A model generated the notes under the pieces. That model saw only the letters and a program-made list of their open reading frames with translations. It was not told the origin of the DNA and ran no database searches. Both the position numbers and the translations under genes were made by a program. From the NCBI GenBank assembly GCA_902525735.1, contig CABZIF010000004.1, positions 1 through 64,000 of the forward strand: a stretch of 64,000 nt of DNA. The letters run 5' to 3'. The DNA is from an uncultured SAR86 cluster bacterium. GTDB lineage: Bacteria > Pseudomonadota > Gammaproteobacteria > Magnimaribacterales > AG-339-G14. This document shows, piece after piece, positions 1 through 64,000 of this stretch (position 1 is its first letter; each line of letters begins with the position of its first letter).

Positions 1-210
1 AAAGAACTAGGCATTAGAAAACCGAACAATGAATTTTACGAACTTGCTTTGACTAAAACAAAAGCCATTCCTGAGAAGACAATATTTCTGGATGATTTAG
101 GAATAAATTTAAAACCTGCGAAATTATTAAATATTTCTACTATAAAGGTTTTCTCTGAACAGCAAGCTTTAAATGAATTAAACAAATTGACTGGAGTTAA
201 TTTTAATTAA
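1..210 (+). CDS. HAD-family hydrolase, C-terminal end only (partial)
   Basis: The reading frame is open from the first base and ends at a TAA at 208-210, giving 69 residues of a protein that begins outside the window. It shows KPNNEFYELAL, then a FLDDLG segment followed by NLKPA, and near the end a TIKVF strand. This is the usual third and fourth motif region of haloacid-dehalogenase phosphatases of the YihX or epoxide-hydrolase-N-terminal type, where the DD pair binds Mg2+. The substrate cannot be told. The same HAD type is fused to acyl-CoA dehydrogenases in ACAD10, but no such fusion is visible here. The last 8 bases overlap the end of the convergent gene. Confidence 0.75.
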   Translation, partial: KELGIRKPNNEFYELALTKTKAIPEKTIFLDDLGINLKPAKLLNISTIKVFSEQQALNELNKLTGVNFN

Positions 211-1348
211 GCTTTAAATATCTATTAAGACTTTCATCGTTTTTTATATCTGCACAGATTTCTTTGAATATGTCTCCATCAAGATTTTTTATAATCTTAT
301 ATGTTTTTTCAGAACAATCTTTATCGAACTTTAATAATATTTTTTTCAAAAATGGAAATTTTAGTTCTTCAATTAAAAATGATATCAATGAAAAAACTAT
401 TATCTGTCTAGATACCAAAAAGATTATAAAATTGATAAGCTCGTCTTTTGAAAAATCATTTAGTTCGAAATAGAACTTGCTTTTAATTTTTTTCAACGAA
501 TCATTTTCAATAATTGATTTCTTGGAAATTTCAATAAGCTTTTCTTTTGAAAACATCTTAAGTGAATATATTAATTTTTCTGAATTTACAAAAGATCCAT
601 GAGAAAAATTTTTATTTTTAAGAACAAACTGAGTTATGCCGATTTCCCATCGCCTAACAGCAATATTTTTTGTTCCTGAAAGCCTCAAATTTTTCCAAAA
701 TTTTAAAAAATTTTCATCTCTTAAAATTTTATTTGAGAAACTTAATGCATAAGAACCATAATGAAAGTTTTTATTAAAACTGAAGTTAATATTTCTAGTA
801 AAATCTTTTCTGTTAGAGGGAAGTTTTAATCTCTCGAAACCATAATGAGAAGTTGCCCCTATAAAATCTAAATTAGAATTACTAATGAAATCGATATAAG
901 AGTCATCTTTATTTATTGGAAACCATACAGAATCATTAAGCAAAAATAAATTTTTAAGAGTAGATATTCTCTTAGATAATAATAATATTGCTTCTCTATG
1001 TCCTCCGCCGTCATAACCAAAATTCTTTCTTTCAATTAAAGTCCAGCAATTTTTTAATATATTTTCTCTATCCTCTTTTGACAAAGGCTTATTGGAAACA
1101 ACTAATGGTGAATAATTCTTTTTAATGAAATATTTTAAGGTTCTTAAATGAGACTTACTTAATCCAGATTCTGGAAAAATAAGAAAGATGAGTACTTTTT
1201 GTTTTAAGTTAAGAAGTCCATAATGCTCTGTTTTGTATCTAGATAGAAAAATGTCGTTGTAAAAATTACCAAATAAAAAATTTATAATACTTTTTGGAAG
1301 TAATATTAACTGTTTAATTATTCTTAAAATTTCTCTAAATATTTTCAC
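203..1348 (-). CDS. RgpF-like (rhamnan synthesis F family) glycan biosynthesis protein
   Basis: This 381-residue protein resembles the rhamnan synthesis F family, which helps build rhamnose-containing cell-surface polysaccharide and is probably a glycosyltransferase. The visible family marks are a VVSNKPLS strand near residue 83, FGYDGGGHREA near 110 (family form N-x-G-Y-D-x-G), and LLNDSVWFP near 136. The start is GTG. There is no signal peptide, and residues 11-30 are hydrophobic enough for membrane contact. The gene lies 27 bases after prpD on the same strand, so it may be read from the same transcript although the functions look unrelated. No other rhamnan or capsule gene is next to it. 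The acceptor and donor sugars are unknown. Confidence 0.6.
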   Translation of the reverse strand: MKIFREILRIIKQLILLPKSIINFLFGNFYNDIFLSRYKTEHYGLLNLKQKVLIFLIFPESGLSKSHLRTLKYFIKKNYSPLVVSNKPLSKEDRENILKNCWTLIERKNFGYDGGGHREAILLLSKRISTLKNLFLLNDSVWFPINKDDSYIDFISNSNLDFIGATSHYGFERLKLPSNRKDFTRNINFSFNKNFHYGSYALSFSNKILRDENFLKFWKNLRLSGTKNIAVRRWEIGITQFVLKNKNFSHGSFVNSEKLIYSLKMFSKEKLIEISKKSIIENDSLKKIKSKFYFELNDFSKDELINFIIFLVSRQIIVFSLISFLIEELKFPFLKKILLKFDKDCSEKTYKIIKNLDGDIFKEICADIKNDESLNRYLKLN

Positions 1349-1375
1349 TTTAAAAAGTAAACAAAAATATTAATT

Positions 1376-2827
1376 TTATCTTTTAGTGACAAATAAGGTC
1401 ATAAAATCATTAACGCTCCTCTTTTGAAGCTCATCAAAATCAGAAAAAAAACCTACTATTTTATCTACTTGATTTTGATCAAAACGAGTCTCTAGATTTT
1501 TTTTAAATTTTGATAGCAATATTGGAATTCCTTCATTTCTTCTTCTCTTGTGGCCAATTGGATATTCAACTTCGATATTTTTTGAAAAAGAGCCGTCTTT
1601 AAAATATATTTGTATTGAATTTGCGATCGATCTTTTATCTGCTTCAAGATATTCTTCAGAATATCTTTTATCTTCTTTAATAATCATCTTTTTTCTTAAT
1701 GAATCAACTCTTGGGTCTGCAGCGACATCATCCTCGTAATCTTCAGCTACTAAGTCTCCTTTCAACAATCCTATTGCTGTCATATATTGAATGCAATGAT
1801 CGCGATCAGCGGGATTGTTTAGTTCCCCTTCTTTGCTGATAATTCTTATTGCTGATTCATGAGTAGTAATTTCAATTCTTTCTATTTCTTCTAATCTGTC
1901 GATAACTTCTTGATGCAAAGTTACAGCTGCTTCCACAGCTGTTTGAGCATGAAACTCTGCTGGATAAGATATTTTAAAGAGAACATTTTCCATAACGTAA
2001 CTTTTAAAATCTTGATTGATTTGAAAATCATTGCCCTTAAATAAAACATCTTTAAACCCCCAAGTTGGAGCAGTAATGGCGCTTGGGTATCCAATTTGAC
2101 CTTTCATGGTAAGAAAAACTAATTGAAGAGCTCTGCTAGTTGCATCACCAGCTGCCCAAGATTTTCTTGGTCCAGCGTTTGGACTATGCCGATAAGTTCT
2201 TAAACTTTGACCATCTACAAATACCTGAGAAAGAGCATTGACAGTTTCTTCTTTGGATAATTTAAATAACGAAGAAATAACAGCCGTTGAGGCCAATTTG
2301 ACTAAAATTACATGATCTAATCCCACTCTATTAAAACTATTCTCTAATGCCATTACTCCTTGAATTTCATGAGCTTTGATCATAGCGACCAAAATATCTT
2401 TTACCGTCAAAGGTTCTTTGCCATCGAGAATTTTTTGTTGCGAAATATAATCTGCAGCAGCTAAAATTCCACCCAAATTATCTGAGGGGTGTCCCCATTC
2501 GGCTGCTAACCAAGTATCATTAAAATCAAGCCACCTAATTATCGACCCTATATCCCACGCGCCCTTAATGGGATCAAGGACAAAATCAGTTCCTGGAACT
2601 CTTACACCATTTGGAACAACTGTCCCTTCAACATAAGGTCCAAGTAATTTTTTACATTCTGGAAAAGAAAGAGCTAATATGCCACAACCCAAAGTATCCA
2701 TTAGGCAATATCTTGCTGTAGAAAATGCTTCTTCACTATCGACCTGGTAATTTAGGACATAGTTGGCTATTTTATTTAAAAGTTCGTCTGGTTCCTGACG
2801 AACATTAGTTTCGACGGTTGATAACAT
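1376..2827 (-). CDS. prpD: 2-methylcitrate dehydratase PrpD
   Basis: PrpD removes water from 2-methylcitrate to give 2-methyl-cis-aconitate, the third step of the methylcitrate cycle that oxidises propionyl-CoA in the cytoplasm. The 483 residues match the length of the Escherichia coli enzyme and show the MmgE/PrpD fold throughout, including DTLGCGILAL near residue 44, DFNDTW near 101 and GWA-type SWAAGDATSRAL near 224. It is the last prp gene, 7 bases after prpC. No prpF or acnD is seen, so the classical PrpD route rather than the AcnD/PrpF variant is present. The hydration of methyl-aconitate would then rest on an aconitase elsewhere. Confidence 0.95.
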   Translation of the reverse strand: MLSTVETNVRQEPDELLNKIANYVLNYQVDSEEAFSTARYCLMDTLGCGILALSFPECKKLLGPYVEGTVVPNGVRVPGTDFVLDPIKGAWDIGSIIRWLDFNDTWLAAEWGHPSDNLGGILAAADYISQQKILDGKEPLTVKDILVAMIKAHEIQGVMALENSFNRVGLDHVILVKLASTAVISSLFKLSKEETVNALSQVFVDGQSLRTYRHSPNAGPRKSWAAGDATSRALQLVFLTMKGQIGYPSAITAPTWGFKDVLFKGNDFQINQDFKSYVMENVLFKISYPAEFHAQTAVEAAVTLHQEVIDRLEEIERIEITTHESAIRIISKEGELNNPADRDHCIQYMTAIGLLKGDLVAEDYEDDVAADPRVDSLRKKMIIKEDKRYSEEYLEADKRSIANSIQIYFKDGSFSKNIEVEYPIGHKRRRNEGIPILLSKFKKNLETRFDQNQVDKIVGFFSDFDELQKRSVNDFMTLFVTKR

Positions 2828-2834
2828 TTTATTT

Positions 2835-3959
2835 TTATCTGTTTTCTATATCGACCCAATCTGAATGATCAGGTCCAATATATTCTTCACTTGGTCTTAT
2901 AATTCTATTGTCAGCTCTTTGTTCAAAAATATTAGCGGCCCAGCCAGAAGTTCTACCAATAACAAATAATGGGGTAAAAAGTTTTGTTGGTATGCCTAAG
3001 TAGTGATAAGCAGAAGCCATAAAAAAATCAGTATTTGCAAACATGTTTTTTTCTTCATCCATTGTTTTTTCAATTTCTTCTGAAACCTGATACAAAGTTT
3101 CGTCATTGCCTGACTTACTCAGCTTTTCTGCCCAACTTTTTATAATTTTATTTCTTGGATCTTCTGTACTATAAACAGCATGCCCAAACCCCATTATTTT
3201 TTCTTTCTTATCAAGCATTTCTAAAACTGCTTGATGAGCTTCTTCTCTTGAAGAATATTTTTCAATCATTTCCATAGCAGCTTCATTTGCTCCTCCATGA
3301 AGTGGACCTCTGAGTGTTCCAATTGCTCCAGTAATACAAGAATGAATGTCTGATAAAGTAGAGGCACATGTTCTTGCAGTAAAAGTAGAAGCATTAAAAC
3401 CATGCTCTGCGTACAAAATTAAGGATGTATCTAAACAACGAATATCATCTTCAGATGGTTCTTTATCTGTTAACAGAGAAAGGAAATGGCCCCCAATAGT
3501 TTCATATTCTGTTTCAAGATCAACTTTGATATCCTCATGAGAAAATTTATACCAATAAACGATTATTGAAGCCATAGAGGCAAGAATTCTATCAGCAGAA
3601 GAATTTTGATTTTTAAATTCTCCCTCTGGTTCAAGATTACCCAGCATTGAGCAGCCCGTTCTCATAACATCCATGGGGTGAGCTGAAGCGGGTATATTTT
3701 CTAAAACTTCCTTGAGTTCATTTGGCAAGGCTCTTAGTTTTTTTAATTTTTCAGAGTAGGTATTAAATTCCTTTTGATTTGGTAAATTTCCATAGAGAAG
3801 CATATAGGCAACTTCTTCGAAAGAAGCCTTCTCTGCTAATACTTCAATTTCGTATCCTCGATAAGTAAGACCTTTTCCTTCTTTACCTACAGTAGATAAA
3901 GAAGTTTTACCAGCTACCTGTCCACGAAGGCCTGCGCCCTCTAGTTTTTTTTCTGCCAT
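2835..3959 (-). CDS. prpC: 2-methylcitrate synthase PrpC
   Basis: PrpC condenses propionyl-CoA with oxaloacetate to form 2-methylcitrate. The protein is a 374-residue type II citrate synthase of the short PrpC class. It has the HGGANEAAMEMI active-site histidine segment near residue 221 and GFGHAVYSTEDPR near 257 with the second catalytic histidine; the catalytic aspartate lies in a C-terminal EQRADNRIIRPS stretch. The position 4 bases after prpB and 7 before prpD favours methylcitrate synthase over ordinary citrate synthase, although such enzymes often accept acetyl-CoA as well. The start ATG gives the N-terminus MAEKKLEGAGLRGQ, as expected of the family. Confidence 0.95.
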   Translation of the reverse strand: MAEKKLEGAGLRGQVAGKTSLSTVGKEGKGLTYRGYEIEVLAEKASFEEVAYMLLYGNLPNQKEFNTYSEKLKKLRALPNELKEVLENIPASAHPMDVMRTGCSMLGNLEPEGEFKNQNSSADRILASMASIIVYWYKFSHEDIKVDLETEYETIGGHFLSLLTDKEPSEDDIRCLDTSLILYAEHGFNASTFTARTCASTLSDIHSCITGAIGTLRGPLHGGANEAAMEMIEKYSSREEAHQAVLEMLDKKEKIMGFGHAVYSTEDPRNKIIKSWAEKLSKSGNDETLYQVSEEIEKTMDEEKNMFANTDFFMASAYHYLGIPTKLFTPLFVIGRTSGWAANIFEQRADNRIIRPSEEYIGPDHSDWVDIENR

Positions 3960-3963
3960 GTAA

Positions 3964-4824
3964 TTATTCCTTGGAAAATAGGTTATCTATTTTTTCTTCG
4001 TAGCTATGATAATTCAGTACGTCATATAATTCATCTCGAGATTGCATTTTTTTTAATTTTTTTTCGACTGTACCCTTATGAGATATCTCGTCATATATTT
4101 CTTGAGCCGCTTTAGACATAGCTCTAAAAGCGCTGAGAGGATGCAAAATCATTTCGACCCCTACTTGATATAGTTCTTGGTCTGTATATAGAGGTGTCAT
4201 ACCGAATTCAGTGATGTTAGCTAGAATTGGCGCTGTTAAATTTTCAGACAGAATTTTGTAATCTTCTAAATTTGTTATTGCTTCTGGAAAGATAGAATCT
4301 GCTCCAGATTCTATATAAGCATTTGATCTTTCAATTACTCTCTCAATTCCTTCTTGAGCAAAAGCATCTGTTCTCGCCATCAGCATAAAATCATCAGCTG
4401 AACTATCTTTTGCAGCTTTTATCCTGTCCATCATTTCGCCTTCAGAAACAATCTCTTTGTTTGGTCTATGGCCGCATCTTTTATTTGAAACCTGATCTTC
4501 GATATGAATTCCATTTACACCAGCACGAATCATATCTTTAACTGTTTTAGAAATACTAAGTGCAGAGCCCCAACCAGTATCGCAATCGACTAAAATCGGA
4601 AGATCTGACGCTCCTCTAATTCTTCTTACATCTTCGAGAACATTATCTTTTGAGGTCATTGCCAAATCTGGAATTCCATAGCTTGCATTAGCTACACCTG
4701 CACCTGAAATGTAAAGAGCTTCCAAACCTGCTTTTTGAGCTAGCAGCGCAGAATAAGCATTTATAGTCCCGACAATCTTTAAAGGTCTGCTATTTTTTAA
4801 TAAAGAAAAAAAATTTTTTGACAT
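3964..4824 (-). CDS. prpB: 2-methylisocitrate lyase PrpB
   Basis: PrpB splits 2-methylisocitrate into pyruvate and succinate, the last step of the methylcitrate cycle. The 286-residue protein belongs to the isocitrate lyase/PEP mutase superfamily. It shows the metal-site strand LVDCDTGWG at about 78-86, IEDQ at 108-111, and the catalytic KRCGH motif at 115-119 with its nucleophilic cysteine at 117, followed by the PrpB-typical RPNKEIV. The gene starts directly after the thrH stop codon with no spacer and is 4 bases from prpC, so it is translated within the same operon. Confidence 0.95.
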   Translation of the reverse strand: MSKNFFSLLKNSRPLKIVGTINAYSALLAQKAGLEALYISGAGVANASYGIPDLAMTSKDNVLEDVRRIRGASDLPILVDCDTGWGSALSISKTVKDMIRAGVNGIHIEDQVSNKRCGHRPNKEIVSEGEMMDRIKAAKDSSADDFMLMARTDAFAQEGIERVIERSNAYIESGADSIFPEAITNLEDYKILSENLTAPILANITEFGMTPLYTDQELYQVGVEMILHPLSAFRAMSKAAQEIYDEISHKGTVEKKLKKMQSRDELYDVLNYHSYEEKIDNLFSKE

Positions 4825-5415
4825 TTATATATATTCTAACAAATGAGCTTTCAATTCTTCATGATTATCTGCAGTTAGTAAGTCTGGAAATTCTTCCTTG
4901 ATATGATTCGGAGCTTGAAAGAAAATTCCTTTGTCTGCAGCTTTAAGCATATCAATATCATTATAAGAGTCACCGACAGCCAAAACTCCAAAATTCAAAC
5001 TCAATAAAGCTTCTATAACCTTTTTTTTGTTATGCCTAAGAGAATAATCAACTATTTTGTCATCTTTAATTTTAAGATGGTGACATATAATATTAGGATA
5101 ATTTAACTTTTCCACCAATGGCCAACAGAGTTCATAAAATGTGTCTGAGATAACAGATACTTGAAAATTCTGTTTCGCCCATTTAAGAAATTCTTTGGCG
5201 CCATCAAAAGGCTCCATACTTCTCACAATTTCTTGTATATCACTTAATTTGATATTCTTTTCATTGACTACTTTCATTCTCAAGGCCATAAGATCGTCGT
5301 AATCTTTTAGGTCCTGAGTAGTAAGCATTAATTCATCTGAATTTGTTTCTTTTGCAACATATTGCCAAATTTCAGGTATAAGAACACCTTCAAAATCAAG
5401 GCAAAGAAACTTCAA
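4825..5415 (-). CDS. thrH: ThrH-type phosphoserine phosphatase / homoserine phosphotransferase
   Basis: ThrH is a HAD phosphatase that dephosphorylates phosphoserine and, in Pseudomonas, can pass the phosphate to homoserine. The 196 residues match that family closely: LDFEGVLIPEIW at the N-terminus with nucleophile Asp7, SDTFYE in the middle, and GDSYNDIDML with the Mg2+ aspartates. The start is TTG, chosen because it reproduces the family N-terminus exactly and has a clear AGGAGA ribosome site 6 bases upstream, embedded in the last two Arg codons of cysB. The gene sits between cysB and prpB with almost no spacing. Serine formation would supply cysteine synthesis, which CysB controls, so the pairing with cysB is sensible; the link to prp is less obvious. 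Confidence 0.88.
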   Translation of the reverse strand: MKFLCLDFEGVLIPEIWQYVAKETNSDELMLTTQDLKDYDDLMALRMKVVNEKNIKLSDIQEIVRSMEPFDGAKEFLKWAKQNFQVSVISDTFYELCWPLVEKLNYPNIICHHLKIKDDKIVDYSLRHNKKKVIEALLSLNFGVLAVGDSYNDIDMLKAADKGIFFQAPNHIKEEFPDLLTADNHEELKAHLLEYI

Positions 5416-5417
5416 TT

Positions 5418-6392
5418 TTATCTCCTAAGGAGCTTTGTGGAATCAAATACTTTATCTAGTTCTTTTTTTGATTTAGTTGAACAAGCCTTGGCTACAATAT
5501 CTTTGGTCAAGTGAGGTGCAAACATATTTATAAATTCGAAAAGATGACTTCTTAAGTAAGTACCTCTTCTGAAACCCATAAAAGTCGTACCAGAGTCAAA
5601 AAGATGATTTGCATTAATCGCAACTAAATCACTATCTTCTTTTTCATTAAAAGCCATGCTTGCAATAATACCAACGCCTGTTCCCATTTTTACATAAGTT
5701 TTAATTACATCAGCATCAGTGGCTGTAAAGACAACATTCGCTTTTAGCCCTCTTTCAAAAAAAGCTCTATCTAAATCATTGCTTCCCGTAAAACCAAATA
5801 CGTATGTAACAATTGGGTAATTGGCTAAGTCTTTGAGTTTAATTTTGGGTAACTTTGTAAGAGGATGACCTTTAGGCACAATGACGCTTCTGGACCATTT
5901 ATAACATGGCATTTTAATTAAGTTTTCGCCTTTTTCGTTAGTTTCTGTCCACAAAGCTATATCAACTTCTCCTCTCGCTGCCATTTCAACAGATTCATCT
6001 GGTGTACATTGATGCATTTGAAAATGGACATTTGGATATTTTTTGACAAATTTATCTACAACCCTTGGTAAAGTAAATTTTGCTTGTGTATGAGTTGTTG
6101 CAATGCTTAAAGTTCCATAATCTTCATCTGAAAATTCTGTAGCTGCATGCTTTATTCCATCTACTAAAGCAAGGATTTCTTCTATTTGGGTTAATATTTT
6201 TTCGCCAACTGGGGTAACGCTAACAAGATGTTTCCCCGATCTTTCAAATAATTCTATTCCTAACTCTTCTTCAAGTAATTTAATTTGTTTGCTAATACCC
6301 GGTTGTGAAGTATATAAAATTTTAGAAGCCTGAGAGACATTTAAATTGCTTCGAGCTACTTCTCTTACATAAACTAATTGTTGAAACTTCAT
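5418..6392 (-). CDS. cysB: CysB-type LysR transcription regulator
   Basis: This 324-residue LysR regulator follows Escherichia coli CysB along its whole length. It has an N-terminal winged helix (LNVSQASKILYTSQPGISKQIK, roughly residues 17-38), then a ligand domain with ATTHTQ near 98-103. In CysB this region binds N-acetylserine and sulfate, and YVFGFTGSNDLD is also conserved. CysB activates sulfate assimilation and cysteine genes. Here it is the first gene of a tight run with thrH and prpBCD, and it is divergent from lexA across 116 bases. It may control its own operon, but no binding site can be named with confidence. An AGGA sequence lies 12 bases before the start. Confidence 0.9.
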   Translation of the reverse strand: MKFQQLVYVREVARSNLNVSQASKILYTSQPGISKQIKLLEEELGIELFERSGKHLVSVTPVGEKILTQIEEILALVDGIKHAATEFSDEDYGTLSIATTHTQAKFTLPRVVDKFVKKYPNVHFQMHQCTPDESVEMAARGEVDIALWTETNEKGENLIKMPCYKWSRSVIVPKGHPLTKLPKIKLKDLANYPIVTYVFGFTGSNDLDRAFFERGLKANVVFTATDADVIKTYVKMGTGVGIIASMAFNEKEDSDLVAINANHLFDSGTTFMGFRRGTYLRSHLFEFINMFAPHLTKDIVAKACSTKSKKELDKVFDSTKLLRR

Positions 6393-6488
6393 AATTACTT
6401 ATTTCCTAAAAGCATATAAAATATTATTTTTAAACACTTTAAATAATATATCAATATAAAAATAAGCAAAAGTAGAAAAAATTTTAAA

Positions 6489-6508
6489 TACTGTATATAA
6501 TTACAGTT
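6489..6508 (+). promoter_or_regulatory. LexA operator (SOS box) with embedded -10 box, abutting the lexA start codon
   Basis: CTGTATATAATTACAG at 6491-6506 is a perfect CTG-N10-CAG LexA box of the gammaproteobacterial type, flanked by TA and TT. A consensus TATAAT lies inside it at 6496-6501. The lexA ATG follows at 6509, so bound LexA would block its own promoter, as in classical autoregulation. A transcript from this -10 box would begin within a few bases of the ATG, leaving no room for a ribosome-binding site. The -35 region (about 6472-6478) does not match consensus. Confidence 0.88.
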
Positions 6509-7111
6509 ATGAATAATTTAACAAGTAGACAATTTGAAATTTTTGAATTTATCAAAAAAGAAATAGAGTTCAATGGATACCCTCCTACTAGATCTGAAAT
6601 AGCTAAGGTTTTTGGATTTAAATCACCTAACGCTGCTGAAGATCATCTAAAAGCTCTCAAGAAAAAAGGCGTTCTCAATATTGTCTCTGGCGCTTCTAGA
6701 GGAATTTCTATAGTCAAAGAAGATCTTGGTATACCTGTTATAGGTTTAGTCAATGCCGGTGGTCCCATTCTCGCACAAGAGAATATAGAAAAAAGAATTC
6801 CTTCTTCGCAAAATTTTTTATCACATGGAGTAGATTTTTATTTACGAGTTAGAGGTGACAGCATGATAGAAGCAGGAATTTTAGAAAACGACTTAATTGC
6901 AGTTAACAAAAAGGCACAAATAAAGAAAGGTTCGATTGTTATTGCAAGAATAAATGATGAAGTAACGGTTAAGACTTTGAAAAGCATTTCTTCAGAACTA
7001 GTTGTTCTTCAACCAGAAAACTCGGATTATTCTAATATAGAAGTCAATCCAAAAACTGAAGACTTGTCTTTTGAAGGAACTTGCGTTGGTCTCTTAAGAG
7101 ATTTTTCTTAA
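6509..7111 (+). CDS. lexA: LexA SOS repressor / autoprotease
   Basis: LexA represses DNA-damage genes and cleaves itself when RecA filaments form. The 200-residue protein has the winged helix at residues 1-65 (LTSRQFEIFEFI, PPTRSEIAKVFGF), the Ala83-Gly84 cleavage site in GLVNAGG, catalytic Ser118 in RGDSM and catalytic Lys155 in VTVKTLK. All line up with Escherichia coli LexA (Ala84/Gly85, Ser119, Lys156). The start codon directly follows an SOS box, so it is autoregulated. The gene ends in a TTAA shared with the stop codon of topA on the other strand. Confidence 0.97.
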   Translation: MNNLTSRQFEIFEFIKKEIEFNGYPPTRSEIAKVFGFKSPNAAEDHLKALKKKGVLNIVSGASRGISIVKEDLGIPVIGLVNAGGPILAQENIEKRIPSSQNFLSHGVDFYLRVRGDSMIEAGILENDLIAVNKKAQIKKGSIVIARINDEVTVKTLKSISSELVVLQPENSDYSNIEVNPKTEDLSFEGTCVGLLRDFS

Positions 7112-9681
7112 AGAATTTTAAATTCATCGATTGCTAAAGCTTCTTTTATTAAAGAGTGTTGTTCTTTTTCTTCTAGTTTATAAAAGTCATTTGGACATTC
7201 AATTTCTTTATCCCCGCATTTTATAAATTTTACAAACTTGAAAGCTTTGCCAGGTTTTCTAATCTTAATCCCAATTGGTTTGTTAGATTTTGGATGAAAT
7301 CCCAAAATTCTTAAACTTTTTAAAACAAAAGCTCTTGTTTCTTTATTATCGTAATCCATTTGATGTGGATCATAATACGAAACTTTAGGATTTTTTGGTT
7401 TGTCTTCAGGAGGTAGTTTAGTTGCCTTATTAAATCCATCAAATTCGGTATATTCTCCAAATTTTCCATTTTTCAACATTACCGGTATACCGCTATTAGT
7501 CTCGGTAAATAAAATATGTTCGCCTGAATCCCTCTCAATTAATTCAACTGCCCTGTTTAAACCAATGTCTAACAAATTTTCATCTTCATCGGGCGAACCA
7601 AATATTTTTTTTTCTTCTTTCATGGTCCAAACACAAGGACCATTTATACTTATATCTGCAAAGACTATATCTTGATATTCTGGATGTATACCAATTTCCT
7701 TTGGAAGGACTTGATATGTTTCCCAGTCAATATTGAATTCAAAAGGTTTTTTCGTCCATTTGCATTCAGAACAGCCAACAAAATAGCCCCAAGCTCCAGA
7801 TTTTAAACTTAACTCAGAAGAACACTTCGGACAATCTCTTCTTATTTCTCCATTCTTTGTTTTCGGAAAAATTACATCATGTAACTCTTCATTCAATAAA
7901 TCTAAGACTTGTCTTGTTTTGAATTCATCTTTATTACTTATTTCAATATCATTAATTTTTCTATTAAGATAATTTTGAAGATCTTCCCAAAATTTATCCA
8001 AAACGTCTTTCCAATTCAAATTACCTGATGCAATTTCGTCAAGATTATTTTCCATTTCCGCTGTAAATCGTGTTTCGATAAAAAAATCTTTAAAAATTGA
8101 CTTCAAATATGAAGTTAAAATTCTTCCTAAATCCGAGGGAGCAATAGATTTTGCTCCATAAGCATATTTTTTATCTCTAAGACCCTTTACGGTTGAGGCA
8201 TAAGTCGATGGTCTGCCGATACCTTCTTCTTCCATTCTTTTTATCAATGAAGCTTCAGAATATCTATTAGGCGGAAGAGTAAATTTCTGTTCTGTACTGT
8301 CTGAAATTAAATCTAGAGTCTCTCCCTCTACTAACTCCTTTGGAAACTGAATATCACTATCTTTATCTTCTTTAGTTAAAACTTCAAATCCTAAAAATAA
8401 ATTTTTTCTCGAGGCTGCTCTGAATAAGTATTTGCCATCTTTAGAGGAAATTGTGAGACTTTTTCTTTCATGTTTTGAGTTAACCATTTGGCTAGCTACA
8501 GTTCTATTCCAGATCAATTCATATAGTTTTTGTTCATCTTGACTTAGATTTAAATCCTTTGGCTTATTAGAAATATTTGTCGGTCTAATAGCTTCATGAG
8601 CTTCTTGAGAGTTTTGAACTTTGGATTTATAAACTCTGACTTCTTCTGAGAGGAAAGTTTCATCAAACTCTTTTTTAATTAGATTTCTTATTTCTTGCAA
8701 TGGAGGCGGTCCTGGTTTTTTTTCACTAAAAGGTTCTCCTGTATTTGGGGACGTGCTTATAGAAATTCCATCAGTTCTTAAATACGTTATCAATCCTCCT
8801 TCATATAGGTTTTGAGCACTTCTCATAGTTCTATCTGCGGTAAAGCCCAAAGAACTTGCAGCTGACATTTGTAATGTAGAAGTTCTAAAAGGAGCTTTCG
8901 GGGAACTAGATTGAGGTTTTGTTTCAATTTTTGATACAAAAAAAGATGTTTTTCTTATTTTTTCTAAGGTTTCGTTAACTAATCTTTCTTGATTCAAAGG
9001 TTCTTTAGTTACATTTACTCCATTTGCTTCAATTAAATCCGCATCAAGTTCTAAATCATTAAATTTAAACTTTGCTTTTATTGGCCAATATTCTTCTGCT
9101 AGATGCGCATCTCTTTCATCTTCTCTTTCGCAAATAATTCTTAGAGATGGAGATTGAACTCTTCCCGCCGACTTTGCCCTTGAAACATGTCGCCAAAGAA
9201 AGGGAGAAACTTTAAATCCTATCAAGTGATCTAAAATTCTTCTTGTCAAATAAGCATCAACTAAGTTTTGATCTATTTCTCTAGGATTTTCCACAGCGCT
9301 TTTGATAGCGGAAGAAGTAATTTCATTAAATGTAATCCTTTTTGTATCTACTATTTCTAAAAGTTTTTTATTTTTGAAATCATCTTTTAAATGCCAAGCT
9401 ATCGCTTCCCCTTCTCTATCTGGGTCCGTGGCAAGATAAACACAATTAACTTCTTTACATAATTTTCTTATTTCTTTAATAGTTTTTTTCCCTTTTTGGG
9501 TTTCTTTCCATTTTAAATCTGTCCAATTATCTGGGTTAACTGCAGTCTCTTCATCGGGTAAATCTCTTATGTGTCCCAAACAAGCCTCTACCCTCCAATC
9601 ATCTTTTGGAAAATTTTTTTTAAGGAATCCTGTTATTTTTGTAGCTTTTGCTCCGGATTCAACAATGACTAAATTTTTCAT
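7108..9681 (-). CDS. topA: DNA topoisomerase I (type IA)
   Basis: TopA relaxes negative supercoils by transient cleavage of one strand. The 857-residue protein opens with the TOPRIM domain (KNLVIVESGAKA, and the acidic triad in TDPDRE at 85-90). The active-site tyrosine is Tyr300 in GGLITYLRTDG. Near residue 600 there is one four-cysteine zinc ribbon (CPKC then CSEC), followed by topoisomerase C-terminal repeats such as FGEYTEFDGFNKA and GIKIRKPGKAFKFVKF. Escherichia coli TopA has three zinc ribbons, so this is a reduced-ribbon version. It is convergent with lexA and upstream of nothing obvious in its own pathway. Confidence 0.96.
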   Translation of the reverse strand: MKNLVIVESGAKATKITGFLKKNFPKDDWRVEACLGHIRDLPDEETAVNPDNWTDLKWKETQKGKKTIKEIRKLCKEVNCVYLATDPDREGEAIAWHLKDDFKNKKLLEIVDTKRITFNEITSSAIKSAVENPREIDQNLVDAYLTRRILDHLIGFKVSPFLWRHVSRAKSAGRVQSPSLRIICEREDERDAHLAEEYWPIKAKFKFNDLELDADLIEANGVNVTKEPLNQERLVNETLEKIRKTSFFVSKIETKPQSSSPKAPFRTSTLQMSAASSLGFTADRTMRSAQNLYEGGLITYLRTDGISISTSPNTGEPFSEKKPGPPPLQEIRNLIKKEFDETFLSEEVRVYKSKVQNSQEAHEAIRPTNISNKPKDLNLSQDEQKLYELIWNRTVASQMVNSKHERKSLTISSKDGKYLFRAASRKNLFLGFEVLTKEDKDSDIQFPKELVEGETLDLISDSTEQKFTLPPNRYSEASLIKRMEEEGIGRPSTYASTVKGLRDKKYAYGAKSIAPSDLGRILTSYLKSIFKDFFIETRFTAEMENNLDEIASGNLNWKDVLDKFWEDLQNYLNRKINDIEISNKDEFKTRQVLDLLNEELHDVIFPKTKNGEIRRDCPKCSSELSLKSGAWGYFVGCSECKWTKKPFEFNIDWETYQVLPKEIGIHPEYQDIVFADISINGPCVWTMKEEKKIFGSPDEDENLLDIGLNRAVELIERDSGEHILFTETNSGIPVMLKNGKFGEYTEFDGFNKATKLPPEDKPKNPKVSYYDPHQMDYDNKETRAFVLKSLRILGFHPKSNKPIGIKIRKPGKAFKFVKFIKCGDKEIECPNDFYKLEEKEQHSLIKEALAIDEFKIL

Positions 9682-9715
9682 CTTTTTTTAATATCTGATA
9701 ATTTAGATGAATTTG

Positions 9716-10726
9716 TCAAGTAGAAGAAACATCCAGACAATCTTGAAGAAGACTGTTCCCTTTAAAAACGAATCCAGAATATAGTTGGATTAAATCCGCC
9801 TTTAGTGTAAATCTTTTAATAGCATCTTCTTTAGTCATCAAACCTCCAGAAGAAATAATTACTGCTTTATCTTTGACGATTGATCTAACAAACTTAAGAG
9901 ATTCTTCAGATTTTTGTCTCAAAGGTCTTCCGCTAACACCTCCGAGCATATTGTATTCGTGATCCATAGAAGTATTGGTCAATATAAATCCATCGATACC
10001 ATTAGATAGACTATAAGAAATAATTTTTTCTAAATTATTTAATGACTCATCAGGTGATACTTTTATTACAATTGGTTTGTGTTTGGAAAAACCTTTCGAA
10101 ATTTGCTCTCGTTTATTGGTAATTTCATCAATCAATTTACGAAAGTATTCGTCTTCAGAAAGCTTTCTTAAATCTTTGGTATTAGGAGAAGAAATATTAA
10201 TTGCAAAGTAATCTGCAACATCTTTGAAGTAATCTAACAAATGCAAATAATCTTCGTGAGCTTTTTTATTGCTTATTTCTTTTCCCTTTCCAATACTAAC
10301 ACCCAAAATACCAGAGAAGTTTTTTTTGTTTCTCTCAATATTTTCCAAGGCTTTAACGGAGCCAACATTATTAAAACCCAACGAATTAATAATTGTTTCT
10401 TCATTATTAAATCTATGAATTCTTGGTTTAGGATTTCCAGACTGAGGCTTTAAAGTTATAGTCCCAACTTCAACAAATCCAAACCCTAAATTTCCTAAAA
10501 CGTGAAAGTAATTTGCATTCTTATCTAAACCGCCCGCCACTCCAATTTTATTAGGAAAATCTAACCCAAAATAATTTGATGGTAAGTTTTGATTTTTATT
10601 TAAAGAAAAAAGAATCTTTGTTAGATTAAATTTGTATATCAACTTTAAAGCATTCAAAGAAAACTTATTGCTAAATTCTGGCGGAAGTTTTCTAGATATA
10701 CTTAGAGCAAAGTTATTAAAACTCAA
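9716..10726 (-). CDS. pyrD: Dihydroorotate dehydrogenase (quinone), class 2
   Basis: PyrD oxidises dihydroorotate to orotate in pyrimidine synthesis and passes electrons to membrane quinone. The 336 residues show the class 2 N-terminal extension and then the FMN barrel: GVAGGLDKNA near 63, VEVGTITLKPQSGNPKPR, the NSLGFNN loop, and NISSPNT near residue 177 with the catalytic serine of class 2 enzymes. The C-terminal ISSGGL and IQLYSGF motifs bind FMN phosphate. The start is TTG; the N-terminal length then fits the family. It lies 10 bases after the SLBB export gene on the same strand. Confidence 0.95.
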   Translation of the reverse strand: MSFNNFALSISRKLPPEFSNKFSLNALKLIYKFNLTKILFSLNKNQNLPSNYFGLDFPNKIGVAGGLDKNANYFHVLGNLGFGFVEVGTITLKPQSGNPKPRIHRFNNEETIINSLGFNNVGSVKALENIERNKKNFSGILGVSIGKGKEISNKKAHEDYLHLLDYFKDVADYFAINISSPNTKDLRKLSEDEYFRKLIDEITNKREQISKGFSKHKPIVIKVSPDESLNNLEKIISYSLSNGIDGFILTNTSMDHEYNMLGGVSGRPLRQKSEESLKFVRSIVKDKAVIISSGGLMTKEDAIKRFTLKADLIQLYSGFVFKGNSLLQDCLDVSST

Positions 10727-10736
10727 TTAATCTTTC

Positions 10737-12575
10737 CTAATCACTAAGCGCATCTATTGCAGCTAGCGTTTGAACTAAGTTAGAAAATATTGGAAGCACT
10801 GCTCTCCAAAAGGCTAAATTTGATAATTCTGTAGTGTCCTGAGGAATAACAATGGTAGTTCCAGGAGCTAGTTGAGTTTCGGAAAACCAGCTTCTAGATG
10901 GTTTTGCTGCTTGGCCATTTGGCAGAAGATAGAAGATATTATCTTGATCTGCGCCTTCTCTTAATCCTCCTGCTAACTCTATGTAGTCAGAGTAACTTAA
11001 ATTTTTTGAATAGACATATGAGCTAGGTGAAAGCACTTCACCGGAAACTGTAATTGTAGATTTTTTCTTGGGCATTATTATTCTATCTTGATCTCTCAAT
11101 ATGATGTCTATTTCTAAATTTTCATTTTTTATTTTTTTTAAATCAAATGAAACGACAACTCTTCCCAGTGGCCTAGCTTCTTTTAACTGTTCTACAATGT
11201 TTCCAATTAATCTAATTGCCAAATCCGGAGAACTAACTTGAGAAAATTGTCCAGTTTGAATGGCTCTTGCAATACCTTTTTCTAAATCATTTGCAGCTCT
11301 AATTAAGCTATCTTTCTCTCTTTTAGCTACTGACGCTCTTAAAAAAATTCCTCCCTCAGTGTATGCTTCGCTCGAATATCCGCCTGCTCTTTCTATTAAT
11401 TCAGATAATTTTTCATTATCTTCAAGGTAATAAATTCCTGGATTAACAAATGCACCTTCTAAAGATATACTCTCTCTTCTAGATTTATTGGCATCCACTG
11501 AAATAGATGGTAGGCGATCTACATAAATTGAATCTCCTGATAGGAGAGGAAATTCTTTTAATTCATCAAAAGATATTTCTTTCACAAAAATTTCATTATC
11601 CAGAGCTTGTCGAGTCAATACGATTTTACTTTTATCTGCCAAGGGCTTAAAGCCTGAAGCAAAACTAATCAAATCTTTGAAGTTTTCACCTTCTTTTAAT
11701 TCAAATATTGCTTCAGTATTTACTTCCCCAAAAATCTTAACTTGCCTTTCAATTGGATTGATTAATAGAACGTCACCAGATTGGATTTTTATATTTGCGG
11801 TTGAATTTCCTTTGATAAATAATTCATACAAATCCAATGCACCTATCAATTCATTTGATCTTTTTAAAGATATATTTCTTAAGGACCCAGAAACATTTGG
11901 ACCACCAGATTCAAATAGTGCGGTCGAGATAGAAGATAAGGCATTTAAATTATAACTTCCTGGTCTCATAGACTGGCCAACAACAAAAATTTGTATTGGT
12001 CTTACTTTTATAAGAGAAATAGCAGCTTCTGTTCCAATCAGAGATGCTTCAACTATTCTATCAAGTTCTTCTTGTGTTTTTTGGTAACTCAAGCCTGAAA
12101 AGTTTAAAGTACCTAATTCTCTTAAAAAAATATTTCCTTCTCTATCAATTTTAACTTTTCGCGAGGCTTTTAAAGAACCTGAAAAATTAATTCTTAATTC
12201 ATCTCCTGGACCTAATATGTAATCTGCTGGAGCTGACTGAACTGATGTTAAGTTATTTCTTTTATAATTTTGAAAAAGATCATATCCGAAAGGTTTAGGA
12301 ATAAGCGAACCGTATCTATCATACTCTTTTTGAAAAAGATCATATTTTATTAAATCATCTTCTTCATCCTCTATATCTTCATCTTCTGTCTCTTGAAGAA
12401 TAGATATTTGATTATCCGCTTGAGAAAAGTCATTTTCATTTATTCTTTCAAAAACTGAACTCCTTACTGACTCAGGCAACATATCCAATTGTTCTTGATA
12501 TTGAGAAGGAACTTGAGCAATTCCAATAGATGAAAATAATAAAAGTAATAATGCTATTTTAAAGTTCTTAGTCAT
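10737..12575 (-). CDS. Polysaccharide export protein with SLBB domains (Wza-like)
   Basis: This 612-residue exported protein carries a signal peptide (hydrophobic residues about 6-20, ending GIAQ), a long acidic linker, and a poly-export domain with YILGPGDELRINFSG near residue 118. Repeated SLBB-type segments follow (IFVVGQSMRPGSYN near 195, KIFGEVNTEAIF near 279, ISLEGAFVNPGIYYL near 368, ITVSGEVLSPSSYV near 507). Proteins of this kind form the outer-membrane channel for capsule or exopolysaccharide. No lipobox cysteine is seen at the signal end. No Wzc or Wzx partner is adjacent; nadK lies upstream with an 8-base overlap and pyrD 10 bases downstream, so it is an orphan export gene in a housekeeping run. 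Confidence 0.82.
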   Translation of the reverse strand: MTKNFKIALLLLLFSSIGIAQVPSQYQEQLDMLPESVRSSVFERINENDFSQADNQISILQETEDEDIEDEEDDLIKYDLFQKEYDRYGSLIPKPFGYDLFQNYKRNNLTSVQSAPADYILGPGDELRINFSGSLKASRKVKIDREGNIFLRELGTLNFSGLSYQKTQEELDRIVEASLIGTEAAISLIKVRPIQIFVVGQSMRPGSYNLNALSSISTALFESGGPNVSGSLRNISLKRSNELIGALDLYELFIKGNSTANIKIQSGDVLLINPIERQVKIFGEVNTEAIFELKEGENFKDLISFASGFKPLADKSKIVLTRQALDNEIFVKEISFDELKEFPLLSGDSIYVDRLPSISVDANKSRRESISLEGAFVNPGIYYLEDNEKLSELIERAGGYSSEAYTEGGIFLRASVAKREKDSLIRAANDLEKGIARAIQTGQFSQVSSPDLAIRLIGNIVEQLKEARPLGRVVVSFDLKKIKNENLEIDIILRDQDRIIMPKKKSTITVSGEVLSPSSYVYSKNLSYSDYIELAGGLREGADQDNIFYLLPNGQAAKPSRSWFSETQLAPGTTIVIPQDTTELSNLAFWRAVLPIFSNLVQTLAAIDALSD

Positions 12576-13413
12576 GAATATTTACTAAGGGGTTTCCCCA
12601 AGATAATTTTGTCCTACAAGCCTCAAAATAATCATAGTTTAAAGGATGAATTAGCTCATAGGAAAGATCCTTTTGAGAAATTGTAATTTCAAGATTCTCC
12701 TCAATTTCATCATCAGTATATCCGTCTATAACAATTGACGCGTTTTTCTTGCTAGCTAATTTTATAATTAGTTCTTCATCAGAGGGCATAATCATCGGGT
12801 TAGAGGATGCGCTTTGTGAAAACATTGGCATTATGGCAAATACAGGCAAAGTAGGATGAATTATTGGCCCTCCGCCAGAAAAACAATATCCAGTTGAGCC
12901 TGTTGCAGAACTTACTATAACTCCATCAGATTTGTGATTTGAGACCAGTCTATTTCCTAAATAAATAGAAAAACTCATCATTTGAGCTACTTTTCCAGAA
13001 TGAAAAACTACCTCATTTACTGCAATTTTTTTATCATTTGTACTTAAAGAAACTTCCAGTAAAGGCCTTTTTTCTTCAACATAATCACCATTAAATATTT
13101 TCGGAAGCTCATCTGCTATGGATTCTAAGTCAATATCTGTTAAGAATCCTAATTTGCCGATATTTATTCCAAGAAAAGGAATCTCTAGAGTTAAAAGTTT
13201 CCTTACAGTACTAATAATAGTTCCATCTCCACCGATTACTAATATTAATTGTGAATTTCTATCAATTTCTTTTGCTAGATTATTTTCAGCTATGGAGAGA
13301 ACATCTAGAACTTCCACAGAGCAATTTTGACAAGTTTTCTGACAAATTTCTAAAGCATTTTCAAATTTTCTAGAAACAGAATGTACAATTGTTATTTTCG
13401 ATATTTTGGTCAT
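12568..13413 (-). CDS. nadK: NAD kinase
   Basis: NadK phosphorylates NAD to NADP. The 281-residue protein has the signature GGDGT at 61-65 in LILVIGGDGTI, the NHKSDG segment, SSATGSTGYCFSGGGPI (ATP and NAD binding, conserved Gly-rich loop) and a C-terminal IVIDGYTDDE. Length and motifs match bacterial NadK. Its 3' end overlaps the SLBB gene start by 8 bases, so translation of the two is probably coupled. Confidence 0.95.
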   Translation of the reverse strand: MTKISKITIVHSVSRKFENALEICQKTCQNCSVEVLDVLSIAENNLAKEIDRNSQLILVIGGDGTIISTVRKLLTLEIPFLGINIGKLGFLTDIDLESIADELPKIFNGDYVEEKRPLLEVSLSTNDKKIAVNEVVFHSGKVAQMMSFSIYLGNRLVSNHKSDGVIVSSATGSTGYCFSGGGPIIHPTLPVFAIMPMFSQSASSNPMIMPSDEELIIKLASKKNASIVIDGYTDDEIEENLEITISQKDLSYELIHPLNYDYFEACRTKLSWGNPLVNIHD

Positions 13414-13435
13414 TTCCTTTTAAATATACTTATTA

Positions 13436-14155
13436 TTAATCATTTCTTACATCTTTGACTAGATAAATAAAAATTGTATCTACTAAAGCTATGAATATTT
13501 TAAAAATATATTTTGTAAGGGCTATGCTGAAAGCTACTATGAACGATAATTCCCCAGCCAAAACCCAGACAAATGTATATATAAAAGTATCTAAAGCTTG
13601 AGATGAAAGAGTAGAAACATTATTTCTTAGCCATAAATATTTTCCTTGAGTAATTGTTTTTAATTTGTGGAATAGCCAAACATCAAATGTTTGACTTATA
13701 AGATATGCACTCAGTGAGCCAATAACAAAAATTGGTGAATATAAAGCAAGCGTAGATATAGCGTCATGAACTTCATCTGATGATTTTGCTATTTCTGAAG
13801 GTAAATAATAAGTGCTCAAGACCAATGTCAACATTACAACTACGTTTGCTATAGCACCTAAAATTACTGCCTCATTAGCTGCAGTTCTTCCATATTTTTC
13901 GTTAATTAAATCAGTCGCAAAATATATGCCAGAGTACATTATCGCACCCATACTTACAGTGAAGGTATATCCAAGGACTGTTAAATCACTAACCTTTCCG
14001 CCTTGCAAATTTCCTAGAACAATCCCTAATATTACGGCAATATACAATCCATTTTTTCCAAAAAAATAAAACAAAGATATAACTATTAACAAATCGTAAA
14101 AAACAGTAATAACCCAAAGCCATTCAGGATTATTTAAGAAAAATTCTAAGCTCAT
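13436..14155 (-). CDS. YhhQ-type queuosine precursor transporter (VUT family)
   Basis: A 239-residue inner-membrane protein with about six hydrophobic segments belonging to the VUT/YhhQ family. Escherichia coli YhhQ takes up preQ0 and preQ1 for queuosine in tRNA. Family-type marks are IYFATDLINEKYGR around residue 78, where charged residues sit inside the membrane region, and SQTFDVWLFHKLK followed by LWLRNNVSTLSSQALDT around 154-190. It is divergent from the acyl-CoA dehydrogenase pair across 78 bases and 22 bases upstream of nadK. The substrate is inferred from the family only. Confidence 0.8.
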   Translation of the reverse strand: MSLEFFLNNPEWLWVITVFYDLLIVISLFYFFGKNGLYIAVILGIVLGNLQGGKVSDLTVLGYTFTVSMGAIMYSGIYFATDLINEKYGRTAANEAVILGAIANVVVMLTLVLSTYYLPSEIAKSSDEVHDAISTLALYSPIFVIGSLSAYLISQTFDVWLFHKLKTITQGKYLWLRNNVSTLSSQALDTFIYTFVWVLAGELSFIVAFSIALTKYIFKIFIALVDTIFIYLVKDVRND

Positions 14156-14233
14156 TTCTATTTAAAATCTTGATTTATAAAATACCCCAGATTAAGCTAT
14201 TATCCTATTTATTATTCAAGTAATGAGGTTTAT

Positions 14234-15448
14234 ATGTCGAATTTAGATACTTTTAGACAAGAAACAAGAGAATGGCTAGAAGCAAACTGCCCTCCAGAAA
14301 TGAGAAAGCCGATGACAGCTGACGGTGCATGTTGGGGCGGGAGAAATTTTGAGTTTACACACCCTGATCAGAAGTTATGGCTAGAAAGAATGGGTGAAAA
14401 AGGTTGGACAGCTCCTACTTGGCCAAGTGAATATGGAGGAGGCGGTCTTAATTACGATGAAAATAAAATTCTTGCCGAAGAACTTTTTAAGATTGGTGCG
14501 AGACCAGCTTTAGCAAGCTTCGGTTTGTGGATGCTTGGTCCAGCTTTGCTTGAATACGCTTCTCACGAACAAAAAATGGAGCACATCCCAAAGATAGTAA
14601 AAGGAGAGATTAGGTGGTGCCAAGGATATTCTGAACCTGGTGCGGGTTCTGATCTGGCTAGCTTAAAAACAAAAGCTGTTGAGGATGGCGATAACTTTAT
14701 AGTTAACGGTCAGAAAGTTTGGACTTCATATGCAGATGAATGCGATATGATTTTTACATTAGTGAGAACTGGGCCTCAAGAACCCAAACATAACGGAATT
14801 AGTTTTTTGCTAATTGATATGGATCAACCTGGAGTTGAAACTAAACCTATTAAATTGATTTCTGGTAAATCTCCATTTTGTGAAACCTTTTTTACTGATG
14901 CGGTCGTTCCTAAGGCTAACTTAGTCCACGATCTAAACAAAGGTTGGGATGTTGCTAAAAACTTGCTCCAACACGAAAGAAAAATGCTTGCCAGTATGGG
15001 CTTAGGAGGCTCTGCGTCGGGCGGAAAAGGAAAAGGAAAATCGGGTTCTGGCTTAGCCAACTTATCCAAAAAATATGTGGAATCTTCTGATGGCAAAATA
15101 TCAGACGAAGGGTTAAGACAAAAAATAGTCAAAAGCGATATGGATGCACATGCTTTTGGATTGACATTAAGAAGAGCCTCGGAGGAAGCAAAAAACTCAA
15201 ATCATGGTCCCAGCGCTGCAACGTCAATATTTAAATTCTTTGGTTCAGAGCATAACAAGAGAAGATATGAAATTATGCTTGAAGCGATGGGAACTCAAGC
15301 TTTAGGCTGGGAAGGTGGCGAATTCGGCCCTGAAGAGTTAGCTGTCACTAGAGAATGGCTTAGAACAAAAGCAAATTCTATTGAAGGCGGTACTTCAGAA
15401 GTTCAACTGAATGTTATTTCTAAAAGAGTTTTAGATTTGCCTCAGTAA
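14234..15448 (+). CDS. Acyl-CoA dehydrogenase, catalytic subunit of a probable heteromeric pair
   Basis: This FAD enzyme (404 residues) introduces an alpha-beta double bond into an acyl-CoA. It shows CQGYSEPGAGSDLASL near 129 (flavin contact), VNGQKVWTSYA near 157 and the catalytic glutamate Glu384 in SIEGGTSEVQ. A glycine/lysine/serine-rich segment at residues 257-273 (GLGGSASGGKGKGKSGSG) is inserted between the beta domain and the C-terminal helices, in place of the usual helix turn. A ribosome site (GAGG, 14225-14228) precedes the ATG. The second dehydrogenase follows after 23 bases. The pair resembles large and small subunits of the PimC/PimD or steroid side-chain FadE type; the natural acyl chain is unknown. 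Confidence 0.88.
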   Translation: MSNLDTFRQETREWLEANCPPEMRKPMTADGACWGGRNFEFTHPDQKLWLERMGEKGWTAPTWPSEYGGGGLNYDENKILAEELFKIGARPALASFGLWMLGPALLEYASHEQKMEHIPKIVKGEIRWCQGYSEPGAGSDLASLKTKAVEDGDNFIVNGQKVWTSYADECDMIFTLVRTGPQEPKHNGISFLLIDMDQPGVETKPIKLISGKSPFCETFFTDAVVPKANLVHDLNKGWDVAKNLLQHERKMLASMGLGGSASGGKGKGKSGSGLANLSKKYVESSDGKISDEGLRQKIVKSDMDAHAFGLTLRRASEEAKNSNHGPSAATSIFKFFGSEHNKRRYEIMLEAMGTQALGWEGGEFGPEELAVTREWLRTKANSIEGGTSEVQLNVISKRVLDLPQ

Positions 15449-15471
15449 CTCTAAAGTCCTAGGAGAGAAAT

Positions 15472-16602
15472 ATGACGCTTACTTTGAGTGAAGAACAAGC
15501 ATTTTTAAAGGACACAGCCAAAAAATTTGCTCAAGAAAAAACTCCAACTACTCATTTTAGAGAAATCCGGGACAACAAAAATCCTGAGTGTTTTGATAGA
15601 GCAATCTGGCAAGAAATGGCTGCTCAAGGATGGTCGGGGATCCTCGTTCCAGAAGAATACGGTGGCTCTAATTTTGGCTTAGCTGGTATAGGAGTCGTAC
15701 TTGAGGAACTTGGAAGAACTTTGACGCCCTCGCCTCTTTTTGCAACATCTGTAGTTTGTGCAACAATCTTAAACAAAGCTGGGAACGACTCACAAAAAAA
15801 AGAATTCCTCAGTAAAATTGCTTCAGGAGAAATTACTATGGCCTTTGCTTTAGAAGAAGGGCCAAGACATAGGCCTTTTTCAATAAATTTAGAAGCAAAG
15901 AAAGGAGAAAAAAACTTTATTTTAAATGGTAAGAAAAATTTTGTGATAGATGGTGGATTTGCAGATTATATCATCGTGGCTGCTAGATCGTCCGAAAAAG
16001 AGGATGAGCTTTCTTTATTTGTTATTGCTAAAGATGTTAAAGGCATGAATATAATACCAACCACAATGGTCGATCATAAAAATGCTGCCAACATAGAATT
16101 CAATAACGTAAGCATTTCTGAAAAAAATTTAATAGGTACTCAAAATAATGCTAAAGAAATTATTGAAGAAACTTTAGATATTTCTAGGGCAGCTCTTTCA
16201 GCAGAAATGCTAGGAGGAGCTCTTGAAGCTTTTGATATAACCTTAAATTATCTTAAAGAAAGAGAGCAATTTGGTAAGAAAATTGGAAGTTTTCAAGCAC
16301 TGCAGCATAGAGCTGCTTTGATGTTCACTGAGTTGGAATTATGTAAATCGTGTGTAATTGAGGCACTTACTGCTTTTGATGAAGGTTCTAATGATTTGCA
16401 AAGAATTACTAGTCTAGCGAAATCAAAGATAGGTGAGACTTTCTTTAACGTCTCTAACGAGGGCGTTCAAATGCATGGTGGAGTTGGAGTAACCGATGAG
16501 TACGATATTGGCCTCTACATGAAAAGAGCAAGAGTTGCTGAGCAAACCTTTGGGAATTCTGAATATCACAGAAATAGATACGCTGAGTTAACTGGTTATT
16601 GA
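15472..16602 (+). CDS. Acyl-CoA dehydrogenase, probable non-catalytic partner subunit
   Basis: A 376-residue acyl-CoA dehydrogenase fold protein with the N-terminal helical domain, a beta domain and the C-terminal QMHGGVGVTDEYDIGLYMKR helix region. Where canonical enzymes have Tyr-Glu-Gly-Thr with the catalytic glutamate, this protein reads EQTFGNSEYHR, so the glutamate is replaced by phenylalanine. That loss is typical of the small subunit in alpha2-beta2 acyl-CoA dehydrogenases, in which the two subunits together hold FAD. A strong AGGAG site lies 7 bases before the ATG. The tight spacing after the first gene supports a complex. Confidence 0.85.
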   Translation: MTLTLSEEQAFLKDTAKKFAQEKTPTTHFREIRDNKNPECFDRAIWQEMAAQGWSGILVPEEYGGSNFGLAGIGVVLEELGRTLTPSPLFATSVVCATILNKAGNDSQKKEFLSKIASGEITMAFALEEGPRHRPFSINLEAKKGEKNFILNGKKNFVIDGGFADYIIVAARSSEKEDELSLFVIAKDVKGMNIIPTTMVDHKNAANIEFNNVSISEKNLIGTQNNAKEIIEETLDISRAALSAEMLGGALEAFDITLNYLKEREQFGKKIGSFQALQHRAALMFTELELCKSCVIEALTAFDEGSNDLQRITSLAKSKIGETFFNVSNEGVQMHGGVGVTDEYDIGLYMKRARVAEQTFGNSEYHRNRYAELTGY

Positions 16603-16631
16603 TCTGAAAAACCATTACTCTTGGAAAAGTA

Positions 16632-17522
16632 ATGATTAAGTTAAAAAATATTTTAGTTGGAATTTTATCCGCCCTTATTTTAGTTAATAACACATTAGTT
16701 CTTGCAGTATTGATGATTCCCCTTGGGGTGATTAAATTTTTAATCCCCCTAAAAACACTTAGGGCTTCGTTCACGAAGATTATTATCAAAATAGGAGAAC
16801 TTTGGATAAGTATTAATTCCTCATGGGTGATTTATTTACACAAACCACACATAGAAATCACAGGGAAAGAAAATCTAAATGGCGATTCTTGGTTTTTATC
16901 TACATCTAACCACCAGAGCGCCGCTGACATATTTATAGTTCAATACATAACGAATAAAAAAATTCCAATGTTGAAATTTTTTATAAAATACGAACTAATA
17001 TACGTTCCTGTAATAGGAATTTGTTGGTGGGCCTTGGATATGCCTTTTTTGAAAAGATATACACAAAAGCAAATCAAAAAAAATCCTAAGTTAAAAGGTC
17101 GAGATTACAAAAAAATGAAAAAATCTTTAGAACATTATTCTCTGCATCCAGTGTCTATATTCAGTTATGCCGAAGGGACAAGATTTACAAAGAAAAAACA
17201 CTCTCTCCAGAAAAGTGAATATGCAAATTTACTAAAACCAAAGGAAGGTGGTCTAGCTATTGCCTTAAGTAATGTAAATAAAATCAAAGAACTAATAGAC
17301 ATAACTATAATTTACGATAGTGATAATATGGGATTTTGGAATTATCTATGCGGTAATATTAAAAATATAAAAGTTTTCATATCCAAAATTGAGATTCCTT
17401 CAAAATATTTGACTGAAGATTTAATTACCTCCGAAGAGCTTAGGAGTGACTTTAAATTATGGTTAAATAACGTTTGGAAAGAAAAGGATATTCTTATCTC
17501 AAACAATCAATTTAATATATAG
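16632..17522 (+). CDS. PlsC-type acyltransferase (YihG-like)
   Basis: A 296-residue membrane-associated lysophosphatidate acyltransferase-family protein. The two family motifs are clear: NHQSAAD near residue 96 (the H-x4-D catalytic pair) and YAEGTRFT near 181 (substrate phosphate binding). One or two hydrophobic segments at residues 5-45 anchor it. The extended form with a C-terminal half after EGTR resembles Escherichia coli YihG, which sets acyl composition of phospholipids. It follows the acyl-CoA dehydrogenase pair by 29 bases and precedes prc by 8, all on the same strand. Confidence 0.82.
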   Translation: MIKLKNILVGILSALILVNNTLVLAVLMIPLGVIKFLIPLKTLRASFTKIIIKIGELWISINSSWVIYLHKPHIEITGKENLNGDSWFLSTSNHQSAADIFIVQYITNKKIPMLKFFIKYELIYVPVIGICWWALDMPFLKRYTQKQIKKNPKLKGRDYKKMKKSLEHYSLHPVSIFSYAEGTRFTKKKHSLQKSEYANLLKPKEGGLAIALSNVNKIKELIDITIIYDSDNMGFWNYLCGNIKNIKVFISKIEIPSKYLTEDLITSEELRSDFKLWLNNVWKEKDILISNNQFNI

Positions 17523-17530
17523 AAAAAACA

Positions 17531-19564
17531 GTGAACTTTAATATTAAACACTTCGTATTTATTTCTGTTCTACTTTTTGGATCCACTTTATTTTCATCTG
17601 ACAAAACTAGCAATGAAAAATATATTAACGTCCTATCTGAAGTAGAGAATATTTTAGAAGAAAATCATTTTAAAAAGAATGTAATTATTACTTCAAATCA
17701 AATCAAAGAAAAGTTTCTGAACTCTATAGATAGTCAAAAAATGGTTTTCACCGTTTCAAATTTTAATGAACTTTCTAATCAAACAAATTTTAGTAAAGAA
17801 CATCAAGTAAAATTTGCTTTTGAGGTCTTTAAAAAATTTAAAGAAAAATCTATCAACTACTTCGAAATTCAAAAAAAAGCAATTTTAAATATTACTTCAG
17901 AAAATCAACTTGAAACGCAACACTTCATATTTAAAGATAGAGAGGATGAAAATAGATTTGATAATGAAAATCAGCTTGTCGAGTATCAAATTAAAGAAGC
18001 CAAAAGCGAACTAATCTCTATTTTCTTAAAGGAAAAGGATCTCTCAAAATCAAAAGAAAAATTGTTAAAAAGACTTGTTAATAGAGAAAAGAGTCTTAAC
18101 AGAATATCGAATGATGATATTTTTAGTATGTTTGTAAATAGTTTTACAAGTTTCTACGATCCGCACACAAATTATCTCACTCCAAAAAGTCAGGAAGATT
18201 TTGAAATTAATATGTATTTGTCTCTTGAAGGTATAGGAGCTATTTTAACTATAGATGATGGGATTACCGAAATAGTGAGGTTAATTCCAGGTGGTCCAGC
18301 AGAAAGATCTGGGTTAATAAAAGTCTCAGATAAGATTGTTGGAGTAGCCTCAAAATTATCGGAGGAAATTCAAGACGTTAGGGATTGGAGAATAGATGAG
18401 GTGGTAAATTTAATTAGAGGGCCTAAAGGTACGAAAGTTAAACTAGAAGTCCTTTCTGCCTCTATGGAAGATGATGAAATTGGAAAATTTATTGAGATAA
18501 CCAGAGATGTGGTAAAACTCGAAGATCAGGCAGCAAAAAAAAGAGAAATAGAAATAAAGAGATCGGGTAAATTATTTAATATAGGAATAATTGAACTTCC
18601 AACGTTTTACATGGATTTCGATGCATACAAAAAAAATAGATATAACTATAAAAGCAGCTCTAAAGATGTAAGAACTCTTCTTAGAGAACTAGATAAAAAT
18701 AATTCTGATGGAGTAATTCTAGATTTAAGGGGTAATGGAGGCGGATCATTATTCGAAGCATATTCGCTCGCTAAACTATTCATCGGAAGAGGTAGTGTAG
18801 TTCAAGTTATGGAATCAAATGGTTCTATTCAACCTTTAGGACACACAATGGGAAGGCAAAATTATATTGGTCCAATAGCGATTCTAGTTGATAAGTTAAG
18901 TGCTTCAGCATCAGAAATTTTAGCCGGTGCTATCCAAGACTACCAAAGAGGGTTAGTTATAGGAGCTCAAACTTTTGGAAAGGGAACTGTTCAAAGAATG
19001 GAAAATTTAAGCTATGGGCAAATTAAGTTTACAGAGCAAAAATTTTATCGAGTATCTGGTCAAAGTACGCAGCATAAAGGCGTGATACCTGATATTGAAT
19101 TACCATATGTATATTCAAATCAGGAAATAGGAGAAATGTCTTATGAAAATGCTCTCCCTTATAATGATATATCGCCTGTATATTATGAAACTTTTGAAAA
19201 TCTATCCAATTTAGAGTCTATTAGAAGATATTCCAATAATAGAATTAAAGATAGTTCTATGAATTCATATGTCAAAGAAACCAAACAACTTATTGAAGAT
19301 GAAAATAACAAAAATTTACTTCCAGTAAACTTAACATCGAGAAAAGAAATAAAAATAAAGAATGAGATGAAAAGACTCGCAATTGAAAACGAACTTAGAG
19401 GATCTTTGGATTTAGATATTTTTCAATCATATGAAGAATTTGCTAACTCGGACGGTGAAGATATTTCAGACAAAAAGGATGAAATTATTTTACAAGAAGC
19501 TGCAGAAATTTTAATTGATCAAATCCTTATGGAACAATCTTCAAGAATTTCCTTTCGAAGATAA
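17531..19564 (+). CDS. prc: Tail-specific periplasmic protease Prc (S41 family)
   Basis: Prc degrades or trims periplasmic proteins with exposed C-termini. The 677 residues match the length of Escherichia coli Prc (682). There is an N-terminal signal segment (residues about 7-22), a helical domain, a PDZ domain near 235-320 (LEGIGAILTIDDGITEIVRLIPGGPAERSG region), and the S41 catalytic core: DLRGNGGG near 399, the serine in KLSASASEIL near 458 and the lysine in TFGKGTVQ near 483. The start is GTG at 17531. xthA begins one base after its stop codon. Confidence 0.93.
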   Translation: MNFNIKHFVFISVLLFGSTLFSSDKTSNEKYINVLSEVENILEENHFKKNVIITSNQIKEKFLNSIDSQKMVFTVSNFNELSNQTNFSKEHQVKFAFEVFKKFKEKSINYFEIQKKAILNITSENQLETQHFIFKDREDENRFDNENQLVEYQIKEAKSELISIFLKEKDLSKSKEKLLKRLVNREKSLNRISNDDIFSMFVNSFTSFYDPHTNYLTPKSQEDFEINMYLSLEGIGAILTIDDGITEIVRLIPGGPAERSGLIKVSDKIVGVASKLSEEIQDVRDWRIDEVVNLIRGPKGTKVKLEVLSASMEDDEIGKFIEITRDVVKLEDQAAKKREIEIKRSGKLFNIGIIELPTFYMDFDAYKKNRYNYKSSSKDVRTLLRELDKNNSDGVILDLRGNGGGSLFEAYSLAKLFIGRGSVVQVMESNGSIQPLGHTMGRQNYIGPIAILVDKLSASASEILAGAIQDYQRGLVIGAQTFGKGTVQRMENLSYGQIKFTEQKFYRVSGQSTQHKGVIPDIELPYVYSNQEIGEMSYENALPYNDISPVYYETFENLSNLESIRRYSNNRIKDSSMNSYVKETKQLIEDENNKNLLPVNLTSRKEIKIKNEMKRLAIENELRGSLDLDIFQSYEEFANSDGEDISDKKDEIILQEAAEILIDQILMEQSSRISFRR

Positions 19565-19565
19565 T

Positions 19566-20378
19566 ATGAAAATTGTTTCTTTCAATGTAAACGGCATAAG
19601 AGCAAGGTTTCATCAACTTGAAGCTTTGATTAAGTCTCAAAACCCAGATATTATTTGTTTCCAAGAAACAAAAGTTCAAAATGATGATTTTCCTTTTGAT
19701 GCATTAAAAGATCTGGGATATGAAATTATCATAAATGGTCAAAAGGGTCATTATGGTGTTGCAACATTTTACAGGGGGGAATTAGTTTCTTCATCTTTGG
19801 GTTTTAAAAATGATCCAGAAGATGCTCAATGTAGATTAATAACTAGCACTCACAAATTAAAAAAGGGAGAATTAACTTGCATCAATGGATATTTTCCTCA
19901 AGGAGAAAGCCGCGATCATCCAACTAAATTCCCCTACAAAAAAAAATTTTTTAAAGATCTAGTGAAGCATTTAGATGAAAATTTTACCAATGATCAAAAT
20001 ATCATTATTTTAGGTGATTTAAATATTTCTCCTGAAGATAAAGACATTGGTATTGGAGAAAATAATAGAAAAAGATGGTTACAGACTGGAAAGTGCAGCT
20101 TTCTTCCTGAAGAGAGAGAATGGTTACAAAAAGTAATAGATTGGGGTTTTCAAGATAGTTATAGACAAATAAATCCAACATCTGATGATTTATTCAGTTG
20201 GTTTGACTATCGAAGTAGAGGCTTTGATGACAACCCGAAAAGAGGCTTAAGAATCGATCATCTCTGGATAACTAAACCGTTGATTAAGAAAATAAAAGAC
20301 GTTGGAATAGATTATAAAATTAGAGGCATGGAAAAACCTTCAGATCATGCTCCTGTTTGGACCGAGTTTTCTTTTTGA
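19566..20378 (+). CDS. xthA: Exodeoxyribonuclease III
   Basis: XthA is the main AP endonuclease and 3' repair exonuclease of base-excision repair. I place the start at ATG 19566, giving MKIVSFNVNGIRAR, the standard family N-terminus, although the frame is open 51 bases further upstream inside prc. The 270 residues show Mg2+ ligand Glu in FQETKVQ near 34, LGDLNISP near 151 with the catalytic Asp and Asn, and the final SDHAPVW histidine. The gene overlaps the end of tadA on the other strand by 39 bases. Confidence 0.94.
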   Translation: MKIVSFNVNGIRARFHQLEALIKSQNPDIICFQETKVQNDDFPFDALKDLGYEIIINGQKGHYGVATFYRGELVSSSLGFKNDPEDAQCRLITSTHKLKKGELTCINGYFPQGESRDHPTKFPYKKKFFKDLVKHLDENFTNDQNIIILGDLNISPEDKDIGIGENNRKRWLQTGKCSFLPEEREWLQKVIDWGFQDSYRQINPTSDDLFSWFDYRSRGFDDNPKRGLRIDHLWITKPLIKKIKDVGIDYKIRGMEKPSDHAPVWTEFSF

Positions 20379-20834
20379 TCTCTTCTCTTTGAAAAAATTC
20401 TTTAATATATCAGAGCATTCTTCAGAAAACAGTCCTGTTTCAACTTCAATTTTATGATTTAGTTTTAAATGACTCAGTAGTATTTTGTTACTAATCGGCG
20501 CCCCGCTGTCTTGATCTAGCGCTCCAATTACTAATCTTTTGACTCTAGAATTAATAATTGCTCCAAAGCACATTAAACATGGTTCTAAAGTCGTGTACAT
20601 TGTAGAGTCCATAAGACGATAATTTTCTTCTTTTTCACAAGCGCTTCTAATCGCAAGTATTTCTGCATGAGCAGTTGGATCGTTCATTTCAATAGACAAA
20701 TTATGTGCTTTACTAAGAATAGTTTCCTTTTTAGTCAGAACAGAACCAACTGGAACTTCGTCTTTAGATTTTGAAATTAATGCCTGTTCAATTGCAAGAA
20801 ACATCATTTTTTTATCAAAATTTGAAAATATCAT
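20340..20834 (-). CDS. tadA: tRNA-specific adenosine deaminase TadA
   Basis: TadA converts adenosine 34 to inosine in tRNA-Arg(ACG), which is needed to read CGN codons. The 164-residue protein has the zinc site and catalytic base of the cytidine/deoxycytidylate deaminase fold: His56-Ala-Glu58 in TAHAEIL, and Cys86 and Cys89 in EPCLMCFGAI. The C-terminal helix FFKEKRSKRK is typical of TadA. It follows def directly with no spacer, and its 3' end is antisense to the last 13 codons of xthA. Confidence 0.93.
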   Translation of the reverse strand: MIFSNFDKKMMFLAIEQALISKSKDEVPVGSVLTKKETILSKAHNLSIEMNDPTAHAEILAIRSACEKEENYRLMDSTMYTTLEPCLMCFGAIINSRVKRLVIGALDQDSGAPISNKILLSHLKLNHKIEVETGLFSEECSDILKNFFKEKRSKRKLGPNRSMI

Positions 20835-21368
20835 CTAATTATCAAGATTTTTTAATTCGTCTTCATACATTAATAATGCTTTATCTGCGACTCGATCAAC
20901 ATATAGTTTTCCAAATAAATGGTCGATCTCATGTTGAAATACAGTTGCCAGAAAACCTTCTAAATTTAATTTTTTAAATTGTAAATTCTCATCTATAAAG
21001 TTTACAGATATTTGACTAGGCCTCTCTACATAGCCTCTTAAACCAGGAACACTCAAGCAACCTTCCCAATTGCCTTGTTTTTCATCTGTTAAATATTCAA
21101 TACTGGGATTAAACATCACATATTCGGGAGAAGATTCAATTTCAGGATATCTTTCAGATGATTCATCTAACTTTATGATGGCTAATTGTTTAGAAACAGA
21201 AATTTGAGGAGCTGCTAATCCTATACCTCCTGCTTCATCCATTATTTTCCACATTTTTTTTATAAGAGATTTAGTTTCTTCCGATTTAATCTCTTCATCA
21301 GTAAAGGGTTCAGCAATTTGTCTCAAAATTGGATTGCCCATTTTTAAAATATCCTTGTGTCCTAACAT
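20835..21368 (-). CDS. def: Peptide deformylase
   Basis: Def removes the formyl group from new N-termini. The 177 residues contain the three deformylase motifs: GIGLAAPQ at 48-55, EGCLSVPG around Cys104, and QHEIDHLFGKLY with metal ligands His146 and His150 and catalytic Glu147. The gene stands apart from fmt, its common partner, and is followed without a gap by tadA. Confidence 0.95.
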   Translation of the reverse strand: MLGHKDILKMGNPILRQIAEPFTDEEIKSEETKSLIKKMWKIMDEAGGIGLAAPQISVSKQLAIIKLDESSERYPEIESSPEYVMFNPSIEYLTDEKQGNWEGCLSVPGLRGYVERPSQISVNFIDENLQFKKLNLEGFLATVFQHEIDHLFGKLYVDRVADKALLMYEDELKNLDN

Positions 21369-21375
21369 TTAAGAA

Positions 21376-22074
21376 TTATAGACCTTTATTTTGGTTTAAT
21401 ATTTTGTATTGATTAGAAAATGCAAAAGATATAATGAAAACACAAAGAATGTTTACCAAAACAATCAATTTTTGAATTGTTGCTTGTTGAGACAAGTTCT
21501 CTATATTTTCAAGAGGATTTCCACCATATATTTGATAGAGCACATAAGCAAATGTTGAAATCATTAAAAAAAATATAGTAAAAGCAAAATAGTTTTCAAC
21601 CTTACTTCTGTATAAAACTATCAGAAATAAAAGAGAGCCTGGGATCATTAATCGAAATGCATTTAAAGCAAAAAAAATATGCATTTCCATATATAAATCA
21701 TGTGGAGTAAGTCCCACCCCAGCAAAAAAAATAGAGCCAAGACCAAAAAAAATTGAGCCACATAAAGCTAATCTAAAATTTAAAATATTATCTTTGAAAA
21801 GATGAGGTATGTATAAAAAAGCAATCCCAGCAAAAAAAAATAAAACTAAAGAGAATCCAAAGAAAAAAGAAGAAAGAAAATTAATTTCTCCTGAGTGAGA
21901 TTTATAACCTCCTAAATCGCTCAGAAAATTATGAGTAAAGGAATAGCCCTCTTGTGAGGAATCATGAATATTACCTCCCGGATAAAAGAAAATTGCAATA
22001 CAAACTGAAAGAAAAAATAAGATTGGTACAAGTCTTATAAATTTTACCGCATAAATTAAATTACTATCTCTCAT
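21376..22074 (-). CDS. Six-helix membrane protein, DUF998-like
   Basis: A 232-residue inner-membrane protein with about six transmembrane segments. Between the first two it has FYPGG then YSFTHNFLSDLGGY, which resembles the DUF998 family, whose function is not established. GLTPHDLYMEMHIFFA in the middle carries charged residues that could line a site or pocket. It lies 7 bases before def and is divergent from pgi. I cannot assign a function. Confidence 0.6.
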   Translation of the reverse strand: MRDSNLIYAVKFIRLVPILFFLSVCIAIFFYPGGNIHDSSQEGYSFTHNFLSDLGGYKSHSGEINFLSSFFFGFSLVLFFFAGIAFLYIPHLFKDNILNFRLALCGSIFFGLGSIFFAGVGLTPHDLYMEMHIFFALNAFRLMIPGSLLFLIVLYRSKVENYFAFTIFFLMISTFAYVLYQIYGGNPLENIENLSQQATIQKLIVLVNILCVFIISFAFSNQYKILNQNKGL

Positions 22075-22144
22075 AAATAAAATATTACCTCAGGAAAATA
22101 AAAAATAAGAAATTTTGTGAGAATTATATCTTAATTAAATTAGT

Positions 22145-22150
22145 TATAAT
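22145..22150 (+). promoter_or_regulatory. Probable pgi -10 box
   Basis: A consensus TATAAT lies at 22145-22150 in the 87-base divergent gap, 11 bases before the TTG start of pgi. Transcription from it would begin around 22157, leaving a leader of about five bases. No good -35 hexamer is visible at the usual distance (near 22122), so this is a moderate call. Confidence 0.45.
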
Positions 22151-22161
22151 TAAGACTTATT

Positions 22162-23544
22162 TTGAATATTTTAAAAATTAAAGAGAAGCTAGTTTCTCAA
22201 TCAAATAAAAAAAAAGAATTGATTGAAGTCATCAATTTCTCAAATAAGGCTCTCTCAATTAAATCTTTTGCTTTCAATTTTAATAATCTAGTAAATAAAG
22301 AATTTGAGAATCTTTACTCATTTTTGAATATTGAAGATTCTATAACTAAGCTTTTCAATGAAGAAAAAGTTAATATAACTGAAAAGAAAGCAGCGCTTCA
22401 TTGGAAGATAAGAGATTCGAATAGTGACCTATACAAAGATCTTTTCATTAAATCTGATGCTATAAGAAAACAGTTATTAAAAAAATCTGTAAAAAATATT
22501 GTTACTTTGGGGATTGGAGGCTCTTACGAAGGGCCTAATTTGCTTTCTAAATCTTTAAACAATTTAAATAATCTAAAATTCAACCATATTTTCATTACCG
22601 GATCAGACAATCAAGAATTAAAGGAAAAGCTAATAGGTCTTAATCAAAAAGAAACTATTTTTATTTTGTCCTCAAAATCTATGAAGTCGTTAGAAATATT
22701 AAATAATTATAAGCTGGCTAAAAAATGGCTTTCTTTGAAAATGAAAAGCTCGAAAGCCAAAGAAAATTTTTACGGCATCACATCAAATATTCAAGAAGCA
22801 AAAAAATTAGGGATTTTAGAAAAAAATATCATTAATTTGGAAGAGGAAATTGGAGGAAGATACTCTATCTGGTCTGAAGTTTCACTAACATCCATACTTG
22901 AATCAAAAAAGAATTTTTCATCATTTTTAGATGGAGGTCATCAAGCTGACCTTCTCATGAAGTCAGAAAATAGCTACAAAAGATCTATAAAAAAACTAGC
23001 TTATATAGAGTTATGGAATTCAAATTTTTTAGATGTTGATAATAGAGTAATACTTTCTTATTTGTGGAAAATAAGAACTCTTCCAAAATATCTTCAACAG
23101 CTAGAAATGGAGTCCTTAGGGAAAAAAGCTAATCTTAAGTCTATCTTTTCAAAAACCTCTCAGACTATTTACGGTGATTTTGGCCCAAGAGCGCAACATT
23201 CTTTTTTCCAAATGCTTCATCAAGGAACTTCAAAAACTTCTATAGATTTTATAATTGACAAAGATGTATCTAAATCAAATAAGCTGCCAAAAATACAAGC
23301 TCTTACTCAAAATAAATTATTTAATTTTCCTCTTAAAGAAAATTTAAAACAAAATTACAAAATAAATAGCAATGTTTCTAGTAATCTATTTTTGCTAAAA
23401 AAACTCACACCATTTAATTTGGGTTTTTTAATAAGTTCTTGGGAGCACAAAACTTTTATTAGCTCTCAACTGCTTGAAATAAACCCATTTGACCAGTTTG
23501 GGGTTGAAGAAGGGAAAAATAGAATATCTAAAAAATTTAGTTAA
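22162..23544 (+). CDS. pgi: Glucose-6-phosphate isomerase (short form)
   Basis: Pgi interconverts glucose-6-phosphate and fructose-6-phosphate. The 460-residue protein is divergent and about 90 residues shorter than the Escherichia coli form but keeps the active-site elements: LGIGGSYEGP near 113, LSSKSMKSLE near 174, GGRYSIWSEV near 231, LEMESLGK near 314, the FGPRAQHSFFQMLHQGT histidine segment near 345, and the terminal catalytic Lys452 in FGVEEGKNR. The start is TTG at 22162; no in-frame ATG occurs for well over 100 codons. The last 8 bases overlap the convergent GT25 gene. Confidence 0.88.
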   Translation: MNILKIKEKLVSQSNKKKELIEVINFSNKALSIKSFAFNFNNLVNKEFENLYSFLNIEDSITKLFNEEKVNITEKKAALHWKIRDSNSDLYKDLFIKSDAIRKQLLKKSVKNIVTLGIGGSYEGPNLLSKSLNNLNNLKFNHIFITGSDNQELKEKLIGLNQKETIFILSSKSMKSLEILNNYKLAKKWLSLKMKSSKAKENFYGITSNIQEAKKLGILEKNIINLEEEIGGRYSIWSEVSLTSILESKKNFSSFLDGGHQADLLMKSENSYKRSIKKLAYIELWNSNFLDVDNRVILSYLWKIRTLPKYLQQLEMESLGKKANLKSIFSKTSQTIYGDFGPRAQHSFFQMLHQGTSKTSIDFIIDKDVSKSNKLPKIQALTQNKLFNFPLKENLKQNYKINSNVSSNLFLLKKLTPFNLGFLISSWEHKTFISSQLLEINPFDQFGVEEGKNRISKKFS

Positions 23545-24358
23545 CTTGATCTTTTTTATCATCTAAAAAATCAAAATTTAAAATGAACTCATCTTTATCA
23601 AAGATAAGTTTCCTTTTATTACCTTTAATCAATCCTTTGATAAAACTTGGGAGCTCATAGAAAGATATTTGTAACCTTTTAAATTTTCTTGAAAACCAAG
23701 ACTTATTAATAAAATTTATATTTCTTACGCCTTTAATAGAATTCTCATCTTGTTTTGTTTCTTTGCCCAAGTGCATGATCTGCATAACAGGGGCAGGTTC
23801 AACTTGCATATATTGAGCCCAAGATCTTGACCAAAAAGCAGCATCAACCATGACGTAATTTTTAAGTTCTTCTAACATTTTTAAGGCAATTTGAGGCCCT
23901 AAGATGTAAGCAGCTAAGCCGGTTTTATTTCGATATATTTCTCTTATATTAAAAAGATTATCGTGCCCCGAATAAAAACTTTGTTTGCTTAAAACGTGAT
24001 AACCGGGAGCATACTCTAAGTCGTATACTGTATTCCAAGAATCTTTGAGGTTATCAACTAAATTTATAACATTTTTTATTTTTTTAGAAATGATGACATC
24101 ATCTTCTAAGATCAAACATTTATTATCTCTTCTGCTAACTTCTTCCCAAGCTTTTCGATGAGACAAATAACAACCAACATCTTTTGAAAAAATAGGTCTT
24201 GTCCATTGATTTGCAGCATCTTGCAATTCTTTGGTGCTTAAACTTGATCCATCGATTGCATCGATAAAAGTAATATCTAATTCTAAGTTTTTAGCCTGCT
24301 TTATTTGAAATTCTCTTCTTTCTTTATAAGATTTCAAGCTAATAACAAAAATTTTCAT
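23537..24358 (-). CDS. Glycosyltransferase family 25 (LPS-type)
   Basis: A 273-residue GT25 protein. The family transfers sugars, often galactose, to lipooligosaccharide core. It begins MKIFVISLKSYKERR, as GT25 proteins do, followed by FIDAIDGSSL, VGCYLSHRKAWEE near 81 and the metal-binding LILEDDVIIS near residue 102. Cytoplasmic or membrane-peripheral; no signal peptide. No other LPS gene is adjacent. Acceptor and donor are unknown. Confidence 0.85.
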   Translation of the reverse strand: MKIFVISLKSYKERREFQIKQAKNLELDITFIDAIDGSSLSTKELQDAANQWTRPIFSKDVGCYLSHRKAWEEVSRRDNKCLILEDDVIISKKIKNVINLVDNLKDSWNTVYDLEYAPGYHVLSKQSFYSGHDNLFNIREIYRNKTGLAAYILGPQIALKMLEELKNYVMVDAAFWSRSWAQYMQVEPAPVMQIMHLGKETKQDENSIKGVRNINFINKSWFSRKFKRLQISFYELPSFIKGLIKGNKRKLIFDKDEFILNFDFLDDKKDQVN

Positions 24359-24513
24359 AATTTTAAAGTAAGATTGTCTCTATTATAAATTGTTTTTTTT
24401 AGGCATAAATAGAAAGAAATTCACAACTATTTGCTCCATATTAAGTCAAATTTGAACTTTTTGATTTAGCAAACATTGAATTCCGCCTAGAAAATTATTA
24501 TTAAAATTTAATT

Positions 24514-24618
24514 ATGAAAGATTATGTCAATTCTATATTCTGGTTTTTTAAAGAATATCCTCTTTTTGCAATTGGTTTTTTCTTTAGCGGTTATTTGATA
24601 GGCGCAACCTATTTTTAA
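24514..24618 (+). CDS. Possible 34-residue membrane peptide
   Basis: A short open frame in a 261-base gap between the GT25 gene and nagZ, starting at ATG 24514 and ending with TAA at 24616-24618, one base before the nagZ stop codon on the other strand. The peptide has a polar start (MKDYVNSIFWFFKEYP) and then one hydrophobic segment, LFAIGFFFSGYLIGATYF, with spaced glycines suited to helix packing. There is no clear ribosome site. The fit against the nagZ stop and the membrane character argue for a real gene, but chance cannot be excluded. The rest of the gap, 24359-24513, shows nothing I can name. Confidence 0.4.
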   Translation: MKDYVNSIFWFFKEYPLFAIGFFFSGYLIGATYF

Positions 24619-24619
24619 T

Positions 24620-25633
24620 CTATTGAATTAATTTTTCGAGCTGAGTTGAAATTTTCACTCTAATTTTATTTTTTTCTAAATCAGTCCAAGAAACATCATT
24701 CGCCATTAACATTGAGAATATTTTTTCTGACGCCTCTACATTATTATTTTCAAAATATTTTAAAGCACCTTTAACTCCTTCCCTGTTATTACAGATTAAT
24801 ATCATTTCACAACCAGAATTAATTGCGTTCTTAGTTTTGTCATAAAAACTTGCAAATTCGTTTGTTCCTTCCATTGAAAGATCATCACTAAAAATCATTC
24901 CTTCAAATTTCATTTGTTCTTTCAAAATTTGCTTTATCCAAACTTTAGAGAAGGTTGCTATCCTCGTATCAACTTCAGAGAAAAGAATATGCGCTGTCAT
25001 AATTCCATCTAAATTATTTATTAACTCTTTGAAAGGAATTAAATCTTTGTTTTCAATTTCATTAAGTGTTCTTTGATCAATAGGTTTTTCTATGTGACTA
25101 TCTTCACTAATTGATCCATGTCCTGGGAAATGTTTTCCAACACATGCCATTCCTGCTTCATTCATTCCATATATAAAAGCCCTTGCGCAATCTATTACGA
25201 TATCTATCTGATCAGAAAACGCTCTATCGCCAATTATACTACTTGAATTTTGATCTAAATCTAAAACAGGAGAAAAACTTAAATCAACCCCAGATGCTAT
25301 TAATTCTGAGGCTACTAACCAGCCGGTGTTTTTGCATAAATCTAAGCCAGCCTGTTTATCACGGCTTGCCATGTCTCCCAATCTTTGCATCGGGGGTATT
25401 TGTGAAAAACCTTTTTTAAATCTTTGCACTCTCCCACCCTCTTGATCAACAGCAATAATAATCTCGGGCTTCTTTGATTTTATCTCAAAGCAAAGATCCG
25501 TTACCTGACTTCTGTCTAAAAAATTTTTCTCAAATAGAATAAGCCCGCCAACATGAGGTGATTCTATTAGCTCAATGTCCTCTTGGCTTAGAGAAGGTCC
25601 TTCGATGTCTATCATCAATGAAGCTTTATTCAT
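24620..25633 (-). CDS. nagZ: Beta-N-acetylhexosaminidase NagZ
   Basis: NagZ is the cytoplasmic glycosidase that removes N-acetylglucosamine from recycled peptidoglycan fragments. The 337-residue GH3 protein shows IAVDQEGGRVQRF near 60, VDLSFSPVLDLD, the GKHFPGHGS signature near 165 with the catalytic histidine, and FSDDLSMEG near 248 with the nucleophilic aspartate. Length and motifs match single-domain NagZ. It is divergent from the methyltransferase gene across 22 bases. Confidence 0.93.
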   Translation of the reverse strand: MNKASLMIDIEGPSLSQEDIELIESPHVGGLILFEKNFLDRSQVTDLCFEIKSKKPEIIIAVDQEGGRVQRFKKGFSQIPPMQRLGDMASRDKQAGLDLCKNTGWLVASELIASGVDLSFSPVLDLDQNSSSIIGDRAFSDQIDIVIDCARAFIYGMNEAGMACVGKHFPGHGSISEDSHIEKPIDQRTLNEIENKDLIPFKELINNLDGIMTAHILFSEVDTRIATFSKVWIKQILKEQMKFEGMIFSDDLSMEGTNEFASFYDKTKNAINSGCEMILICNNREGVKGALKYFENNNVEASEKIFSMLMANDVSWTDLEKNKIRVKISTQLEKLIQ

Positions 25634-25655
25634 TTAAGTAGTATAAGATTAAAAA

Positions 25656-26279
25656 ATGAATTTATATGAAAAATATGTTCTTCCTAAGGTTCTAAATTGT
25701 ACTTGTGGCTCCAAACCTATAAAACTTCAAAGAGAGAAAATTGTCCCTCTCGCTCAAGGTAAAATTTTAGAAATTGGTGTGGGCTCTGGACTTAATATTC
25801 CTTTTTATAATCAGGCAGTTATTGATGAATTTCACGCTATTGAGCCTTCCAGAGAACTATGTGACATGGCAAGAAAAGTAGCTGAAGATGAAGATGTTAA
25901 TATTAAATTTTACGAGTGTAGTGCTGAAAATATTCCTCTTCCAGATAATTATTTTGATAATGTAATTATCACCTATACGATGTGCACTATTCCTGAGGTT
26001 ATGAAGGCAAACAAAGAAATTCTTCGAGTTTTAAAACTAAATGGAAAACTACTTTTTTGTGAACATGGTTTATCTCCAGAACAAAAAATTGCTAAATGGC
26101 AATCCAGAATAAATTTTATATGGGGAAAAATTGCTGGAGGATGCAATTTAAATAGAAACATTCCTGAACTAATTAAAAAATCTGGATTTGAAATATTAAA
26201 TTTGGAAGAAATGTACTTACCTAATACTCCTAAAATAGCTGGTTACAATTATTGGGGAACGGCATTAAAAAAAAGCTAA
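25656..26279 (+). CDS. Class I SAM-dependent methyltransferase (UbiE/methyltransf_11 type)
   Basis: A 207-residue methyltransferase with the SAM-binding loop ILEIGVGSGLNIPFY near 35-49, an acidic residue of motif II in HAIEPS, and the motif IV region ENIPLPDNYFDNVIITYTMCTIP. Proteins of this size are common in gammaproteobacteria, with substrates mostly unknown. The N-terminus LNCTCGSKPIKLQREKIVPLA carries two cysteines that might bind metal. The GH5-like gene follows after 3 bases, so the two are likely co-expressed. Confidence 0.8.
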   Translation: MNLYEKYVLPKVLNCTCGSKPIKLQREKIVPLAQGKILEIGVGSGLNIPFYNQAVIDEFHAIEPSRELCDMARKVAEDEDVNIKFYECSAENIPLPDNYFDNVIITYTMCTIPEVMKANKEILRVLKLNGKLLFCEHGLSPEQKIAKWQSRINFIWGKIAGGCNLNRNIPELIKKSGFEILNLEEMYLPNTPKIAGYNYWGTALKKS

Positions 26280-26282
26280 TTT

Positions 26283-27323
26283 ATGACTCGCTGGTCATCA
26301 AAAAAAATAAATGAATGGTACTCTGAACATGAGTGGTTAATCGGATCAAATTTTTTACCTAGCACTGCAATAAATCAATTGGAAATGTTTCAAAGTGAAA
26401 CATTTGATGAAAAAACAATCAGAAAAGAATTGGGCTTAGCAAAGTCATTGGGATTTAACTCTATGAGAGTTTACTTACATGATCTTCTTTGGGACATAAA
26501 GAATGAATTTTTGATTAACTTTGAAAAATTTCTTTCAATCTGTGAAGAGAATAATATTAAACCAATTATTGTTTTATTTGACGACTGTCACAGAGCAAAT
26601 CCTAAACTAGGTGCTCAATATCTTCCTGTTAAAGGAATTCATAATTCAGGCTGGAGCCAAAGCCCTGGTCATAAAATTGTAAAAGATATTAATGATGGAT
26701 GCTTGTCAGAATTAAAGAGATTGAAATATTTTACACAAGGGGTTTTGGATTTATTTAGGCATGATCGAAGGATTTTGCTTTGGGATTTATACAACGAACC
26801 TGGTCAATTTGGAATTGGAGAACAATCATTAAATTTTTTAAAGCTTGTTTGGGATTGGGCATTCGAAGTAAGGCCGGATCAACCTTTGACAAGCTGTATG
26901 GATGGCTCGATTGGAGAAAAGATTATAGCTTTAAATAGCGAAAAGTCTGATGTAATCACTTTCCATACTTACGAAGCAGATAAACTTGAACCAACTATTA
27001 AAGAATTATCTATTTTTGACAGACCAATTATTTGTACAGAATACATGGCCAGAGAATTTGGAACTACTTTTGAATTTAGTTTGCCTATTTTTAAAAAACA
27101 TAATGTGGGTTGTTATAATTGGGGTTTTGTAGCTGGCAAAAGTCAAACGCATTTTGGTTGGGAGACAATTTTGAAATTGAAAGAATCAGTTGAAAATAAA
27201 GATTTTGTTACTGATATTAGAGAAATTCCAGAGCCAAAAATTTGGTTTCATGACATTTATAGAATGGATGGAAGCCCCTTCGATCAAAAAGAAGTTGATT
27301 TTATAAAAAATTTTTTAAGTTAA
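26283..27323 (+). CDS. GH5-like glycoside hydrolase (clan GH-A), cytoplasmic
   Basis: A 346-residue (beta/alpha)8 protein of the GH5/clan A type. It shows FNSMRVYLHDLLW near 58, a histidine in FDDCHRANP near 103, the acid/base Glu172 in LLWDLYNEPG, FHTYEAD near 227 and the nucleophile candidate Glu253 in IICTEYMARE. Such proteins are often labelled beta-xylanase or mannanase, but the exact substrate is not readable from sequence. There is no signal peptide, so it would act inside the cell on imported or recycled sugars. Its stop codon shares a TTAA with that of the esterase on the other strand. Confidence 0.75.
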   Translation: MTRWSSKKINEWYSEHEWLIGSNFLPSTAINQLEMFQSETFDEKTIRKELGLAKSLGFNSMRVYLHDLLWDIKNEFLINFEKFLSICEENNIKPIIVLFDDCHRANPKLGAQYLPVKGIHNSGWSQSPGHKIVKDINDGCLSELKRLKYFTQGVLDLFRHDRRILLWDLYNEPGQFGIGEQSLNFLKLVWDWAFEVRPDQPLTSCMDGSIGEKIIALNSEKSDVITFHTYEADKLEPTIKELSIFDRPIICTEYMAREFGTTFEFSLPIFKKHNVGCYNWGFVAGKSQTHFGWETILKLKESVENKDFVTDIREIPEPKIWFHDIYRMDGSPFDQKEVDFIKNFLS

Positions 27324-28315
27324 TTTTTAATCTTTAGCTTTTCAAAAATTTTATATATCTCTTCAGCGGTGTTGATATCATTTACGTTGCCGCCAAAGAA
27401 TGAGCTGTATTTAACATTTGGAGAGGCATAAATATGTCCTCCATTTACTAAAGTATAGAGGGCAACAATTTTACTTCCGATAACATCTTTTTTTGTTACT
27501 GAACTATTTAAATTTTCGTCTCTTTCAGGAAGAATTTTAAAATTTTCTTCTTCAAAAGATGATAAATCTCTCCAATATTTATAAGATTCTTCAGAAGAAA
27601 TCACTTCTCCCCTGCTATCGTTTCCAAGTAACGACACCAAACCTCCATTGAATGGATTTATCGGATCATTTGTTCCATTAAAAATTGCCATATTTACTTC
27701 TACTTCAGAAATATCACAGTCGTTATTATTTTTAATAGGGAGATTTGCTACTAGAGGAGCATGCAGAAAAGTGCTATTTGGAATCTCATATGCAAGTTTG
27801 TAAACCATATGACCGCCATTAGAAATTCCCGTGGAGATAATATTATTTTTATTAATTCCAAAGTCTTTCTCAATTAAATTTATTACTTTTTTGTAATATC
27901 CAATGTCGTCGACATCTTTTAGATTTGCTTCGTAGTCTGCTGAGCCTCTGCAATCGTTCCAAAAATTTTTATAACCTTGAGGATATACAACGAGAAATCC
28001 TTTTTCTTGAGCTAAATATTCAAAATCAAATCCTGTTGCACCTCTCATCCCCGCGGATGTTCCATAAGATCCATGAAAAATAAAAAAAACTGGAGCGTTT
28101 TTCTTAAGTGAATCTGGCACAAAGACATCAAAAGTTCTATCAAGATTATCGTGAGTGAGAGAGTAGCTTTTGAGTTTTCCTTGAGCAGGTTCAGGTCTTA
28201 AAATCTCTATATTGATGTAATGATTGAGAAAAGTTACAGATAGAAATGATCCTAAAATAATTCCAAAAATAAATATAAAAAATTTTGAAGAGAGGCTTTT
28301 TTTGAAAAAATTCAT
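27320..28315 (-). CDS. Membrane-anchored PHB-depolymerase/LpqC-like esterase
   Basis: A 331-residue alpha/beta hydrolase of the esterase-PHB type. Residues about 11-31 form a membrane anchor, so the catalytic part faces the periplasm. The oxyanion segment FFIFHGSYGTS is near residue 76, VVYPQGYKNFW near 108, the nucleophilic serine sits in STGISNGGHMVY near 162, an acid candidate in FNGTNDPINPF near 212, and the histidine in VNGGHIYASP near 295. Substrates may be short polyesters or feruloyl-type esters. It is last in the minus-strand run; its ATG overlaps the stop of a 29-residue peptide gene by one base (TAATG). Confidence 0.8.
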   Translation of the reverse strand: MNFFKKSLSSKFFIFIFGIILGSFLSVTFLNHYINIEILRPEPAQGKLKSYSLTHDNLDRTFDVFVPDSLKKNAPVFFIFHGSYGTSAGMRGATGFDFEYLAQEKGFLVVYPQGYKNFWNDCRGSADYEANLKDVDDIGYYKKVINLIEKDFGINKNNIISTGISNGGHMVYKLAYEIPNSTFLHAPLVANLPIKNNNDCDISEVEVNMAIFNGTNDPINPFNGGLVSLLGNDSRGEVISSEESYKYWRDLSSFEEENFKILPERDENLNSSVTKKDVIGSKIVALYTLVNGGHIYASPNVKYSSFFGGNVNDINTAEEIYKIFEKLKIKN

Positions 28316-28404
28316 TAAGCAATAAATATTAAATAATAAGTCGTTCCAATAAACCCTAAAGATATACCGAAAATAAGGAAGAGACTTAATTTCAATATTT
28401 TCAT
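28315..28404 (-). CDS. 29-residue membrane micropeptide, translationally coupled at both ends
   Basis: Between the two hydrolase genes lies a frame of 29 codons plus stop. Its ATG shares one base with the stop of the upstream dienelactone-hydrolase-like gene, and its TAA shares one base with the ATG of the downstream esterase, so both junctions read TAATG. The peptide starts MKILKLSLFLIFGISLG and is hydrophobic almost to its end, which fits a single membrane helix with two lysines inside. Two perfect overlaps make chance unlikely. It may partner the membrane-anchored esterase, whose anchor has a similar IFGIILG pattern; that role is inference. Confidence 0.65.
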   Translation of the reverse strand: MKILKLSLFLIFGISLGFIGTTYYLIFIA

Positions 28405-29330
28405 TAAGACAAATTATTTTTTAAGAAATTAATGCTGTCTTTAAAAGATGACTTTCTTGCATTCCAATTTCTTCCAAGGGAAGCCCCGATTGGTGCAGAG
28501 CCAGATTCAATCAATTTAAGTCTGCCTTCTGGTGTATTCATCTCGAATCTTTCTCCAGAATCACTTTCATAATATAAGTTTCCATTTTTATCGATCTTGC
28601 TTGGCTTATTGCTGAGTGCAATTGCATCAGGAAGGAATTTTACTGGATCCACTCTATCAAAAGAATGGTGGCTATTTTCATAAAGAATAACTGAACTATT
28701 TCCTCCAGACTCATTAATAGCTTTGGATAAATTTTCTATTAAAATCGAAGGAGTATAATCATCATCTTTTCCGATTAGACTGAGTATGGGATTCTTGTTC
28801 CATCTCATTTCTTCAGGCCAAACATAAGCACCGGGATAAAAAGCTAAAAAACCTTTAAATCTCTCTCCGTTTGGAGCTAATTTTTCAGCTAGTGGCTCCC
28901 AAGCGGCATATACTGCAGTTGACCCGCCAAAACTCCAACCTGCAATAAAAATGTTGTTTTTTTGAATTTTTGGGTGATGAGATAGATGTTTTAAAGCTTC
29001 GTAACAATCGGTAAGTGACATAGAAACTGTAACCTGCATTTGATCTTGATAAATTGTTTTTACATTCCTAGACTCAAAACTATGAACCTTGAAAATTGCA
29101 AAGCCATTTTCTAAAAAATTGATAGAGTGATCTTGTGAACTAATCCCCCATCCCATACTGCCATGCATACATATCACGAGCGGATAAGAATCCTTTTTTT
29201 CTTCTGGAAGAATCAAGGTCCCAAACGCCTGATGAATTTCTTGTTTGGTTGAATTTAATATATCTGTGAACTCAAATGGACTGGCTGACTCATAAAAGAA
29301 GTCTCCTTCTTCATTTTGAGAAAAATTCAT
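28404..29330 (-). CDS. Dienelactone-hydrolase-like alpha/beta hydrolase
   Basis: A 308-residue soluble alpha/beta hydrolase. The visible triad is the serine in AGWSFGGSTAVY near 146, the aspartate in GKDDDYTPS near 198 and the histidine in YENSHHSFDRV near 227; the oxyanion strand is LVICMHGSMGW near 51. The protein resembles dienelactone hydrolase family members, which open lactones or cleave small esters. After the fold there is a C-terminal tail with YYESDSGERFEMNTPEG. It lies 7 bases after the CmcJ-like gene and is coupled to the micropeptide downstream. The substrate is unknown. Confidence 0.78.
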   Translation of the reverse strand: MNFSQNEEGDFFYESASPFEFTDILNSTKQEIHQAFGTLILPEEKKDSYPLVICMHGSMGWGISSQDHSINFLENGFAIFKVHSFESRNVKTIYQDQMQVTVSMSLTDCYEALKHLSHHPKIQKNNIFIAGWSFGGSTAVYAAWEPLAEKLAPNGERFKGFLAFYPGAYVWPEEMRWNKNPILSLIGKDDDYTPSILIENLSKAINESGGNSSVILYENSHHSFDRVDPVKFLPDAIALSNKPSKIDKNGNLYYESDSGERFEMNTPEGRLKLIESGSAPIGASLGRNWNARKSSFKDSINFLKNNLS

Positions 29331-29337
29331 TTTTGAT

Positions 29338-30138
29338 TTAATTAAAAAAACAGATGGCTCTGACTTCTAAACTCATTCTTGGAGACACATCTTTACCCTC
29401 GAAAGATATATCGTCAAAAGCGCTATGAAGAGTTGGCATAAAAGGATTCAAAGTTGAATCATAGGTTTTAAACATTAAAACCTCATCTCTATTCATTTTT
29501 GGATAATAATTCCATTCGTGCTTGTCGCTATGAGAAGATTGAAATATCTCAACTGTCAAAGAATCTTCTTGATCCTCTAAATAATTATGAAGATCTGTAG
29601 GAATTAATTCTTTCTCAGAAACGGTTCTGGAATCGCAGACTGCAAAAGGAGCGTCTAAACCGTCCTTATCAAATCTTCTCCAAAGATTAAAAACCATTAT
29701 TTTTGATGGGTTGCTATTAGTTTCTTGGAGGAGGGGTTCAAGAGTGTTTTTAAAATTTGGTGTGAAATCGTTATGGACTAATCTGTGTGCACCTTTTCTT
29801 TCACCTGACTCTACTTGAGCCTCGTTTCTAGAAATATGCGAGACTATATGAACCTCATCCGCCTTTGTTTTATCTTTAACTAATTTAGTCATTTCAGGAT
29901 AATAGATCTGAGAAACCTCGTTGTCATCAAAGAAATCTTTAACAGAAGATTTGTGACTTAATAATTCAAATCCTCCCATCTCAATCTTGAAATCTTTTAA
30001 TCTTGCGTTTTGTATAATTTTTTTATAAGAACTATGATTTGGCATCGAAGGGTCTTCCTCTTGCAAACCAAACGCTGGTTTTGACTCCCCTTCTTTCAGA
30101 GGATTTCTATAATTAAAATAAGCTTCTATTTTTTCCAT
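29338..30138 (-). CDS. CmcJ/NvfI-family putative 2-oxoglutarate-dependent oxygenase
   Basis: This 266-residue protein has the pattern of the CmcJ/NvfI (AsaB-like) family. It has HRLVHNDFTP with a His122-x-Asp124 metal pair, VFNLWRRF near 150, DAPFAVCDSRTVSEKEL near 162-178, WNYYPKMNRDEVLMFKTYDS near 209-228, then His238 and a final PRMSLEVRAICFF with two arginines. Fungal and bacterial members take part in secondary metabolism, such as cephamycin methoxylation and novofumigatonin synthesis. No partner gene of those pathways is seen here. The reaction is unassigned. It sits between PAP2 and hydrolase genes in the packed run. Confidence 0.72.
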   Translation of the reverse strand: MEKIEAYFNYRNPLKEGESKPAFGLQEEDPSMPNHSSYKKIIQNARLKDFKIEMGGFELLSHKSSVKDFFDDNEVSQIYYPEMTKLVKDKTKADEVHIVSHISRNEAQVESGERKGAHRLVHNDFTPNFKNTLEPLLQETNSNPSKIMVFNLWRRFDKDGLDAPFAVCDSRTVSEKELIPTDLHNYLEDQEDSLTVEIFQSSHSDKHEWNYYPKMNRDEVLMFKTYDSTLNPFMPTLHSAFDDISFEGKDVSPRMSLEVRAICFFN

Positions 30139-30169
30139 ATCAATATTTTATCTTGAAATAAATTAAAAG

Positions 30170-31033
30170 CTAGACTAACTTAAGCTTGGTCCATATTGTC
30201 GGGATCAACCAAGTGACTATTAGCGAGAAAGTTATTCCAAGAACATAACTAACTAATACACCAATAATTCCCTGAACTGTAATTGCTTCATTGATGTTAC
30301 TGATGACCATCATAGTTATAAAAACTAGAATAGTGCTTATCAAAACAACTGGGATCTTAATAAGTTCAGATTTATTTATTTCAATATCGGAAGCAAATAC
30401 ATACCAGCCAAACATCACACCCAAAAACCAAGCACTCGGCTCATGGTCAATATGTGTTGGATAGGATATATAATAAATAATTTGTGAAAACAATATTGCA
30501 ACTATCCATGTTTTATTGTTTAAAAGATCGTTAAATTTATAAATAGTTGCTGAGTACCATATTGCTAAAATTATTATTCCAATTAAAAGTCCAGCAAAAA
30601 CATCTCCGATGTCGTGGACACCAAGATACATTCTGCTAAAAGAAACTAATCCGATCATCAAAATGCAAAAAGTAGTGAGCCAGTTTTTTTTAAATTCTAT
30701 AGCAATTAAGCCCCATAAAGTCACAGCTATTTGAGCATGCCCGCTTGGCCAACCATAAGATTGTCCAATCCTAGGATCAAGCATAAATTCCATTGCGGGT
30801 CTTGGGTCTTGAAAATAATCCTTCAAAAACCCATTTATCAAACCTGAAATAAACAGCAACATTGCAATTCTAGAAAATTTTTCTGGAGACCAGTAAAAAT
30901 ATCCAAACGAAAGGAATAAAATTAAAAAAGTTGGGTATCCTGCCAATGAAACCAAATCAAAAAATATATTTAAAAAAGGAGTTCTTAAATCTAAAACCCA
31001 TGATAAATCATTCCACAAAGATACAACTTCCAT
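30170..31033 (-). CDS. PAP2-family membrane phosphatase
   Basis: A 287-residue integral membrane protein with the type 2 phosphatidic acid phosphatase signature: KDYFQDPRP near 68, WPSGHAQIAVTLWG near 95 and SRMYLGVHDIGDVFAG near 133, giving the three catalytic motifs with both histidines. Around seven hydrophobic segments are present, with a longer C-terminal membrane part than in simple PgpB-type enzymes. Likely substrates are lipid phosphates, such as undecaprenyl or isoprenyl diphosphate. It lies 3 bases after the PhyH-like gene in the packed minus-strand run. Confidence 0.82.
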   Translation of the reverse strand: MEVVSLWNDLSWVLDLRTPFLNIFFDLVSLAGYPTFLILFLSFGYFYWSPEKFSRIAMLLFISGLINGFLKDYFQDPRPAMEFMLDPRIGQSYGWPSGHAQIAVTLWGLIAIEFKKNWLTTFCILMIGLVSFSRMYLGVHDIGDVFAGLLIGIIILAIWYSATIYKFNDLLNNKTWIVAILFSQIIYYISYPTHIDHEPSAWFLGVMFGWYVFASDIEINKSELIKIPVVLISTILVFITMMVISNINEAITVQGIIGVLVSYVLGITFSLIVTWLIPTIWTKLKLV

Positions 31034-31036
31034 GTC

Positions 31037-31927
31037 TTATTTTCTTTCGCTGGAATCTGAAACTAACTTATCGGCACTATTGATAACGCCATATTTGTCT
31101 TCAAAATCTCCAAACATTTTTTCTGGTGAAACAGATTCTAGTTCACCATTTTTATCTTCTGGGTCAGAATAAAAGCCTAATACGTAACCCCCTTTTGAAT
31201 AACCCATTAAAGCTCTCAACTCTGGAGTCAAATCTTTTGCAATGTGTGGGGGACAAGATAGATATTGGTTTTCTTCTTGTCTTAGCCAAGTTGGAGCATA
31301 ATGCAGAAATACGCCAAGTCTATTTTCATCAGAATTATTTGCTCCTCCACCATGTATTACTGAACCGGTATAAATAAAAACAGATCCTTTCTTCATTTCG
31401 GCAAAACATATTTCTCCTTCTAAAGGTTCTCTATTTCTATCCCATTTGTGAGAGCCTGGGACAACCTGAGTGGCTCCATTTTCTTTTGTAAAATCAGTAA
31501 TTGCCCAAACCGTGCTAAGTTGAGTTTCTATTTTTCTTGGAATGTAACCTCCCCATACTCCTCTGTCCCTATGCAATATTTGTTCACTTTCGCCTGGTGC
31601 AATATCAATTGCGGATGTGAAATGTAATTGATAACCATCGCTATGCGGTTCTAGAAACCTTTTAGATACTTCATTTATTTTAGGATCTAATGCCAAGACT
31701 CTGCATTCTGAAGATCGAGCCATTAAAGCCCCGACTCTCCTTGTATTGAAGCCGGTAAAATCATCTTGACCTTCTTTAGTATTGACTAAATAAGGATTAA
31801 GTTCTTCTGAAATTTTATCTAACTGATTTTGACTAAGTACATTATCAATTATTACGCCTGCGTCTTGGTCAATTATTTCCAACACTTCTTCAATTGAAGC
31901 ATCAGCATTTAAATGTCTTATCCCCAT
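31037..31927 (-). CDS. PhyH-family iron/2-oxoglutarate dioxygenase
   Basis: A 296-residue phytanoyl-CoA dioxygenase-family protein. The iron triad is visible as His119-x-Asp121 in ILHRDRG and His192 in GSVIHGGG, with Arg203 in SDENRLGV placed to hold 2-oxoglutarate. PhyH enzymes hydroxylate acyl-CoA, alkyl-lipid or natural-product substrates. The family is broad, so the substrate is not assigned. It is cytoplasmic, 25 bases after the aldo/keto reductase gene, with which it could act in sequence. Confidence 0.83.
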   Translation of the reverse strand: MGIRHLNADASIEEVLEIIDQDAGVIIDNVLSQNQLDKISEELNPYLVNTKEGQDDFTGFNTRRVGALMARSSECRVLALDPKINEVSKRFLEPHSDGYQLHFTSAIDIAPGESEQILHRDRGVWGGYIPRKIETQLSTVWAITDFTKENGATQVVPGSHKWDRNREPLEGEICFAEMKKGSVFIYTGSVIHGGGANNSDENRLGVFLHYAPTWLRQEENQYLSCPPHIAKDLTPELRALMGYSKGGYVLGFYSDPEDKNGELESVSPEKMFGDFEDKYGVINSADKLVSDSSERK

Positions 31928-31952
31928 AAATCACTCTCCCCTGAAAATTTAA

Positions 31953-32939
31953 TTATTCCATATTTTTAAAAAGTTTTTCTAACTTTGATATCATATCTTC
32001 ATCAAGCAACCCTTTTTCTTCTGCTTCAATACATTCCACTAATTCTTTTCTGTTCTTTACTCCCAGAATAACTGAGCCTACTTTGTTTGCGCTAAGTGCA
32101 TATCGATGAGCCAAAGAAGCTGGATTTTCATTGATTTTGTCAGCAAATTTCCTGAAAGGCAGAGCTTTTTCAAAATCTTTAAAATCTGCCTCATCAAAAC
32201 CTAAACTGTTTGGTTCTCTATCCATCGCAGCAGTCAAAGCGCCAGCTTGCACAGCTCTTATGGCCAAAATTGGAATTTCTTTGTTTTGGCACTCCTTTAA
32301 TATTTTATTTGGATTGTTTGTTTCACTAACATAGCCGATTGCTCCAATTGAATTTAAAACATTAACCGCACATTGCATTGCTTCGGGTGGTGTGGAAGAG
32401 TTAATTGCTTTAATTAAAGCTTCCTCTTGTCCTAAGCCAATGCCCCAGTGACTTATTTTTCCTTCCTGCTTAAGTTTTTCAAAAGCTGGGATTACTGCAT
32501 TAAAGTAACATGAGAGAGTAGTCCCGCTTGCCTCTCTTGTTTCATCGAATTTAAAAAAACGAAAATCATCTTCAATTAATTGAGAGTGAAGTAGAAATAA
32601 ATCTACTTTTTCTAACTGCATCGTTTCAAGGCTTCTGCACAAAGAATTATTTAATATTTCGTAGACTTCTGAATCTTTAGGATTGCCCAGTCTACATTTG
32701 GTAGTAACTTTTATATTTTCTAAATTTTTATCTTTCAAAGCCAAGCCAAGAACCCTTTCGGCTTCGCCTTTTCCATACATTGGCGCAACATCAAAATGAT
32801 TGATACCAGAATTATAGGCAAGGTTTACTGTTTCAATAGCTTCTTCTCTCGAAGTTTCTCCCCAAACATTTCCTATTCCCCCGCCCCCTAAAGTTAGCGA
32901 GCTGACCGAGCCAAAAGGTTTGAATTTTCTTTGTTCCAT
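31953..32939 (-). CDS. Aldo/keto reductase
   Basis: A 328-residue NADPH-dependent reductase of the aldo/keto reductase barrel fold. Catalytic residues can be read as the aspartate and tyrosine in NHFDVAPMYGKGEAERVLG near 47-62 and a lysine in VTTKCRLG near 80; a histidine occurs in FLLHSQ near 118. The C-terminal VGSVILGVKNRKEL segment matches the NADP phosphate site. The N-terminal GGGGIGNVWG loop is glycine-rich. It starts 1 base after the FAD monooxygenase stop, so the two are probably co-translated. Confidence 0.83.
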   Translation of the reverse strand: MEQRKFKPFGSVSSLTLGGGGIGNVWGETSREEAIETVNLAYNSGINHFDVAPMYGKGEAERVLGLALKDKNLENIKVTTKCRLGNPKDSEVYEILNNSLCRSLETMQLEKVDLFLLHSQLIEDDFRFFKFDETREASGTTLSCYFNAVIPAFEKLKQEGKISHWGIGLGQEEALIKAINSSTPPEAMQCAVNVLNSIGAIGYVSETNNPNKILKECQNKEIPILAIRAVQAGALTAAMDREPNSLGFDEADFKDFEKALPFRKFADKINENPASLAHRYALSANKVGSVILGVKNRKELVECIEAEEKGLLDEDMISKLEKLFKNME

Positions 32940-32940
32940 A

Positions 32941-34122
32941 TTAATTATTTTGATTTTTATTAACTATTGATAAAGCATCGTAGCTATAAAGTTTGTTAAA
33001 AATTTTATTTCCTACATATCCCATGACCAGATTTCTTAAAATTGCAGCTAATCCAGATAAATGAAGAACTTTTGCATTTCTTCTTGCAGCTAATTGAACA
33101 TATGAAGTTCTTGGTTTACGAATTTTTTCAAATTGATTAAGCGCTTCCTCAATATCGTCAAAATTATCAATGCAATTTGCCAGAACTGCGCCATCCTCGA
33201 TAGCCATAGCTGCTCCTTGAGCTAAAAAAGGCAACATTGGGTGAGCGGCATCACCTAAAACTAAAATTCTTCCTTTGCTCCATTCTTTCATTGGAGGACG
33301 ATCATGCAGAGCCCACCTGTATAAAGTATTCGGATCAACATACTCTAATAAAGTTCCAATTGTTCTATTCCAACCTTTATAAATCCTTTTTAGTTCTTCA
33401 ATATCTCCTTTTTCTGACCAACTTTCGTTTAACCAGCCATCTTGTTCAACCAAACAGACGCAATTTAAATTTTTACCTCCATTAACGTGATAAGTTACAA
33501 AATGTTTGTTAGGCCCCAACCAAACAGTTGTATCGGGAAAAATTAAATTTTTTGGAAGTGAATCAACTGGAATTAGCATTCTCCATGCAACATTGCCAGT
33601 AAAAATTATTTCTTTTTTTCCAAATAATGAATCACTAACTTTAGAGTGAATGCCATCTGCTCCAATTATCAGATCGGCTTCGATTTTTTTTTCATCAACT
33701 TCGATAAAAGCAGAATTTTTATTGTTACCAACACTGGTTACTTTCATGTTGGTATGAATATTTATATTTTCAGCTTCAATTTTATTAAGTAAAACTCTTT
33801 GCAAGTCAGCTCTATGAATATCATAATTTGGCGAATTGAAATCATTTTTTATGAATTCGCCTAGTTTACGTTCGGTAATAACCTTTCCTGATAAATAATT
33901 AAGAAATTGAAAGGAATTGGGTTCAAATATGTAAGGCTCCAGATCTTTAAATAAATCTAGATAATTTAAAACTCTGGTCGCGTTTGGTGAGAGCTGAACT
34001 CCAGCTCCTAATTCAGATAAAATTTCAACTTGTTCGTAAATTTCAACTTTATAACCTTTCTTATGTAAGCAGAGAGCAGAAACTAGTCCGCCAATTCCAG
34101 CTCCAACAATAATTATATTCAT
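32941..34122 (-). CDS. FAD-dependent aromatic-ring-type monooxygenase
   Basis: A 393-residue flavoprotein of the salicylate / 3-hydroxybenzoate hydroxylase group. It shows the Rossmann loop IIVGAGIGGLVSAL at 4-17, ELGAGVQLSPNATRVL near 37, IIGADGIHSKV near 151 (the DG motif contacting FAD and NADPH) and VLGDAAHPMLPFLAQGAAMAIEDG near 285 (FAD ribityl binding). These enzymes hydroxylate phenolic acids using NAD(P)H and oxygen. The exact substrate is open. Its reductase-like neighbour and the two glutathione transferases upstream suggest a multistep oxidative pathway. Confidence 0.85.
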   Translation of the reverse strand: MNIIIVGAGIGGLVSALCLHKKGYKVEIYEQVEILSELGAGVQLSPNATRVLNYLDLFKDLEPYIFEPNSFQFLNYLSGKVITERKLGEFIKNDFNSPNYDIHRADLQRVLLNKIEAENINIHTNMKVTSVGNNKNSAFIEVDEKKIEADLIIGADGIHSKVSDSLFGKKEIIFTGNVAWRMLIPVDSLPKNLIFPDTTVWLGPNKHFVTYHVNGGKNLNCVCLVEQDGWLNESWSEKGDIEELKRIYKGWNRTIGTLLEYVDPNTLYRWALHDRPPMKEWSKGRILVLGDAAHPMLPFLAQGAAMAIEDGAVLANCIDNFDDIEEALNQFEKIRKPRTSYVQLAARRNAKVLHLSGLAAILRNLVMGYVGNKIFNKLYSYDALSIVNKNQNN

Positions 34123-34150
34123 GCTTTATTTAGAAAAACTTTCTAGTTTT

Positions 34151-34894
34151 TTAAGCAGTTTTCGAAGCAATGTGCTTTAAACCCTTGATGTTTGCCCCCA
34201 TCAAATCTTCTATTTTAGGAGGAATTTCACTGATATCGCCCAATTCACTCAAGACCAAATGAGAATCATCATGTCCTTTCAATGAACTCATATCTTTCAA
34301 CCAGCGAGTGACGTTTGAAAAAGGTTCAAAGTTATATAAATTTGTAAATTGACTTTGTAGTTGGCCAATTTCAACATAAGCTGCAATATCGGCAATGGTT
34401 GCTTGATTGCCGGTTATAAATTTATTTTTTGCCAACCATTGATTTTCCAACATGTTAAGAGCATTTTTAAATAATCTTTTCGCCATACTTATTGCATCTT
34501 CCGACAAGCCTAGGTCAGGTCTTGCCATTGGTGCAAAAAAAGCCAAAGTAGCCTCTTTGATATTACGATGATGATAATGCAGAAAGTCATCAACTTTAGC
34601 TCTTGCCTCAGGATTTTGTGGATATAAATCATCCCAGCCATGTTTATTACACAGATAACACATAATGGCATGAGATTCTGCTAAGAGAAATCCTGTATCA
34701 GGATCTTCCAAAGCTGGAATGGTTCCATTTGGATATTTTTCCAGGTAAGAAGGATGACGTGTTCCGTTTTCCTCTTTAGAGCCTGGAACAGTTAATACCA
34801 ACTCAAAGGACAATTCCTTATTAAATAAAAGCCAGAGCACCGCTCTAACTGCTTGCGACATTGGAACGCCATGAATTTTAATTTTATTATTCAT
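34151..34894 (-). CDS. Glutathione S-transferase (theta-like)
   Basis: A 247-residue cytosolic glutathione transferase with an N-terminal thioredoxin fold (IKIHGVPMSQAVRAVLWLL) and the GSH-binding pattern PNGTIPALED then LLAESHAIMCYL near residues 54-80. The all-helical C-terminal domain carries FITGNQATIADIAAYVE near 163 with the N-capping box of the fold. It resembles theta-type enzymes, which handle halogenated or epoxide substrates and dehalogenation. It is 2 bases after the YghU-like gene, which makes a GST tandem. Confidence 0.83.
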   Translation of the reverse strand: MNNKIKIHGVPMSQAVRAVLWLLFNKELSFELVLTVPGSKEENGTRHPSYLEKYPNGTIPALEDPDTGFLLAESHAIMCYLCNKHGWDDLYPQNPEARAKVDDFLHYHHRNIKEATLAFFAPMARPDLGLSEDAISMAKRLFKNALNMLENQWLAKNKFITGNQATIADIAAYVEIGQLQSQFTNLYNFEPFSNVTRWLKDMSSLKGHDDSHLVLSELGDISEIPPKIEDLMGANIKGLKHIASKTA

Positions 34895-34896
34895 CT

Positions 34897-35739
34897 TTAA
34901 TCCAGATCGCTTGAATCATGTCTTTCTATGATAGCTTTATCATCAGGGCCACTAGGAGCTCTATTTACTCTAACACCTCTTTTAAACGCAGGACGATCTG
35001 CAATTTCTTTAGCCCATCGGGTTACATTCTTATATGAAGCAACATCTAAAAATTTTGTTGCATTATAAAGATTTTTTAATACCAACGTTCCGTACCAAGT
35101 ACTTACTGCAATATCGGAGATATTGTAATCGTCTCCACATAAATATCTTCTTGATTCTAAATTTTTATCCAAAACATCCAACTGTCTTTTAACTTCCATG
35201 GCAAATCTATTAATAGGATATTCAAATTTTTCAGGTGCATAGGCGTAAAAATGACCAAATCCCCCACCAAGATAAGGTGCACTTCCCATTTGCCAAAATA
35301 ACCATGACATACATTCTGCTCGAGCTGAAGCTTCAGTAGGTAGGAGCTCTCCAAACTTTTCAGCTAAATAAACCATGATGGCTCCGGATTCAAAAACTCT
35401 GGTAACTGGATTAGTGCTGACATCTAATAAAGCAGGTATCTTAGAATTTGGATTTACAGCTACGAAGCCACTTCCAAATTGATCGCCCTCTCCAATATTG
35501 ATCAAAAAAGCATCGTATTCTGCGCCTTCATGCCCTAAGGCCAATAATTCCTCCAATAAAACAGTTACCTTCATGCCATTGGGGGTGCCTAAAGAATAAA
35601 GTTGAAGAGGATGTTTTCCTCTAGGTAAGTCTTTTTCATGAGTTGCACCAGAAATTGGTCTATTTATATTAGTGAATTTGCCACCACTTTGATTATCCCA
35701 TTCCCATACTTCAGGTGGCGTATATTTTTCTTCTGCCAT
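34897..35739 (-). CDS. yghU: YghU-like glutathione-dependent disulfide reductase (GST family)
   Basis: The 280-residue protein follows Escherichia coli YghU from end to end: YTPPEVWEWD at the start, GGKFTNINRPISG, GKHPLQLYSLGTPNGMKV, NPNSKIPALLD, GGGFGHFYAYAPE and a final IERHDSSD. YghU and YfcG bind two glutathione molecules and reduce disulfide bonds or hydroperoxides. The thiol-free N-terminal Thr/Asn site of the class is preserved. It lies 45 bases after the MBL-fold gene. Its role in this run may be redox protection or a glutathione-dependent conversion step. Confidence 0.9.
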   Translation of the reverse strand: MAEEKYTPPEVWEWDNQSGGKFTNINRPISGATHEKDLPRGKHPLQLYSLGTPNGMKVTVLLEELLALGHEGAEYDAFLINIGEGDQFGSGFVAVNPNSKIPALLDVSTNPVTRVFESGAIMVYLAEKFGELLPTEASARAECMSWLFWQMGSAPYLGGGFGHFYAYAPEKFEYPINRFAMEVKRQLDVLDKNLESRRYLCGDDYNISDIAVSTWYGTLVLKNLYNATKFLDVASYKNVTRWAKEIADRPAFKRGVRVNRAPSGPDDKAIIERHDSSDLD

Positions 35740-35784
35740 GATTTTCTCCTATATTTTTCTAAAAAAACTCGAATAACTATTTTA

Positions 35785-36741
35785 TTAGTTTAATTGTTTG
35801 TATGCATTTAAAACATTCCACTTATGAAAGCCCTCCATAAGATCTCTAATATCATCCTCAATTTCAATCTTAGAACTTAAAGAAAGTTTTGTAACAAATT
35901 TATTTATATTTTTTTTATCTTCATGAAGCTGCTTAGACATAAAAATCACATCATTCAAATAGTTAATATACTTTTCAACAATGTTTTCATCTGCTATTTT
36001 TCCATGACCTGAGACAATGCTTATGGGTTTAATAGTTTTTTCAAAATTTTTCATAGTTTCTAAATAATCTCTTAATTGTTCCGATCTAGCCCAAGGTATA
36101 CTTCCTTTTCCAAAAACTAAATTACCTGTCCAAGCTATTTTTGAACTCGGCACATAAAGAACAGAATCACTAGGTGACATACCCGGACCAAAGTAATGCA
36201 ATTCGACTATTTTTTCTCCCAAATCAAGAGACATTTTTTTTGAAAAAGTTAAAGTAGGCAGTCTATCCTTAACATCTTTAAAGACATTCATATCTCCTTC
36301 GACAGTAACAGAAATTATTTTTTTTCTGGCATCTAAAGAATTATCTTTTAAAAATTTTAAAGTTTTTTCATGAGAAATAATGACCGTTGATTCTGGGAAA
36401 ACATAATTTCCAAAAACATGATCTCCAAAAGCATTTAAATTCACCAAGTACTTGATTGGTAAGTTTGTAACCTTTTTAACTGCCTCAATGATTTGCAATC
36501 CCATTTCACCATTGAAATGTGCATCTACAACTAAAACGCAATCTTTCCCAACTATGAATCCAGCATTATCTGCAAAAGGAGTATTGGATAAAAGAGCATA
36601 AACTCCTTCATCGAGTTTTTTTGTTTCTAATTCAACGCCAGTAGGATCTAGGGGTGGAGGAATAAACCAAGGAGGTCTTTCATTAGAAAAAACGCTAGCA
36701 GAATTAAAATATAAAGTAATTAAAAAAATTATTTTTAACAT
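35785..36741 (-). CDS. Exported metallo-beta-lactamase-fold protein with degraded metal site
   Basis: A 318-residue periplasmic protein with a signal peptide (about residues 1-19, ending VFS) and the MBL fold. Aligned on the family pattern, the H-x-H-x-D-H motif reads N-A-F-G-D-H (Asn103, Phe105, Asp107, His108), the histidine of PGH becomes Met188 in GPGMSPSD, and the bridging aspartate becomes Asn207 in TGNLVF; only the late His246 in SGHGK is kept. It is therefore probably not a normal dinuclear zinc hydrolase. I use ATG 36741; the frame could also begin one codon earlier at TTG. It is 9 bases after a small membrane protein gene. Confidence 0.72.
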   Translation of the reverse strand: MLKIIFLITLYFNSASVFSNERPPWFIPPPLDPTGVELETKKLDEGVYALLSNTPFADNAGFIVGKDCVLVVDAHFNGEMGLQIIEAVKKVTNLPIKYLVNLNAFGDHVFGNYVFPESTVIISHEKTLKFLKDNSLDARKKIISVTVEGDMNVFKDVKDRLPTLTFSKKMSLDLGEKIVELHYFGPGMSPSDSVLYVPSSKIAWTGNLVFGKGSIPWARSEQLRDYLETMKNFEKTIKPISIVSGHGKIADENIVEKYINYLNDVIFMSKQLHEDKKNINKFVTKLSLSSKIEIEDDIRDLMEGFHKWNVLNAYKQLN

Positions 36742-36750
36742 CAATACAAA

Positions 36751-37155
36751 TTAAACTTGTTGAGTCATCTGTTTCCAAAGATAGCGCATAGCGATAACAG
36801 CTGGTATGTAATAACCCAATACAAACAGTGCGATCAAACGTGTTTCGTTAGCTGCCATCCCAAAAGTTAAAAATGCTGGGCCATCTATCAAGTCAGTAAA
36901 TAACCTAATGAAGATCAGTATAAAAAGCATTGAAGCATTTTTTAGATAAATTGCGATAAAAAAAGCAATTCCAACTGCAAAATTTCGTGCTAGATAAATT
37001 AGACTTCCAACAACAAGATTTGATGCTTCGGGTCCTCCTAAAAAAGCTGGATTAGTAAGGGCTAAATACGGACCAACGAACATTGGCCAGATTTCCATAA
37101 AAAGAATTATGTAAAGCCACCATGGAATCTGTAATCTATGCGAAAGCTGATTCAT
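36751..37155 (-). CDS. Small four-helix membrane protein, unknown
   Basis: A 134-residue hydrophobic protein with about four membrane segments (near residues 13-33, 47-67, 70-90 and 105-125). Between the first two is a conserved-looking FVGPYLALTNPAFLGGPEASN stretch, and between the third and fourth FTDLIDGPAFLTFGM. I do not recognise a family. It stands between guaC (35 bases upstream) and the MBL-fold gene (9 bases downstream), so it belongs to the same packed run. Confidence 0.65.
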   Translation of the reverse strand: MNQLSHRLQIPWWLYIILFMEIWPMFVGPYLALTNPAFLGGPEASNLVVGSLIYLARNFAVGIAFFIAIYLKNASMLFILIFIRLFTDLIDGPAFLTFGMAANETRLIALFVLGYYIPAVIAMRYLWKQMTQQV

Positions 37156-37190
37156 TTGTAATCTCCCTACCTAAAAATTAATAAATCTTT

Positions 37191-38180
37191 TTAACTTTCG
37201 TAAACAGTATTATGAGTATTATTTACTCGAACAAAAGTTGTGCATTTTGAGAGTGTTTTTAATCTATTAGCGCCAACATAAGTACATGCAGACCTAATTC
37301 CACTTAAGATATCTTTAATGGTCTCATCGGCCTTGCCTCGGTATTCAACCTCAACTGTTTTTCCCTCTACACCCCGATACGTATTATGGTTATCATGCCT
37401 AGTCATAGCGGATTCGGAAGCCATGCCATAAAATTTCATTACACCATTTTCTAGCGTTCCATCACATTCATCATGACCTGCCAACATGCCGCCAATCATG
37501 ACAAAGTCAGCTCCGCCTGCAAAAGCCTTCACAATATCGCCCGAACTAACACATCCGCCATCAGCGATAATATGAGCATTTAATCCATGGGCTGCATCGG
37601 CACATTCTATGACCGCGCTTAATTGCGGATAACCAATACCAGTTTTAATTCTTGTCGTACAGACGGAACCTGGCCCGATACCAACTTTGACGATATCAGC
37701 GCCAGCTAAAATTAACTCTTGAGTCATGTCTGCAGTCACAACGTTGCCAGCTGCAATAGTTGCTTTTGGACATTTTTCTCTTAATTTTTTAACTGCATCT
37801 ACAAATTTTATTGTGTAGCCATTGGCAACATCGAGACCTATGAAACCCGATGAAGTTTTTGAAAGTTTTGAAATATCATCAATTCCACCAAACCAACAAA
37901 CATTACTTTTTCCCCTTTTGAATTTATCTAAATTCTTTTTTAAATGGTGCTTAGCTGGACAAGTAATTAGATTGTATTTAGTAAGTACTCTATGCATTGC
38001 TGGCGTGCCTACTGTGTCCATGTTGGCAGACATAATAGGAATTCCAGTCCATTTTTTTTTGCTCCAAAGAAATGTATGTGTGCGCTCTAAATTTACTTCG
38101 CCTCTTGAGCTCATCGTAGACCTCTTAGGCCTGATCAAGACATCCGAATAATCAAGTTTTACTTCTTCGTTAACTAACAA
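37191..38180 (-). CDS. guaC: GMP reductase
   Basis: GuaC reduces GMP to IMP with NADPH, which lets guanine nucleotides be recycled. The 329-residue protein matches the GMP reductase branch of the IMPDH family rather than IMPDH itself. It has no CBS domains, and shows LDYSDVLIRPKRST at the N-terminus, IMSANMDTVGTPAM, the catalytic cysteine in GIGPGSVCTTRIKTGIGYPQ near 174-190, and YRGVEGKTVEVEYRG. The start is TTG; from it the N-terminus aligns residue for residue with the Escherichia coli protein. It heads the 13-gene minus-strand run. Confidence 0.9.
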   Translation of the reverse strand: MLVNEEVKLDYSDVLIRPKRSTMSSRGEVNLERTHTFLWSKKKWTGIPIMSANMDTVGTPAMHRVLTKYNLITCPAKHHLKKNLDKFKRGKSNVCWFGGIDDISKLSKTSSGFIGLDVANGYTIKFVDAVKKLREKCPKATIAAGNVVTADMTQELILAGADIVKVGIGPGSVCTTRIKTGIGYPQLSAVIECADAAHGLNAHIIADGGCVSSGDIVKAFAGGADFVMIGGMLAGHDECDGTLENGVMKFYGMASESAMTRHDNHNTYRGVEGKTVEVEYRGKADETIKDILSGIRSACTYVGANRLKTLSKCTTFVRVNNTHNTVYES

Positions 38181-38257
38181 TCTCTATATCCATTCTCAAG
38201 GATACTTTATCTTAATCTAGTAATCATTAAAATATTTTTTGTGTATAGTTATTAAAA

Positions 38258-38980
38258 ATGATAAATCTTGAAAAGAAAGAATCCATTTATTTTTTAACAA
38301 TGGATGCTGGGGAAAACCGCTGGAACACAACTTTTGTTAGAGAATTTTCCAAGGCTTTGGATGAAGTTGAAAAAGATGATGGTCCTGGAGCATTAATAAC
38401 TACTTCTAGTGATCCAAAATTTTTTTCAAATGGCCTTGACTTAGATTGGATCCAATCTCCTGGTGATTTTCCAGAAAGAGGAGACAAAGTAGTCTTTGGT
38501 GAAGAGTTTATGTATCTAATGGGAAGAATTATAACTTTACCGATCCCTACAATTTGTGCAATAAATGGTCATGCCTTTGGAGCCGGCTTCATGCTTGCTC
38601 TTTCTCATGATGTAAGAATGATGCGAGAAGATAGAGGGTTTCTTTGCGCTAATGAAATTCAACTTGGCCTTAAAATTCCAAGGCCAGAATTAGCCCTTTT
38701 TCGTCATAAAATACCAGCACATTCCTTTTTTGAAACAGTACAATTGTCCAAACGTTGGACTGGACCAGCTGCATTGGAAGCTGGAATTATTCAGTCAATA
38801 AGTAGCCTTGATAATCTTGCTGAAATTACAAAATTAAAAGCCGAGGAATTAGCCCCTTTAGCAACTGATAGAGAAAATTTTGGGACTCAAAAAGAAATGC
38901 TTTATGGTGAAAATGCAGCAATTAATTTAAATCATGGGCCTGCCCATATGCTTAAAAATTCAAAAGAGTTCGATGTATGA
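38258..38980 (+). CDS. Enoyl-CoA hydratase/isomerase family protein
   Basis: A 240-residue crotonase-fold protein, closest in look to delta3,delta2-enoyl-CoA isomerases that shift double bonds during unsaturated fatty-acid breakdown. The CoA and oxyanion segments are FFSNGLDLDWI near 51 and AINGHAFGAGFMLALSHDVR near 101-120; FLCANEIQLGLKIP near 128 holds the acidic residue position of isomerases. It is short for the family and has no fused dehydrogenase. The stop overlaps the next gene's ATG by four bases, so the two are translated together. Confidence 0.78.
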   Translation: MINLEKKESIYFLTMDAGENRWNTTFVREFSKALDEVEKDDGPGALITTSSDPKFFSNGLDLDWIQSPGDFPERGDKVVFGEEFMYLMGRIITLPIPTICAINGHAFGAGFMLALSHDVRMMREDRGFLCANEIQLGLKIPRPELALFRHKIPAHSFFETVQLSKRWTGPAALEAGIIQSISSLDNLAEITKLKAEELAPLATDRENFGTQKEMLYGENAAINLNHGPAHMLKNSKEFDV

Positions 38981-39891
38981 GTAATTCCATTTTTAGAAAA
39001 GATGGAACAGCGCAAGGAGTAGCTAAGCAACGCTATATAGAGACCATTGCCGATCCTGCTAAACGCGTCATAGACGATCCTTATTCAAGTATTTTTACTC
39101 TTGGGGCCGGCCTAATAAAATTAATGGGGCATGGATTAAATCTTTGGCTTACAAATAAATTAGCTCCTGGTTTCCATGAACATCTTATTGCACGCACACG
39201 CTTCATTGATGATCTTGTAAAAGAAAGTGCCGAAAAAGGCATAGAACAATATGTAATCCTTGGAGCAGGATACGATATGCGAGCTCATCGACTTGATCTT
39301 CCAGCATCATTAAAAATTTTTGAAGTAGATCAGCCTGCAGTTCAGTCAAAAAAAATTTCTAAACTGCCGAAAGAATTATCTGATTTGGACAACGTTAGTT
39401 ATGTGAATGTCGATTTTGCCAACCAATCTGTAAGCGAAAGATTGATTGAGGCTGGATTTGATCAAACAAAATCTTCTATTTTCACTCTTGAAGGAGTTAC
39501 GCAATACATCGCCAAAGATGCCTTTAATTCAACATTGAGTGAAATCGCGAAACTTGCTCGTGGAACTCAAGCAATTTTTTTCTTATCTTATGTTGACGAA
39601 CTTCTAAATCAAAACCCCGAAGCATGTTTTGGCATGGGTTATCCAAATCCAGCCAAAAAAGCTAGTTTGATTCAAAATCTGTCTGCCAAGGCTGCAGATG
39701 AACCTTGGATTTCTTTCTATTCTCCAAAAGAAATGGAAAATACTCTTTCAAATAACGGTTTTTCTTTAAAGGAAGATAAAGTTTTGAAAGATGTTAATTT
39801 TGAGTATTTTAGTCCAGTTAAGAGAACTCTTTCTGAAAATCAAATATTCAACTTAGAACATTTTGTTGTAGCTAAAACTATAGACCAATAA
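38977..39891 (+). CDS. PPM1/LCMT-type SAM methyltransferase
   Basis: A 304-residue methyltransferase of the leucine carboxyl methyltransferase-like (TIGR00027) family. It shows ARTRFIDDLV near 71, the SAM loop YVILGAGYDMRAHRL near 91-105, FEVDQPAVQSKK near 115 and FTLEGVTQYI near 168. Bacterial members act on carboxyl or hydroxyl groups of small molecules, including polyketides; this one's substrate is unknown. It overlaps the enoyl-CoA isomerase gene (ATGA junction). It ends 6 bases from the convergent CPBP gene. Confidence 0.8.
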   Translation: MSNSIFRKDGTAQGVAKQRYIETIADPAKRVIDDPYSSIFTLGAGLIKLMGHGLNLWLTNKLAPGFHEHLIARTRFIDDLVKESAEKGIEQYVILGAGYDMRAHRLDLPASLKIFEVDQPAVQSKKISKLPKELSDLDNVSYVNVDFANQSVSERLIEAGFDQTKSSIFTLEGVTQYIAKDAFNSTLSEIAKLARGTQAIFFLSYVDELLNQNPEACFGMGYPNPAKKASLIQNLSAKAADEPWISFYSPKEMENTLSNNGFSLKEDKVLKDVNFEYFSPVKRTLSENQIFNLEHFVVAKTIDQ

Positions 39892-39897
39892 ATATAT

Positions 39898-40509
39898 TTA
39901 TTTCTCTGTACTGATATTATTTGGCGCTGTTGGGGTATTTAAAAAAGTGATCGCCCAATGGACTAAAATTATCAAAGCTAAATCTTCAGTTACATAAAAA
40001 AGTCTACTCAATCCAATTCCACCTAAAAAAGTAAATATGCAAACCTTCAATTTCCAGCGCAAAGTGAAATAGTGAAGAGATGCGAAAAGCAAGTTGCTTA
40101 AAAAAATTCCAAATAAAAAGTTGTATTCTTTTAAAAAAGAATCGGAGAACAAAATAGGTAATGAGAGGCGAAAACCAATTTCTTCAACTATAGAAATAAA
40201 TAATAAATATCCTATCCAAAATATTTGACGGTAATTAAGCTCTTTAGAAAAAAGTCTCAAATAAAGAAACATAAAAAAACCTAAACCCAGACCAACTAAT
40301 GCATATCTATTAATATTTGAAAAAAGATTATCGAGTGAAGAAAATAAAGCTACTAATACAATGGGATATAACATACAGCCAAAAGATATAAGACTCATAG
40401 TCGTACCATGTCTTAAGAGTACTTGACGAAATTTTGATATGTAGGTTGCTGGATTTTGACTGGCTCTTTGAAGACGACCTTCTGAAATCGAAGTAATTGA
40501 CTTATTCAT
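39898..40509 (-). CDS. CPBP (Abi) family intramembrane metalloprotease
   Basis: A 203-residue membrane protein with about six helices. The three CPBP motifs are present: EEIGFR at 109-114 (E-E-x3-R), FASLH ending at His146 (F-x3-H), and His184 in VHWAITF. These form the metal site of Rce1-like intramembrane proteases, which in bacteria trim peptides or confer bacteriocin immunity. No peptide-processing or bacteriocin gene is adjacent, so the target is unknown. It lies 34 bases after the esterase gene. Confidence 0.75.
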   Translation of the reverse strand: MNKSITSISEGRLQRASQNPATYISKFRQVLLRHGTTMSLISFGCMLYPIVLVALFSSLDNLFSNINRYALVGLGLGFFMFLYLRLFSKELNYRQIFWIGYLLFISIVEEIGFRLSLPILFSDSFLKEYNFLFGIFLSNLLFASLHYFTLRWKLKVCIFTFLGGIGLSRLFYVTEDLALIILVHWAITFLNTPTAPNNISTEK

Positions 40510-40543
40510 CTGTTATCGATGGAAAATTTTTTTAAACAAATGA

Positions 40544-41338
40544 TTATAGATATTTGAGAAAGAATATCCCTTGAATATCTGCAACATTTCTTCCTAGAGA
40601 TTGTTGACTATCAAACGCATGATCCTCATCAGCATAAACATGAATTTCAGCTGTTCGATTATATTTTTGTAGTTCTTCATAGAAATTTTCGGATTCACTC
40701 AAAGGGACCACCTTATCTTCTGAGCCATGTATCAATAAACATGGAGGAAAAAAAGAAAGATCCTGTCTAATTGGGCTGGCTTTTATATAGTCTTCTGAAG
40801 AAGCCGTTTCCCCCATCAATAGAGCAAAAGCATTGAGTTTTCCTTCAGGAACTTCTTCTCTTATGAGCGTTGGTGGATACAAAGCACAAATTGCTTTTAT
40901 TTTGCTGTCAAATTCGAGATTTCCACCTTTTCCTTCAAGATTAACATCGTCAGAAGCGCACATTAATGCCAAGTGGCCTCCTGCTGAATTACCGGTTACT
41001 CCAATTCTATCTGGATCGACTCCGAGTTCTTTTGAATTAGCTTTTAAATATCGAATTGCACATTTTATATCTTCAATTTGCGAAGGCCATTTTGCCTCTT
41101 GAGACAGCCTATAAGAAGCGCATAAACAAACAAAACCTAGTCTAGACAACAATATGCCATAGCCTCTTAGTTGGGTTTTATCCCCCTCCATCCAGCCTCC
41201 ACCATGTATAACAACGATGGCAGCTTTGTTTGGATTGTTTTCTGGTGGAATAAATAGATCGCCTAAAAGACCTCTATCACCTGCTTTTCCAATTAAAACA
41301 TCGTCCTTAATTTTGACGATTTTTTTTTCTTTATTCAT
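40544..41338 (-). CDS. Alpha/beta hydrolase, BD-FAE/HSL-like esterase
   Basis: A 264-residue soluble esterase with the oxyanion motif VIHGGGWMEGD near 44, the nucleophilic serine in GVTGNSAGGHLALM near 113, an aspartate in IHGSEDKVVPL near 208, and the histidine in ADEDHAFD near 239. The family includes BD-FAE xylan-decorating esterases and general carboxylesterases. The gene overlaps the kinase/TIM-barrel fusion gene by 8 bases at its start, which points to co-translation and perhaps a joint role in polysaccharide handling, though that is inference. Confidence 0.8.
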   Translation of the reverse strand: MNKEKKIVKIKDDVLIGKAGDRGLLGDLFIPPENNPNKAAIVVIHGGGWMEGDKTQLRGYGILLSRLGFVCLCASYRLSQEAKWPSQIEDIKCAIRYLKANSKELGVDPDRIGVTGNSAGGHLALMCASDDVNLEGKGGNLEFDSKIKAICALYPPTLIREEVPEGKLNAFALLMGETASSEDYIKASPIRQDLSFFPPCLLIHGSEDKVVPLSESENFYEELQKYNRTAEIHVYADEDHAFDSQQSLGRNVADIQGIFFLKYL

Positions 41339-43430
41339 TGATAGATTTTAAATTAATTTCTTCATAATTATTTTTTTGTTTTTCTATATAGATAACCTCA
41401 CCAGTTATCTCAATAGTTGGTGAATTTTTTGTTTCTATCGTCTTCCCTCGAATATCAAAAATTTGCTGACAAGGTTGACTTTTAAAAGAAGCATTTCCTT
41501 TGCTTGACCATATAGCTTCTATGATCGCATGTTCTTTTTCTACAATTAAGCAGTTAAGTTTTTTTTCTTGAATGAATTTTTTTATCTTGCCGCCAGAGAG
41601 TATCGAAATCAAATACTTATAACAAAAATAGGCATCTCTTTTTTTGATTTCTCCATCTAAGTTATTAACCAATCCATAACCTGGTGCAACCAATTGATGC
41701 CAATAACATTTTTTTACTTTTCCAGAGGCCAACATCAAAAGATAATAACGAATCAAATAACTTGACTGAAGCGACTCTTCAATCAAGTATTCTGCCGAAG
41801 GAGACCATCCATTCATATTTTTGAGTGGCCAATTAACCTCTGTAATGTACAGTTCACTTACTGTATTTCTGCTTGCATTAGAAAGAGCAGCATAAGCCCT
41901 AATCTTTGATACTGTATCGAAACCTAACTGTTTTTCTTCTGGACCACCTCTTCTATCTACATAAAGCTGTGTCGCAATGCCGTCGTAAAAGATAGATTTG
42001 AAATGAAAAATTGATCGTGCAAAAAAAGGAAGATCAAAATCAATAATATTACTTCCAAGTAATTTAATTTTTGGAAATTTATCATTTTTAAGATCATAAG
42101 CTATTTTAAAAAATGAAAAATATTCATCTATCGATACGAATGCCCATTTTTTTCGATTGATTGAATTTCCTATTTGAAATGTATTCACTTCGTTTGAAAG
42201 ATTAGAAAAAATAAAATCCAATCTTTGTTTTGTAAGATATTTTTCTTCAATGTGTTCTCTATCTTGTAATATACAAACTAAGACGTCCTTATCCTGAAGA
42301 TTTTTTATGAAACGAATATATTTCTCAATATTATCAAAATCAGCTAATGGTATTCTTACTAAGATATCATTAACAGCCAGCTCGTCGATCATTTCAGTTA
42401 GTTCCTCATTACTAATTAATTTTTGAGAACCGACTGGTTTATCAAGATTTACACATAACCCAAAACTATCAATCTTATTTTCAGAGAGTTTGTTGTTCTT
42501 GATATAGAAATAAGGACCTGAGAATAAAGCATATGCACTAGAGATTATGATCTTTAAATTGGCAAACCAAGACATAAAAGCAATCTTTCTTTTAAGTTTT
42601 TTATTATTCAAGACATGAGGTTGATTAGAATAATAGTCCCAAGCATAAGATGATCGCGGAATCCTAAAGTCTCTTGCAAAAATATTCTTTAAAAATCTTT
42701 TTAGCTTTGATCTTTGCAGATTTTGATTGACTGATTTCATAAGATAGTCGGTGAAGTCAGAGAAAGAATTCGATGATTTATTTGCATATTCTTCAGCAAG
42801 AATTTTTATAATTTCTGGATCTCTGCTAATACGCTTTAAATTTTTCACACCCGTTTTAGTAGTGACAACTCCTTTATAAAGCCTATTAAGATCTACTAAA
42901 AAAAAGTCATAGCCTTTATCCATCTTTTTAACGCATATATTTCCGACAACATAATCAAGATGCATGATATTTTTTTTATGTAAGTTATAGGTAAAGTCAA
43001 TAAAGCTCTTAAGAATATCTTTGTAATCTTTAGCTTCCTTATGCGCAGCAAATTCAAGGGTAAAATCATAATTAATTTGACGAGAGATATAATAGCTTTG
43101 GAGGAGTCGGAAACGATCGAATACTTCAATATAACATAATGGTTCTGGTGTCTTTATGCCCTTTTGATTTAACAATAAAGAGTGTTCGAAAGATCTTTTC
43201 GCCTTAGTTTCCCTAAAAAACTTATAGATCATGCCTTGAATGAAATTAGGCTTCTTAAATGATTTTGTTACTGTTTCTATTTCTCCGAAACGTATTTTTT
43301 TTATAGTGTTTCTATTATTTTTTATTATGTTTTGATTTTCTTTAAAAAACTTTTCAAAATCTTTTAAAGAAAAACCATTGGGGAACATTTCCTCAGAACG
43401 AAGTTTGATTTTTAATTCGTTTTTTTTCAT
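41331..43430 (-). CDS. Fusion of WaaP/InaA-like kinase and TIM-barrel glycosidase-like domain
   Basis: A 699-residue two-part protein. Residues about 40-215 resemble lipopolysaccharide (Kdo) kinases, with a lysine in ETVTKSF near 56, KAKRSFEHSLLL near 77, the catalytic loop HLDYVVGN at 157-164 and VDLN at 179-182 in place of DFG. Residues about 320-690 look like a clan GH-A barrel: LVRIPLADFDNIEKY near 357, IGNSINRKKW near 420, and YITEVNWP near 528 with nucleophile candidate Glu531. The acid/base position in GN-x-x-N-R is Ser423 rather than glutamate. No signal peptide or clear membrane helix apart from a hydrophobic patch near 290-310. I know no name for it; a role in surface glycan synthesis is inferred. 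Confidence 0.65.
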   Translation of the reverse strand: MKKNELKIKLRSEEMFPNGFSLKDFEKFFKENQNIIKNNRNTIKKIRFGEIETVTKSFKKPNFIQGMIYKFFRETKAKRSFEHSLLLNQKGIKTPEPLCYIEVFDRFRLLQSYYISRQINYDFTLEFAAHKEAKDYKDILKSFIDFTYNLHKKNIMHLDYVVGNICVKKMDKGYDFFLVDLNRLYKGVVTTKTGVKNLKRISRDPEIIKILAEEYANKSSNSFSDFTDYLMKSVNQNLQRSKLKRFLKNIFARDFRIPRSSYAWDYYSNQPHVLNNKKLKRKIAFMSWFANLKIIISSAYALFSGPYFYIKNNKLSENKIDSFGLCVNLDKPVGSQKLISNEELTEMIDELAVNDILVRIPLADFDNIEKYIRFIKNLQDKDVLVCILQDREHIEEKYLTKQRLDFIFSNLSNEVNTFQIGNSINRKKWAFVSIDEYFSFFKIAYDLKNDKFPKIKLLGSNIIDFDLPFFARSIFHFKSIFYDGIATQLYVDRRGGPEEKQLGFDTVSKIRAYAALSNASRNTVSELYITEVNWPLKNMNGWSPSAEYLIEESLQSSYLIRYYLLMLASGKVKKCYWHQLVAPGYGLVNNLDGEIKKRDAYFCYKYLISILSGGKIKKFIQEKKLNCLIVEKEHAIIEAIWSSKGNASFKSQPCQQIFDIRGKTIETKNSPTIEITGEVIYIEKQKNNYEEINLKSINE

Positions 43431-43582
43431 TAAAGATATAGATTAAATATTAATTATATTCAATTTAGAGTATTTTTTTAAAATCGATATTTATTAAAAA
43501 CTTTGAAAAATCTAAAATTAATAGTTTGTATAAAGTTTGTATGAGAAGAATGCTTATTTAATAGTATTTTCAGACCATTTTC

Positions 43583-45142
43583 TTATTCCCACTCAATTGT
43601 AGCTGGAGGTTTGCTTGAAATGTCATAAACCACTCTAGAGACTTCAGAGATTTCATTAATAATTCTATCTGAAACTAGATTTAAAAAAATATGATTTAAC
43701 TTTGCTGCTTTTGCTGTCATAAAATCAGTTGTTTCTGCAGCTCTTAAAGCGATAACGTATTCATAACGTCTAGCATCACCAACAACTCCAACACTTTGAA
43801 TTGGCAAAAATACCGCAAATGCTTGGCTGACTTTGTCATAAAGTTTATGCCTATTTAATTCCTCCATGAATATAGAATCAGCTTCCCTTAAAATCTCTAA
43901 TTTTTTTTTGGTCACTTCTCCTAGTGTTCTAACTGCTAATCCCGGGCCAGGAAATGGATGTCTCTTTATTAAATAGTCTGGCAATCCCAATTCTTTGCCT
44001 ATTTTTCTCACTTCATCTTTGAATAGAGAATTTAATGGCTCAATCAGTGGTAATTTCAAATAAGATGGAAGCCCACCTACATTATGGTGAGATTTAATTA
44101 CGTGTGCTTTTCCATTTTTTATTCCAGAGGATTCAATTACATCAGGATAAATTGTGCCTTGTGCTAAAAAGGAAATATTTTTTAATTTTTTAGTTTCTTT
44201 TATAAAAACGTCTATAAAAGTTTTTCCTATTATTTTTCTCTTTTTTTCAGGATCATATTCCCCTTTTAAATTTTTCAAAAATAGTTTTTCACTATCAGAA
44301 AAATTTATATTCAATTTTAAACCTCGTTTTAGATCTTTTTTTACTTGCTTTGATTCGCCTTTTCTTAATAACCCATTGTCAACAAAAATACATTCTAAAT
44401 TTTTACCAATTGCCTTTGATAATAAAGCTGCAACAACAGAAGAATCTACCCCGCCAGATATTCCTAATAAAACCTTTTTGCTACCGACTTGCTTTTTTAT
44501 ATCTTCTACAAGTGAATTTACAATATTTTTTGGACGCCAATATCCTTTGCATCCACAAATGTCTCTAACAAATGCTTTTAAGATTTTTTGCCCTTGGTGG
44601 GTATGAGTGACTTCAGGATGAAATTGAAAGCCATATTTTTTTAATTTAGTATTTTCAAATGCTGCAATTGGACTATTATTGGAAGATCCTATTTTCTTAA
44701 AACCTTTGGGTAATTTAGAAACTTTATCGCCATGACTCATCCATACATTTAATTCTTTTGTTTTGGGAGGAAGACTTGCAAAAATTGAACCTTTATTTAT
44801 CTTTAAAGTTGCATTTCCAAATTCTCTTTTATTTGAAGAGCTAACCTTACCTTTAAAATGCTTTGCCATACATTGCATGCCATAACAAATTCCTAGAATT
44901 GGAATCTCACTATCCAATAGTTTTGAATCGAATTTTAAAGCTTTTTTGCTATAGACCGATTCAGGTCCACCTGACATTATCACGCCAGATGCTTTTAATT
45001 CTTTTATTTTTTTTAATGAAGTTTCATGTCGAAGTATTTCTGAATAAACTCCCGTTTCTCTTATTCTTCTAGCTATTAATTGAGTGTATTGGGAACCAAA
45101 ATCTAAAATTATAATTTTTTCAGAAGTTAAAGCTTTTTCCAC
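43583..45142 (-). CDS. guaA: GMP synthase (glutamine-hydrolysing)
   Basis: GuaA converts XMP to GMP with ATP and glutamine. The 519-residue protein has the class I amidotransferase domain (ILDFGSQYTQLIARRIRE; nucleophile in GICYGMQCM near 86; FQFHPEVTHT near 173), the ATP pyrophosphatase loop LLGISGGVDSSVVAALL near 226, and the C-terminal dimerisation domain ending SKPPATIEWE. The start is GTG. guaB lies 4 bases upstream on the same strand, the usual guaBA order. The 152 bases after guaA (43431-43582) hold no gene or clear terminator that I can see. Confidence 0.96.
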   Translation of the reverse strand: MEKALTSEKIIILDFGSQYTQLIARRIRETGVYSEILRHETSLKKIKELKASGVIMSGGPESVYSKKALKFDSKLLDSEIPILGICYGMQCMAKHFKGKVSSSNKREFGNATLKINKGSIFASLPPKTKELNVWMSHGDKVSKLPKGFKKIGSSNNSPIAAFENTKLKKYGFQFHPEVTHTHQGQKILKAFVRDICGCKGYWRPKNIVNSLVEDIKKQVGSKKVLLGISGGVDSSVVAALLSKAIGKNLECIFVDNGLLRKGESKQVKKDLKRGLKLNINFSDSEKLFLKNLKGEYDPEKKRKIIGKTFIDVFIKETKKLKNISFLAQGTIYPDVIESSGIKNGKAHVIKSHHNVGGLPSYLKLPLIEPLNSLFKDEVRKIGKELGLPDYLIKRHPFPGPGLAVRTLGEVTKKKLEILREADSIFMEELNRHKLYDKVSQAFAVFLPIQSVGVVGDARRYEYVIALRAAETTDFMTAKAAKLNHIFLNLVSDRIINEISEVSRVVYDISSKPPATIEWE

Positions 45143-45146
45143 AGAT

Positions 45147-46616
45147 TTAACTCATTCTGTAATTTGGCGCTTCTTTGGTAACACTTACATCATGAACATG
45201 ACTCTCAGTAATTCCTGAAGAAGTAATTTGCATAAATTTAGGTTTGCTTTTCATAGTTTTGATATCTTTGCATCCTGTATAACCCATACTTTGTCTTAGG
45301 CCACCTAAAATTTGATGAAGAGTGGTTTCTACAAAGCCTTTGTATGGCACCCTTCCTTCTATACCCTCAGGTACCAATTTATCTGTTTGAGAAATATTTT
45401 CCTGAAAATATCTATCTCCAGAATTTGACTCTCCTGACATTGCGCCTACCGAGCCCATTCCTCGATAAGATTTATAGCTTCGTCCTTGATAAAGTTCTAC
45501 TTGTCCAGGCGCTTCTTCGGTTCCAGCTAAGATACCGCCTAACATGACTGTATCTGCTCCTGCGGCAATAGCTTTAGCAATATCTCCTGAAAACCTAATT
45601 CCACCATCTGCAATGATAGGTATTTCTTTTTTTCCGATTGCTTCAACTACATTTGCAATAGCGGTAATTTGCGGCACTCCAACTCCAGTTACAACTCTCG
45701 TGGTACAAATCGATCCAGGACCAATACCAACTTTTACTGCGTCTACTCCTGCTTTAACTAAGGCCTCTGCACCCTGACCAGTTGCTACATTTCCAGCAAT
45801 CACTTGGATATCCGGATACGTTTTTTTGACTGATGCAACTCGATCAATGATTCCTTTTGAGTGGCCATGAGCGCTATCAACGACAATAACATCTACACCA
45901 GCATTTATTAATGCTTCTAATCTTTCTTCTGTGTCAGAGCCATTACCAATTGCTGCTCCCGTAATTAATCTTCCTTCAGAATCTTTTGAGGCTAAAGGAA
46001 AATCTTTCGTTTTATTAATATCTTTTAACGTTACAAGTCCTTGTAAGAAAAAATTATCGTCGACTAGAGGTATCTTCTCTATTCTATTTTCATATAAAAG
46101 AGTTTTGACTTTATCCAAACTATCATTTTCTTTTGCTGTTACAAGTCTTTCTTTCGGCGTCATAATCGTTGATACACATGCAGATATATCCGAAACATTT
46201 CTAAAATCTCGAGAAGTTACTATTCCAACTAAGTGTTTTTCATCTACAACAGGCATACCAGAAATATTCAAGTCTTTAGTTAACTGAACTAATTCCTTAA
46301 TCGTTTTATCTGAAGAAATTGTGATTGGATCTCTTACAATCCCACTCTCAAATTTTTTAACAGAAGAAACCTGTTGAGCCTGCTCTTGTATGGGTAAATT
46401 TTTATGAATAATTCCAATACCGCCGAACTCTGCGAGTGCTATTGCCATTCTTGATTCGGTGACGGTATCCATAGCAGAAGATACAATCGGTATTTTTAAG
46501 GATATATTTTTTGTTAATAAAGTGCTTAAATCAGCTCCTTGAGGTAGAACCTCAGAATAATCAGGCACAAGGAGAACGTCGTCGAAGGTTAAAGCTTGGT
46601 TTACTAAACGCAACAT
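45147..46616 (-). CDS. guaB: IMP dehydrogenase
   Basis: GuaB oxidises IMP to XMP, the committed step to guanine nucleotides. I start it at ATG 46616 ([18 protein letters not shown]), giving 489 residues, the standard length; the open frame runs 60 bases further upstream but with no homologous sequence and would overlap the divergent MFS gene. It shows two CBS motifs between about residues 93 and 205, the catalytic cysteine in [15 protein letters not shown], the flap [15 protein letters not shown], and the C-terminal [11 protein letters not shown]. The gap to the MFS gene is 37 bases. Confidence 0.96.
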
Positions 46617-46653
46617 TTTCAAATTATACAGAAAGAATTTTAAAAACAAAGCT

Positions 46654-47904
46654 ATGACTAATGCGACAAAATTCAAAGGTTGGCAAATGGTTTACACAGG
46701 AATGATGATGGAATTCTCTGTGGTTGGATTTGTTTTTTACTGTTTTCCATTGATGTTTTCAGAATTAGAAAAAGATTTAGGTGCTTCACAAACTCAATTA
46801 TCCAGCGCCTTATCGCTTTTTTTTATTTTCTCAACAATTGCTTCTATATTTTTAGGAAGAATTTTAGATAAATATTCTATTAAAGGAATCATGACTCTTG
46901 GTGGAATAATTTTTAGCTTTGGTCTGATCTCCATTGCTTTTGTTCAAAATACTTTCAGTTTGCTAATTGTTTATGCAACTTTAATTGCTATAGGTGGACC
47001 TGCCTTAGGTAATTTATCCATCACTAAATTAGTAGCTAACTGGTTTGATGCCAAAGCTGGTATAGCATTAGGTATTGCAGCCATCGGCATTTCTTTTTCT
47101 GGGGTCATTCTTCCTATTTTAGTTGATCCTTTGATAGGTCTAATCGGCTGGCGAAATGTTTATTTAGTCTTTGCGTCAATAGTAATTTTAATTTTGTTAC
47201 CAACTATTAGAGCAGTAATAATTAATACTCCTGAAGAAATTGGACAAAAAAAAGATAATTTAGAGTTTCAGCCTTCTTTAAATTTAGATCAAAAATTATT
47301 AAAAGTTTCTGATTTTTTCAAATCAAAAATATTTTGGTTAATATCGCTTACTTTTGCATTTCAGTTTTTTGCCATGGGAGGCGTCTTACTTCATCTTCCC
47401 TTGCACTCAGAAAGAATCGGTTTTGATGAGACTTTCTTCTTTTTAGGTTTTCCAATTAAACAATATGTATTCGCCTATTCACTTGCTGCATTTGGAGGTG
47501 TCGCAGGTAAAGTCTTTTTTGGCTACTTAGTTGATAAATTGAATCCTAACAAACCCGTAATGATTATGATGTTAATGCAGTCACTAGGTATTTTTGGAAT
47601 CACTTTTTCCGAAAGTTTCCTACTTTTTTCCCTCTTTTGCTTTGTCTTCGGTCTAGGATTTGGTGGAGCAATGGTTTTAATGAGCGCATGTTTTTTAAAA
47701 GCTTTTGGATCTGTAAATCTCGGTTCCGTAAGAGGTTTTTCTGGAATGATAGTAGTGCCGCTTCAACCAGTTGGAATATTTTTTGTAGGAAGAGCCTTTG
47801 ATTTAAATTTATATCTTGAAGCTTTTCAAATAATGGGTTTAGTAACTTTAATTGGATTTATTGTAGGTTCGAGAATTATAATTTCAAAAGTTCACTCTGC
47901 ATAA
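46654..47904 (+). CDS. MFS transporter (monocarboxylate/OFA-like)
   Basis: A 416-residue carrier with about 12 membrane helices and a central cytoplasmic loop near residues 190-225 ([15 protein letters not shown]). The A-type motif [13 protein letters not shown] near 69 and [14 protein letters not shown] near 289 mark both halves. Overall order resembles bacterial oxalate/formate or monocarboxylate porters, but the substrate cannot be read from sequence. It is divergent from guaB and overlaps the end of the pterin dehydratase gene by 13 bases. Confidence 0.82.
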
Positions 47905-48239
47905 ATCGAGTCTGTTTTAGCAGCAGCTATGAAATCATTTTTATGCAAACCATTTATTTTATGTGACCACCAAGACACTGTTACTTTACCCCACTCTAAA
48001 ACTATCTCAGGATGATGATCTTCAAGCTCTGCCATAGCAGCTACTTTAGAAACAAAACTCAAACCTTCCATATAAGTTTTAAATGCGAAACTGCAACTTA
48101 GTCTATCAATGTCATCGATTGTTAATATATCCCAGGCTGGAATTTTAGGTTTTAATTCATCTATTTCTTCTTTAGTTACTAAAGGTGCATCTGCATGACA
48201 AGCTTCGCAAGAATTATTTGTTAAGTCATTTTTGTCCAT
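47892..48239 (-). CDS. phhB: Pterin-4a-carbinolamine dehydratase
   Basis: The enzyme dehydrates 4a-hydroxytetrahydrobiopterin, usually for phenylalanine hydroxylase. The 115 residues contain the family core MAELEDHHPEIVLEWGKVTVSWWSH with the catalytic His pair, preceded by FKTYMEGLSFVSKV. The N-terminal NNSCEACHADAPLV segment is common in gammaproteobacterial PhhB proteins. No phhA is in the window; in other bacteria the protein may also serve molybdopterin or general pterin recycling. It is immediately downstream of fumC (1 base). Confidence 0.9.
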   Translation of the reverse strand: MDKNDLTNNSCEACHADAPLVTKEEIDELKPKIPAWDILTIDDIDRLSCSFAFKTYMEGLSFVSKVAAMAELEDHHPEIVLEWGKVTVSWWSHKINGLHKNDFIAAAKTDSIYAE

Positions 48240-48240
48240 T

Positions 48241-49650
48241 TTAATTTATGCCTCCTTTGGTAAGTTTTAAAGGATCAAGTATTTTTTTTAATTTCGCTTC
48301 AGTTAAATCAGTTTCTTCCATTGTCACCTCAATGATAGGCCTATTTTCACGATATGCTTTTTTGGCTATTGCAGCAGCTTTCGAATATCCAATGATTGGG
48401 TTTAATGCCGTTACTAAAATTGGATTTTTATTCAAAGCATTTTCTAGTGATTTTTTATTAATTTTGAAAGATTTAATTGTTTTATCAGCTAGAACATTCA
48501 TGCTTCCTCTTAATAAAGCTATACTTTTCAGTAAATTATAAGCAATGACAGGGAGCATAACATTGAGTTGAAAATTTCCTGACTGAGCTGCAATAGTTAT
48601 AGTGACATCGTTTCCAATAACATCAGCAGCAGCCATAGCTACAGCCTCTGGTATCACAGGATTAACCTTGCCGGGCATAATACTGCTTCCAGGCTGTAAA
48701 CCTTTTAACTCTATTTCTGATAGTCCTGCTAAAGGTCCAGAATTCATCCATCTAAGATCATTAGAAATTTTCATTAAAGTAACTGCAAGATTTTTTAACT
48801 CTCCTGAAACTTGCACGGCTGTATCTTGCGAGCTTAATTCATGGAAAAAGTTTTCACTAGAAATTGCCTTACATTTTCCTCCAGTTAGAACCGATAACTC
48901 TTTTGCAAAGGTCTTAGCAAATCTAGGATGAGCATTTATTCCTGTGCCAACTGCGGTACCGCCTAGAGGCATTTCCAATAACCTTTTTTCTAAAAAACCT
49001 AAGGTTTTTTTTGTGTTCTTTAATTGAGCAGTCCAAGCTGAAAGTTCTTGCGAAATTTCTAAAGGCATCGCATCCATTAAGTGAGTTCTACCCGTTTTAA
49101 TAATTCCTTTCAACGAAATTTCTTTTTTTTCAATTTCAGAAATTAATTTATCAAGAGCAGGATGCAGTTTCTCCGTCAAATCTTTGTAAGCACTTACCTT
49201 AATAGCAGTTGGTATAACATCATTACTGCTTTGGCTCATATTTACATCATCATTCGGATCAATTTGAATACCGCTATACTTTGAAGCTAAATTTGCAATT
49301 ACTTCATTCGCATTCATATTGGAACTTGTTCCAGAGCCAGTTTGAAATACATCTAATGGAAATTCTTCATTGCGTTTACTTTGCCAAACTTCTTTTGAAG
49401 CCCTAGAGATTGCATTGGCTTTTTTTGATCCAAGAAGGCTTAATTTTTTATTCGCTCTTGCAGCAGCGTCTTTAATTAATCCAAGAGAATCCACAAACGA
49501 ATTAGTAAAAGGAAAGTCCATCTTTATTCCACTAATTGGAAAATTTTCAACAGCTCTTTGAGTCTGTGCTCCGTATAAAGCTTTTTTGGGAACATACACT
49601 TCTCCTAGGCTATCTTTTTCTACACGAAATCCCTTTTTTATTTTTGCCAT
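48241..49650 (-). CDS. fumC: Fumarate hydratase class II
   Basis: FumC hydrates fumarate to malate in the TCA cycle and, unlike class I enzymes, needs no iron-sulfur cluster. From ATG 49650 the 469-residue protein begins MAKIKKGFRVEKDSLGEV. The frame also offers a TTG four codons earlier, which I reject because the family starts here. It shows GSGTSSNMNANEV near 101, TGRTHLMDAMP near 186, and the superfamily signature GSSIMPGKVNP near 320 with the catalytic serine. Confidence 0.95.
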   Translation of the reverse strand: MAKIKKGFRVEKDSLGEVYVPKKALYGAQTQRAVENFPISGIKMDFPFTNSFVDSLGLIKDAAARANKKLSLLGSKKANAISRASKEVWQSKRNEEFPLDVFQTGSGTSSNMNANEVIANLASKYSGIQIDPNDDVNMSQSSNDVIPTAIKVSAYKDLTEKLHPALDKLISEIEKKEISLKGIIKTGRTHLMDAMPLEISQELSAWTAQLKNTKKTLGFLEKRLLEMPLGGTAVGTGINAHPRFAKTFAKELSVLTGGKCKAISSENFFHELSSQDTAVQVSGELKNLAVTLMKISNDLRWMNSGPLAGLSEIELKGLQPGSSIMPGKVNPVIPEAVAMAAADVIGNDVTITIAAQSGNFQLNVMLPVIAYNLLKSIALLRGSMNVLADKTIKSFKINKKSLENALNKNPILVTALNPIIGYSKAAAIAKKAYRENRPIIEVTMEETDLTEAKLKKILDPLKLTKGGIN

Positions 49651-49737
49651 AACTTTTATCAATGTTTAAAATATAATTGTACAAAATATTTATTTAAATA
49701 AATGATTTAAATGCATAATTATTAAATGGAGTGAATT

Positions 49738-50556
49738 ATGTCAGATAAAGAAATTAAGCTTCCCATAGATACATCTTTGGGTAAATTACCTCAAAAAGAA
49801 AAAGGCTCTCTCCTTCCAATAGAATGTAAATCACCTGAAGAAATAAGAAGACATCAATTGGAAAGATTGGCTGCTGGTTTTAGAATGTTTTCTCATTTTG
49901 GTTACGATGAGGGAATAGCTGGTCATATAACATTGAGAGACCCAGAGTATCCCCATTACTTTTGGGTTAACCCATTTGGCATGCATTTTGGTCAGATCTG
50001 CATCTCAGATTTAATTCTTGTTGACAGAGATGGCAACATAGTTCAGGGCGAAGGAAAAATGCTTAATACTGCAGCTTTTGCCATTCACTCGAGGCTTCAT
50101 GAGGCAAGGCCTGATGTCAATGCAGCTGCTCATTCCCATTCTATGTATGGAAAGTCATTTTCTTCTTTAGGTCGTCTTCTAGAGCCAATTACACAGGATT
50201 CTTGTGCCTTTTATGACAACCATGTGTTGTTCGATGATTTTACTGGTGTGGTTTTAGAAACAGATGAAGGAGATAGAATCGCAAAAGCTTTAGGCGATAA
50301 AAAGGCTGCAATTCTAAAAAACCATGGTCTCTTGACTACTGGTGAATCCGTTGATGCGGCTTTGTGGGCTTTTTTGTCAATGGACAGATGCTGTCAATCT
50401 CAATTAATTGCTGAATCTGCGGGCCAAATGGAAAGAATTTCTGATGAAGTCGCAGAATTGACAAAATCTCAAGTTGGTTCTGAGTTTGCAATGTGGGCGA
50501 GTTTTCAACCTATTTATGATTTAATGTTAGAAAAAGACGATAGTTTCTTAAATTAA
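49738..50556 (+). CDS. Class II aldolase/adducin-family protein
   Basis: A 272-residue zinc-dependent aldolase-type protein. Metal ligands are visible in NAAAHSHSMYG near 133 and AAILKNHGLLTTG near 190, with the glutamate of the active site in GKMLNTAAFAIHSRL near 108 being less clear. Members of this longer subgroup, which keep a C-terminal region after the ligand histidine, act on sugar phosphates or unknown aldols. It is a lone gene between fumC (divergent, 87 bases) and the WecA-like gene (22 bases). Substrate unknown. Confidence 0.8.
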   Translation: MSDKEIKLPIDTSLGKLPQKEKGSLLPIECKSPEEIRRHQLERLAAGFRMFSHFGYDEGIAGHITLRDPEYPHYFWVNPFGMHFGQICISDLILVDRDGNIVQGEGKMLNTAAFAIHSRLHEARPDVNAAAHSHSMYGKSFSSLGRLLEPITQDSCAFYDNHVLFDDFTGVVLETDEGDRIAKALGDKKAAILKNHGLLTTGESVDAALWAFLSMDRCCQSQLIAESAGQMERISDEVAELTKSQVGSEFAMWASFQPIYDLMLEKDDSFLN

Positions 50557-50578
50557 ATAATTTCTTTCTTTTATAAAA

Positions 50579-51709
50579 TTGTTTTCTTTGTTTCTGTTAT
50601 TTTCTTTGTTGGGTTTTATAATTCATCTTTTAGTTCGGCATTTTTTTAAAAAACGAAACTTTGTCGATATCCCAGATGGTTTTAAAAAAAAACATGAAAG
50701 TGCAGTGCCTATTTCAGGGGGTTTATCTTTTGCGATCTGTTTCACTTTATTTTTCTCTTGTTCTTTTTTATTAAGCTTTTTTAATTTAATTCCTTATTTT
50801 GATATACAAATTCCAGCCGAGGGTTTTGGATCTTTAAATTCTTTTCCTTATGTTTCTTTTTTTTGGTTGCTGTTTTTATCTTTAGTGCTTTTGATGATTT
50901 GTCTTATCGACGACTTAATCAATTTACCAGTTTGGGTAAGACTCTTTTCGCAAGTAAGCTGTACCATTTTAATGATTCAATTAGCAAATATGAATCTTAT
51001 TAATCTAGGAGCTATATTTGGAGGGAACGATCTTATCCTCCCAAATTATTTAGCGTTCCTATTTACAATTTTTTGTGTCGTTGGAATTACAAACGCATTT
51101 AACTGGATAGATGGTATTGATGGTTTTTTTTCGTTTCAGGTTCTATTGGCCTTGATTGGATTAGCCATAATTGGTAGAGCTGGATTCACTCTTGCGCATT
51201 TGTCTTTACTAGCTGCCCTGCTTCCTTACAGTTTGATGAATTTGGGTTTGTTTGGAAGAAAGTTCAAAGTTTTTATAGGTGATCATGGTGCCATGATGAT
51301 AGGTTTCTTTCTAGCTTGCTCTTTTATTTTTCTTACTCAAGACCCCCTTAACGAATATGAATCTCATGCGCGTCCAGTTGAAGCACTCTGGTGTGTTGGA
51401 TTAGTGTTATTGAATGCCTTTAGAGTGATCTGGAAAAGATTTAATAAAAAACTTTCGATCTTTAGTTCAGATAGAGAGCACATTCATCATTATTTTTTGG
51501 ATCAAGGATACTCCAATCGTAAAACGCTATTAATTGTTTGTGCTATAAGTTTTTCAATTTCAGCTTTTGGATTACTATTATTTTTTCTAAATACTCCCGA
51601 ATGGCTTTCTCTTTTAATTTTTATGAGCATTTTAATAATTTGGAGCTGGGCAAGTAACTTTACTAGTCGAAAAACTAAGATTCTAGAATCTCCTCAATCA
51701 TCCAAATAG
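50579..51709 (+). CDS. WecA-like undecaprenyl-phosphate sugar-1-phosphate transferase
   Basis: A 376-residue polytopic enzyme of the MraY/WecA family, which attaches a sugar phosphate (often GlcNAc) to undecaprenyl phosphate and so starts a surface glycan. Conserved sites are FVDIPDGFKKKH near 28, the acidic LIDDL near 110-114, NAFNWIDGIDGF near 169 and the cytoplasmic FIGDHGAMMIGF near 233, then DREHIHHYFLDQG near 301 with the HIHH motif of WecA. The start is TTG, which places VDIPD at the same distance from the N-terminus as in Escherichia coli WecA. It ends inside the convergent HCCA-like gene by 35 bases. Confidence 0.85.
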   Translation: MFSLFLLFSLLGFIIHLLVRHFFKKRNFVDIPDGFKKKHESAVPISGGLSFAICFTLFFSCSFLLSFFNLIPYFDIQIPAEGFGSLNSFPYVSFFWLLFLSLVLLMICLIDDLINLPVWVRLFSQVSCTILMIQLANMNLINLGAIFGGNDLILPNYLAFLFTIFCVVGITNAFNWIDGIDGFFSFQVLLALIGLAIIGRAGFTLAHLSLLAALLPYSLMNLGLFGRKFKVFIGDHGAMMIGFFLACSFIFLTQDPLNEYESHARPVEALWCVGLVLLNAFRVIWKRFNKKLSIFSSDREHIHHYFLDQGYSNRKTLLIVCAISFSISAFGLLLFFLNTPEWLSLLIFMSILIIWSWASNFTSRKTKILESPQSSK

Positions 51710-52274
51710 TATCTTTGCCAAAGTAAATTTGATCATCGACAAAAAAAGTTGGTATGCCAAAAACTCCGCGCTCGACTGCCTGTTCGGTATTTGAAATAAG
51801 TTTTGCTTTCACTTCTGGATCTTGCATCTGATTCATCAATTTTTCTGAATCGAAGCCCGATTCATCAAATGCTGCCTTAATAACTTCAGGATCATCCATT
51901 TTTTTTGGTTCCTCCCACATGTGAATTAAAACTTTATCGATATAATCTTCTAAATAACCATCCATATCAGCCGCGACTGCTCCTCTTATAATTTGGAGAC
52001 TGATAACTGGAAAATGAGGATTCATTTTAAACAAGTTAAGGTCATGTCTTTGAACAAATCTTTCCATTTCGATTCCTTGGTATTCATTTTTATTCAAGAC
52101 ACCAAAAAATTGCTCCATAGGAGGCTTATTGTTTGTAGCTTTAAATATTCCTCCCAATAAGACTGGGATGTAATTCAACTCAACGTCATATTTTCCTTTA
52201 ATTTTTTGCATGACTTTATGACTTAAGTAAGCATTTGGGCTGGCAAAGTCGAAATAAAAATCTATTTTTTTCAT
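51675..52274 (-). CDS. HCCA isomerase / kappa-GST-like thioredoxin-fold protein
   Basis: A 199-residue protein of the DsbA-like 2-hydroxychromene-2-carboxylate isomerase group. The N-terminus IDFYFDFASPNAYLSH holds the serine that activates glutathione in place of the DsbA CxxC. The helical insert is followed by AVERGVFGIPTFFVDDQIYFGKD near 165-187, with the cis-proline of thioredoxin folds. The family acts in naphthalene or aromatic breakdown and in GSH-dependent steps, but the substrate here is not known. Its ATG overlaps the stop of the carboxylesterase by four bases. Confidence 0.85.
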   Translation of the reverse strand: MKKIDFYFDFASPNAYLSHKVMQKIKGKYDVELNYIPVLLGGIFKATNNKPPMEQFFGVLNKNEYQGIEMERFVQRHDLNLFKMNPHFPVISLQIIRGAVAADMDGYLEDYIDKVLIHMWEEPKKMDDPEVIKAAFDESGFDSEKLMNQMQDPEVKAKLISNTEQAVERGVFGIPTFFVDDQIYFGKDTIWMIEEILES

Positions 52275-54049
52275 AATTTCTTACACTCCTCTAGGGTAAA
52301 ATTTGATTTATTGCCTGATTCTTTCAAATTATTAATATATTCACATTTTATTTTAATATCTCCTATTCTATTATCTTCTGCTAGCCTTTGCAGTTCATCG
52401 CCAAAAAATAATTCAGAGTTCGACATGTAAATGCCTTTGTCGTTTGTAGAGTCCAATACAATAAATTTATCTTTGCCAGGACCATTTTGCCAGGGTTGCC
52501 ATTTTTCTAAATCTTTCTTTCTTCCAGAGCTAGGATTTCCCGAATATGCAAATTCTGCCCAATAAGACATCATTGAGTTTGATAACTCTCTTGCTGCTGG
52601 TCTGCTCTTGTCATTGATAATGAATCTCTCAAATCCAAAAAACTCTAAACTTCCTGATACAAATGGAATTTCAAATCCATGAGCCGCACCGAAAATTTTA
52701 GAAAAATCCATCCACAAATATGTTGGCTCTTCATCCCAATCAAATCTATATGCAAAAACATCAGGATTCCCTGATTTTGTTAATTTTCTTGCTGGTTGAT
52801 CAACGCCACTTATTTTCCAATTATTGGAGGCATATTCATTTTCTATTTCATATTTTTCTTTATCTTTAACAAATATGATGAAATTGGCAAAACTTGTGAC
52901 AAATTCTTCATCCAATGCAAAGAATAATTTCATTTCATCTCTGTTTGTTCCAAGCATGGTTGGAACTTTATTATATTGACCTCTTCGAAATTTCATACCT
53001 TCTTTTGGCAAAACATATCCATCAGCAATAATCCTAGGGACATTAAACATTCCAGCAACTATCTTTTCTTCGTAAGTATCGAAAATTTCTGAGGAGCTTA
53101 AGCTTTGTAAAAAGTTTTTTAAATTAGAGTTATTCATGGAGTCTTGTAAGATTTTTGCCTCATAAATGTCTTTGGCACCGTTATAGCCAATTAGAATATT
53201 GTTAACTATTTCTTTTGAACTAGTAGGCCAACCAGGATTTATTTCATCATCTACATAATTTGAGGCATCTTCTATTGAGGTTGTTCTAGTTGAGCCGCTT
53301 TGAGAAATTGCTCTATGAAAAAGACCGCTGGCAAGATTTGAAGAAATTAAAGAAAAAACATTATGCCCGCCAGCAGATTCTCCAAAAATTGTGACATTGT
53401 TAGGGTTTCCCCCAAATTCCTTTATATTTTTTTTGACCCACTTTAAAGCAAGTATTTGATCCAAAAGTCCATAGTTTCCAGATTTATCTTCTTCTGAATT
53501 GCTAGTTTCAATCAGGCTGGGGTGATAAAACCAACCAAATGGACCTAGTCGGTAATTTATAGTAATTACAATTACTTTTTGTTCAGATGCTAACCTACTG
53601 AAATCATAACCACTTCCTGCTCCAGTAGTATTTCCACCTCCGTGAATCCAAACCATAACAGGTAAATTTTCATTTCCTGACAAGTTTCTTGGAGAATGGA
53701 TATTCAGGTATAAACAATCTTCCGAACCAATATAATTTTCTTTCTCTTCGCTATAATCAACAAAACTCCTATTCTGAAAGCAAATATCTGAAAATGAAAT
53801 TGCCTTAATAATTTCTTCACTGTTTTCTATAGGTTGAGGAGCTCTCCATCGTAGTTCATTTATAGGTGGTTTTGCATATGGAATTCCGAACCAAGCTGTT
53901 GAATTATTTATATGTTTGAAACCAATTACTCGACCTGAACTAGTATTCTTTAAAGTAGTTAAATCCTCAACATAGGTAATCTTACCGTTATCTTCCGCAC
54001 AAGCAAAAAATAAAAAACATGAAGTAAAAACAATGATTTTTTTAAACAA
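52271..54049 (-). CDS. Exported type B carboxylesterase, probable lipoprotein
   Basis: A 592-residue secreted esterase. A signal segment (about residues 4-16) ends FFACAED; the cysteine could be lipidated, although the lipobox is not canonical. The catalytic serine lies in TIFGESAGGHNVF near 219, the acid in LGTNRDEMK near 364 and the histidine in GAAHGFEIPF near 456; the N-terminal WFGIPYAKPP and EDCLYLNIHSPR strands are family-typical. The start is TTG with a strong AGGGGG site 5 bases before it. It lies upstream of the HCCA-like gene with an ATGA overlap. Confidence 0.85.
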   Translation of the reverse strand: MFKKIIVFTSCFLFFACAEDNGKITYVEDLTTLKNTSSGRVIGFKHINNSTAWFGIPYAKPPINELRWRAPQPIENSEEIIKAISFSDICFQNRSFVDYSEEKENYIGSEDCLYLNIHSPRNLSGNENLPVMVWIHGGGNTTGAGSGYDFSRLASEQKVIVITINYRLGPFGWFYHPSLIETSNSEEDKSGNYGLLDQILALKWVKKNIKEFGGNPNNVTIFGESAGGHNVFSLISSNLASGLFHRAISQSGSTRTTSIEDASNYVDDEINPGWPTSSKEIVNNILIGYNGAKDIYEAKILQDSMNNSNLKNFLQSLSSSEIFDTYEEKIVAGMFNVPRIIADGYVLPKEGMKFRRGQYNKVPTMLGTNRDEMKLFFALDEEFVTSFANFIIFVKDKEKYEIENEYASNNWKISGVDQPARKLTKSGNPDVFAYRFDWDEEPTYLWMDFSKIFGAAHGFEIPFVSGSLEFFGFERFIINDKSRPAARELSNSMMSYWAEFAYSGNPSSGRKKDLEKWQPWQNGPGKDKFIVLDSTNDKGIYMSNSELFFGDELQRLAEDNRIGDIKIKCEYINNLKESGNKSNFTLEECKKL

Positions 54050-54131
54050 TTCTTCCCCCTAAAATATTCAGTCTACGAAAATAAACTGATAAAGTATTAT
54101 GCTAGAAATTTAAAAATAAATCGAAAAAATT

Positions 54132-55349
54132 ATGGAAATATCACCAATACCTACTCTTTCAAAAGATATTAACAAAATCAGAGAATTAACAGCTTCTATT
54201 GTTGCAAATCAAATAATCCCCAATGAATCAAAAATTTATAAAGGCGGTGATGATGCTAAAGCTTTGAGGGAAGAGATAAGATCAGAAGTTAAAAAGAAAC
54301 AATTATGGGCTCCGCATTTACCTAAAGAATATGGTGGTATGGGAATTGGCTTTATGGCACACGCTTACATGAACGAAATTTTAGCTTGGTCACCTCTTTC
54401 CAATAGATTATTTGGAGTCATAGCCCCAAATTCAGGAAATCAAAAAGTCCTTCTTAAATACGGATCAGATGAGCAAAAGAAAAAATGGTTAGAACCACTG
54501 ATAGCAGGAGAAATGGAATCGGCTTTTTCCATGACGGAACCAGAGAATGCGGGCTCTGATCCAAGATCTATTAAAACTACAGCTAAAAAAGAGGGAGACC
54601 AATGGGTTATCAATGGGCATAAGGTAATGACTTCGAATGGAATAAGAGCAGATTTTGCAATCGTTATGTGTCGAACAGAAGAAGAAGATGATTCTGGTGA
54701 AGTAAATTCAAGAATGACACAAATTATAGTTCCAACTGATACTCCTGGTTTTAATGTAATAAGATCAGTGCCTATATGGGGTCATACTGGTGGAGATCAT
54801 GTAGAGATAAAGTATGAAAATGTTAGGGTTCCCATAGAAAACCAGTTAGGTGCCAGAGGCTCAGGTCATGCTGCAGCTCAAGATAGACTCGGTGCGGGAA
54901 GAGTTTTTCATTGTATGAATAGCATTGGTCAAATGTGGAGAGCATTTGACTTAATGATGCAAAGAACAACTACCAGAAAAGTTCATGGCGGTTTACTCGA
55001 ATCAAAACAACTAATTCAAGGTTTTATTGCTGATTCATATATCGACATTCAAACAGCAAGATTGATGACTATTCATTGTGCTGAGGTGATGGATTCCGAA
55101 GGAGATCCAAGAGTAGATATATCTGCTATAAAAATTTATGTTCCAGCAGCTATGCACAGAGTTGTAGACAGAGCTATACAGGTATATGGTTGGAAAGGTG
55201 TGTCTGCTGATTTACCTTTGTTTGGAATGTATCAAGGAGCAAGAACTCTTAGGTTGGCTGATGGACCAGATGAAGTTCATAGAATACTTATTGCGAAACA
55301 AATTTTAAAAAAATATCGTGAAGGACTTTCCTGGGACTTTGGGATCTAG
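54132..55349 (+). CDS. Acyl-CoA dehydrogenase, ACAD10/11-like
   Basis: A 405-residue acyl-CoA dehydrogenase. It has FSMTEPENAGSDPRSI near 134 and VINGHKVMTSNG near 159, then DRLGAGRVFHCMNSIGQ near 251 and the C-terminal ARTLRLADGPDEVH near 378. In that last motif an aspartate stands where short- and medium-chain enzymes have the catalytic glutamate, which is usual for the ACAD10/ACAD11-like subgroup. These enzymes work on long or hydroxylated/branched acyl chains in some organisms. Its TAG stop shares the CTAG at 55346-55349 with the stop of the convergent thioesterase gene. Confidence 0.87.
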   Translation: MEISPIPTLSKDINKIRELTASIVANQIIPNESKIYKGGDDAKALREEIRSEVKKKQLWAPHLPKEYGGMGIGFMAHAYMNEILAWSPLSNRLFGVIAPNSGNQKVLLKYGSDEQKKKWLEPLIAGEMESAFSMTEPENAGSDPRSIKTTAKKEGDQWVINGHKVMTSNGIRADFAIVMCRTEEEDDSGEVNSRMTQIIVPTDTPGFNVIRSVPIWGHTGGDHVEIKYENVRVPIENQLGARGSGHAAAQDRLGAGRVFHCMNSIGQMWRAFDLMMQRTTTRKVHGGLLESKQLIQGFIADSYIDIQTARLMTIHCAEVMDSEGDPRVDISAIKIYVPAAMHRVVDRAIQVYGWKGVSADLPLFGMYQGARTLRLADGPDEVHRILIAKQILKKYREGLSWDFGI

Positions 55350-55795
55350 GCTTTAATTATTTTTGCGTCTTTTGCCATATTTTCAATCAAAAAGTCCTTT
55401 GGCTCTCCCAGTTTTATTAACTTAAGACTAGAAGATGCCTTAGCAATTATTTTCTCGTTTTGGTAAAGCTCCGCTGAAGAGAAACCAATAGAATTTCCTA
55501 ACTTAATAATTTTTGATTCGCAGAAAAGCTTTCCTGGGCTACCGGCGGATAAAAAGGATACATTTATATCAATCGACATTGGTGTGTAAATAAAATCTGT
55601 CAGCTCCATAACCAAAAATGCCATACAAGAATCCATCATTACGGCTGTATAACCCCCTTGGATAATGGTGCCATTTGTATGACATATATCTTCAGTGGCT
55701 TTAAAGGACATTTTTAAAGTTTCATTTTTATAATTAATTTCCAGAATTTTTGCTTTAAGCTGCTTCATATATTCTGGAGTGTGATCTTTTGGCAT
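55346..55795 (-). CDS. PaaI-family thioesterase (hotdog fold)
   Basis: A 149-residue hotdog thioesterase. The family pattern NGTIIQGGYTAVMMDSCMAFLV near 42-63 carries the usual G-G-x2-x-x-x-D segment, and the C-terminal GFSSAELYQNEKIIAKASSSLKLI strand pair fits PaaI. It would cleave acyl- or phenylacetyl-CoA-type thioesters. I place the start at ATG 55795, one base after the photolyase stop; the frame can also begin 21 bases upstream inside photolyase. The neighbouring acyl-CoA dehydrogenase suggests CoA-ester metabolism. Confidence 0.8.
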   Translation of the reverse strand: MPKDHTPEYMKQLKAKILEINYKNETLKMSFKATEDICHTNGTIIQGGYTAVMMDSCMAFLVMELTDFIYTPMSIDINVSFLSAGSPGKLFCESKIIKLGNSIGFSSAELYQNEKIIAKASSSLKLIKLGEPKDFLIENMAKDAKIIKA

Positions 55796-55796
55796 A

Positions 55797-57191
55797 TTAT
55801 ATTTTTGAAAAAACATCTATTGCCCTTTTTCTTGATGAAGAAAGGTCTGTTATTGGCATTGGATAATTTAGTTCTTTTCTTAATTCAATATCAGGATTAT
55901 GGATTTCCTTACTAGAAAGGCTCTCTAAATTAGGAAGATAGTATTTTAAAAATAATCCTTCTTTATCAAATTTTTCAGATTGGGTTATCGGATTAAAAAT
56001 TCTGAAATAAGGTGCTGCATCTACACCTGTTGAAGCACTCCATTGCCAACCTCCTACGTTCGAGGCATGGTCTCCATCAATCAAGTTTTGCATAAAAAAC
56101 TCTTCTCCCCTCTTCCAATCAATCAGTAAGTTTTTACTTAAAAACATTGCAACTATCATCCTCAGTCTATTATGCATCCAACCTGTGTTTAATAATTGTT
56201 TCATAGCAGCGTCAATTATTGGAAAACCTGTCTCTCCTTTTGTCCACGCTACAAAATCTTCTTCATCATCTCGCCATTTAACTTGGTCATACTTTTCATT
56301 AAAAGATTTTCTCATACTAACTCGTGGATAATGAAAAATTATATATTTATAGAACTCTCGCCAAATTATTTCGTTAAACCAAGAATATTCACCCGTGCCT
56401 GGTGAATCTTCTGAAATTTCTAATAATTTAGATACGCATTTCTTTGCGGAAATTATTCCTGAAGACAAATAAGCTGAAAGTTTACTTGTAGAATCTTGAG
56501 CAGGAAAATCTCTTGCGATTTTATAGTCAGAAATTTTATTTTCAAAAAAATTTTCCAAAATCTCTATTGCTGCTTTCTCACCAGGTTCGTAAAGCTTTAA
56601 TGCATTTTTTTCGAGCTCATCTTCAAGCTCAAAATTGGGTATTTCGTCGGAATCACCAATCTTAGTTTGTTGTTTTTCCGGCCTAGGAAAACATTGAAGA
56701 TACTCTTTATTGAGTTCTTCTCGGAAAGATCTTGAGTAAGGAGTAAAAACTTTAAAATAAGTTCCTGCACCTGTTACAATTTTTTTGGGATTAATTATTG
56801 AGGAATCAAATTCAATTAAATCAATTCTATTGTCTGCTAAAAGTTTTCTTAAATTTTCATCTCTTTGTTTTTCATTAAAACCATATTCAGTGTTAATAAA
56901 GACTTTAGAAGCATTTATCCTTAAAGCTTCCTTTAAAATCAATTCATTTTCATCGTCAAGCTTTGGTGAAAGAACTTTTAAATTAATATTTAGGTAGTCT
57001 AGTTCTTTTTTTATTATTTCTAAATTGTTTAATTGAAATTTTATTTTTAAAGGACTTTCGTAGTGAAGTTGCCATTTTTCTTTATTAAAAAGAAATAATG
57101 CTTCTAATCCATTTTTACCCAAAGAAGCATTGTAAAGAGCTGAGTTATCTTGGAGTCTTAAATCATTCGAAAAAATAAATAAATTTGCCAT
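55797..57191 (-). CDS. phrB: Deoxyribodipyrimidine photolyase
   Basis: Photolyase repairs UV cyclobutane dimers using light. The 464 residues show the antenna-binding N-terminal alpha/beta domain (FIFSNDLRLQDNSAL near 5), and the helical FAD domain with SKLSAYLSSGIIS near 234, WFNEIIWREFYKYI near 266, MHNRLRMIVAMFLSK near 345, and GWQWSASTGVDAAPYFRIFNP near 384. The asparagine and tryptophans of CPD photolyases appear kept, so I favour CPD repair over a cryptochrome. It is preceded by the hairpin region at 57247-57367. Confidence 0.92.
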   Translation of the reverse strand: MANLFIFSNDLRLQDNSALYNASLGKNGLEALFLFNKEKWQLHYESPLKIKFQLNNLEIIKKELDYLNINLKVLSPKLDDENELILKEALRINASKVFINTEYGFNEKQRDENLRKLLADNRIDLIEFDSSIINPKKIVTGAGTYFKVFTPYSRSFREELNKEYLQCFPRPEKQQTKIGDSDEIPNFELEDELEKNALKLYEPGEKAAIEILENFFENKISDYKIARDFPAQDSTSKLSAYLSSGIISAKKCVSKLLEISEDSPGTGEYSWFNEIIWREFYKYIIFHYPRVSMRKSFNEKYDQVKWRDDEEDFVAWTKGETGFPIIDAAMKQLLNTGWMHNRLRMIVAMFLSKNLLIDWKRGEEFFMQNLIDGDHASNVGGWQWSASTGVDAAPYFRIFNPITQSEKFDKEGLFLKYYLPNLESLSSKEIHNPDIELRKELNYPMPITDLSSSRKRAIDVFSKI

Positions 57192-57246
57192 GGAATGTAC
57201 TTTAATGAAAATTTAATAAAATAGTAATTACATATCTATAAAAAAT

Positions 57247-57279
57247 AAACGGGTTGCAACTTCTTGTTACAACCCGTTT
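57247..57279 (-). terminator. Strong hairpin, probable rho-independent terminator of the minus-strand run above it
   Basis: AAACGGGTTG at 57247-57256 pairs perfectly with CAACCCGTTT at 57270-57279, and after one mismatch three more inner pairs form around a TTCTT loop. On the minus strand the stem is followed by TTTATTTTTTA, a good U-tract, so it would end transcripts coming from the reductase gene at 57393-58568. On the plus strand the U-tract is weak. It is among the most GC-rich intergenic structures in the window. Confidence 0.7.
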
Positions 57280-57280
57280 C

Positions 57281-57367
57281 TATTCGAGTTGGAGAGATTT
57301 TTCTGGGGAGAAAGAATACTCGAATAAATACATTTTATATACCCGAAAGTGTAAATGGGGTTATAAA
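57281..57367. ncRNA. Two further inverted repeats beside the terminator; possible structured 3' UTR or small RNA
   Basis: TATTCGAGT at 57281-57289 is the exact reverse complement of ACTCGAATA at 57318-57326, with a 28-base loop that includes GGAGAGA and GGGGAGA stretches. A third imperfect stem pairs TTTATATACCC (57334-57344) with GGGGTTATAAA (57357-57367). With the terminator hairpin these fill most of the 201-base gap between the photolyase and the reductase gene. No open frame in the gap is convincing. A transcribed RNA on the minus strand is inference. Confidence 0.3.
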
Positions 57368-57392
57368 TATGGTTATTTTAGTTATAAAAGAA

Positions 57393-58568
57393 TTAGTGGA
57401 CTTTAAAGTCGATATCAGCTTCTTTTAATCTGTTTATCAATTCTTCCCCTAATCCGGCTGCAGAGGTTAAAACTCCTCCATAATCATCACCGCCTGGAAG
57501 ATTGACAGACCTCGCAAGTGTCAAAGCGGATTCACAAACTAGTTTTGAAGTTGATTTATATCCTGGATCTCCTGAACCATAAATAGAACAAATCTTTTTC
57601 TCTCCATCTTCAGCTTCTGCAATAAAAGTAGATCTAAACCATCCATTGTTTTGAACATCTTCACTAGGACCCTCTCCTGGTTTTGGTAAGAATCTTCTCA
57701 CTATGCCTTTTAATGGCGATGCAATAATTAAGAACCCTAAAACCAAACCATAAGACGCACGCCTTGCTAATTTTTTAGTCTTGTGAAGTCCATATTCGCC
57801 AAATGTAAAATTACTTCCGTAGCTTTTTTGATTTTGTTCCATTAAAGCTGCTGATCTTCTTACTACTCTAGTATTTGCTGCTGCCATAACAAACATTCCA
57901 GACCAAGCATCGAGTTCTTCAATTTTTTCAATTTTCATTTCATCTTTTGAATTATTTCTTTGCTCTTCTGTAACAGAATTTTCTGGATTAAGTAGAAAAG
58001 GATCACGCATTTCCTTGCTCAATTTACCCATCGTAAATCCAGTTTCAATAGTTCCTCCAGAAGCCCCGCCTTGCATTTCTTGATATAAATTAATTCTCTT
58101 TACCGGTTTTTTGAATTGAGAAACAGTATATAAAGCTCCAATATCTGATGGAATAGAGTCATACCCGCAAGATGGAACAATTCTCACTCCTTTCAAACTC
58201 GCATTATCATGATGTTTATCTATCAATGTCCTTACCCAATGATTTTCTCCAGTAATGTCTGTGTAATGCGTTCCCTGTTCAACGCAGGCTTGGACTAGTA
58301 AATCACTGTACCTAGCAAAAGGACCCGCTGTAGACAAAACTACCTTAGTTTGTCCTGCCAGAATTCTTAAAGCTTCCAAGTTATCGCCATCAGCTACTAA
58401 AATATCTGTTTTTAAAGCAAACTTTTCTTTAATTTCTTCCAATTTATCTTTATTTCTCCCCGCAATAGCCCAATTTAAGTCAGGGTAATTTTCTTTAAAA
58501 TATTTGGCGCATAGTTGCCCTGTAAACCCAGTGCCGCCGTAGAGGATTATTTCGTATTTTTTGTCCAT
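57393..58568 (-). CDS. Saccharopine-dehydrogenase-like / trans-acting enoyl reductase family protein
   Basis: A 391-residue NAD(P)-binding protein with LYGGTGFTGQLCAKYF near 9, AIAGRNKDKLEE near 34, VVLSTAGPFARYSDLLVQACVEQGTHYTDITGE near 76-108, and IVPSCGYDSIPSDIGA near 129. This is the saccharopine dehydrogenase-like fold shared with mycobacterial trans-acting enoyl reductases; real lysine-pathway saccharopine dehydrogenase is not implied. A hydrophobic segment (GLVLGFLIIASPLKGIV near 271) may touch the membrane. Substrate unknown. It lies 27 bases after the carboxyltransferase gene. Confidence 0.75.
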   Translation of the reverse strand: MDKKYEIILYGGTGFTGQLCAKYFKENYPDLNWAIAGRNKDKLEEIKEKFALKTDILVADGDNLEALRILAGQTKVVLSTAGPFARYSDLLVQACVEQGTHYTDITGENHWVRTLIDKHHDNASLKGVRIVPSCGYDSIPSDIGALYTVSQFKKPVKRINLYQEMQGGASGGTIETGFTMGKLSKEMRDPFLLNPENSVTEEQRNNSKDEMKIEKIEELDAWSGMFVMAAANTRVVRRSAALMEQNQKSYGSNFTFGEYGLHKTKKLARRASYGLVLGFLIIASPLKGIVRRFLPKPGEGPSEDVQNNGWFRSTFIAEAEDGEKKICSIYGSGDPGYKSTSKLVCESALTLARSVNLPGGDDYGGVLTSAAGLGEELINRLKEADIDFKVH

Positions 58569-58595
58569 AATAAGATTATAAATTAATAAAAATTT

Positions 58596-59951
58596 TTAGT
58601 AATTATTTTTAAAAAAGTCTGTAGAGCTATAAGGAAACAAAGCAAAACTCAAAACATTTTCATCAACCAGAGATGCATCTTTTAGTGAATTTTTTGAACA
58701 GAAATTACTTAAATCTTTCTTGAGCTGATCAAAGTCATCTACCAAATCATCAGCTGGTCTAGTTTCAATTGGTTCCATTTCTAACTTAGCCTTTTCTTTT
58801 AAACCATCTTCTACTTGTCCAAAAATTTTTCCATAATATCCTGAAATAAGTTTTGTTAACTCAATAGATAATTTTTTATATCTTTCCCCGTCAATAATAT
58901 TTGTTAAAGCTTGTGCTCCTATAATTTGTGAAACGGGCGTGACAAGAGGAAGATAACCTAAATCTTTTCTAACTCTTGGAATTTCCTGAATTACTGCTTC
59001 TAACTTATCTTCTAGATTCATTTGTTTAAGTTGACTTTCTAAATTGGATAACATGCCTCCCGGCACTTGCCTCACTAACATTTGAACGTCTACTCCTTTT
59101 AAACTTCCTTCAAATTTTGAATATTTATTTCTAATTTTTTTAAAATACTGACTAATTTCATCTAATTTTAATAGGTCAAAATTTAAAGAGAAATCTGTAT
59201 CTTGAAGCATAGAAACTACAGTTTCAGTAGAAGAGTGACCGTAGGTCATGCTCATAGATGAGATTGAAGTATCTATGTTATCAATGCCTGCTTCAATTGC
59301 CTTAAGATTTGTAGCTGTAGACATTCCAGTTGTTGCATGAGTTTGCATATGAATTGGAATGGATAATTCTTCTTTTAATTTTGATATAAGTCGATAAGCA
59401 ACATTAGGTTTTAAAATACCGGCCATGTCTTTTATTGCGATTGAGTCTATTCCAATATCCTCCATACTTTTCGCTAAATCAATCCAATATTGAATATTAT
59501 GTATTGGACTAGTCGTGTAAGCCATTGCCGCTTGAGCATGTTTATTGTTTTCTTTTACTTGCTCTAAAGAAAATTTAATATTTTCGATATCATTTAATGC
59601 ATCAAAGATTCTAAAAACATCTATCCCGTTTTCAGCTGATTTATTTATGAATTTAGAAACAATTTGATCGCTAAAATGTTTATAACCAACCAAATTTTGT
59701 CCTCTCAAAAGCATTTGTTGAGGAGTCTTTGGCATCGCTTTTTTCAATTCTTTTAATCTCTCCCAGGGATCCTCATTTAGATGTCTCAAACAAACATCAA
59801 ATGTTGCTCCGCCCCATGATTCAATCGACCAATATCCTATTTCATCCAATTTTCTCGCTGCCGGAAGAAGATCTTCTAAACTAATTCTCGTTGCTAATAA
59901 AGACTGATTTCCATCTCTTAAAACAACCTCAGTTATTCCTACATTGCTCAT
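58596..59951 (-). CDS. Carboxyltransferase (OadA/PycB/transcarboxylase 5S type) lacking a biotin domain
   Basis: A 451-residue carboxyltransferase barrel. It has ITEVVLRDGNQSL at 6-18 (metal and substrate site), the RGQNLVGYKHF segment, FRIFDALNDI near 112, IKDMAGILKP near 172 with the lysine that becomes carbamylated in this family, and MQTHATTGMSTAT near 200 with metal-binding histidine. OadA and PycB normally carry a C-terminal biotinyl domain with MKM; here the protein ends without one, as in the separate 5S subunit of methylmalonyl-CoA transcarboxylase. It follows sucD by 3 bases. A biotin carrier would need to be encoded elsewhere. Confidence 0.8.
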   Translation of the reverse strand: MSNVGITEVVLRDGNQSLLATRISLEDLLPAARKLDEIGYWSIESWGGATFDVCLRHLNEDPWERLKELKKAMPKTPQQMLLRGQNLVGYKHFSDQIVSKFINKSAENGIDVFRIFDALNDIENIKFSLEQVKENNKHAQAAMAYTTSPIHNIQYWIDLAKSMEDIGIDSIAIKDMAGILKPNVAYRLISKLKEELSIPIHMQTHATTGMSTATNLKAIEAGIDNIDTSISSMSMTYGHSSTETVVSMLQDTDFSLNFDLLKLDEISQYFKKIRNKYSKFEGSLKGVDVQMLVRQVPGGMLSNLESQLKQMNLEDKLEAVIQEIPRVRKDLGYLPLVTPVSQIIGAQALTNIIDGERYKKLSIELTKLISGYYGKIFGQVEDGLKEKAKLEMEPIETRPADDLVDDFDQLKKDLSNFCSKNSLKDASLVDENVLSFALFPYSSTDFFKNNY

Positions 59952-59954
59952 TGT

Positions 59955-60833
59955 TTATTTTTTAAAATTTAACAAGTCAGAGATTGTTTTCCCTATCAGA
60001 GCTGGACTTTTTACAGTGAAAACCCCAGCATTTTCCAAAGCTAAAAATTTTTCATTAGCCGTACCCTTGCCACCTGAAATAATAGCTCCAGCATGCCCCA
60101 TTCTTTTTCCAGCTGGTGCACTCACTCCAGCAATATATGCAACAACAGGTTTAGAAATATCTGATTTTATAAATTCTGCAGCTTCTTCTTCTGCAGTTCC
60201 GCCTATTTCTCCAACCATTACGATTCCTTCTGTCTGATCATCCAACTCAAATAATTTCAATATATCGATAAAGCTTGAACCTGGTATCGGATCTCCGCCG
60301 ATGCCTACACAACTACTCTGGCCAAGACCAATTTGAGAAGTTTGATCAACCGCTTCATAAGTTAAAGTTCCAGATCTCGAGACAATACCGACCTTACCTT
60401 TTTTATGAATATCAGCTGGCATTATTCCTAATTTACAAACTCCGGGAGTAATTAAGCCAGGACAATTTGGTCCAATAATCATAGAGCCAAGCTCATCAGC
60501 TTTAATTTTTAAAATAAGCATATCTAAAGTAGGAATTCCTTCTGTAATAACTATAATTAGTTTAATTCCTGCATCTAAAGCCTCATTAATTGAATCCTTA
60601 CAAAATTTAGCTGGTACAAAAATTATTGACGTATTGGCTTTTGTTTTTTCAACTGCACTTTTTACGTCGCCAAAAACTGGTCTGTCTAAATGTCTTTCTC
60701 CTGCTTTTCCTGGAGTAACGCCCCCTACTAAGTTTGTACCGTACTCAATGGCTTGTTTGCAATGTAACGTAGCCTGAGAACCAGTAAAACCCTGACAAAT
60801 AGCAATAGTATCGTTTCCTATTAAAATACTCAT
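59955..60833 (-). CDS. sucD: Succinyl-CoA synthetase alpha subunit
   Basis: SucD carries the phosphorylated histidine and the CoA site of succinyl-CoA synthetase. The 292 residues show [20 protein letters not shown] near 13, [14 protein letters not shown] near 72, [12 protein letters not shown] near 117, [11 protein letters not shown] near 150 and [17 protein letters not shown] near 243, which holds the active histidine. Its ATG overlaps the sucC stop by four bases. Confidence 0.96.
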
Positions 60834-61990
60834 TTAGAAAGTTCTACAGCCTTTTTTGCTGCAATGGATAGATCTGATTCAAAAATGATATTTAAATCGC
60901 TTTCAGTTAAAATCTCTTGAGCAATATTTGCATTATTTCCTTTCAGTCTGACTATAACTGGAATATCTACTCCTACTTCTTTTACAGCAGAAATAATTCC
61001 CTCTGCAACAACATCGCATTTCACTATGCCTCCGAAAATATTAATTAAAATCGCTTTTACCTTTTGATCAGAAAGAATAATTTTAAATGCCTCTGAAACA
61101 CTTTTTTCGTTTACTCCACCCCCGACATCCAAAAAATTTGCAGGAAAGCCGCCAGCAAGTTTAATAATATCCATTGTTCCCATAGCCAAACCTGCGCCAT
61201 TCACCATGCAACCAATTTCACCTTCAAGAGATACATAATTCAAATCCCATTTTGACGCTTCAAGCTCTCTTTGTTCCTCTTGAGATGTGTCTCTTAAAGT
61301 CATAAGTTCTTCATGTCTAAATAATGCATTGCTATCAACACTAACTTTTCCATCCAAACATTTAAGTTTATTTTTATCATCAATCACTAGGGGGTTGATT
61401 TCGACCAATGCTAAGTCTTTCTCAATAAATAATTTTGAAAGATTTTTAAAAATATCTATAAATTGTTTTGTTTGCTCGCTATTTAAATTCAATCCTTGAG
61501 CTAATCTTTTTGCGTCATCATCTGAAGCTTCTTCTTCAATTTTTACAGAAGCCTTGAAGATTTTTTCTGGATTATTTTCTGCGACTTCTTCTATGTTAAC
61601 TCCTCCTTCTGGAGAAACCATTACTACAATTGATCTAGTTGATCTATCCACAACTAGACCAAGATAAAGCTCGGATAATATTTCTGTATATTCTTCAATA
61701 AGAATACTATTAACTGGCTGACCGTTTTTATCTGTTTGATAAGTGACTAAGTTTTTTCCCAGCCATTTTTTTGCAAAAATTTCTACATCATCAAGACTTT
61801 GGACAACTTCAACTCCGCCAGCTTTCCCTCTCCCGCCTGCGTGTACTTGGGCTTTAACAACCCATTTAGAAACATTTAATTTTTTGGCTAATTCCTTTGC
61901 CTCTTCAACTGTATTTGCAACAAAGAAATTTGATGTTGGAAGATCGTAAGATTTAAAAAGAGTTTTTGCTTGATGTTCGTGTAAGTTCAA
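60830..61990 (-). CDS. sucC: Succinyl-CoA synthetase beta subunit
   Basis: SucC binds the nucleotide and succinate. The 386 residues open with [19 protein letters not shown], nearly the same as Escherichia coli SucC, followed by the ATP-grasp domain ([17 protein letters not shown] near 43) and the C-terminal [17 protein letters not shown] and [16 protein letters not shown] strands. The start is TTG, which the family alignment fixes. It begins 10 bases after sdhB, so sdh and suc genes form one run without sucAB between. Confidence 0.96.
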
Positions 61991-62000
61991 AGTGCTTTTA

Positions 62001-62738
62001 TTATAAAGCTCTTTTCACCAACATTTTTTTTATTTCGTTAATAGCTTTAGTTGGATTCAACCCTTTAGGACAAACTGAAACACAATTCATAATTCCATGA
62101 CATCTAAAGACGCTAAAAGCATCTTCAAGCTGATCCAACCTTTCCTCTCTTGCTGTATCTCTACTGTCAGAAATAAATCTATATGCTTGAAGAAGAGCTG
62201 CTGGTCCTAAAAATTTATCTGGATTCCACCAAAAAGACGGACATGCTGTAGAGCAACAACCGCATAAAATACACTCATATAAACCATCTAATTTATCTCT
62301 ATCTTCGACTGTTTGAGGAATTTCTTTTCCGTTATCTTCTTTATCAGAAATTAAATAAGGTCTGATCTTTTTATATTGATCTACAAATTGAGTCATATCG
62401 ACTATCAAATCTTTTACTACAGGCAATCCAGGTAAAGGCCTTATCTCTAATTTATTTTTTTTCACAACCTCAGATAAAGGCGTAATGCAACCTAATCCAT
62501 TTTTTCCATTGATATTCATGCCATCTGAACCACAAACACCTTCTCTGCAAGAACGTCTGAATGAAATTGATGGATCTTGCTCTTTAGCTAAGTGAAGTGC
62601 ATCTAAGACCATTATGTCTTTGTCGCTTGGAATATCAATGTCCATCTCTTGCATGAAAGGCTTGTTTCCCGTGTCAGGATCATACCTATAAATACTCATT
62701 TTTAGAGTTGAGATTTGTTCTGTTGCTATTGAATTCAT
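62001..62738 (-). CDS. sdhB: Succinate dehydrogenase iron-sulfur subunit
   Basis: SdhB passes electrons from the flavoprotein to quinone. The 245 residues carry the three cluster motifs: 2Fe-2S in CREGVCGSDGMNINGKNGLGC near 63-83, 4Fe-4S in CILCGCCSTACPS near 155, and the 3Fe-4S/second set in CHGIMNCVSVCPKG near 213. Its ATG shares one base with the sdhA stop (TAATG), as in coupled translation. Confidence 0.96.
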   Translation of the reverse strand: MNSIATEQISTLKMSIYRYDPDTGNKPFMQEMDIDIPSDKDIMVLDALHLAKEQDPSISFRRSCREGVCGSDGMNINGKNGLGCITPLSEVVKKNKLEIRPLPGLPVVKDLIVDMTQFVDQYKKIRPYLISDKEDNGKEIPQTVEDRDKLDGLYECILCGCCSTACPSFWWNPDKFLGPAALLQAYRFISDSRDTAREERLDQLEDAFSVFRCHGIMNCVSVCPKGLNPTKAINEIKKMLVKRAL

Positions 62739-64000
62739 TAATAAGTCCTTGCAAAAGGTTGAAAAGCTTGGACTATTTTTGGTCTAAAGTTGACGTCTCT
62801 TTTTGATATCTCTTTATTCCCTTTAAAATAAATTGAATGTTTCAACCAATTTTCATCATCCCTTTCAGGATAATCATCTCTTGAATGAGCTCCTCTGCTT
62901 TCTTTTCTTTCGTTTGCGCTAATGGCAGTTGCCTCAGCGACCTCAAGTAAATTTAGAAGCTCTAGGGCTTCAATTCTAGCAGTATTAAATCTAGAAGACT
63001 TATCTGCTAAGTGAAGGCTTTCAGCTCTAGCTCTTATTTCCTCTATGACTTTAATACCACTTTTCATGTTATCTTCTCTTCTAAATACACCAAAACTAGT
63101 TTGCATAATATCCTGCAGATCTTTTTTAATAACTGAAGCATTTTCACCGTCTGAACTGATGTTTACCCTGTTTATATTTCTAAGAGCTTTGTTGACGTCT
63201 TCTTTTGAGGGATCTTTAATATCTATTCCTTGTTTAAAAGATTCTTCAATGTGAAGTCCGGCAGATCTTCCAAATACTACTAAATCTAGAAGAGAGTTTC
63301 CTCCCAACCTATTTCCACCATGCACAGAAACGCAAGCAGCCTCACCTGCTGCATAAAGTCCTTCTACTAAAGAATCAGATCCATCTGCTTTCTGAGTTAT
63401 GACTTGGCCATTAACATTGGTTGGTATTCCGCCCATAGCATAGTGACAAGTTGGAACTACAGGAATTGGGTGTTCTGCTGGATCAATTCCAGCAAATGTT
63501 TTCGATAATTCAGTAATCCCAGGAAGTCTTTTATGAAGAAGATCCGCTCCTAAGTGGTCTAATTTTAAAAAACAATGATCAGCTTCGGGTCCGCAACCAC
63601 GCCCTTCGATGATTTCTAGCATCATCGATCTTGCTACAACATCTCTGCTTGCTAAATCTTTAGCATTGGGAGCGTAGCGCTCCATGAATCTTTCTCCATC
63701 TTTATTAATTAAATATCCGCCTTCACCTCTACAGCCTTCTGTTACTAAAGTACCAGCACCATGAATTCCAGTTGGATGAAATTGCCACATTTCCATATCT
63801 TGAACTGCTAGGCCAGCTCTTAAAGCCATTCCGGTTCCGTCTCCAGTATTGATAAGAGCATTAGTGGTAGATTTATAAATCCTTCCAGCTCCGCCAGTTG
63901 CTAACACAGTTGCTTTGGCTTTTAAAAAATAAGCTTCGCCAGACTCAATTTCAAAGGCAATTACTCCAGTTACTTGATCTTCGCTGTTTAGTACTAAGTC
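62738..64000 (-). CDS. sdhA: Succinate dehydrogenase flavoprotein subunit (partial; start lies beyond the window)
   Basis: The frame stays open to the last base of the window, so the 420 residues seen are the C-terminal part of SdhA; the GTG at 63905-63907 is an internal codon, not a start. Visible marks are [27 protein letters not shown] with the active-site histidine, [27 protein letters not shown] (FAD binding) and [21 protein letters not shown], which includes the substrate-binding arginine and acid-base region. sdhB follows with a one-base overlap. Confidence 0.95.

Follow-up and report, generated by a model that had tools for sequence, protein, structure and literature searches.

The stretch of DNA analysed here (hereafter the window; 64,000 nucleotides from an uncultured SAR86 cluster bacterium) contains, on the minus strand at positions 28315–28404, a gene of 29 codons that encodes a membrane peptide with a single helix (MKILKLSLFLIFGISLGFIGTTYYLIFIA). 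The frame is a genuine gene, a question that is decided by conservation, as homologues were found in related genomes and dN/dS is mostly well below 1. It represents a new small-protein family, confirmed here, which in these searches is restricted to SAR86 and has a fixed enzyme partner, and at its site ahead of a membrane-anchored esterase it is easily overlooked. The favoured reading, which is considered probable, is that this genuine gene encodes a single-pass membrane peptide with its N-terminus inside, acting as a dedicated accessory subunit of the downstream esterase.

The frame and its junctions

The peptide is read from an ATG at 28404–28402 to a TAA at 28317–28315, the plus strand of the same interval being interrupted by stops. 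At its upstream end, the overlap with the stop of a hydrolase gene forms a TAATG (28402–28406, minus strand) in which base 28404 serves both as the last base of the hydrolase stop and as the A of the peptide ATG. At its downstream end, the overlap of the peptide TAA (28315–28317, minus strand) with the esterase ATG forms a second TAATG, base 28315 being shared as the last A of the one and the A of the other. Both one-base overlaps reported in the first-pass annotation are therefore present exactly as described there.

The same annotation considered that two such overlaps and a membrane-helix composition were unlikely by chance, and with regard to the overlaps this holds. Gaps of matching composition were simulated and searched for frames of at least 15 codons that begin at a TAATG and overlap the next start by 1 or 4 bases, and a doubly coupled frame arose by chance in 26 of 400,000; within the window, the peptide frame is the sole one of its kind among five co-directional gaps of 40–400 bases. 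The hydrophobic composition alone is weaker evidence, because 307 of the 3,852 distinct frames of 20–60 aa in the fetched loci (∼8%) also reach a Kyte-Doolittle value of 1.6 over 19 residues. The maximum over 19 residues is 2.00–2.80 in the peptide family (one member from each of four lineages), and with 29 codons here, 27–38 in relatives and one hydrophobic helix, the family lies within the range of short single-helix proteins (fewer than about 50 codons). The window's peptide carries a GxxxG motif at residues 13–17 and YYLIF at residues 23–27. No Shine-Dalgarno sequence was seen by eye before either the peptide or the esterase start of the window, where an SD-like 4-mer precedes 14 of 60 genes and the majority are without one.

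Conservation and selection

The frame is intact in five of the eight genomes of the window's genus (G000, G001, G002, G007 and G003), with identities of 100, 100, 93, 79, and 72%, respectively, and with no indel and no stop, so that the frameshifts or stops in close relatives that had been named beforehand as evidence against a gene were found in none of the five genomes of the genus carrying it. The coupling is retained across the genus despite codon changes: the peptide-esterase junction is TAATG in G000, G001, G002 and G007 and TGATG in G003, and the junction with the upstream gene is TAATG or TGATG in four of the genomes and a four-base ATGA overlap in G003.

Between G000 and G003, the peptide gene has 5 differences at first, 5 at second and 16 at third codon positions (dN/dS 0.08), and dN/dS is 0.20 between G000 and G007 and 0.06–0.32 for peptide pairs of a second genus, g3. 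The comparison of G000 with G002 (dN/dS 0.58; re-placement P 0.73) is uninformative because only three substitutions separate them. When the observed substitutions were re-placed at random in 11 pairs chosen from the 20 within-genus pairs, amino-acid changes were below expectation in nine of the 11 (P ≤ 0.016); G015 and G037, separated by six substitutions, gave P 0.06. The catalytic part of the esterase shows dN/dS of 0.09–0.13 (six pairs) and its anchor 0.09–0.29, with 0.99 in one pair that has hardly any changes. Across six pairs, the peptide value is lower than that of the anchor in four and higher in two (G000/G002 and G000/G007), and in the better-diverged pairs it is of the same order as that of the catalytic part. 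These findings show selection on the peptide frame at the level of the protein in two genera, and the expectation of the first-pass annotation that the same frame should recur in relatives with synonymous-biased changes was borne out twice, once within the window's genus and once, as an independent case, within g3.

Counterparts in other SAR86 genera

In three other SAR86 genera (seven more genomes), the same esterase is directly preceded by a counterpart of the peptide frame, which has 27 codons in g3 (five genomes; MLKNFLISFLGLIIGLVIGGYYFIFIY and close variants), 29 in G200 and 38 in G040. The peptide contains GxxxG in 12 of the 12 genomes, and YYxIF in most, G040 being without it. In an alignment of 10 of the 12 peptides, leaving out G001 (identical to G000) and G036, residues G13, G17 and Y24 are invariant in all 10 rows and L4, Y23, I26 and F27 nearly so.

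As an independent test of homology, an HMM built from the five peptides of the window's genus alone was run on the 3,852 short frames. The equivalent-position peptides of G200 (1.2e-4), G018, G037 and G021 ranked above every decoy, those of G036 and G015 were at decoy level, and that of G040 was not among the best 18 matches listed. A family profile run over the 203 genomes of the order gave strong matches in the same 12 genomes that carry the esterase, the scores of the G200, G040 and g3 members being by construction since they were used to build it, and no full-length match in the other 191; the next match (E 0.002) covers 14 positions inside a 322-residue frame.

The double one-base TAATG overlap is confined to the window's genus. 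A TAATG, TGATG or ATGA at the peptide-esterase junction was found in six of the 12 genomes, the ATGA being that of G040, and the overlap is not universal, since a gap of 9–12 nt separates the two genes in G200 and g3. An SD-like GGAGG was seen by eye before the esterase in some g3 members, together with a 12-nt gap. At L084, L057–L061 and L079 (g3 and G200), the esterase continues the frame of the peptide after a stop and 9–12 nt, and in the window's genus the two frames differ. A general readthrough fusion was considered and rejected, the frame being the same in six genomes (five g3 and G200) and different in the window's genus and G040.

Co-occurrence with the esterase

The esterase is present in 12 of the 203 genomes of the order (E ≤ 1e-40), and a short hydrophobic frame lies directly upstream of it in 12 of 12; there is no case of the peptide without the esterase in the 203 genomes. 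These carriers correspond to about four independent lineages. Natural empty sites exist for two of them. In g3, genes that we take to be rlmN and pssA from their sequences are separated by 16 nt in five genomes that have no cassette and by about 1.1 kb in the two carriers checked; rlmN was located in six genomes, of which L121 (G012) is without pssA in the stretch examined, hence an empty site in five of six. In the window's genus, the dienelactone hydrolase (DLH) gene at L035 and L036 runs straight to its convergent neighbor, without peptide and esterase. This shows that peptide and esterase are gained or lost together as a two-gene cassette, which identifies the downstream esterase as the partner and leaves the upstream hydrolase as a bystander. 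The esterase is the one partner gene with which the peptide occurs in all 12 genomes, and the partnership with the anchored esterase that the first-pass annotation had thought possible is supported by both co-occurrence and co-loss, a physical interaction being what we infer from them.

The cassette at 27320–28404 and its equivalent at L084:4455–5519 are each about 1.1 kb and lie between tail-to-tail genes in two genera, in both of which the esterase stop overlaps the stop of the neighbor by four bases. Among the listed neighbors of the cassette, no genes of mobile elements were noticed.

The upstream gene (28404–29330, minus strand; 308 aa) is dienelactone-hydrolase-like (Pfam DLH 1.6e-11) and has no hydrophobic N-terminus by eye. 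It was rejected as partner and lies outside the system, being present without the cassette at L035 and L036 and replaced by other genes in other genera. The upstream neighbors in the four contexts are the DLH gene, an rlmN-like gene, a divergent gene and what is presumably a lipase-like gene. Further upstream, at 29338–30138, is a CmcJ/NvfI-family oxidoreductase (NCBIfam NF041278, 197 bits vs. a cut-off of 80) beside PAP2 and PhyH-like genes of the same run, an unexpected enzyme of secondary-metabolism type in a streamlined marine genome. The PAP2 gene (30170–31033 of the window) is apparently missing from G002, where about 326 nt lie between its neighbors (L090:3946–4272).

The downstream esterase

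The esterase gene (27320–28315, minus strand) encodes a helix-anchored alpha/beta hydrolase of 331 aa that is similar to PHB depolymerases and feruloyl esterases. Its likeness to this family lies in profile matches to the PDB entries 9j07 (feruloyl esterase, 5.7e-13), 8daj (PHB depolymerase family esterase, 5.6e-9) and 8iy8, and presumably also in the GxSxGG, D and H motifs, from which we take S165, D217 and H294 to be the likely catalytic residues. It differs from the family in its N-terminal helix anchor and in scores below the family cut-offs (TIGR01840, 40 vs. 107.85; NF050058, 76.8 vs. 150; BD-FAE, 19.8 vs. 26.8 bits), and by the TIGR01840, NF050058 and Pfam cut-offs it falls outside the PHB depolymerase family. 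The alignment comprised eight of the 12 esterases, the L079 row including two residues upstream of the start, and the structure predicted from five alignment rows is too poor a model, with a mean pLDDT of 48.8. At L060 (G018) the esterase start is apparently TTG, the sister genomes having ATG.

No relative of the esterase was found on viral contigs, and among the matches examined in the class and phylum samples no esterase outside SAR86 exceeded about 33% identity. The best outside relatives are from six genomes of one family (E about 1e-60), with two weaker ones and three more in the other sample, and none has a comparable peptide upstream. The distant anchored esterases of those six genomes are without a peptide, which indicates that enzymes of this fold can in general do without one, and those inspected by eye have no GxxxG anchor, which together fits the idea of pairing set out below. 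Nine SAR86 esterases at 24–27% identity (L062–L070) likewise have no upstream peptide with the motif of the peptide family; a single unrelated 25-codon TTG frame lies upstream of that at L062.

The anchor of the window's esterase has its GxxxG at residues 18–22. Across the carriers, the anchor contains [GS]xxxG in 12 of 12 and GxxxG in seven, the g3 form being SxxxG, and this motif and the GxxxG of the peptide lie at a similar depth in their helices. The N-terminal lysines predict an N-in, C-out orientation for both. By way of background, GxxxG occurs in seven of 45 N-terminal hydrophobic segments and small-xxx-small in 23 of the 45, and such small-residue motifs are thus frequent in helices, which weakens the argument from the motif. 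The glycine likeness between peptide and anchor that had been pointed out earlier is thus real in the form of a common [GS]xxxG motif, and the motif pattern, as far as sequence can indicate, supports a pairing of the two helices.

Possible roles of the peptide

As a conserved gene that comes and goes with the esterase, the peptide gene probably encodes a small partner subunit of this enzyme. In the window's genus, ribosomes finishing the peptide may re-initiate at the esterase start within the TAATG, and such re-initiation would lead to the peptide and anchor helices being made side by side. The two helices could pack through their small-residue (GxxxG) faces, and the resulting pair would stabilize, position or oligomerize the periplasm-facing esterase at the inner membrane. 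Coupling by termination and re-initiation requires short overlaps, and these are reported to be overrepresented among genes for subunits of heteromeric complexes (PMC10666635). More tentatively, and with somewhat less confidence than would make it the expected outcome, SAR86 may possess an unrecognized cassette of an anchored esterase and an obligate helix-peptide subunit of 27–38 residues, in which the anchor would be a helix pair and which would pass between genomes as a whole, entering tail-to-tail gene junctions in two genera.

It is unlikely that the frame is translated mainly for its effect in cis, by delivering ribosomes to the esterase start or as a leader stalling at its C-terminus, with a dispensable product. 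Such an arrangement would suit the overlapping junctions (TAATG, TGATG or ATGA) in half of the 12 genomes, the conserved YYxIF at the C-terminus beside the stop, and the lack of a visible Shine-Dalgarno sequence before the window's peptide and esterase, although just 14 of 60 window genes have an SD-like 4-mer. Against it, protein-level conservation reaches the mid-helix GxxxG, the g3 esterase has a 12-nt gap and, in some members by eye, its own SD-like GGAGG, and G040 is without the YYxIF ending. Neither an attenuation hairpin nor the unusual junction RNA structure of a leader (arrest) peptide was found, z being −1.63, −1.59, −0.11, and −0.70 in four genomes, and a purely cis-acting frame is disfavored.

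Many known single-helix peptides of 25–40 aa act on other targets, and the peptide could likewise be a small membrane protein in its own right, acting in stress or as a modulator of the membrane, whose gene simply shares a transcript with that of the esterase. The 27-aa YohP, which is reported to self-dimerize through a transmembrane glycine (PMC7549839), offers a precedent, but the peptide is never found without the esterase in the 203 order genomes, and the two come and go jointly at two sites that are unrelated, which makes independence improbable as well.

With regard to origin, which is compatible with a role as subunit, there is little likelihood that the peptide gene arose by duplication of the part of the esterase gene that encodes the anchor helix. 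The two do share a layout of N-terminal positive charge, GxxxG about 7–8 residues into the helix and an aromatic end, and the G040 anchor scores 9.0 bits with the genus-peptide HMM vs. 7.0 for the best unrelated frame. The other 11 anchors, however, score below 0 bits with that HMM, and a g3 HMM gives the G040 anchor 11.1, equal to the best unrelated frame (11.0), so that these sequence scores do not support a shared ancestor for the two, except weakly for this one genome. Lastly, a chance open frame in AT-rich DNA, for which the similar hydrophobicity of about 8% of short frames might speak, is refuted by the substitution pattern in two genera and also conflicts with the ranking of homologues above decoys, the invariable co-occurrence and the simulated gaps, leaving it almost no probability.

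Comparison with known systems

The peptide has no NCBIfam or PDB match, and its Pfam and PHROG matches are weak (best E 0.022 and 0.052, from one of 10 members each). In the titles and abstract openings of the literature on SAR86 small proteins, esterases and depolymerases there is nothing on this pair, and a global catalogue of small frames may contain this frame unnamed (PMC11364881). No part of the bacterial proteome is charted less well than the proteins under 50 residues. SAR86, which is free-living, is among the most abundant uncultured groups of the surface ocean. Whilst absent from the libraries searched, this well-supported peptide family has a named partner, four lineages, the conserved residues G13, G17 and Y24, and natural empty-site controls, and its function is therefore directly testable.

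In its presumed working, the peptide appears by analogy to resemble accessory peptides of the CydX type, and like CydX, KdpF and AcrZ it is conserved as a protein, as evidenced by dN/dS and the re-placement test in two genera; there is no sequence match placing it in the CydX, KdpF or AcrZ families proper, and it belongs to no named family. The cydX gene lies downstream of its partner genes. CydX (37 aa, cytochrome bd oxidase) is likewise a single-helix peptide encoded in the operon of its enzyme; its sequence is highly variable with few fixed residues, and it accompanies one form of the partner (PMC4325964). Its partner, however, is a multi-pass respiratory complex, whereas here the partner is an esterase with a single anchor helix and the peptide gene is upstream; no sequence relation between the two peptides was found. 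KdpF (29 aa, of the Kdp K+ ATPase) and AcrZ (of the AcrB pump) are also tiny single-helix partners of a membrane protein, but those partners are transport machines and neither peptide matches this one in sequence. The gene for YohP stands alone. At 27 aa and with one membrane helix associating through glycine, YohP is similar in size and in its manner of association, but it is described as a homodimer and without a GxxxG (PMC7549839). In the SAR86 peptide there is thus a case of a helix peptide linked to an esterase that has a single anchor helix, and not to a multi-pass transporter or oxidase.
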